From a virus: 29,555 nt of DNA. Positions 1-29,555 of this stretch are shown here, piece by piece. The stretch is taken from positions 1 to 29,555 of IMG/VR virus record IMGVR_UViG_3300042868_008753. The stretch is one strand, 5' to 3'. The notes beneath the pieces were generated by a model that was not told where the DNA came from, made no database searches, and was given only the letters and a program-made list of their open reading frames with translations. Every line of letters begins with the position of its first letter. The first letter of the stretch is position 1. The translations under genes and the position numbers were made by a program.

Positions 1-96
1 TCCTGTTTCGGGATCATACACTTGATGGCGTTGAAAATAGTCTTGATTGATTTCTAAGTCATGCACTCGGGTGCGTGGTAATGATTTTCGGCCCAT
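1..96 (-). CDS. Hypothetical protein, N-terminal fragment
   Basis: This minus-strand gene runs off the left edge; only its first 32 codons are visible, beginning MGRKSLPRTR. The start at 96 is chosen because AAGGAAA lies just before it and a perfect TATAAATA element lies at 116-123, which would put a transcript start about 13 bases before the ATG. The visible part is basic at the N-terminus and then polar. I do not recognise a family. It is divergent from the plus-strand gene at 139 and continues the leftward direction of the structural module, so it is probably another late gene. The function is unknown. Confidence 0.7.
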   Translation of the reverse strand, partial: MGRKSLPRTRVHDLEINQDYFQRHQVYDPETG

Positions 97-115
97 GATA
101 TTTCCTTTTGTTGAT

Positions 116-123
116 TATTTATA
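116..123 (-). promoter_or_regulatory. TATAAATA late-promoter-like element
   Basis: The minus strand reads TATAAATA here, identical to the T4 late-promoter consensus. Its last base is 20 bases from the ATG at 96. A transcript starting about 6 bases downstream of the element would begin just before the AAGGAAA ribosome-binding site. It belongs to the set of eight similar minus-strand elements in this window. Confidence 0.6.
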
Positions 124-138
124 GATATAAGTAAGTGC

Positions 139-432
139 ATGACTAAGAAACATCGTGGAGTACCCTGGTGCTCGGGTCCAGATCCCATGCACCACCGAAT
201 GTATGTGCAATTTGGCTACAACCGTGTGAGTGCTAGAGGTCGTGGCGAAGCTTGGCATTTGACCTGGCCGCAGTGGCGTGACATCTGGCTACCTCACTGG
301 CATCAGCGTGGTCGCTCAGCTGACTGTTTGTGCCTGGCTCGCCAGGACATGGAAGGTGATTGGCATGTGGACAATGTAGAACTGATCACACGCCGAGAAC
401 ATGGACGCCGAGTACGGAGACAGTACCAATGA
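139..432 (+). CDS. Small HNH-endonuclease-like phage protein
   Basis: A 97-residue basic protein rich in Trp, His and Arg. The middle reads WPQWRDIWLPHW, then RGRSADC, CLARQD, and WHVDNVELIT near residues 74-83, ending in an Arg-rich tail. Small phage proteins annotated as HNH-like endonucleases share this order: a W..IW segment, RGR, an (M)AR.D motif and a closing NV.(I/L).T segment. The canonical HNH catalytic triplet is not clear to me, so the function is tentative. It opens the plus-strand cluster and overlaps the next gene by an ATGA. The Shine-Dalgarno match before the ATG is weak (TAAGTAAG), so the exact start is less certain than its existence. Confidence 0.55.
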   Translation: MTKKHRGVPWCSGPDPMHHRMYVQFGYNRVSARGRGEAWHLTWPQWRDIWLPHWHQRGRSADCLCLARQDMEGDWHVDNVELITRREHGRRVRRQYQ

Positions 433-968
433 TGTGGACCTGGCAACCCACCACAGGCCTAGATGTGCCTGTGATTGTGGCCATGGCGCAAACACACTTT
501 GAAACCGAAATTGATACGGTGTTTACACCTGATCCCATTGTGTATGCCAGGAACTTGACACTGGCCACTGTGCAACAATTTTACAATCCTCAAACCGAAC
601 TGTTAACTGTTGCTAAAGAACACGAAACTCAGCGCATCTTGGCATATACATGGGCTATCCGCGGCGAAAGATCGCCATGGTCAGATGAGGAGATGATCTG
701 TGCGCGAATGGCACATGTGGACTTGTCACTGCCTGTACGACAGCGATTACGCCTTGTGACAGGCATGATTGTGCAGTGGGAAACTTGGGCACAAGATTGT
801 GGAGTGCCAGTGGTGTGCTCCACAACAATGCGACGAGATCAAGCGGGATTCTTATCCGTACATCGTAAGCTGGGCTACGATGTGAGAGGCAGCTACGCCT
901 ACAAAAGACTAACCGAAAGGAACAACTATGTCACAACTACGAGCATTGGGAACCAAAATATTAATTGA
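429..968 (+). CDS. GNAT-like acetyltransferase-fold protein
   Basis: This 179-residue protein starts at the ATGATG that overlaps the stop of the preceding gene; GGAGA ends 8 bases before the ATG at 429. Its second half suggests a GNAT fold: a beta strand (ILAYTWAIRG), an Arg-rich helix after LSLPVRQRLR, a long helix with WETWAQDCGVPVV, and then a GFLSVHRKLGYDVRGSYAYK segment like the GF...GY...G...K end of N-acetyltransferases. No substrate can be inferred. Its 3' end overlaps the GroES gene by 41 bases in another frame. It is the middle gene of a three-gene plus-strand cluster. The GNAT assignment is inference from motif pattern only. Confidence 0.5.
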   Translation: MMWTWQPTTGLDVPVIVAMAQTHFETEIDTVFTPDPIVYARNLTLATVQQFYNPQTELLTVAKEHETQRILAYTWAIRGERSPWSDEEMICARMAHVDLSLPVRQRLRLVTGMIVQWETWAQDCGVPVVCSTTMRRDQAGFLSVHRKLGYDVRGSYAYKRLTERNNYVTTTSIGNQNIN

Positions 969-1188
969 AAGAATTGAAGCCAGCACAACCACAGCTGGAG
1001 GCATTGTGTTGCAATCAGCAACAGAAGCGCCACGAGCAAGAATTTTGAGTGTGGGACCACAAGTCCGAGAAGATGTTGCGGCGGGCAACATCATTGTGGT
1101 AGATTGGTCAAAAGTTGGTGTGTTTAACTTTGAAAATTCAAAACAGTATGTGGTAGATGAAAGCACTGTGTTGGCTGTATTAGAGTGA
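928..1188 (+). CDS. groES: Phage co-chaperonin GroES (Cpn10)
   Basis: An 86-residue Cpn10 protein. The start at 928 follows AAAGGAACAACT, a strong ribosome-binding site inside the end of the upstream gene. The N-terminal strand (LGTKILIERIE) and the mobile loop with GGIVL at about residues 24-28 match GroES; IVL is the tripeptide that docks on GroEL. The C-terminus (ESTVLAVLE) matches the DILAIVEA-type end. Between them, the stretch that forms the roof hairpin in E. coli GroES is about ten residues shorter. Known phage co-chaperonins such as T4 gp31 replace host GroES so that GroEL can fold the capsid protein. It lies on the strand opposite the capsid gene and converges on dps. Confidence 0.9.
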   Translation: MSQLRALGTKILIERIEASTTTAGGIVLQSATEAPRARILSVGPQVREDVAAGNIIVVDWSKVGVFNFENSKQYVVDESTVLAVLE

Positions 1189-1223
1189 CACGACAAAAGC
1201 TACGCCTGCCGATTCGTTGATGC

Positions 1224-1277
1224 CCAGGGTAGAAAGCCACAAAATGACCCTGGTCCTTTATGGTGTCTTGGTGGCTT
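1224..1277. other. Interlocked inverted repeats between convergent genes
   Basis: Two perfect 7-base complementary pairs interleave in the gap between GroES and dps: CCAGGGT (1224-1230) with ACCCTGG (1247-1253), and AAGCCAC (1234-1240) with GTGGCTT (1271-1277). The order A-B-A'-B' permits either alternative hairpins or an H-type pseudoknot. Neither hairpin is followed by a strong T tract, so a bidirectional terminator role is possible but unproven. Confidence 0.35.
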
Positions 1278-1280
1278 AAC

Positions 1281-1712
1281 TTACTCTAATGTGCTACGCA
1301 ACTGCCAGGTCTGTTTTTCCAATGCCAACACGCGATCCTGTGCGTAGTTGGCAATTTCTTGGTGACCTTCTGCTTCGGCAGTGTCAATCAATTCACGATA
1401 TTCTTCAATCAAGTGATCTAGGTCTTCCATGACCATTTCCAAATAGTAATCAGCTGTGCCTGACAGTTCACCTGTGTCAATGTGGCTTTCGTCCAAGACT
1501 TCTTGCATGTCACAGGGCATGTATTCACGCAGAGTACGCAACAGTTCACCAATGATATCAATTTCACTTTGCAAACTTTCGTAGATACCGCCCAGCAATT
1601 CATGATCAGCTGTGAAGTTGCGTCCGGTGATGTTTACATGTGCCACATGTGATCTAAAATACGCAACAAAGTTATCGCGAAAAATTTGGGTTAGTTGTTC
1701 TGCTGTGTTCAT
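1281..1712 (-). CDS. dps: Dps-like ferritin-fold protein
   Basis: A 143-residue Dps/ferritin-superfamily protein. Numbered from its start, H25, H37, D52 and E56 keep the exact spacing of the E. coli Dps ferroxidase ligands H51, H63, D78 and E82; the position of D67 is G41. HVNITGRNF corresponds to the HW..G..F segment and EKQTWQLRSTLE to the usual EK..W.LR..L end. The N-terminal lysine-rich DNA-binding tail of E. coli Dps is missing. Dps cages take up and oxidise Fe(II) and protect DNA. The gene overlaps the upstream putative ejection-protein gene by ATGA and has AAGGA before the ATG, so it is translated as the last gene of the internal-protein run. Virion packaging of the product is possible but is inference. 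Confidence 0.85.
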   Translation of the reverse strand: MNTAEQLTQIFRDNFVAYFRSHVAHVNITGRNFTADHELLGGIYESLQSEIDIIGELLRTLREYMPCDMQEVLDESHIDTGELSGTADYYLEMVMEDLDHLIEEYRELIDTAEAEGHQEIANYAQDRVLALEKQTWQLRSTLE

Positions 1713-2551
1713 CTTGGTCCTTGCAATGCTCGTTTAGCGGCTTCTTGTCTAATCATATCATTAATACTTAGATAATCAGTCATGGCAGCTCCAAGGCCTA
1801 ATACACCTGGAACTACACCAGTTACAGCACCAATAGTGCTTTGTGCACCAGGTATTAATTGTGTGCCTGGCATGTTCATAGCTGTTTGCCTAAACACTTG
1901 AGCACCTTGCTGTGCACCTGCACCAGGATTTTCTGGTGATCTGGCAGCACCCAAGGCAGCGGCCTGTGTTTGTGCGCCCATTATGCCTGTGCCTAAACCA
2001 CCAACTCTTTGTGCTCCGCGTTGTGCCATTTGTGCATAAGGTCCAGCAGCCTGAGCAATCGCTTGTGCCGCACGGTTGGTTTCATCACTTTGTTGCATCA
2101 CACGCCATACATCCTCAGGGTTACGAGCAGCTGGTTTAAACATAGAACCAACTGCACGCTGACCCATCTCAGCCAATCGTTTAAATGGAGGTAACATGCC
2201 TGCAACATCACCAGCTGTGGTAGCTACAGGATAGTCTCGGCGTACAGATTCAATAAAAGGCCCTGCACCCAGGGATCTAGCACCCATTTCTGGCAATCCA
2301 AACAACAGACTGTTTACCGCGCTACCAATAAATGGCGCTACAGGACCCATGCCTGGAGGCACAGCTAAATTAGGTCTAGAATTGGCTGGCAAATCAGTTG
2401 CAGGACCGGCTGGTGCTGTGGCTGTTGGACTGGCTGGTGCAGTACCTCGTGTAAGGCCGTTATCTTTTAGTTTTTTGTTAATTTCATCATCTGTTGCATT
2501 ATCATCAAACAACGCAACAGTGCCATTACTCAAATAAATTTCTTTGGCCAT
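1709..2551 (-). CDS. Putative internal/ejection virion protein
   Basis: A 280-residue protein. Residues 1-35 (YLSNGTVALF, then DDEINKKLKDNG) form a short domain of the kind seen at the N-termini of phage internal proteins. A Pro/Ala/Thr-rich linker follows. The rest is Ala/Gly-rich with weakly hydrophobic stretches, including FIGSAVNSLLFGLPEMG and a C-terminal ALGAARSPENPGAGAQQG region. Composition and position suggest a DNA-ejection or internal core protein, but I recognise no defined family. The ATG shares one base with the stop of the 846-residue gene (TAATG). The stop overlaps the dps start, so the three are translationally linked. Confidence 0.6.
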   Translation of the reverse strand: MAKEIYLSNGTVALFDDNATDDEINKKLKDNGLTRGTAPASPTATAPAGPATDLPANSRPNLAVPPGMGPVAPFIGSAVNSLLFGLPEMGARSLGAGPFIESVRRDYPVATTAGDVAGMLPPFKRLAEMGQRAVGSMFKPAARNPEDVWRVMQQSDETNRAAQAIAQAAGPYAQMAQRGAQRVGGLGTGIMGAQTQAAALGAARSPENPGAGAQQGAQVFRQTAMNMPGTQLIPGAQSTIGAVTGVVPGVLGLGAAMTDYLSINDMIRQEAAKRALQGPR

Positions 2552-5091
2552 TACGGTCTACTCCTAAAATCAACTACACCCCTACCTTGTCTCAGAGCTT
2601 CTAACACTGGCATCAAGTCACGATAAATTTTGTCTCCAATCTTGTCATCAAAGTCAGATCGAATTCGTGCAGGACTCAACTGTTGATTAGCTGAGCCAAG
2701 ATACTTGGCAAATTCTCGTTGATATTGAATATTGGCCTTGGCAATTTGCGTTTGAATTATAGCAGCCTGCGGCGTATTACGCAAACTTGTAGCAAAAGCA
2801 TCAACCACTCGTTGGCTTTCACGCTCGGTGTTTAGTTGACTACTTGATAATCCACTTTGTGTAATACCAGCCAATTCTAATCTTCTAAGATCATTAAGCA
2901 ATTCTTGGAATCGTGTTTTGTCTTGCGGAGTATTAATCCTAACCGTGTTAGATATTTCTTCCAAGCGTTTTTGTACATCTCCCCCTTGAGCCTGTACAAA
3001 TGCAGTGAATGCTGGACTTTGTAAACTGTTGGCAAAATCAGGTCTTTCGCTAAGAGTACGAGTAATTCTATCAGTGGTATCAAGCAAACTCCGAGCATTT
3101 GCGGCTTTATCAGATTCCCTGGTAGCAATCTCAGTATTTTGTCTAAGATTCTCACGTGGACCTGTTTCTTGAGTTTGCAGGCGTTCTCTAGCCGCCATCA
3201 TTCTAATTTCATTCTCCCGATCTCTAGCACCTGGACTTAGGCCACCACCGCTGGGAACGCCACCACCTGCGCCTCCAGTTTGCGCACGGCCATCAGCTTG
3301 TGCTTGTTGCACACGATTTTGTAAAGGTGCACTGGCGCCGGCTGGTGAAGTTAATCCTGCGCGATTCAATGCAGCCTGTGTTTGAGGTCCAATAATGCCA
3401 TCCACAGTCAAACCGTTGGCTCTTTGAAAAGCTCGAACTTCCTCTGATGTAGTGGGATATCGTGCTGGTTGTTGTTGTGCTCCTGCTGGTGGTGCTGGTG
3501 GTTGTTGTGCACCTGCTGGTGGTGGTGGTGCTGGTGGTTGTTGTGCACCTGCTGGTGGTGGTGCTGGTGGTTGTTGTGCACCTGCTGGTGGTGGTGCTGG
3601 TGGTTGTTGTGCACCTGCTGGTGCACCAACTCTTCTTGGTGGCATTAACTGACCACTGAGCATGTCAATTTGAGGTGCTGTGCCTTGCAAATCTTCTAGA
3701 GTATAATTGGTTTGTTCTTTGGCATTGTAAGCGCCAAGATATCGATTGGCTGCTTCAGGACCAGCGGCTCGTACTTTGGCTTGTAATTCAGCCCAATTCT
3801 GAGCCAATGCTATATTGGCTTTTTGTACATCTCTAGCAGCCTGGTCACTTAGAGTACCTTGCACACCCATTTGACGCAGAGCATTGGCCTGTTCAGCTGT
3901 GGCAATGTTGTTGGTACCAACTTGTCTAAATTGACTACCGCCTGCACGGCGTTCCAAAATCCAAGTTCCTGGCACCTTGCCAGTGGGATCGCCAAACACA
4001 GTAGCACCAACTTCGGTGCCTTTCAATTGCTGTGCACCTGCGGCAGCAACAACCAATTGTCTAGGATCAAGTTCTTGACCTGTAGTGGCACTGAAGCCTG
4101 CAATGGGTCGACTACCACGCATGGTCAATACCACAGGTTCATTGCCAACCATGGCAGTCACAGTGGTATCTTTGAGACCTAATTTTTCAGCTTCGCGACC
4201 AGCCAATTCAGGGCTGATGTAACCCATTAAAATCATCTTGGCAAAACTACCTTGGTCACCAGAACCACGCAACATTTTGGCCAAAGGACCAAAATTGCCA
4301 GTTTCTGTGGCTCGTTCATAAATTTCTCGCACTTCTCTTTCAGTGCGTTGTTGTGTGCGGATCCGCACCATTTGATCCTGTGCGGCTTGATTGAACTTGG
4401 CCTGTTGTTCAGCGCTGAAACGCGGATCGCGACCCAGAGTCAACAGTTTCAATGCATCATTGCCTGCTTCAGTAAATGCCTGCGCAAATTCTGCGCCCAT
4501 GGCAGGTGCTGGTTGAGCTGCGCCCATGGCAGGTGCTGGTTGAGCTGCGCCCATGGCAGGTGCAGCCATTCTGATTGACTCACTTTGTGGAACTAAATTA
4601 TACCTAGCCAGTTGACTGGGCAATGGTCGCATACCTGGTTCTTGACCAAAAGCACCACCTTGATATAGACCTTGTTGATCAGCAACAACAGTGGGTGCAA
4701 CTGGCGCCACTGGTGGCATTTGACTGATTTCACCTTGTGTGCCTTCAGCGCCAGCACCCTGGGCAGGTGGACGCAATGTTCTTACCTGAGTTGAAGGCAA
4801 CTGTGCTGGACCAGCTACTTGTACACCTGGTTGAGGTTCTGGTACCTGTCCCATTTCCATGGGATTGACTGGTAACACAGTGGGAGTAAGTGGATTGGCT
4901 GCACTGAGATCTTGCACTGAACCACGAACAGTCATTTCTTGTTGACCAGTGACAGGATTGGTCTTGATAGTTTGAGTCACAGGCGTAGCATTGGCAGCTT
5001 CAGCTTCCAGTCTACGACGGCGTTCTTCTTCAGTTTCTACTGGGTTATAGGCCATGTAGTTGGGTTGGTATTGAATTTGTCCAAATGCCAT
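2551..5091 (-). CDS. Large internal virion protein with peptidoglycan-binding domain
   Basis: An 846-residue protein. The first ~200 residues are Pro/Gln-rich and include a tandem AMGAAQPAP repeat. A mixed helical region follows to about residue 480, then a Pro/Ala/Gln linker of PPAGAQQP units. Residues about 545-580 (EEVRAFQRANG, DGIIGPQTQAAL) match the PG_binding_1 fold: V..FQ...GL..DG..G..T..AL. The last 200 residues are strongly helical and charged (RFQELLNDLRRLELAG and similar). I see no catalytic peptidase or muramidase motif. The likely role is in virion entry across the cell wall, with the domain anchoring to peptidoglycan. AAGGA precedes the ATG, 10 bases after the upstream gene. Confidence 0.7.
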   Translation of the reverse strand: MAFGQIQYQPNYMAYNPVETEEERRRRLEAEAANATPVTQTIKTNPVTGQQEMTVRGSVQDLSAANPLTPTVLPVNPMEMGQVPEPQPGVQVAGPAQLPSTQVRTLRPPAQGAGAEGTQGEISQMPPVAPVAPTVVADQQGLYQGGAFGQEPGMRPLPSQLARYNLVPQSESIRMAAPAMGAAQPAPAMGAAQPAPAMGAEFAQAFTEAGNDALKLLTLGRDPRFSAEQQAKFNQAAQDQMVRIRTQQRTEREVREIYERATETGNFGPLAKMLRGSGDQGSFAKMILMGYISPELAGREAEKLGLKDTTVTAMVGNEPVVLTMRGSRPIAGFSATTGQELDPRQLVVAAAGAQQLKGTEVGATVFGDPTGKVPGTWILERRAGGSQFRQVGTNNIATAEQANALRQMGVQGTLSDQAARDVQKANIALAQNWAELQAKVRAAGPEAANRYLGAYNAKEQTNYTLEDLQGTAPQIDMLSGQLMPPRRVGAPAGAQQPPAPPPAGAQQPPAPPPAGAQQPPAPPPPAGAQQPPAPPAGAQQQPARYPTTSEEVRAFQRANGLTVDGIIGPQTQAALNRAGLTSPAGASAPLQNRVQQAQADGRAQTGGAGGGVPSGGGLSPGARDRENEIRMMAARERLQTQETGPRENLRQNTEIATRESDKAANARSLLDTTDRITRTLSERPDFANSLQSPAFTAFVQAQGGDVQKRLEEISNTVRINTPQDKTRFQELLNDLRRLELAGITQSGLSSSQLNTERESQRVVDAFATSLRNTPQAAIIQTQIAKANIQYQREFAKYLGSANQQLSPARIRSDFDDKIGDKIYRDLMPVLEALRQGRGVVDFRSRP
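3470..3622. repeat. Tandem 33-36 bp repeats coding a Pro/Ala/Gln linker
   Basis: About four near-identical units, each containing GTTGTTGTGCACCTGCTGG on the plus strand, encode PPAPPPAGAQQ-type repeats just before the peptidoglycan-binding domain of the 846-residue protein. Unit length differs by whole codons, as expected from in-frame slippage or recombination. Confidence 0.9.
4493..4563. repeat. 27 bp tandem repeat, 2.6 copies
   Basis: Two exact 27 bp units (4493-4519 and 4520-4546) and a third partial unit to 4563 encode the AMGAAQPAP repeat near residue 190 of the 846-residue protein. The identity suggests a recent in-frame duplication. Confidence 0.95.
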
Positions 5092-5100
5092 GAGTGATCC

Positions 5101-5853
5101 TTATCTGATGCCAAAAGGCGCACTGCCATACGAACCACCAACACCAGCTTGATAACCACTTGTGGTTGTGGTACCACCAATGGTACCACGAAAATCTGGA
5201 CTATAACTGGCTGCAGGTGTACCAAAAATTACTGATGAATATTGATTGTACAACTGCTGTGGTGTCATGGCTGCTGTGACCTGTTGTCCGGCAGCACCCA
5301 GAGCTTGACCAATACCGCCCTGACCCAATTGAGCCAAGGTCTGGCCTACGCCAGCACGCTGTTGTGCAATTTGGCCCAGAATCTGAGCGGCTGCTTGTTG
5401 TTGTTGAGACTGTGTTTGTCCAGCCAAGGCCTGTTGTGCCAAGGCTGCTCTAGAACTACCTAGGTTACCAGCGGCACCAAACTGTGCCATTTGATTGGCC
5501 AAGTTTTGTTGATACTGCATCTGTGCTGGAGCCAAAGCAGCCTGTAGTTGTTGACGCTCGTAATCAGGACCAAACAAACTTTGTAAACCAGTAACACCAG
5601 TGCGCAGTGCTGATTCGCCTGTTTCGCCCAGGGTGCGCTGTGCTTGTCCAGCTGTGCCAGCAAGGTTTTGTGCGGCATTGGTAACACCACCTGCACCTAG
5701 ATTGTACAAACTGGTTGCTCCACGAACAGCTTCTTTGTATGTGGGAGCAATAGTTCCTGTGAAAAATTCTGTTTGTGCCTGAATCTGAGCCCGTTGTTCT
5801 GGTGTCATTTCAGGTGTTTGAACTGTGGTTCCACCACTTTTTCCAAAACTCAT
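5101..5853 (-). CDS. Ala/Gln/Gly-rich putative internal virion protein
   Basis: A 250-residue protein with its own upstream CTAAATA element (5876-5882) and AGGGAGAT before the ATG. It starts MSFGKSGGTTVQTPEMTPEQ. Residues about 20-195 are Ala/Gln/Leu-rich helix with a run of Q and A (TQSQQQQAAAQILGQIAQQ), the kind of low-hydrophobicity helical sequence seen in internal core or ejection proteins. The last ~50 residues are Gly/Ser/Tyr-rich. I know no defined family for it. It lies between two similar Ala/Gln/Pro-rich proteins, which supports a shared virion role. Confidence 0.6.
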   Translation of the reverse strand: MSFGKSGGTTVQTPEMTPEQRAQIQAQTEFFTGTIAPTYKEAVRGATSLYNLGAGGVTNAAQNLAGTAGQAQRTLGETGESALRTGVTGLQSLFGPDYERQQLQAALAPAQMQYQQNLANQMAQFGAAGNLGSSRAALAQQALAGQTQSQQQQAAAQILGQIAQQRAGVGQTLAQLGQGGIGQALGAAGQQVTAAMTPQQLYNQYSSVIFGTPAASYSPDFRGTIGGTTTTSGYQAGVGGSYGSAPFGIR

Positions 5854-5875
5854 TGTGTATCTCCCTGTATTTTAA

Positions 5876-5882
5876 TATTTAG
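5876..5882 (-). promoter_or_regulatory. CTAAATA late-promoter-like element
   Basis: The minus strand reads TTACGCTAAATAT, 13 bases identical to the element at 20000. It lies in the gap between two genes, and its last base is 23 bases before the ATG at 5853. A start about 6 bases downstream would give a short leader carrying AGGGAGAT. Confidence 0.6.
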
Positions 5883-5914
5883 CGTAAGCATGTTTTTCCA
5901 TATCCTTTGCATGA

Positions 5915-6718
5915 TTATCTACGACTCATTGGTGGTGTTGGTAACAATCTTGGTTGTACACGACTGATGGGTGCTGGTCGTCGAGGTTGCACCGCGGGTT
6001 GCTGTGTGCGCAATGGGCGCAGTTGTGCAAGACTTTGTCTAATAGGTGCCAGTCTGTCAGTTTGCACAGGTGCAGGCGCACGCATGCTCATGGAAGGCTG
6101 TTGTGGTCTAAATGCAGTACGAGTCATCACAGGCGCGGCAATTTGTCTCAACAACTGCTGTGTTTGAAGTGGTGCTTGTGGTACTGGCACTGGTGTTGTG
6201 GGCATGTTGGTCACAGGTGCTTGTATCTGTGCCACAGCTTGTTGTGTAGCAGGTGGTTGTGTAATCATGGGCATTGGCTGTGCAGTAGGCGGCACAAATG
6301 GTTGTGTTTGAGCAATGTCAGCCAGGGTTGGTGAATTCAATTGTTGTACTGCACTAGGCTGTTGCATGCTCAATCCACCATACGGTGCAGGCGGTGTCAT
6401 CAATGCTGGCATCTGCGCAGTAGCACCTGGTGCTTGCGATTGACTATATGCGGCTTTTTGTTCTGATGTCATGGCTGCCCATTGACCTGGCAATTGATCT
6501 GATCCCGTAGTAGGATTGTAATTGGCTTTGAAAAAATTTTCATAAGCCGCCTGGTCTGGAGTCATTTGCATCATGCCCATGGTGCCTGTGTCCATAGGGC
6601 CAGGTAATGATAACTGACTAGGTTGAAACAAACTTTGCCCAGGTATTATAGAAGTTTGACCTTGTTGAAACATTTCGTCTGTGTATGCAGGCATTGATAG
6701 CATGTCATTTATTGCCAT
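5915..6718 (-). CDS. Pro/Gln-rich hypothetical virion protein
   Basis: A 267-residue protein, AAGGAAA before its ATG, starting 13 bases after the 1311-residue gene. After residue 25 it is very rich in Pro, Gln, Ala, Met and Thr (QPMPMITQPPATQQAVAQIQ), and it ends in a basic tail (VQPRRPAPISRVQPRLLP). One more ordered stretch, at about residues 50-85 (YENFFKANYNPTTGS, then WAAMTSEQKAAYSQ), could be a small folded unit. It is probably a disordered internal or tail-associated protein; no family is recognised. Its surroundings and composition fit the ejection-protein run. Confidence 0.55.
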   Translation of the reverse strand: MAINDMLSMPAYTDEMFQQGQTSIIPGQSLFQPSQLSLPGPMDTGTMGMMQMTPDQAAYENFFKANYNPTTGSDQLPGQWAAMTSEQKAAYSQSQAPGATAQMPALMTPPAPYGGLSMQQPSAVQQLNSPTLADIAQTQPFVPPTAQPMPMITQPPATQQAVAQIQAPVTNMPTTPVPVPQAPLQTQQLLRQIAAPVMTRTAFRPQQPSMSMRAPAPVQTDRLAPIRQSLAQLRPLRTQQPAVQPRRPAPISRVQPRLLPTPPMSRR

Positions 6719-6731
6719 AATTTTATTTCCT

Positions 6732-9700
6732 TTACATTCTTGGTGCTACTGGACCTGCAATTGGTGTGTAGCCAGGTGCATTGATAGATCGCAAATACTG
6801 CTCGATATTCAATGGTGTGTACATTTGTTGCAGACCCCAGGGTTGATCTGGAGCGCCTGGCACATTGTTGTAAGCCAAGGGATCAAATGTGGGTCCTGGT
6901 TGATAGGCGTGTTGACCCCAATAGTAGCGACCTTGTACAGGGCTAGTGGTATTGTAAAACACAGGTGGTTGTATCCAACCTGGATTCAAACCTGGATTGA
7001 CCACACCATCTACACTGCCCCAATTAATTGGTGGCAACGGACCATATGGTGCTCGTGTGGCTGGTGGTTGTGGTTGTGTTACAACACCGCCTACCACAGC
7101 GCCTATTGCGCCACCAGCGTCGGCATAGTTTCCAGTGGGAGGAGTAGTAGTCTGCAGAGGGGGTTGTACTTCTGGTGCAACAGGTGCAGTTACTGGTGCA
7201 GTTACTGGTGCAGTTACTGGTGCAGTTACTGGTGCAGTTACTGGTGCAGTTACTGGTGCAGTTACTGGTGCAGTTACTGGTGCAGTTACTGGTGCAGTTA
7301 CTGGTGGTGATATTCCAGTACCAGTGCCAATACCTGGACCAACTGGTTCAACAACTGTGCCTGCACCAGTGCCAATACCTGGACCAACTGGTTCAACAAC
7401 TGTGCCTGCACCAGTGCCAATATTTGTGTCAGGTCCTGGAATAACTGGTCCAGCAGTACCAGTGCCAATACCTGGACCAACTGGTTCAACAACTGTGCCT
7501 GCACCAGTGCCAATACCTGGTATTGCGACATCAACAGGTGGTGTAAAGATTGGTGCAGTACCTTGTCCAGGCACTGGAGGTGCTATTTCAATTGGAGCTA
7601 CATCAACTGGTGGTGTAATAACTGGAGGAGTTGTTATAACACTGCCAATATTTCCAGAGCCAGGTGCTGTCACAGGGGGTGTATAAATTGGTGAAGTTAC
7701 AGGTGGCGTGACAGGTGGTGCAATTACTTCGGCTACAGGTGGTGCAACTGGTGCAGTAACAGGTGGTGTAACAGGTGGTGTAATTACTTCAGCTACTGGT
7801 GGTGCAGTAACAGGTGGCGTAACAGGTGGTGTAATTACTTCGGCTACTGGTGGTGCAGTAACAGGTGGCGTAACAGGTGGTGTAATTACTTCGGCTACTG
7901 GTGGTGCAACCGGTGCAGTAACAGGTGGCGTAACAGGTGGTGTAACAGGTGGTGTAATTACTTCAGCCACTGGTGGTGCAACTGGTGCAGTAACAGGTGG
8001 CGTAACAGGTGCAGTAACAGGTGGTGCAATTACTTCAGCTACTGGTGGTGCAGTAACAGGTGGTGTAACAGGTGGTGCAATTACTTCAGCTACTGGTGGT
8101 GCTATTTCAATTGGCGCTACATCAATCGGTGGTGTGTAAGTTGGTGGTGCAGTTACAGGTGCTGAAACCGGCGGTGCAGTCAATTCAGTCACTGGTGGTG
8201 CAACTGGTGCAGTTACAGGTGCTGAAACTTCAGCAGTGGGAGGCACAACTGTTTGACTTGGTGGTACAGTCACTTGTTCCAATGGCTGTGTGGGGTTTAT
8301 TGCTGGTCCTGGTGTGGCTGACACGGGTCCTGGTGCTGTTTCACTTGGTGTAAGTGTACCAGCTGATGCGGCATCACCTATGGGCACTCCTTCGGTAGTC
8401 CACAAGTTACGAACAGGATCCCATCTAAAGCCACTCATGAGACTGGTTGGATCACCCTCTTGCCAGGCTCTCCAGGCATTGGCGTCACTGTCCCAGATAT
8501 GTCCACCAGGACCAAATAGTTTACCTGGTGTGGGCGATTCTGCATAGTATCTTACACCTGGTCGCGCACCAGTGGTTAACTGTCCATCAATTGAAACTGG
8601 CTGTCCACTATTGATAGCTGATTCATACTCGGCTACATTGACAGTTTTACCCGAATCCAACACAACTTCTGGACCATTGGCTCCTTGATATATGGTGCCA
8701 GGTGCTGAATCACTCATACCTGTTGATGTCACATCTACTGGCCCACTAGGTTGTGCAGGCACTGCTGCCGCTTGTTGTGCGACATACTGAGCTTCAGTAA
8801 TACCGCCACGCCAATTGACCCAGTCTGGGTTTGGATGTTGTAATCCACCTTCTGCACTGTACACACCATAAGGCGTTTGATACACTACAGATCCATCTGG
8901 AAGGTAATAAGGTGTGGCTTGTCCTTGTGCCCACTGCATAGCAGGTGGCAAGTTGCTGACCGGAGGTGCAACAGGAGCAGGCTGTGCTACTTGAACTGGA
9001 GGCTGTGGTATTTCACCAGGTGATGCAATTTGTGGTGGTGTGTCACCTGGCAATTGATTGATCACAGGAGGAGCTGTGGCAGGTGCTTCAGCAATGATTG
9101 TACCAGTTTGATCATATATCATTGTGTCACCAGGTGCTTGGAATCCAGGACCAGCCGGTGTTTCAACTGCCACTGTGCCTTCAGGCATCCAACTAGGAAC
9201 AGTGGGTGTAGAAACAGGCGATGCAATCTGTGGTGGAGGTGCTACTGGTTGTGGTGCAGGTGCAGGTGCTTGTGCAAGTTCTGTTGGTGGTGCAACAGGT
9301 GCAACAGGTGCAGATGCCTGCAACACAGTGCCATTGGCATTGTATATGGTACTGTCGCCAGGCATTTGATAGCCTGTAGCGCCTGATGCTGTGGTCACTG
9401 CCACTGTGCCTTCAGGCATCCATCCAGGCACATCAGTTTGGCCAAACATCATGCTTGCTCCGCCTTGTTGTACAACTTCACCAGTATAGGCGTTGATCTG
9501 TGTGGCAGTACCTGGATCAATATACACCAGTTCACCGTTAGGGCCTGTGCCAATAGCACTGCCAGGAGGCTGTGGCAAACGGTCCATGCCAGCATAAGGT
9601 GAACCAAATTGTTGATCTATTGCGGCACCACCAGGCGCATAAGTCACTGTTTCGGCAGCTCGCAAAATATCACCAGTATAGGCATCAATTACTTGTCCAT

Positions 9701-10667
9701 TTTGAGGGTTGATAAATGCTGGTCTACCCTCAAATGTACCAATGTTGGTGTCAACTGGCTGCGGCAACATTTCTGAATATGTGGGACCAGTGTCAAACAA
9801 ATGCGGATTCATTTGACGGTATTCAGGTGAGTTAGTGCCATACTGCACAACATCCCCGTTGTAAGCATTGTAACTGGTGCCCGTGGCTTCATCAATAATG
9901 GTTTGAAATCCAGTTCTGGGATCTGAACCATAACTTTGCCCAGCCTGCAATGGAATAAGATCTTCAGCTGTGTATCCCAATGGGCTAATGGGCTGTAAAC
10001 TGTTACTATCAAGAACCTGACCAGCTTGATTGTACAGTGTGCCATCTGGTGCTTGCCAAGTCCAGCGATCTTGACTATAATTGTAAGTGGGTTCGGCACC
10101 AGCAACAGGAGGTTCAATACCTAGATTGGCATATTGTGCTTGGGTGCCTGCATCAACAAACAAACTCCGAGCTGTGGCTGCTGAGCCAGTGGGCATAGAA
10201 TACAAAATTGAATCAATGATTTCACCAGCATTTTGTCCAGCATTTAGAGTGGCTGCTACCGACGCTGCCTGGGCTGTGCCTGCGTTTACTCCTGATGCGG
10301 CAAGGTTGTAGGCAATTTGATTTTGACTTAGACCTTGTTGGGCCATTTGTGCGGCATCTGCCGCAATGAATGCCGCATCTTCGCTGATTGCCGCAGCCAC
10401 TGTTGACGATCCTGAACTGATGTAGCTACCAATTGTGCCGCCAATAAAGCTGGTGGCACCAGATAACACACCTTGCTTGATAGCATCACCTAGACTAGCG
10501 CCTTGCGCGGCTGAAATGCCTGCTGCCAGTACCCCAGTACCAATAGCAGTTGCGGCAACAGTGCCTACTGTGCTACCAATAATTGCAGTGGCCAAAGCGC
10601 CACCAATTGCGGCACTGACGCCGGTGTAGGCTGCGGCGCCAAGTATAAGAGGGACGGCTGCTGGCAT
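6732..10667 (-). CDS. Giant repeat-rich virion protein (membrane-active N-terminus)
   Basis: A 1311-residue protein whose start shares one base with the previous stop (TAATG), with GGAGATC upstream. Residues 1-95 are Gly/Ala-rich and hydrophobic with small-residue zipper spacing (GGALATAIIGSTVGTVAATA), which could insert in membranes. Residues about 190-640 contain repeated hairpin-like units (INAYTGEVVQ, IDAYTGDILR, IYNANGTVLQA, IYDQTGTIIAEA). Residues about 740-1200 are low-complexity Pro/Val/Thr/Ala repeats. The last ~90 residues are non-repetitive and aromatic (INWGSVDGV, YYWGQHAYQPG, WGLQQMYTP), suggesting a conserved folded end. I do not know a named family. Position suggests a virion protein taking part in DNA delivery or cell contact. 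Confidence 0.65.
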   Translation of the reverse strand: MPAAVPLILGAAAYTGVSAAIGGALATAIIGSTVGTVAATAIGTGVLAAGISAAQGASLGDAIKQGVLSGATSFIGGTIGSYISSGSSTVAAAISEDAAFIAADAAQMAQQGLSQNQIAYNLAASGVNAGTAQAASVAATLNAGQNAGEIIDSILYSMPTGSAATARSLFVDAGTQAQYANLGIEPPVAGAEPTYNYSQDRWTWQAPDGTLYNQAGQVLDSNSLQPISPLGYTAEDLIPLQAGQSYGSDPRTGFQTIIDEATGTSYNAYNGDVVQYGTNSPEYRQMNPHLFDTGPTYSEMLPQPVDTNIGTFEGRPAFINPQNGQVIDAYTGDILRAAETVTYAPGGAAIDQQFGSPYAGMDRLPQPPGSAIGTGPNGELVYIDPGTATQINAYTGEVVQQGGASMMFGQTDVPGWMPEGTVAVTTASGATGYQMPGDSTIYNANGTVLQASAPVAPVAPPTELAQAPAPAPQPVAPPPQIASPVSTPTVPSWMPEGTVAVETPAGPGFQAPGDTMIYDQTGTIIAEAPATAPPVINQLPGDTPPQIASPGEIPQPPVQVAQPAPVAPPVSNLPPAMQWAQGQATPYYLPDGSVVYQTPYGVYSAEGGLQHPNPDWVNWRGGITEAQYVAQQAAAVPAQPSGPVDVTSTGMSDSAPGTIYQGANGPEVVLDSGKTVNVAEYESAINSGQPVSIDGQLTTGARPGVRYYAESPTPGKLFGPGGHIWDSDANAWRAWQEGDPTSLMSGFRWDPVRNLWTTEGVPIGDAASAGTLTPSETAPGPVSATPGPAINPTQPLEQVTVPPSQTVVPPTAEVSAPVTAPVAPPVTELTAPPVSAPVTAPPTYTPPIDVAPIEIAPPVAEVIAPPVTPPVTAPPVAEVIAPPVTAPVTPPVTAPVAPPVAEVITPPVTPPVTPPVTAPVAPPVAEVITPPVTPPVTAPPVAEVITPPVTPPVTAPPVAEVITPPVTPPVTAPVAPPVAEVIAPPVTPPVTSPIYTPPVTAPGSGNIGSVITTPPVITPPVDVAPIEIAPPVPGQGTAPIFTPPVDVAIPGIGTGAGTVVEPVGPGIGTGTAGPVIPGPDTNIGTGAGTVVEPVGPGIGTGAGTVVEPVGPGIGTGTGISPPVTAPVTAPVTAPVTAPVTAPVTAPVTAPVTAPVTAPVTAPVAPEVQPPLQTTTPPTGNYADAGGAIGAVVGGVVTQPQPPATRAPYGPLPPINWGSVDGVVNPGLNPGWIQPPVFYNTTSPVQGRYYWGQHAYQPGPTFDPLAYNNVPGAPDQPWGLQQMYTPLNIEQYLRSINAPGYTPIAGPVAPRM
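7189..7306. repeat. 12 bp tandem repeat, nine perfect copies plus a partial
   Basis: GTTACTGGTGCA is repeated head to tail nine times without a mismatch (7189-7296), followed by ten bases of a further copy. On the minus strand it encodes ten VTAP units of the 1311-residue protein. Perfect identity at the DNA level implies recent expansion. Confidence 0.97.
7321..7520. repeat. 45 bp repeat, three exact copies plus partials
   Basis: Exact 45 bp copies lie at 7321-7365, 7366-7410 and 7459-7503. A diverged segment begins at 7411 and a 17 bp partial copy at 7504. They encode 15-residue GIGTGAGTVVEPVGP units of the 1311-residue protein. Confidence 0.95.
7696..8110. repeat. Degenerate tandem repeats coding PPVTPPVTAPV...AEVI units
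   Basis: About eight units mix ACAGGTGGTGTAACAGG blocks with a GTAATTACTTC(A/G)GCTAC block. They encode PPVAEVI(A/T)PPVTPPVT(A)P repeats. Units vary by insertion or loss of 12-15 bp sub-blocks, always in frame, a sign of repeated unequal recombination. Confidence 0.9.
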
Positions 10668-11104
10668 TATTTGATCTCCAATGTGTAGACGGTGACATCT
10701 TTACCGTCTCGACTTTTTTGTTTTTGTTTTTTAATTGGCAAGCGTGTGCGTCTTGCCACTACTTCAAAGCGCGGATCATTGGCATAGGTGTAGGCTTTTT
10801 TTACGCCTAGACCCTTGAGTGTTTTTGCCAGTTCACGAAACGAGTTGGCTAGACTCACAGAATCTTCATCGGCAGTCATGGTGTGTATTTCAACTTCACC
10901 TTTGCCTGTGACAATCATCAAAAACACAGTGTTGCCAATGTGTATGAGATTGGCACCATCTTGACTCAACAGTGACGCCAATTTCTGCAACATCATTTGT
11001 GCTTTTTCGGCACTGCCAGTTTCTTTGGTCCAGTACCGAGTAAGGATATCCATGATCTCCTGTTGCTCGGCCTCGTCAATGTTGTAATCTACTGTTTCTG
11101 CCAT
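10667..11104 (-). CDS. Small charged hypothetical protein
   Basis: A 145-residue protein. I place the start at 11104 because GGAAAT lies at correct spacing there, whereas the ATG at 11116 has none and falls where the transcript would begin. The N-terminus is acidic (NIDEAEQQEIMDILTRYWTK), the middle is helical, and the C-terminal third is basic (RTRLPIKKQKQKSRDGKD). Its size and mixed character differ from the low-complexity proteins downstream. I do not recognise a family; a chaperone-like or accessory role in making the giant protein is only a guess from the TAATG coupling. A CTAAATA element at 11123-11129 precedes it, so it opens a transcription unit. Confidence 0.65.
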   Translation of the reverse strand: MAETVDYNIDEAEQQEIMDILTRYWTKETGSAEKAQMMLQKLASLLSQDGANLIHIGNTVFLMIVTGKGEVEIHTMTADEDSVSLANSFRELAKTLKGLGVKKAYTYANDPRFEVVARRTRLPIKKQKQKSRDGKDVTVYTLEIK

Positions 11105-11122
11105 TGTTATTTCCATTCTTAA

Positions 11123-11129
11123 TATTTAG
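11123..11129 (-). promoter_or_regulatory. CTAAATA late-promoter-like element
   Basis: The minus strand reads GGCTAAATATTAAG in the gap after the 361-residue gene. Its last base is 19 bases before the ATG at 11104, leaving a leader of about 12 bases with GGAA. It would drive the ejection-protein unit. Confidence 0.6.
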
Positions 11130-11162
11130 CCATACCCAATTTAATGTGGTCATTACCAGCTG

Positions 11163-12248
11163 TTATTGTTTAACCACCTGAGTTGTCATGCTTCTCAATC
11201 CCAGTTCACTTTCTGTGACTTCAATGTCGCCTGTGAGCTTTTGAAAACTAACATCAAGGATGTACCAATAGTAACCAGCATCAATGCCTGTGTCTACAAA
11301 TGTGCTGAATATGGTTTCCACAGGTGACAGTGTGCCAGTGCCTGTGAGGCCTGTGAATGTGTATTGTCTTTCTGTGATGCGTTCTTCAAACTCAAAAAAG
11401 AAACCTGGATTCACAGGATCAGAATTGGGAGAACCAGCATATCTGTTGATGCTGACAATGTACAATAGATCACTGCTGGTAGTGGCAGTGTATGACAATG
11501 TATTCAACAATTGAGCAGTGATAAACACGCGGTCAGTGGGACCAGTGACCGTGACTTTGAGGTTACAGTCTGTGCTGAGCACAAATTCACTGGGATACTG
11601 AGTAGTGTTGTATAATTCAACAGTGCCGCCGCTGCCAGGACCAGGATCAGGAAACGCACTGCGAGTGCGAGCAATTACATAATCAGTGGTGCACTCAACT
11701 ACACCAATGGGTGTGTAACCACCATCATAATCACTGGGAGTTACTCCACTTACAGTGATATTGTTGCCTGGCACAAATGGTGGAGCAGTTTCTGGCACTA
11801 AAAATTCATGTCGCCAGGTATAAGGATCTAACCATGCACTGGGACCCAGAGCAATAGGAGCCACATACACTCGGGGAATTACAGCAGGTGCAAAAGTCAC
11901 ATAAAAATCATATAAGTCAGCTGTGTTGGCCGCACTCAGCGTGAGTACATTGTCTGCAATGGCAGTGACTGTGGCAGCAGCCCCTATGCCTGGACCAGTC
12001 ACTGTCATGCCTACCACAATGCCCTGCACTCCATTGGTAATAGTCAATGTGCTTTGGCCAGACACACCTTCGGCAAGGCGTATCAGTCCTGGTGCTGAGT
12101 AAGGTGTTCGAAAATTGGTGGTTAACCAGGCCGGCGCATAACTTTGAAAACCTTGAAAATCTTGACCCAAACCGCTGGGTCCGCTGAGCACATAGTTAAG
12201 TCCATCCAAGGCCTGAGAACTGTTGAGATTTTCTAATGGATAAGTCAT
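11163..12248 (-). CDS. Beta-rich virion (tail/neck) protein
   Basis: A 361-residue protein coupled by TAATG to the nozzle gene. It is beta-rich with few charges. Residues about 63-116 contain a Gly/Thr-rich sandwich-like module (IVVGMTVTGPGIG, VTAIADNVLTLS). Residues about 155-212 contain a second module (VPGNNITVSG, VVECTTDYVIARTRS) that resembles one in the nozzle-like protein. The C-terminal third (YIVSINRYAG, FFFEFEERITERQYTFTG) looks like a jelly-roll or tail-accessory domain. I do not recognise a named family. Position after the nozzle gene suggests a tail-tip or nozzle-associated component. Confidence 0.6.
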   Translation of the reverse strand: MTYPLENLNSSQALDGLNYVLSGPSGLGQDFQGFQSYAPAWLTTNFRTPYSAPGLIRLAEGVSGQSTLTITNGVQGIVVGMTVTGPGIGAAATVTAIADNVLTLSAANTADLYDFYVTFAPAVIPRVYVAPIALGPSAWLDPYTWRHEFLVPETAPPFVPGNNITVSGVTPSDYDGGYTPIGVVECTTDYVIARTRSAFPDPGPGSGGTVELYNTTQYPSEFVLSTDCNLKVTVTGPTDRVFITAQLLNTLSYTATTSSDLLYIVSINRYAGSPNSDPVNPGFFFEFEERITERQYTFTGLTGTGTLSPVETIFSTFVDTGIDAGYYWYILDVSFQKLTGDIEVTESELGLRSMTTQVVKQ

Positions 12249-14176
12249 TAACGATCATCCTCAACTTGTGTGATTTGCCAGGTAGTGGCCGAACACATCC
12301 AAACATCTGCATTGCTGGTGTTTGATAATTCAATTGAATTAACACGAAATGCATTTTGATTGATCTGTGCCCAGGGATTGTTGCCAGCATTGCCATTGGC
12401 ATCCACTGCTAGAGTCACAGGTGTTTTTGCAGTGGGTTCGCTGCCCACTGAATTGGCACCAGCTATGGTTACTGTGATATTGCCTGGTGCAGGATAGATT
12501 GGCAATTCATCGCCTGTAGAATCTGGATACGCACCCAGGTTTACCACTTCTGGTAATATACGATGTACCATGAGCTTGCCTGAATAGTCTTTGATCAGCT
12601 TGATGTTGTCTCTGCGGAACACAGATTCAATTGGTGAATCGTCCAACCAAGCAAAGCCCTGATCCTTTTGTACCAGCTGTGAATCTTCTACGCCCTGTGC
12701 ATACACCACTGTACGACTACCAAGATTTTTGGTCCAGTTGGGCAAGCTGGAATCTTGAATTTCCAACCAAATTGGGCTTTCACATGCAAATGTAGCTGAA
12801 CTCACTTCACGCGGTGCGTTCCAGCAGTCCAGGTCATATCTGTAGCTCAACATCTTGTTGGGCACACCGTTCGTGGCATCTCCATCTGGATAGTATATTT
12901 CAATCTGATTCTTTTGGCTGTTGACTTCCATGAACACACGGTCATAATACTGCGGATCCAGTTGATCATAGAACCAGTTTTTTACTCGCTGATTGCCAAT
13001 GCCAGTGAATTCATTGCCATCAAACACCCAGATGTCTCTGGCATCTACGCCATACACCAGCTTGTCAGTGTTGGCCCAGCAGTTGCTGCTCAACAGGCCA
13101 CGACCCTGATTGAACAATCGCACGCCTAGAATAGGCGCTGATGTTGTTGAATAGTTCAAGGGCGAAAACACCACAGTGTCCCAGTAACTGCACAGGAAAA
13201 ACTGACCATTGCAGGGAAAACCATCCAGGGCAGGGCCGCGCAGGGGCACTTCCAACTGGTTGGCAACATTGGTCACAGTGGGTGCCCAGGTTCGCGGCGC
13301 TTGATTCAAACCAAATGCCTGCGACCACTGCACTGTGACTGCAAAATTTTGTATAGAATCGTCTTGGTTGGTGGCTGTGAGGTTGCCAGCAATGAGAATT
13401 GAGCCCACATTGGGCGTGCTGAACAGTCGCATGAAATTGGCATAGTACCCTTTCCAATTTGAGTTCACATTCCAATTATAGGCCGGAGCCACTGAGCCTC
13501 CCCCAGGATAGGCAGCACCTGGTGAAGCCAAATACACAAGATCAGTGGTAGTGCAAGTGACCACAACAAAGCTTCCATTATAGTAGGTTCCTATGCCAGA
13601 TATTTCAATTTGATCGCCAGGTGAATATGGTGCAGTGGCCTGTGCAGTGGCAAAGGTCAACTGTTGTGTGGTAGGTGAATCATAGGCAATGCTGCCAATG
13701 TCAATGGGCAATGTGTTTGAATAAGGCACCAGTCTGGGATCACCTGGCGTATCAGGCAAAAACATTGGTGGATTCAAACTGTCATTGAAAAATACCACAG
13801 TGCCGTTCCAGGCTTCAGTGATGTTGGTGGCTTGATTGTAGCCTGCGAATGGTGTGGTGGGATCTGGATTGATATTGTGCCAGTAATCATCTGATCCATC
13901 GCTGGCCCACCAATAACCTTCTGTGGTGGCCACAATGAACCAAAAAGTGGTGCCATTGTTTCTAAATCCACCAGTGACAAAAGTGGGGGTGCCGGGTATG
14001 GTTGATAGTATGGCTTGATCGCCTGCTACTGATCTAATGCCTCGAACATCAGTTTCCACATTTTGTCCATCGTTGTATTCATTGGGTGCCAGGGCTGTGC
14101 TGGGCACATCTGGCGTGAATGTCATTTTGGCAAATGGAATTCTTACTTCTTCATATTGACTTTTAAATTGTGCCAT
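12248..14176 (-). CDS. Tail nozzle / tubular protein B-like (gp10-type)
   Basis: A 642-residue beta-rich protein. The N-terminus (VRIPFAKMTFTPDVPSTALA, then DGQNVETDVRGIRSV) matches the way podoviral tail tubular B / P22 gp10-type proteins begin. Repeated W- and Y-rich blades (GYWWASDGSDDYWHNI, WNGTVVFFND) fit a propeller. A conserved-looking segment at about residues 420-450 (QKNQIEIYYPDG, then KMLSYRYDLDCWN) is typical of these nozzle proteins. Residues about 168-232 look like an inserted module shared with the next protein. The family role is to close the tail tube and hold DNA until ejection. Starts 4 bases after the 92-residue gene, with AGGAG upstream. Confidence 0.7.
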   Translation of the reverse strand: MAQFKSQYEEVRIPFAKMTFTPDVPSTALAPNEYNDGQNVETDVRGIRSVAGDQAILSTIPGTPTFVTGGFRNNGTTFWFIVATTEGYWWASDGSDDYWHNINPDPTTPFAGYNQATNITEAWNGTVVFFNDSLNPPMFLPDTPGDPRLVPYSNTLPIDIGSIAYDSPTTQQLTFATAQATAPYSPGDQIEISGIGTYYNGSFVVVTCTTTDLVYLASPGAAYPGGGSVAPAYNWNVNSNWKGYYANFMRLFSTPNVGSILIAGNLTATNQDDSIQNFAVTVQWSQAFGLNQAPRTWAPTVTNVANQLEVPLRGPALDGFPCNGQFFLCSYWDTVVFSPLNYSTTSAPILGVRLFNQGRGLLSSNCWANTDKLVYGVDARDIWVFDGNEFTGIGNQRVKNWFYDQLDPQYYDRVFMEVNSQKNQIEIYYPDGDATNGVPNKMLSYRYDLDCWNAPREVSSATFACESPIWLEIQDSSLPNWTKNLGSRTVVYAQGVEDSQLVQKDQGFAWLDDSPIESVFRRDNIKLIKDYSGKLMVHRILPEVVNLGAYPDSTGDELPIYPAPGNITVTIAGANSVGSEPTAKTPVTLAVDANGNAGNNPWAQINQNAFRVNSIELSNTSNADVWMCSATTWQITQVEDDR

Positions 14177-14179
14177 GCG

Positions 14180-14458
14180 TTATGCTCCTGCTCGTTCATG
14201 TGCGGCCACGACATACAGAGCTTCAGCTTCGGCCGGTGATAAATCAGTTTGCCAACCATTGTGCCATATACCAAGATAGTGCATGGGTCTGTTGTAGGCA
14301 TCAGCTCTGACTTGAGTTGAGTCTCTGGTCTGAGCGTCTTGATCTCCCAGGGGGCGTGCGCCTGTAACAATTGACACAAATGTTGCCTGGTCCAATTCAC
14401 GCCATTGATAACCGCGTGCTTCGCCTTGCTCAGTTCCAACATTGATTCTATAAAACAT
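14180..14458 (-). CDS. Small hypothetical protein
   Basis: A 92-residue protein with AAGGAAA just before its ATG, so the start is well supported. It begins MFYRINVGTEQGEARG and contains a Trp-containing strand-like region (MHYLGIWHNGWQTDLSP) and an Ala-rich acidic end. There is no signal peptide or membrane segment. I recognise no family. It lies between the LamG-like protein and the nozzle gene with gaps of 9 and 3 bases, so it is probably a small tail component or an assembly helper. Confidence 0.6.
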   Translation of the reverse strand: MFYRINVGTEQGEARGYQWRELDQATFVSIVTGARPLGDQDAQTRDSTQVRADAYNRPMHYLGIWHNGWQTDLSPAEAEALYVVAAHERAGA

Positions 14459-14467
14459 TTGCTTTCC

Positions 14468-15268
14468 TTAACTGGTTGCGTTGGTAAATGTAGTACCACC
14501 GTTTGAGCCATCCATGTGCAACAACTGCACAGTGTAACTGTCTACAGTGAATGCCGCTGTGGGCACTGGTATTGACGCTGTGTCATCTGTATAACGATAG
14601 GTGTTACTAATACAAAACTCGTCAATGTAAGCATAGCTGGAGCTGGGTCCAAGACCGTTGCTGCCATCAGCAGTACCAATTCTCAATGTAGCACTGCCTG
14701 TGTCAAAGTTGTAGCTAGAGCTGGCATTGGATTTGGATAACAATGTACCATTTAACCAGGCAGCAAAACTACCCGATTTGCGTTGAATCACCAGGAAGTT
14801 CCATGAGCCTGTGGGCCAACTAGAACCCAAGTCCCAGTAATCCAAGTCTGCTTGTTGGCGTGCAAAGATGTTTAGGTATTGCGGTGAGCCCGAACTCAAT
14901 CCATTGGTGTTGTATTGTTGAGCAAGACGGAAACCAAAACCAAAGCTGGTGTCATGACTATACACATCGCAACTTGCACTGTGATTGCTTAGGCTGTCAA
15001 GATAGATAAAACATTCAATAGTAAAGTCTGTGGTACCCATGCCGCCAATTGTGGTTGACGCACTGGAAATGTCATCATTGGTGGCCGCCAAACGCTCACT
15101 GGCAGTGCCAAACTTTTTTTGAGTGGTACTGGTAGTTGTGGTATTGTTTGCAGTCCAGGTCAAGCTAGCGTTAGTTGACGCTGTGCCTGTGCGGCGTGCA
15201 TTGGCTGGTGGTGGTGGCGTGTATGACTGCCACCCTGCTATTTGTGCTGTTCTTGCGGCTCCTAGCAT
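14468..15268 (-). CDS. LamG/concanavalin-like jelly-roll tail protein
   Basis: A 266-residue protein. Residues about 40-240 have the pattern of a LamG-like jelly-roll: DFTIECFIYLDS, then WNFLVIQRKSGSFAAWLNGT, then LRIGTADGSNG, and YIDEFCISNTYRY, the usual order strand-turn-strand with the closing IDEFRIS-type strand. Such domains bind glycans, so a receptor-binding or fiber-tip role is likely. The gene shares one base with the stop of the fiber gene (TAATG) and has CAGGA upstream, so the two are probably made in fixed proportion and assemble together. The C-terminus (VQLLHMDGSNG) is typical of the second repeat beginning in phage LamG proteins. Confidence 0.75.
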   Translation of the reverse strand: MLGAARTAQIAGWQSYTPPPPANARRTGTASTNASLTWTANNTTTTSTTQKKFGTASERLAATNDDISSASTTIGGMGTTDFTIECFIYLDSLSNHSASCDVYSHDTSFGFGFRLAQQYNTNGLSSGSPQYLNIFARQQADLDYWDLGSSWPTGSWNFLVIQRKSGSFAAWLNGTLLSKSNASSSYNFDTGSATLRIGTADGSNGLGPSSSYAYIDEFCISNTYRYTDDTASIPVPTAAFTVDSYTVQLLHMDGSNGGTTFTNATS

Positions 15269-18200
15269 TAGACAAATCCTGGTGAAATTGTAAACAAGTA
15301 AGTTGTTTGACTGTTCATGTAAACAGCAGTGATTGATACCATTGTGACTGAATTAGCGGCTGTGCTCTGTAGTGTGGTCACATTGCCAGCATACTTGTAC
15401 ACCGAACTTGGTGTGGGAAATGTTACACCATATCCGCCTGTTGACCCTTGATTGATGATCACTGTCACAGTGTCTGACTGATAGTCAGTATTGACGCTGT
15501 CACTGGCTGAGGTAACAAAGTTGCTCACAGTCAGTGTGGCATTTCCTGTTAGATTCCATTGTTGTACCTGACCAGCATTTTTGTTTACATCAATTGTGCC
15601 ACTTGATGTGGCTGCTTGATTAGCAAACTCAGTGTAAGTTTCCAAACTGCCCATGCGGCTTCTAGCCACATTGTCTTCGTTGTACAAGAAGTAGTAGTTT
15701 GTGGCTGCTCGAGCCGTGTTGCTGTTGCTAAAACCAAATGATCCAATGTGGTCTGGATTGTAAACACCAAACACACGAAAGGGTGTGGCCATTCCCGTTG
15801 TACCAGACTGGTTGATACCATAACCAATGTAGTTAGTGATATTGCCTGTTGCGGCAAACACACCAGGATTTGACAGCACACCAATAGCATTGCCAACTGA
15901 TCCACCACCCTGCACGCTGATACCAGCATAGTGACCAACTGCATGACTCACTGTGGCGTTGCCCAGGCCTAGACCACCCACATTTCCCACTGACATTGCA
16001 GTGGTAGTGCCAGCAAATGAAGTCATTGACTGCCCAGTGGTCAGTGTAGCAGTACCATTGGCAATGTTAATGGCAAATCCGCCTGCGTTTAAGCGTCGGT
16101 TTGCATTGTTTAAAGTGCCACCTCTTAGATCAAAATACGCTGTTGAACTTAGGATACGAGCTGACTGGTTGGTGTTGGTGTTGGCCACATTGTATTTGCC
16201 CATCACAGCCAATTGTGAACCACGATTGATACTCAAAGGATCATAGGTATTGGTATAGTTGTTGTCGTAACCAGGACCCACAGCGATACGACCAGGATTG
16301 GGTGTTACATTTGAATCATAAAGCTGACCCCTGATCACAGAATATGTGTCAGCCCCGGTAGGATCACCAAGAGCGATATTACCAGCAGCCAAGATGTTGA
16401 AAGTTGAATCATATGCAAATTTGGTACTGCCACCTAACACACCAGCATTATTGAACTGTACAGCAGTGTTGGGTCCACCAACTGCTGTGGTAATACCTGT
16501 TAGCTGTGATCCGTTACCAAAGAAATAGCTGCCGGTGATATTGCCAATGGCGCTGATTAATCCCCCTGTGTCAATTCGACTGGTAGCATATAAAGTGTTG
16601 GCACCCACTCCCTGAGTAAAATTAGCCGTGTTACCAAATAAATCTCTGCCAATGGTTACATTGCCTGAGGCACTGATATTACCGCCAGCACCACCAGCAT
16701 AGATATTTTCACCGTAGATATTACCTGCAGTGAGTTGACTACCAAATGCTTCAATGGGGCCAGCCACTGATATTTTACCACCAACATCTAAATTGCCATT
16801 GACAATGGCATTGCCTGCAGTACTGAGTATACCATTGCTGATCAAATTACCACCGGTTATGTTACCAGTGACACTGATTGTTGGTCCAATTGTGGCTGTG
16901 ATACCAGTGAGTTGACTACCATTACCAAAATAGTAATTTCCTCTAATGTTGCCTGTGGCTGATACTTGTCCACTGGTGTTGAGATTACCACCTGTGATAT
17001 TGGCTGTAACAGTTAGACTGCTCAAGGTGCCCACTGAAGTTATGTTGGGCTGTGCGGCTGTGGTGACTGTGCCTGCAAAAGTTGCGGCATTGGCGTTGAG
17101 TGCATAGGTTGCATTGGCCACTGTGCCTGTGACATTGGCACCTGTGATTGAGCTCAATGCGGCACCAGAACCTATAAAGTTTCCGCCTGTGATATTGCCG
17201 GTTGTTGAAATGGTATTGCTACCAAAATTGGCAAGGAATGTGGCCACATCGGCGTTGCCATAAGCGGCTGGTAAACCTGTTAATTGTGATCCGTTACCTA
17301 GGAAATAGCTGCCTGTGATATTACCTGTGGCGCTGACGCCATCTGATACCTTTACACCACCAGTTCCGATGATGTTTACTGTGCCAGAACCATTGGGATT
17401 GATATCAATGTTGCCATTGGCACCATCGTAAATTCTAATGTTGCCTTGGTTGGCAGCACCTTCATTGGTGCGTAAGATCAAATCACCAGTGCCATGTGTA
17501 GTAATGGTTGCATCTGAGTTGTTGTCACCAACACGCACTGAATCAGCGTCAAGATGAATGTCGTTGGTGCCCTCGGCTGTGATGGTGACTGTTTGGCCTG
17601 CGGCACCTGTGATGTTGCTGGTGTACACAGTGGGAGCAATGACATTGCCTGCTGTGACATTGCCTGTTGAGCTAATGATATTGGATCCATAGTTGGCCAG
17701 GAAGTTGGCCACATTGGCATTGCCATATGAGCCCGTGATGTTGCCAGCATTGATGTTTGAAAGCTGTGAACCGTCACCAGCAAAATAACTGGCTGTGACA
17801 TTGCCTGTGGTGCTAATTGAATTTGATCCAAAGCCAGCCAACAGTGTTGTGACATTGGCATTGCCGTATGTTGCAGGCAAACCAGTAAGCTGTGAACCAT
17901 TGCCCAGGATGTAGCTGCCAGAAATATTGGCCGAAGTAACAATGTTGCTGGCCAAGGTACCACTGGCTAGATATGTGGCCACATTGGCGTTGCCATAACT
18001 GCTGGTTGCAATGCCTGTGAGCAATGAACCATTACCAACAAAGTAATTGGCTGTGACATTGCCAGTGGCAGTGACAGCACCAGTTACACCCAGGGTATTG
18101 GTAGCACTGTTCCAGGTAAAATCTGGAACAGCACCAATGTTACCGTTGTTGTTAAACAACACTTCAGTGTTGCTGCCGGTGACCACAATGTTGCCTGTGA

Positions 18201-18399
18201 TATTACCCACTAGGTTACCTATAAAATTGGCTGCTGTGACATTGCCTGTGGCTGAAATATTGGTCACTGTGTTGGCACCATCTGTGCCAGCAGCCAGCAA
18301 ACTTACCACATTGGCATTGCCGTAGGCCGCATTGGGATTTACAGTTGCCGCTCCGCTTTGATATAGACCAGTAAAATTTTTACTTGATGTTGAAGTCAT
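15268..18399 (-). CDS. Repeat-built tail fiber protein
   Basis: A 1043-residue fiber. I start it at 18399 (MTSTSSKNFTG) because AAGGATT lies just upstream and the gene then begins 11 bases after the adaptor stop; the longer frame would overlap that gene. Residues 1-~620 are built of repeats: TGN(I/V)T segments followed by Y/N-F-x-G-(N/D/S)-G-S-x-L and often YGNANV..(L/F)LA. This pattern is common in phage fibers and suggests a beta-helical or trimeric shaft. The C-terminal ~400 residues (SQLAVMGKYNV, GQVQQWNLTGNATLTVSNF, TVTVIINQGSTGGYGVTFP) are a different, less repetitive head that ends TYLFTISPGFV. I see no enzymatic motif. It probably attaches to the adaptor and carries the host-binding tip. 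Confidence 0.8.
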   Translation of the reverse strand: MTSTSSKNFTGLYQSGAATVNPNAAYGNANVVSLLAAGTDGANTVTNISATGNVTAANFIGNLVGNITGNIVVTGSNTEVLFNNNGNIGAVPDFTWNSATNTLGVTGAVTATGNVTANYFVGNGSLLTGIATSSYGNANVATYLASGTLASNIVTSANISGSYILGNGSQLTGLPATYGNANVTTLLAGFGSNSISTTGNVTASYFAGDGSQLSNINAGNITGSYGNANVANFLANYGSNIISSTGNVTAGNVIAPTVYTSNITGAAGQTVTITAEGTNDIHLDADSVRVGDNNSDATITTHGTGDLILRTNEGAANQGNIRIYDGANGNIDINPNGSGTVNIIGTGGVKVSDGVSATGNITGSYFLGNGSQLTGLPAAYGNADVATFLANFGSNTISTTGNITGGNFIGSGAALSSITGANVTGTVANATYALNANAATFAGTVTTAAQPNITSVGTLSSLTVTANITGGNLNTSGQVSATGNIRGNYYFGNGSQLTGITATIGPTISVTGNITGGNLISNGILSTAGNAIVNGNLDVGGKISVAGPIEAFGSQLTAGNIYGENIYAGGAGGNISASGNVTIGRDLFGNTANFTQGVGANTLYATSRIDTGGLISAIGNITGSYFFGNGSQLTGITTAVGGPNTAVQFNNAGVLGGSTKFAYDSTFNILAAGNIALGDPTGADTYSVIRGQLYDSNVTPNPGRIAVGPGYDNNYTNTYDPLSINRGSQLAVMGKYNVANTNTNQSARILSSTAYFDLRGGTLNNANRRLNAGGFAINIANGTATLTTGQSMTSFAGTTTAMSVGNVGGLGLGNATVSHAVGHYAGISVQGGGSVGNAIGVLSNPGVFAATGNITNYIGYGINQSGTTGMATPFRVFGVYNPDHIGSFGFSNSNTARAATNYYFLYNEDNVARSRMGSLETYTEFANQAATSSGTIDVNKNAGQVQQWNLTGNATLTVSNFVTSASDSVNTDYQSDTVTVIINQGSTGGYGVTFPTPSSVYKYAGNVTTLQSTAANSVTMVSITAVYMNSQTTYLFTISPGFV
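16480..18060. repeat. Diverged repeats of the fiber shaft
   Basis: At least seven copies of the G-x-G-S-x-L loop coding segment (for example near 16500, 16905, 17280, 17765 and 17890) lie among many more CCTGTGATATTGCC-like blocks encoding GNITG. Copies are diverged, unlike the exact repeats of the 1311-residue protein, so they are older. Confidence 0.8.
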
Positions 18400-18410
18400 C
18401 TTCAGAATCC

Positions 18411-19403
18411 TTATTTGATGTTGTACTGGCGATATTGGCGTGGCTGCCATACTGATGTAAGTCTTGTGTGTCCGCCTGACCACTTGCCAAGATTGTTCTG
18501 ATCTTCTACCACATTGTACGCTGAATCAAATTTGGCACTGAACACAGCCGCATCCTGATCATTGTGTCGTTTGATGTAGTATTCACGCAAACTGCCATAC
18601 ACATAGCCTTCGGCCCAGGTCTGTAGCACTGCATTGCTTTGCACTGTGCGATTGGTCACCGTGATTGCAGTCACAGTGCCTGCTGTGGGTGTTGTGCCAC
18701 CAGTGCTGGTAAATGTGATTGATGTGTTGTTCACAATGCTGGTCACAATGCGAGTGCCAGAGCCGCCGCCCAGGCTACCTGTGCCAGCTGTGGCTGTGAT
18801 TTCGTCACCAACTTCTAGGCCAGTTGTGGTGCTCATGCCTGTAATGGTGGCAGTCCAGGGTCCTGCGCCTGTGATTGATCCCACAGTGCCTGTGGTTGAA
18901 ATGATCTCATCATCAATGGGTGCAAACAACAAGGGCCAGGCCTTGTAGTAGTACAGGTTTATTTCAGCACCTTCACCAATGTAAGGCAAAAACTGATATT
19001 CATTATACACTTCTGAAAACTTGCCGCGAATCACAGCTGGCACATTCACAGGACTCAGATATAATTGAGCAATCATGCCCTGTGTGATAATGTCTCTGTC
19101 ACCAATACGGTCATACACAATCCAAGGTCCTGTGGGGCTGGAGCTTTGTCCACCAGGATTGCCTTGCTTGAAGAACAATATGGGCTTGTTCATGTCTGCA
19201 GGAATTGGAATGCGACCTTGTGAATCAGCAACACCAATGTTTTCTGCGGCATAGGGATCACTGCGCAAAGCTGGCAACTCAATGTTGCGCATACTGAGTT
19301 CGGCTAAAAAAATACACTGCTTGATTTCGGTATCATTGGTTGAACCTGTAAAATCTTTAAGGTAATCAACCAAGGCGTCGGCTGTGGGAATTTGAAATGA
19401 CAT
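18411..19403 (-). CDS. Neck adaptor (head-to-tail connector), SU10-type
   Basis: A 330-residue protein. The N-terminal part (DALVDYLKDFTG, IKQCIFLAELSMRNIELPAL) and the C-terminal helix (AVLQTWAEGYVYGSLREYYIK) match the helical core of phage adaptor proteins that bind under the portal. INLYYYKAWPLL near residue 150 is the strand just before the core helix. Residues about 170-253 (GPWTATITG, LEVGDEITATAGTGSLGGG, IVNNTSITFTS) form a Gly/Thr-rich beta-module inserted between these two core elements. The gene begins 3 bases after the previous stop. Family role: ring between portal and nozzle, with fiber attachment. Confidence 0.75.
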   Translation of the reverse strand: MSFQIPTADALVDYLKDFTGSTNDTEIKQCIFLAELSMRNIELPALRSDPYAAENIGVADSQGRIPIPADMNKPILFFKQGNPGGQSSSPTGPWIVYDRIGDRDIITQGMIAQLYLSPVNVPAVIRGKFSEVYNEYQFLPYIGEGAEINLYYYKAWPLLFAPIDDEIISTTGTVGSITGAGPWTATITGMSTTTGLEVGDEITATAGTGSLGGGSGTRIVTSIVNNTSITFTSTGGTTPTAGTVTAITVTNRTVQSNAVLQTWAEGYVYGSLREYYIKRHNDQDAAVFSAKFDSAYNVVEDQNNLGKWSGGHTRLTSVWQPRQYRQYNIK

Positions 19404-19406
19404 ATT

Positions 19407-19994
19407 TTAGTGTCCCTTGAAAAACTTTTGTTGTCCAACTTGTGCTGGATACGGCACATCTACAGGGATGGGCAGTCGACCGCCGGGATAACAAACATAC
19501 TGTGGATACTCTTGTTGAACCACACGATAGAACTGTGCTTTGAGTGTGCGATCATGTTTGATAGCTGCCCAGGGCATGCCGCCAAAATATTGATCACTGA
19601 TGCGGATTGACACAACATTGGGCAAGTCCATCCATTTGTAGCCCAGTCGGCCATCGGGCATTATGGGTGCCAAAGGATCCGGGTGCCCAGCTTCTGCGGC
19701 TTCACGATACAGTCGGCATCGCTCAGCGACTGCGTCTGCATTCATTTGCTCACGCCGGATGTAAAACTTGCCATCTTCACGACCAGTTGTGGTGCGAATG
19801 TTGTGACTGGCGTTCCAATCTGTGCGGCTCCAATCACCTTTCATGCGGCGATAAAGGTCATCATTTTTCAGCAGTTGATCAGCAACACCATTGTGATTTG
19901 TTACAACACCACCATGATCTTGACGCAAGTAATTGTAATTGCGTTCTGGATCTTCATCAGATAGGTACTCAGGTTGGTTGATATCTTGGGTCAT
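19407..19994 (-). CDS. Hypothetical head/neck protein
   Basis: A 195-residue polar protein read from the ATG at 19994 (MTQDINQPEYLSDEDPE). The longer in-frame GTG start at 20036 lies in the foot of the capsid-gene terminator and is unlikely. The C-terminal half (ISDQYFGGMPWAAIKHDRTL, FYRVVQQEYPQYVCYPGG) is rich in aromatic residues and looks folded. I know no function. A CTAAATA element lies only 6 bases before the ATG and there is no ribosome-binding site, so the mRNA may be leaderless. Placement between capsid and adaptor suggests head completion. Confidence 0.65.
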   Translation of the reverse strand: MTQDINQPEYLSDEDPERNYNYLRQDHGGVVTNHNGVADQLLKNDDLYRRMKGDWSRTDWNASHNIRTTTGREDGKFYIRREQMNADAVAERCRLYREAAEAGHPDPLAPIMPDGRLGYKWMDLPNVVSIRISDQYFGGMPWAAIKHDRTLKAQFYRVVQQEYPQYVCYPGGRLPIPVDVPYPAQVGQQKFFKGH

Positions 19995-19999
19995 AGTGA

Positions 20000-20006
20000 T
20001 ATTTAG
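20000..20006 (-). promoter_or_regulatory. CTAAATA element abutting a start codon
   Basis: The minus strand reads TTACGCTAAATATCACTATG, so the element's last base is 6 bases before the A of the ATG at 19994. By T4 late-promoter spacing, transcription would begin at or next to the start codon. It lies right after the capsid-gene terminator and would restart transcription for the neck and tail genes. Confidence 0.55.
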
Positions 20007-20037
20007 CGTAACCCACAAATACGCTAACAACTCCACG

Positions 20038-20063
20038 AGAAAAGGAGCCGAAGCTCCTTTTCT
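20038..20063 (-). terminator. Intrinsic terminator after the capsid gene
   Basis: A perfect 11-base stem AGAAAAGGAGC / GCTCCTTTTCT closes a TTCG loop on the minus strand, i.e. the extra-stable C(UUCG)G tetraloop, with TTTTCTC in the 3' arm. It lies 22 bases past the capsid stop. The stem is A-rich on one side and T-rich on the other, so it could also act in the plus direction. Confidence 0.85.
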
Positions 20064-20084
20064 GTTTTGCCAATTGTCTTACAA

Positions 20085-21260
20085 TTACACGTAAGTAGAA
20101 CCAGCGCCAGAGTTCACACGCTGTACAAATGTGCTGGTGCGTGGAGCACTGACAGCGGCACCAGTGGTGCTGATGTTGTGCAATACACCCACACCTGCAG
20201 GGTTGCGAACAATCAATGTACCTTCCATCAAGAACTGGTCCAAACTTGCGTCAGCATTTGAGAACACTTCGTTGTTGGGTCCAAGATCACGCAGGCTACC
20301 CCACTGAACAACATCTTCGTTCAAGAAGTAGATCTGGTCACTGACACCGCTCTGGTCCATGATCCAAGAATCATAGATTTCGTAGGTGTAGTTGAAGTCA
20401 CCTTCGTAAGTTTGGATTGTGTCGCCACGCTCCACATTACGACGGTTGATGCTGGTGTTAGAGTTCACAATGTTGTCCGAGATCATGGTACGCAAGCTGG
20501 TTGGAACAACCATGGTACGAATCTTGGCATTGTAACGCTGTTCAGCAGTGGTGACCAATTGCTTGTAGATCACAGGTTGGAACACTTGGTTGGTAAATGT
20601 GCCAGTGTAAAACTGTGTGCCATTGGCTTGAATGTTCAAATTACCCACATTGGCAGAACTGCTGTCAGTGCTGGCGTTGTTGGTATTTGTGGTGATATTT
20701 GCGGCAGCGTTACCACTGGGGTTGAAGCTGTGTGTGCCTGCAAATGAGTTCAAGCTACCCATACGACGACCACCTGTTTGGCTGGTGCCAGGGTTGGTGA
20801 TAGCTGTACCAGATTGACTTGCATACTGTGTACCAATTTGGTCAGCGCGAACCAATTGTTGTTCCACATCAAACATCAATTCGATCAATTGCTTGACTTC
20901 TTGATAGGCCTGTGGATCGCCACCAGCCTGCATCACAGCACGAGCAGTGCCTGAAGCCGCAATTGTGGTCTGGAAGATCTGGGTGTAGTTGCCCAGGTTG
21001 TAGCGGCTGTTGCTTTCTGCGTTGGCAGTAGAAACGGCTGCACCTTCTTGCACGGCTTGTGCGGCAGGCAAGCGGTAAATGTCATCAGTCCACAAAGGTA
21101 GAGTTGAGTTCACTTTGCGCTTTTTGCTCATACACATGTTGAGCACTGGAGTATCATCTTTGATACGGTTGGACACATCTAGGTCCAAGTCTTTGACAAC
21201 GATGTCCGCGCCATATGCGGTTGTACCATTACCAATTTGACTGGTTGTAATTTCTGCCAT
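20085..21260 (-). CDS. Major capsid protein, SU10-like
   Basis: A 391-residue HK97-fold candidate. The segment at residues about 50-80 (STLPLWTDDIYRLPAAQAVQ, then EGAAV) and the following NYTQIFQTTIAASGTARAV match the pattern of the SU10-type major capsid protein family (Pfam DUF5309). A helix with QQLVRADQIG follows, as in that family's spine helix. A Gly/Ser/Asn-rich stretch lies at residues about 150-210. The gene follows the scaffold gene and carries the best ribosome-binding site in the window (AAGGAGAAT), its own CTAAATA element, and a strong terminator. All of this fits the most highly expressed late protein. Folding may depend on the phage GroES in this window. Confidence 0.85.
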   Translation of the reverse strand: MAEITTSQIGNGTTAYGADIVVKDLDLDVSNRIKDDTPVLNMCMSKKRKVNSTLPLWTDDIYRLPAAQAVQEGAAVSTANAESNSRYNLGNYTQIFQTTIAASGTARAVMQAGGDPQAYQEVKQLIELMFDVEQQLVRADQIGTQYASQSGTAITNPGTSQTGGRRMGSLNSFAGTHSFNPSGNAAANITTNTNNASTDSSSANVGNLNIQANGTQFYTGTFTNQVFQPVIYKQLVTTAEQRYNAKIRTMVVPTSLRTMISDNIVNSNTSINRRNVERGDTIQTYEGDFNYTYEIYDSWIMDQSGVSDQIYFLNEDVVQWGSLRDLGPNNEVFSNADASLDQFLMEGTLIVRNPAGVGVLHNISTTGAAVSAPRTSTFVQRVNSGAGSTYV

Positions 21261-21278
21261 GTTATTCTCCTTGAATAT

Positions 21279-21285
21279 TATTTAG
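21279..21285 (-). promoter_or_regulatory. CTAAATA late-promoter-like element (capsid gene)
   Basis: The minus strand reads GCCTAAATAATATTC in the 32-base gap after the scaffold gene. Its last base is 19 bases before the ATG at 21260. With AAGGAGAAT in the leader it would give a short monocistronic capsid mRNA ending at 20038. Confidence 0.65.
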
Positions 21286-21292
21286 GCTAATT

Positions 21293-22438
21293 TTATCTAC
21301 CACTTCTTGAGCTACGAATTTGTGACAGTCGTTGCATCAACAAGTTGTCACCGGCTTTTTTATCGCCGGCCTTGGCTGCTTCACGAAGTTTGGCCATTTC
21401 GCCATCGCTGTTGCGACCACCAGGAGTGTTACCTCTGCGACTGGTCAATGCGGCTATGCTAGATCCAGCTTGCTTGGTACTGGGTTTGGATCGATATTTC
21501 AATCCATCTCGCACCAGGGCTAGCAGGTTTTCATCTGACGAAATCAAATCAATGTTGGGTATGCCAGGTATGATCTCTGCACGGGCTTCGGGCCACAGTC
21601 GGGTAACCTTGTCGCGTAGTTCATTATAGACATATTCGTTTTTTAACTCTTTGTCTTTGAATGCGCGACGATTGGTTTCCAATACTTCCTGCACCTGCTG
21701 TCGGCGGACTTCTCTAAACTGATCCACTGCTGGTTTCAGTTGTCCAATAGTCTGTTGTTGCTGTCGAATGTATTGCTCATTCTGTTGCATGCTAGCAGTG
21801 ATTCTGGCTCGTTGAGCAGGATCCTGTGTTCTAGCCAACTGCTGTTGGAAAGTTGTCTGATAATTTTGTGTTTTCACAATCTCATCATACGCTCGTTGCA
21901 ATTGCGGCTGCACCGTAAACTCCATGGCAAGAGTCAAGCCTTCTTGGCGTGCCCGCGTTTCTTTGACATATTCGTCAAACTCGCTTCGCTCGACCTTGAG
22001 TTGGCGTGCTTCTTCGTGTATGGCACCTCCTTGACCTAGAATGGCTGCGGCTTTCTTGGCGTCGATAATGATTTCTTTACCATTTCTAGTAAACTTGAAT
22101 TTGGCATTGGGATTTGTGTCCGCAAATTCAATAAAATCAATTAATTCTTCGCTGGTACTATCTGCTTCTGGTTCGCTTACAGCATCCTGCTGGGCGACTT
22201 CCTCGTCAGTGCCTGCTGGCTCATCTGATACCGAGTCGGTTTCATCTTCTAACCCTTCTGGGGTCACAGGGCTTGTGGCTTCTGCCTCACTCTCCACAGT
22301 ACCTGTTGCTGTTTGCCTGGTAGCTTGAACCTGGTTACGCATTGCGGCCATTTTCTCTGCTATTGAATCCATGCTGGGAACAGCGTTTGTATCATTGGCC
22401 GTGCCCTCGGGGGCATTAGGCGTGATCGTTGTCATCAT
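21293..22438 (-). CDS. Scaffolding protein
   Basis: A 381-residue protein directly before the capsid gene. Residues 1-110 are acidic and disordered-looking (DSIAEKMAAMRNQVQATRQT, then many E, T and S). Residues about 140-290 are Gln/Arg/Glu-rich coiled-coil-like helix (QNYQTTFQQQLARTQD, QQTIGQLKPAVDQFREVRRQ). The C-terminus is basic (AAKAGDKKAGDN, QIRSSRSGR), as needed to bind the inner face of the capsid protein. No protease motif is visible. Position, charge pattern and helical nature give the call; sequence alone does not prove it. AGGAAA precedes the ATGATG start. Confidence 0.75.
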   Translation of the reverse strand: MMTTITPNAPEGTANDTNAVPSMDSIAEKMAAMRNQVQATRQTATGTVESEAEATSPVTPEGLEDETDSVSDEPAGTDEEVAQQDAVSEPEADSTSEELIDFIEFADTNPNAKFKFTRNGKEIIIDAKKAAAILGQGGAIHEEARQLKVERSEFDEYVKETRARQEGLTLAMEFTVQPQLQRAYDEIVKTQNYQTTFQQQLARTQDPAQRARITASMQQNEQYIRQQQQTIGQLKPAVDQFREVRRQQVQEVLETNRRAFKDKELKNEYVYNELRDKVTRLWPEARAEIIPGIPNIDLISSDENLLALVRDGLKYRSKPSTKQAGSSIAALTSRRGNTPGGRNSDGEMAKLREAAKAGDKKAGDNLLMQRLSQIRSSRSGR

Positions 22439-22489
22439 ATCGTTTCCTAAATTGTAAAACTGGGGCCTTGCGGTTACCCTGTGTGCTGT

Positions 22490-22496
22490 TATTTAG
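22490..22496 (-). promoter_or_regulatory. CTAAATA element upstream of the scaffold gene
   Basis: The minus strand reads TTTACTAAATAACAGC in the gap before the scaffold gene. Its last base is 52 bases before the ATG at 22438, the longest leader in the set. It lacks the GC before CTAAATA seen at other sites, so it may be weaker. Confidence 0.5.
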
Positions 22497-22519
22497 TAAA
22501 TGAGATCAAAAATGCAGGA

Positions 22520-22861
22520 TTATTGAACAGGAGTTTGTTCAAACTGAACAATTTTGTTTCGTTGATAGATAGCTCGTTTTAAACTTGTCACAAAGCCATC
22601 AATGCCACTCAGGTTGTTGGCCAATGCGATTCTCGTGGCATTGTCTGAATCACTGTGCCCAGTCAAGTTTGCCAAGGCATCTGTGACTTCAAACTTGTAG
22701 TGATGTATGAACATGGCCAGGTCGCGATTTTTCAGCAGGCTTTCTGCTTGTGAACCGTAGTGCTTGACTGAGTCACGCTGTGCTGGCGTGAGTCGTTTGA
22801 TGTTTGATGTGTCAATGGTGAGGCGTGTGTTATAGGCCTCTACTGCGTCGTCGCTGATCAT
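22520..22861 (-). CDS. Small helical protein between portal and scaffold
   Basis: A 113-residue protein that starts after the strong ribosome-binding site AAAGGAACAGCAATG, 24 bases past the portal stop. It is helical throughout (NIKRLTPAQRDSVKHYGSQA, FIHHYKFEVTDALANL, GFVTSLKRAIYQRNKIVQF) with no membrane segment. I know no function. Its position suggests a head-assembly accessory or a small internal protein. It carries no separate CTAAATA element and is probably transcribed with portal. Confidence 0.65.
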   Translation of the reverse strand: MISDDAVEAYNTRLTIDTSNIKRLTPAQRDSVKHYGSQAESLLKNRDLAMFIHHYKFEVTDALANLTGHSDSDNATRIALANNLSGIDGFVTSLKRAIYQRNKIVQFEQTPVQ

Positions 22862-22885
22862 TGCTGTTCCTTTTCTAGACTGTGC

Positions 22886-25159
22886 TTAACTATAGACTTT
22901 GGGATTGCCTGAGGCCATGGCCATGTAATCCAGTTGTGACTCTGCGTCAATGCCTTGCATTTCTGCTCGAATCTGTGCGGCTTTGGTTGTATTGAGTTCT
23001 GCACTGCTGAGTCGTTGCTTGTCTTCTGGTGACGGCTCTCTTGTTTGGCTTGCTTGCTGGCCTTGCTGGATCATTTGCAACACTTCTTCATCGCTTGGCA
23101 AATAAGTGTCAGCTTCTTTAACGCCCAACACATACAATGTATCAGCAAAAGGTTTCTTGATTTTCTGATAGATTTCTGGTGTGAGTGTGCCTTGCGCAAC
23201 CATGCCCTGTGTCATGGTGTAGAGATCGGTCTGACATTTTTGGATAATCTGCAAACGCCCTATGGCGTTTTCCTGACTCATCATGCCCAAAGCCAGGTCA
23301 ATATGCATGTGTTTGCGATCACAGAAGTTCATGTCATCCCAGGCCTGGTAGTCCATGAATTCGGGTCGTGAGTCGGGATGATATTTGGCCGCTAGTTTTT
23401 TAACTCCGTAATCATCACCATACTGAATTAGGGTACGCCAGACCAACCAGATGGCTTCCTTCAAGCCATCAGCCGCATTGCGCACGGTGTTGTCTTGAAT
23501 GATCTGATTGGGTGTTAGAGCCATCTGAAGTTTGATGCCGCTGTTGCCGGGTGCCATGACTTCGGGATTGAACACATCTTGTGGCGTGGTCATGCCTACC
23601 ATGGCCATGGTGTCTTGCTGAATACGATTCATGGCCACTTCCAGGAACTGGAGATTACCACTGGGAGGTGGCATTTGGTAGATATCTTTTGCTGGATCAA
23701 ATTTAGAGTCAAGAATAAAAATGGCACTTTCGCCATCCTGCATCATTTCAAAATCCACTCTGTCAGGTTTGACACCAATTCTGGGCGTGGCTGTGAGCAG
23801 GCCCAGCTGTATTTCTGCACGAGCTGCCGATGTGTTGTATTCCTGCATGGGAATCACCGACTCAGCAATACTCATACCATAGAAGTTGCCTGGCAATGGC
23901 TTGGGACACATGTTGGCCACAGGAATAAACTCTACTTCTCTGGCACTTATGATGTAGCTGCCTGAATATATCATTTCTACCAGTTCCAGTTCACCGTCTC
24001 CGTCAATGTCATACTTGTTCCATACTGTGACAATACTGACCTGGCGTGAATCTGGATCTGCAGATGAAGCTGAATCCACAGGAATACCCATCACAGGCAC
24101 CGAATCTCGAGCATGAATGGCCAGGTTGTTCAGCACTGAACCAGCCTGATAGGCTCCATTCATGTTGTACTCAGCAAAGCGTTCAAATGCATGCAAGTCA
24201 ATACCAGGATACAGCTCTGTGGCTTCTTGAATGGTCATGGGATCATAGTAGCCACAAAATGGCTGATCACGCATTTCGGCCACTGTGGGATCACAGATCC
24301 AATAGTGTTGTGCAATGGGATGAAACTTGATGCGTAGATTATAGCCTGTGAGTTTGTATTTGGCTGCGTAAATTGTGTTGCGAGCCACTGCATCTTGCAA
24401 AATAGTTTCACGGTCATCTAAGCCCTGAACCTGTTGTTGTTGCATGCTTTCACCAGCTTCAATTTCATCCAGGGGCGTGCCCATGCCAGAAATAAATGTA
24501 TCAATCATGTTTTCAGCCTGAGACTGATCCAGTTGTCCCATGAGCTGTTGCACTTCGGCTATGACATTGGGCATGTCTACATTGGTGCGTTTGCGACTTT
24601 GGCGAATAGCTGTGAGTCCAGACTCTGCAGCCTGCTGTTCAAATGCCTGTAATTGATCCGCAGTGCCCTGTGTTTCCACATAGCGTGTGATGGGTTCACG
24701 CACAGGTTTGATCATCATCATGCCGTTTTTGTGCATGTTGGCGTCCATGATCCAACGCTCTAGGATAAAATGCGGATCATTTTGTTCGTTAATGACTTCC
24801 GATACCATGTTGGTGGCCTGGCGTGCGGCCAGTTCATCGCTTTCACCATCAGCAACAAATTCAAAGTTGATTTCACCATTGGGCGCAAGACCCTTGGCAA
24901 TCACAGCAGTGGCATAGTCTACCACAGGTTTCACACTGGGGTGAATGTAGTCAATGCCGTTTACAGGAGCTGTTGAATCAGTAACTGCCAGGCACAGGTA
25001 GTGGTAATCACTGGCACGATTTACAGCATTTTTGGTGCCAAGATAGCGCAGGTAAGAAGCCATTTTGACATCCATCAAGTTCTTCATACGCACAAAGTTT
25101 GCGTTGATCTTGCGATTTTGATTGATGTCAGAAAGGGGAATATTTTTAATGTCTAGCAT
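22886..25159 (-). CDS. Portal protein, P22-type
   Basis: A 757-residue protein, the length of P22-type portals (about 725) rather than T4 or T7 types. The early segment (DYHYLCLAVTDSTAPVNG, IHPSVKPVVDYATAVIAKGL) is the clip/wing region. The core (WICDPTVAEMRDQPFCGYYD, DIDGDGELELVEMIYSGSYI, NFYGMSIAESVIPMQEYNTS) carries the YG.S.a..... signature before the stem helix. Residues about 500-560 (LQFLEVAMNRIQQDTMAMVG) give the crown/helical part. A Gln-rich C-terminus (MIQQGQQASQTREPSPED) may form the barrel. It forms the dodecamer through which DNA is packed and released. An own CTAAATA element and AGGAAC precede the start. Confidence 0.88.
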   Translation of the reverse strand: MLDIKNIPLSDINQNRKINANFVRMKNLMDVKMASYLRYLGTKNAVNRASDYHYLCLAVTDSTAPVNGIDYIHPSVKPVVDYATAVIAKGLAPNGEINFEFVADGESDELAARQATNMVSEVINEQNDPHFILERWIMDANMHKNGMMMIKPVREPITRYVETQGTADQLQAFEQQAAESGLTAIRQSRKRTNVDMPNVIAEVQQLMGQLDQSQAENMIDTFISGMGTPLDEIEAGESMQQQQVQGLDDRETILQDAVARNTIYAAKYKLTGYNLRIKFHPIAQHYWICDPTVAEMRDQPFCGYYDPMTIQEATELYPGIDLHAFERFAEYNMNGAYQAGSVLNNLAIHARDSVPVMGIPVDSASSADPDSRQVSIVTVWNKYDIDGDGELELVEMIYSGSYIISAREVEFIPVANMCPKPLPGNFYGMSIAESVIPMQEYNTSAARAEIQLGLLTATPRIGVKPDRVDFEMMQDGESAIFILDSKFDPAKDIYQMPPPSGNLQFLEVAMNRIQQDTMAMVGMTTPQDVFNPEVMAPGNSGIKLQMALTPNQIIQDNTVRNAADGLKEAIWLVWRTLIQYGDDYGVKKLAAKYHPDSRPEFMDYQAWDDMNFCDRKHMHIDLALGMMSQENAIGRLQIIQKCQTDLYTMTQGMVAQGTLTPEIYQKIKKPFADTLYVLGVKEADTYLPSDEEVLQMIQQGQQASQTREPSPEDKQRLSSAELNTTKAAQIRAEMQGIDAESQLDYMAMASGNPKVYS

Positions 25160-25179
25160 TGTGAGTTCCTAGGATATGT

Positions 25180-25186
25180 TATTTAG
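25180..25186 (-). promoter_or_regulatory. CTAAATA late-promoter-like element (portal)
   Basis: The minus strand reads CCGCTAAATAACATATCC between the CxxC gene and portal. Its last base is 21 bases before the ATG at 25159, giving a leader of about 14 bases with AGGAAC. Confidence 0.6.
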
Positions 25187-25206
25187 CGGATGGTACAAAA
25201 CACTGG

Positions 25207-25425
25207 TTAATGTGTTTGATTTTCGTCCAGGCCAGCTTGATGCAACATAAAACAGGTTTGGCATGCTATGTAAGGCTCATCTGGATCCAGTTCATACACT
25301 GTGATCTGTTGTTCCAACAGCATGGCCGTGATGGCAAAATGCTGTGTGTGTTCGGGACACAGCGTGGTCACTGTGTTGCCCAGGCTCACAAGAAACTCAC
25401 CCCGCTGAACCAAGGGATTCTGCAT
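25207..25425 (-). CDS. Small CxxC protein, possibly zinc-binding
   Basis: A 72-residue protein overlapping the end of the glycosyltransferase gene by 29 bases in another frame. It contains C23 with H26 and H29 (CPEHTQHF) and a C55-x-x-C58 pair (CQTCFMLH), a spacing that could hold one zinc ion. GGAAT lies 11 bases upstream of the ATG. The acidic, soluble sequence has no membrane segment. I do not recognise a family. It could be a small partner of the two enzymes upstream. Its 3' end forms part of a weak hairpin (25198-25217) just before the portal promoter. Confidence 0.6.
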   Translation of the reverse strand: MQNPLVQRGEFLVSLGNTVTTLCPEHTQHFAITAMLLEQQITVYELDPDEPYIACQTCFMLHQAGLDENQTH

Positions 25426-26143
25426 GTAAATCTATTCCTGCGGCATCGGCCAGCATCTCAGCCAGAAACTCACCGCGATTGTGTCCGCGTGTGCCATGGT
25501 AATGAATGATCCTGGCATGTGAGATAGGCAAGGTATTGAAAGGACCATGTTGACCAAGTTCAGGCAAGGTGCGTCCTGACTCTGCTTGCCAGTTCAATTC
25601 AGGATGGTGTGCATCTTCCCAGGAAATACCTTGACTCCAAAACATTTTGTTGAAGATCACTTGTTCTTGATCCCAGATCGCCAAGTTCCAGTTGTCAGCA
25701 ATGTCTTCACCAATCCGCCATGTTTCTGCGCTCATGTGTGCAGGATAGTAACGCACAGCGGCATTGAAGTAATGTTCAAACTGTTCGTGCTTGGGAGGTG
25801 TGGTCCAGTTGAAAAGACGGAACTCAGGCCAGCGTCCAAAGATTTCTACAGGTTTTAGGATTAATGTATCACTATCCAAGTACAAGATGTTGCAAGGTTC
25901 ACGGTGCCACAGTGCATGGATCTTTTCCCAATTGCGCTTGAACATGTCTACTCTGCTTGTGGCCATGTCATCAAACACAATGCCTTCCCATTTGCCGCGT
26001 AGGTTTTTCTTTGCACTGGCCATTGATGCTTCAAACATCCGTTGATAGCTGGCTCGCACTTGGGGTGTGCCTGCTGATTCAATACCAAACTGTCCTGTGG
26101 TTTCCAGGATTTGGCAGTTGGTCCATACTACATAATTTTTCAT
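25397..26143 (-). CDS. GT-A-fold glycosyltransferase
   Basis: A 248-residue protein. NILYLDSDTLILKP at residues 85-98 carries the metal-binding D90-S-D92 motif after a hydrophobic strand. WDQEQVIFNKMFW at about 157-169 matches the DQ..(L/F)N segment found after DxD in GT8-like and related GT-A enzymes. The C-terminal IIHYHGTRGHN is like the HF.G metal-ligand end of these families. It would transfer a sugar from a nucleotide-sugar donor; the acceptor is unknown (virion protein, host glycan or DNA). The start overlaps the methyltransferase stop (ATGA), and the ribosome-binding site AAAGGAACAG lies inside that gene's last codons, so the two are made together. Confidence 0.72.
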   Translation of the reverse strand: MKNYVVWTNCQILETTGQFGIESAGTPQVRASYQRMFEASMASAKKNLRGKWEGIVFDDMATSRVDMFKRNWEKIHALWHREPCNILYLDSDTLILKPVEIFGRWPEFRLFNWTTPPKHEQFEHYFNAAVRYYPAHMSAETWRIGEDIADNWNLAIWDQEQVIFNKMFWSQGISWEDAHHPELNWQAESGRTLPELGQHGPFNTLPISHARIIHYHGTRGHNRGEFLAEMLADAAGIDLHAESLGSAG

Positions 26144-26739
26144 TTCTGTTCCTTTGTAATTGCTATGATTCTATCATCTGCGCGGTGAGCAAATCCGCGA
26201 TAGTAATCCACAGTGTGTGGCTCCGTGACCCAATCCGCAATGAACCGGCGTAGCACATCAGTGTTGGCATCGTCTTCAATGTCTTCAATGAAGTATGTGC
26301 CGCCTGGCTGCACAAACTGCCAGTAATTTTGAAATGTGGCCATTTGCGATTCTACATCATGTGCCCCATCGTCAATGACAAACTGATACTGCTCGAGGTC
26401 TGGCACATGCTGGGCGTCAGTTGAATCAATGCCCCAGTGCCATGTAACCGATTTCAATTGGTCTTGGAATGGTCGGGCCTGGTTGAAACCCTGGCGTAGG
26501 TCAACACCAGTCAGAGTCACAGAATCAAAGTAGTGTTGCCACAACAGCATTGAGCCGCCGGTCATTACACCAATCTCCAGGATACTGGCCAGCGCACGGT
26601 GTGGTTCAAAATGCCGTTCGTAATACTCAATGTATGAGTGCATGGTGCCTTTGTCACTGAATACAGTGACCATTTCACCGGGAGTGTTGGCCGCATGTTC
26701 TGCTACCAGATTGTTGTACACGGCTCTTAGTGGTGTCAT
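26140..26739 (-). CDS. Class I SAM-dependent methyltransferase
   Basis: A 199-residue protein from the ATG at 26739, which has AAAGGAAC before it. The SAM-binding fold is clear: motif I EIGVMTGGS at 55-63 after ILEIG, the acidic end of strand 2 at D80 (LTGVDLR), VIDDGAHD at 121-128 and the GGTYFIEDIE strand at 146-155. This D-D-G-x-H and EDIE pattern is found in CmcI-like methyltransferases that act on sugars or small molecules and in O-antigen or glycan-tailoring clusters. The pairing with a glycosyltransferase suggests it methylates a sugar, but that is inference. An AATAAATA element precedes it. The cassette is unusual inside the packaging module. Confidence 0.8.
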   Translation of the reverse strand: MTPLRAVYNNLVAEHAANTPGEMVTVFSDKGTMHSYIEYYERHFEPHRALASILEIGVMTGGSMLLWQHYFDSVTLTGVDLRQGFNQARPFQDQLKSVTWHWGIDSTDAQHVPDLEQYQFVIDDGAHDVESQMATFQNYWQFVQPGGTYFIEDIEDDANTDVLRRFIADWVTEPHTVDYYRGFAHRADDRIIAITKEQK

Positions 26740-26760
26740 TGCTGTTCCTTTCAAGTCTAT

Positions 26761-26768
26761 TATTTATT
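26761..26768 (-). promoter_or_regulatory. AATAAATA late-promoter-like element (methyltransferase)
   Basis: The minus strand reads AATAAATA within an A/T-rich gap directly after the terminase stop. Its last base is 22 bases before the ATG at 26739. It fits the NATAAATA form of the T4-like late element rather than CTAAATA. Confidence 0.5.
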
Positions 26769-26774
26769 ATTATG

Positions 26775-28388
26775 TTATCCTGCTGGATTGAAAGCCTTCT
26801 TCCAGGCTGGCTTGTCTGAATCATCTCTGGGTCGATACAATGAGTCACGCTGGCGCCGCATGCGCTGTTGTGGACTGAGATTGTCCCAAGGTTCGGCAAT
26901 GCCTTGCAGGCAGGCCAACAATGCGTAGCGTGCTGAGTCAATGCAGTCGTCTGGATCACTGAAACGACCTTGTGTGTCCACATAGTAGTTTTGTGCTTCG
27001 CGCAAGAAGTCCACACAGTTCTCGTTGACCATGAGGCTACCAACTTCCAGCATTTGACGCATTTGGTTTATGCCATAGCTTTTGTGATTGGTAACACGCC
27101 CTTGTGGGTCAGGCGGATTCATAATGGCTTTTTCATATACATTGAGTTCGTATTGTTCGAAGAGTTCTCGGATCGATGTTGTTGACATTGTATAACGCCC
27201 TTGAGTATTGGCGTCAGCTGGCAACACTATGGGAGTGCCGTAAACTTCGGGTCGCAGTAAATGATTGATGTACTGTGTGGGCACAGCTTCTTCTATGCCT
27301 TGCACTACAATTTGTCGATGCAGCCATGCTGTGCGCTCGTATGGATCCCAGTACATTAGTGAGATAACTGTTTTGTCGTTGACTAGGCCCAGGTCAAGAG
27401 CGATAACACGCTGGATATTTCGCATCTCTTGAAACGCCACATCACCTGACCGATAGGTTGGCCAATGCTGTATCTGAAACACAGCTCCTTTGCCCATGAC
27501 AGGCTTGCCTTGCATACGGGCATCGCGTTCATGTGGCAAGTAGTCTCTACTAAGCTGTTCTCGCGTTCGATTGAGTAAGAATGGTTCGCCCCATAGGTCA
27601 TACTCAGGAACATCTGACCAGGCCACACGCACATAGTCGTAACCCTGTTCACGGTTCCAAAATTTTGATACCAGGCCATTTAGACCTTTGAGCGGTGTAA
27701 ACGAGCATAGGATCATGCCCTGTGTGGTGGCTGTTCTAGTTACAATTTCTGAGAAGAAGTCATCCGGTGGCTGCTCGTCAAACACAGCCAGGTCCAATTT
27801 GAAACCTTGCAGTTGTCTCACTTCTTGTGTGTAGTTGGCAAACAGCAAATAGCTCTTGCCACCGCTGACATGGCGTATCTCTACACCAATGGCATTGGCA
27901 CCATCCGACCGCATGGTGTCTACCACAATGGCATCACGCGGTACAGCGCCTGTGCCCAGGGCATCACGCAGTTTGACATCAGGTGTGCCCAGTAATTCTT
28001 GTTGCAATACCAAGGCCACCTGACTCCAACCTTCACCAGCCACCATCACAGTGATGGGTTTGCGAAACCTGTGTCCAGTCCACCATTCGGGATACTGCCC
28101 AGTTAGGTGCATGGCAGTTTCGTAACAGGTGCTCACAGTTTTACCAATACGGTTGGCAGCCAAGATGCCTCTACGGTCACTAATGGTATTGAAGAATGTT
28201 TTCTGGTGTTCAAATGGCCTAAAGTATTTCAGCTGGTTGTACTGCATGTCTTCGGCCACAGCAATGGCAAGGTCACGCAAGCGTTCTTGCGTGACATGAT
28301 CAAACTGTCGCAGGGCTTCAGGCGTTAGGTCGTGTTGATCACAAACCTGTCGCACAGCCCGCCGCATGAGCACGGCTGGGTCCAGCAT
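26775..28388 (-). CDS. terL: Terminase large subunit
   Basis: A 537-residue packaging motor. The ATPase half has a Walker A-like AANRIGKT at 77-84 and Walker B LAVFDE at 200-205. The C-terminal nuclease half has IALDLGLVNDKT at about 329-340 (D332), LPADANTQG near 391 and the DPDDCIDSARYALL segment near 480, giving the acidic residues of the RNase H-like nuclease. The enzyme cuts concatemers and pumps DNA into the prohead through portal. The ATG follows the small-terminase stop with no gap (TAAATG), so coupling is likely. Length is normal for the family. Confidence 0.93.
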   Translation of the reverse strand: MLDPAVLMRRAVRQVCDQHDLTPEALRQFDHVTQERLRDLAIAVAEDMQYNQLKYFRPFEHQKTFFNTISDRRGILAANRIGKTVSTCYETAMHLTGQYPEWWTGHRFRKPITVMVAGEGWSQVALVLQQELLGTPDVKLRDALGTGAVPRDAIVVDTMRSDGANAIGVEIRHVSGGKSYLLFANYTQEVRQLQGFKLDLAVFDEQPPDDFFSEIVTRTATTQGMILCSFTPLKGLNGLVSKFWNREQGYDYVRVAWSDVPEYDLWGEPFLLNRTREQLSRDYLPHERDARMQGKPVMGKGAVFQIQHWPTYRSGDVAFQEMRNIQRVIALDLGLVNDKTVISLMYWDPYERTAWLHRQIVVQGIEEAVPTQYINHLLRPEVYGTPIVLPADANTQGRYTMSTTSIRELFEQYELNVYEKAIMNPPDPQGRVTNHKSYGINQMRQMLEVGSLMVNENCVDFLREAQNYYVDTQGRFSDPDDCIDSARYALLACLQGIAEPWDNLSPQQRMRRQRDSLYRPRDDSDKPAWKKAFNPAG

Positions 28389-28706
28389 TTAACGATCTCC
28401 AGCAATGGGCCAGCTACGGCGCACTTCTTCTAGGTCACGCAAGGCACGACTTAGGTCAGCCAGTTCTGCAGGTGAGGCTGGCCAGGTCACACTGTGTTGC
28501 AAATCAATGTGTTCAGGCTTGTTGAGACAGTACTGCAGGCGTTCGGCAGTGAGTCGCATGAGATGTTCCAACTGTCCTGGAAAGCGTTGCAAGAACGCTT
28601 CACGATTTGCGGCATTGACTTTTTGAAGAATTTTGGTGTCATCAGCACGCCGTGTTTCCACGGCATTGTGTATCATGCCATTGCGCATGGTGTGATCTGA
28701 GGTCAT
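28389..28706 (-). CDS. Putative terminase small subunit
   Basis: A 105-residue basic, helical protein directly before the large terminase. It starts in an ATGA overlap with the upstream gene. Helices with AANREAFLQRFPGQLEHLMRL and LADLSRALRDLEEVRRSW fit an oligomer-forming small terminase, but no helix-turn-helix is obvious and I base the call mainly on position and size. The alternative is a small accessory protein. Confidence 0.5.
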   Translation of the reverse strand: MTSDHTMRNGMIHNAVETRRADDTKILQKVNAANREAFLQRFPGQLEHLMRLTAERLQYCLNKPEHIDLQHSVTWPASPAELADLSRALRDLEEVRRSWPIAGDR

Positions 28707-29482
28707 GACTCCAAGTCCCAGGGATTTTCAGCGGCTCGCTGGTCTAGGCTGATAAAGTCACGATCCACATACTTGATCCATTGATTTGAATCGTTGAATC
28801 TAAAAGTCTGCATCATGGCTCGCAAGCGTCGACCCACTGGTGTTAGAGTGCCATCTTCACGCTGAACAATTTGCTCACCAGTTCTGGGATCTATCCACTT
28901 GATGATTTCAGGACGCACTCGACCAAACTTGTCAATCTTTTCACCGTGTGGCTTGGGTTCAATGGGTCCTAAAACTTCATATGTGATCATACCGTTGCGA
29001 TACTTGCGAAAATTCACATGCATCTTGCGACCCTGTGCTCTATACTGCTCATCACTGTGTGGCACAAAAGCTGTGAAAAATTCATTTTGTGTTTCACTGC
29101 GGTCAGGAATACTGGCATCTCGGGGTGGCAAGGTCTTCATGGGCTCTTCTGGCACCATTTCAGTCTTGTCCAGGTAAGGATTGCCATCACCAATGAACCG
29201 GGGATCTACTGGTGAACCATTGAGCACATCCATGGCCACTTGATACTTGAGTTTGTTGGCACGACCTTTGAGGTTCAGCACCACGCCAGTTTGATCAAAC
29301 ACAAAGCGTTCCAATTCGGTGGCTGTGGGGAAATCCGTCATCAAACCTTCGATGTCAAACTCAGCATTGCTGGATGCAAGTTGAGTTACTGGTTGTGGTC
29401 GGGTGGGGGTGGATTTGCGAGGCACCGCCCGTTCAGGTTGGTTGGGGCTGGTGTCAGCCCAGGGATTGGTTTCGTCTGTCAT
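28703..29482 (-). CDS. Hypothetical protein upstream of terminase
   Basis: A 259-residue protein from the ATG at 29482 (MTDETNPWADTSPNQ), which follows AAGGAACAGCAATG. The frame could extend to 29527, but that would place codons in a terminator hairpin, so the shorter form is preferred. The N-terminal 40 residues are Pro/Ser/Thr-rich. Residues about 45-90 (FPTATELERFVFDQTGVVLN, LKGRANKLKYQVAMDVLNG) look like a small folded domain. The C-terminal half is basic with W and D/N-rich ends (FNDSNQWIKYVDRDF). I recognise no family. It may be a DNA-packaging or head-entry factor given its place as the first gene before the terminase pair. Confidence 0.6.
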   Translation of the reverse strand: MTDETNPWADTSPNQPERAVPRKSTPTRPQPVTQLASSNAEFDIEGLMTDFPTATELERFVFDQTGVVLNLKGRANKLKYQVAMDVLNGSPVDPRFIGDGNPYLDKTEMVPEEPMKTLPPRDASIPDRSETQNEFFTAFVPHSDEQYRAQGRKMHVNFRKYRNGMITYEVLGPIEPKPHGEKIDKFGRVRPEIIKWIDPRTGEQIVQREDGTLTPVGRRLRAMMQTFRFNDSNQWIKYVDRDFISLDQRAAENPWDLES

Positions 29483-29493
29483 TGCTGTTCCTT

Positions 29494-29542
29494 GAAATAA
29501 AAAGTACCGCCAGATACCATGGCCCAATTAATCCCTGGCGGT
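29494..29542 (-). terminator. Intrinsic terminator at the right edge
   Basis: On the minus strand ACCGCCAG (29542-29535) and CTGGCGGT (29513-29506) form a perfect 8-base stem with a 21-base loop, followed by ACTTTTTATTTC. It would stop transcription coming from genes beyond the right edge, separating them from the gene at 29482, whose promoter is not visible in the 12 bases left. Confidence 0.65.
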
Positions 29543-29555
29543 GCCGGATTAAAAT

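Follow-up and report, generated by a model that had tools for sequence, protein, structure and literature searches.

A Dps-family mini-ferritin gene closes the late operon of a group of freshwater podoviruses

What does the last gene of this phage late operon encode, and what would its product do at that point of the infection? The window, a 29,555-nt stretch of viral DNA (IMG/VR record IMGVR_UViG_3300042868_008753), carries on its minus strand a short ORF (dps, Table 1) that a preliminary description had called a Dps-like ferroxidase gene coupled to ejection-protein genes. The ORF product matches the Pfam Ferritin family PF00210 with 44.5 bits (cutoff 24.5, E = 1.9e-11) and phrog_3636 with an E value of 2.9e-25, and its top match among solved structures is HP-NAP (PDB 3t9j, E = 1.4e-13, residues 1–141), which places its homology to Dps, at the level of sequence comparison, far above chance. 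The AlphaFold (AF2) monomer model (pLDDT 96.8, pTM 0.90) consists of four long helices and a short BC helix (residues 3–27, 33–60, 69–75, 87–114, and 118–142), and the ferritin helix E is absent. Foldseek ranked HP-NAP 3t9j first (TM 0.94, rmsd 1.5); its 50 top-ranked PDB structures are without exception Dps-type mini-ferritins. The four-helix fold expected in the preliminary description was thus recovered, and the ORF is confirmed as encoding a Dps-family protein. The median dN/dS of 0.10 across 57 pairs of close dps homologs indicates a gene under purifying selection.

Table 1. Positions of dps, its predicted metal-site codons, its neighbours in the window, and Dps fusions in other loci
Feature	Position	Strand	Basis or remark
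dps, 143-aa Dps/mini-ferritin	1281..1712	(-)	Pfam, PHROG, and HP-NAP matches; AF2 model
His25 codon, predicted ferroxidase ligand	1638..1640	(-)	82/82; aligns with HP-NAP His25
His37 codon, predicted ferroxidase ligand	1602..1604	(-)	82/82 invariant
Gly41 codon, variable "fifth" position	1590..1592	(-)	Glu in HP-NAP
Gln48 codon, one helix turn before Asp52	1569..1571	(-)	82/82 invariant
Asp52 codon, predicted ferroxidase ligand	1557..1559	(-)	82/82 invariant
Glu56 codon, predicted ferroxidase ligand	1545..1547	(-)	82/82 invariant
ATGA start/stop overlap of dps with the preceding late gene	1709..1712	(-)	Sequence
280-aa Ala/Gly-rich protein, putative internal virion protein	1709..2551	(-)	Position
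846-aa protein with peptidoglycan-binding domain, putative internal/ejection protein	2551..5091	(-)	PG_binding_1, E 1.4e-8
GNAT-fold acetyltransferase-like gene, convergent with dps	429..968	(+)	AF2 and Foldseek
GroES-like co-chaperonin between dps and the GNAT-fold gene	928..1188	(+)	Pfam Cpn10, E 1.5e-7
Dps fusion	L289:2825-4744		Peptidase_S78 after Dps domain, E about 1e-38
Dps fusion	L349:309-2519		Peptidase_S78 after Dps domain, E about 1e-38
Dps fusion	L261:1-1905		Peptidase_S78 after Dps domain, E 3e-8; protein cut at 635
Dps fusion	L336:8700-11012		Peptidase_S78 before Dps domain, E 2e-8
Dps fusion	L343:791-3982		Head-maturation protease phrog_9427, E 8e-63
Dps fusion	L269:6304-8979		Portal/protease families phrog_859 and phrog_18402
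Dps fusion	L271:809-2026		Portal/protease family phrog_859

The predicted ferroxidase site was analyzed in 102 complete Dps proteins from IMG/VR, 81 of them distinct, which gives 82 homologs with the window protein included. His25, His37, Asp52, and Glu56 are identical in all 82, some of which share just 34–37% identity with the window protein, and His22, Asn27, Phe33, Leu39, Leu40, Tyr44, and Gln48 are invariant as well. A loss of the metal residues among homologs, which the preliminary description had considered, is therefore not seen. A review of HP-NAP terms these four residues "perfectly conserved" among Dps proteins and describes iron as bound via His25, Asp52, and Glu56 (PMC4192664). 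At the fifth position, corresponding to Asp67 of E. coli Dps, the window protein has Gly41 and lacks the carboxylate; across the 82 homologs this residue is Gln in 43, Gly in 22, Glu in 11, Lys in 4, and Asn and Ala in one each, with Asp in none. For comparison, 103 free phage Dps proteins were picked by the pattern HWNxxGx[ND]FxxxH, outside which Asp52 and Glu56 lie; both residues are present in 103/103, and residue 41 is Gly in 52 and Asp in 12. Because the fifth position is variable in this way, and is Glu in HP-NAP, a carboxylate there was not taken as defining Dps. Degeneration through loss of the fifth ligand was ruled out, as active Dps proteins and those of phages alike vary at this residue. 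The preliminary count of four ligands out of five was right as to the residues, including Gly at the fifth position, but understates the site, since the family does not keep an invariant ligand there. Judged from these alignments, the core metal site of the window Dps is predicted to be complete, four ligands without Asp41 being its normal state.

Comparison with HP-NAP revealed one further replacement. Trp26, which shifts in HP-NAP upon iron binding (PMC4192664), is Val in the window Dps and Val, Ile, Leu, Ala, or Phe in its clade, never Trp among the 82 homologs, so that the kinetics may differ from those of HP-NAP. Gln48 is found in 30/71 members of the S-EIV1 group and is rare elsewhere. 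The window protein is strongly acidic (pI 4.34, net charge -21), as is the whole clade (pI 4.2–4.8, net charge -11 to -21 in the 82 homologs). It begins with MNT-, ends with -STLE, and has no Lys or Arg before helix A; such residues are absent before helix A in 72/82 homologs and after residue 140 in 79/82. The Lys/Arg-rich N- or C-terminal tail of the E. coli type is thus not present, in line with the preliminary description. The loss of Trp26, the invariant Gln48, and the strong acidity without basic tails are clade-specific traits. Three relatives (L050, L079, and L080) carry divergent dps genes (34–37% identity) in the same locus, at about 1440-2117, whose products have an N-terminus four residues longer and a short basic C-terminal tail, GRHTRRAPI; from its sequence, this tail may possibly have restored DNA binding.

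The late operon was assigned via gene content and order, and dps is the last gene of this leftward unit, with the next genes (GroES-like and GNAT-fold) convergent to it. The overlap reported in the preliminary description is exact: the ATG of dps occupies 1712-1710 and the TGA stop of the 280-aa gene occupies 1711-1709. In 70/75 homologous loci, the end of the preceding long ORF and the start of dps are -4 to +9 nt apart, and so close and conserved a link with the late operon indicates that dps is no metabolic gene placed at random, as had been proposed. The upstream genes are labeled putative internal/ejection genes on account of the peptidoglycan-binding domain in one of them, the Ala/Gly/Pro-rich composition, and the place after the tail genes. 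The 280-aa protein (1709-2551) has no Pfam match and only a weak PHROG head match (E = 0.017), and homologs of the 846-aa protein lie directly upstream of dps in related loci. Repeats of the AGAQQPPAPPP type occur in the 846-aa protein (3460-3650), and a 1311-aa structural-region protein at 6732-10667 contains long PVTAPVT-type repeats.

Downstream, the GNAT-fold gene lies face-to-face with dps in 77/81 loci. Its product (429-968) has no Pfam match; the AF2 model (pLDDT 85.9) gave Foldseek matches to GNAT proteins with E values of about 3e-7, and the gene start fits better at 429 than at 360. It is possible that this gene is a functional partner of dps or encodes a protein acetyltransferase. 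The GroES-like insertion is optional, being found among the first 12 relatives only in L010 (L010:9844-10098), and no groEL-like gene was noted. A terminator hairpin between dps and the GroES-like gene was considered and rejected, as the fold there is not unusual (z -0.16) and no terminator-like site was recorded in the interval.

The first 12 relatives share this arrangement, with dps placed after the same late genes and opposite the same GNAT-fold gene. Sampling independent of dps was obtained by collecting 80 loci through their terminase (TerL). Seventeen of these reach the GNAT-fold gene in the usual orientation, and dps adjoins it in 15/17, while the remaining two loci end 96 and 664 bases past the GNAT-fold gene. 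Among the relatives, all 11 contigs of 30 kb or more have exactly one dps; nine of them were picked by terminase. The gene is a core gene of this freshwater podovirus group, present in nearly all relatives. A whole-record search of the relatives found no Dps joined to the internal protein encoded upstream (open frames of at most 178 aa). No dps match was obtained in MW202484 (Manatee Spring), the closest relative among named phages, whose capsid is 61% identical. Pick-up of a host gene or a prophage origin was rejected, as a pattern-based scan of bacterial genomes gave no relative of the window Dps; TerL matches in bacterial genomes are just 28–33% identical and occur in six genomes.

Comparison with L001 and L010 suggested that the window (1-29555) is a circularly permuted genome with about 5 kb missing between its ends. 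No replication gene was recognized in the window, and the ORFs scanned from the missing region in L010 and L001 had no Pfam match. Between terminase and portal lies a gene pair (25397-26754), one member matching Methyltransf_24 and the other without Pfam match; of the first 12 relatives, L010 has both as well, marking an accessory insertion site.

The preliminary description had proposed checking whether dps also lies beside ejection genes in other phages, and this is mostly not the case. Free dps genes elsewhere adjoin nucleotide-metabolism genes (anaerobic ribonucleotide reductase, thioredoxin, thyX, or dCTP deaminase) or genes for sulfate adenylyltransferase, cytidylyltransferase, DNA polymerase, endolysin, or terminase, and these varied sites indicate that the late-operon placement is a property of the window lineage. 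In the Foldseek viral structure library, Dps folds also lie within proteins named "Prohead protease". A pattern scan for Dps yielded 120 loci, all Dps by HMM, among which 13 ORFs are 288–1063 aa long; ten of these 13 were scanned for domains, and 7/10 contain head-protein domains, from head-maturation proteases or other head proteins (Table 1). The His, His, Asp, and Glu ligands are kept in all seven fused Dps domains. No description of Dps–head protease fusions was found in the open full-text literature. In the tree, the window Dps clade forms a single group (99/100 support) on a long branch, and a direct sister relationship to the protease-fused Dps proteins was unsupported. The fusions belong to other clades than the window gene; they show independently that Dps can be brought to the phage head, and it is they, rather than the window, that support a head location of Dps most strongly.

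Taken together, we consider that the window dps probably encodes an active HP-NAP-type mini-ferritin without a DNA-binding tail, made at the end of the late operon; the dodecamer and its catalysis are here taken from the Dps family and the late timing from gene position. The gene would be transcribed and translated last in the particle-building operon, and twelve subunits would assemble into a hollow shell. Fe(II) would enter through acidic pores and be oxidized by H2O2 or O2 at inter-subunit sites formed by His25 and His37 of one subunit and Asp52 and Glu56 of its partner, with Fe(III) kept inside. In late infection, the cell would be failing and phage DNA exposed to Fe(II)/H2O2 chemistry, and the shell would then lessen the harm that hydroxyl radicals do, during this last phase, to the host machinery and to phage DNA, both replicating and packaged. 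The window Dps is most likely free in the cytosol.

The same position would also suit a protein that leaves the cell within the particle. The shell might be packaged with the internal or ejection proteins and either shield encapsidated DNA from iron-driven damage or enter the next host. The fixed, start/stop-coupled place right behind putative internal-protein genes points this way, as do the different sites at which most other phages keep free dps and the fusions to head-maturation proteases and other head proteins in other lineages, which by analogy would put Dps in the procapsid. Against this, the window Dps has no fusion, extra packaging domain, or tail, and the tree separates its clade from the fused Dps proteins (99/100). 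Furthermore, an assembled shell of about 9 nm would be too large for a podovirus tail, so that delivery would need subunits. We regard carriage in the virion, the leading alternative, as rather unlikely.

Three further readings fare worse. Binding or condensation of DNA is suggested by the PHROGs name of phrog_3636, "DNA binding protein", and by the basic C-terminal tail GRHTRRAPI in the divergent L050 and L079 proteins, but is very improbable for a window protein with no basic residues at either terminus, a pI of 4.34, and a charge of -21. A metal-independent structural or chaperone role, in which the Dps fold was kept and the chemistry lost, could draw on the lost conserved Trp, the variable fifth position, and the GroES-like gene adjoining dps in the window and L010; such a role would not require four metal ligands that are invariant despite low overall identity, and we consider it highly unlikely. 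Binding of Zn and Cd at the HP-NAP metal site (PMC4192664) would fit sequestration of Zn or Mn rather than Fe, or counter-defence through metal withdrawal, to which we assign an equally slight probability. The cytosolic iron-oxidizing mini-ferritin thus remains our preferred reading.

Phage Dps itself is already known (PMC8008677, PMC6669764, and uncultured-phage records bearing the name), whereas three points are new: dps as a core late-operon gene in a freshwater podovirus group, site changes specific to the clade, and the apparently undescribed Dps-protease fusions. Until now, Dps in phages has counted as an auxiliary gene met now and then; in the relatives compared here, assembled from many metagenome samples, it is fixed among the late genes. 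Together with the invariant metal site, this suggests that iron or peroxide stress late in infection constrains these phages in general. It is conceivable, though doubtful, that tailed phages have repeatedly made Dps a head-associated iron-handling module, by protease fusion in several lineages and by coupling free dps to internal-protein genes in the window group; the particle would then carry a DNA-protecting mini-ferritin, a counterpart of ferritin-loaded encapsulins. With the protease fusions, mass spectrometry and iron analysis could directly answer whether phage particles bring along a ferritin-like protectant of their own. Encapsulins carry ferritin-like cargo (PMC5012862). They have a common ancestry with HK97-type capsids, so the parallel would interest both fields.

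Among known systems, HP-NAP (Helicobacter pylori; PDB 3t9j, 1ji4) is close to the window Dps in fold (TM 0.94), length, and absence of a DNA-binding tail. Both proteins have the same helix order, with the BC helix at residues 69–75, and the ligands His25, His37, Asp52, and Glu56 at identical numbers. The window Dps differs from HP-NAP in sequence (28% identity), in Val for Trp26, and, with its clade, in Gly or Gln for Glu41, in Gln48, and in greater acidity; unlike HP-NAP, it is encoded in a phage late operon. The phrog_3636 Dps proteins (Cronobacter GAP52, Salmonella 7-11, Aeromonas LAh, and Synechococcus S-EIV1 and S-SRM01) are likewise free-standing and phage-encoded with the same four ligands, but share about 25–30% identity with the window Dps and are encoded among nucleotide-metabolism and other non-structural genes, and the Enterobacteria and Aeromonas members keep Trp26 and Asp41. 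In the viral structure library BFVD, A0A6J7WGJ1 ("Dps DNA-binding ferritin-like protein", uncultured Caudovirales phage) comes nearest, with 47% identity and TM 0.96. Dps proteins of Bacteroides "Gratiaviridae" gut phages (PMC8008677) and of Lactobacillus phages (PMC6669764), proposed to raise the oxidative tolerance of the infected cell, belong to other phage families and hosts and are not described as core late-operon genes. The protease-fused Dps proteins (L289, L349, L336, L343, L269, and L261) share phage origin, fold, and ligands with the window Dps, whereas they are embedded in proteins of 639–1063 aa (L261 cut at 635), form a separate clade, and are directly tied to the head.
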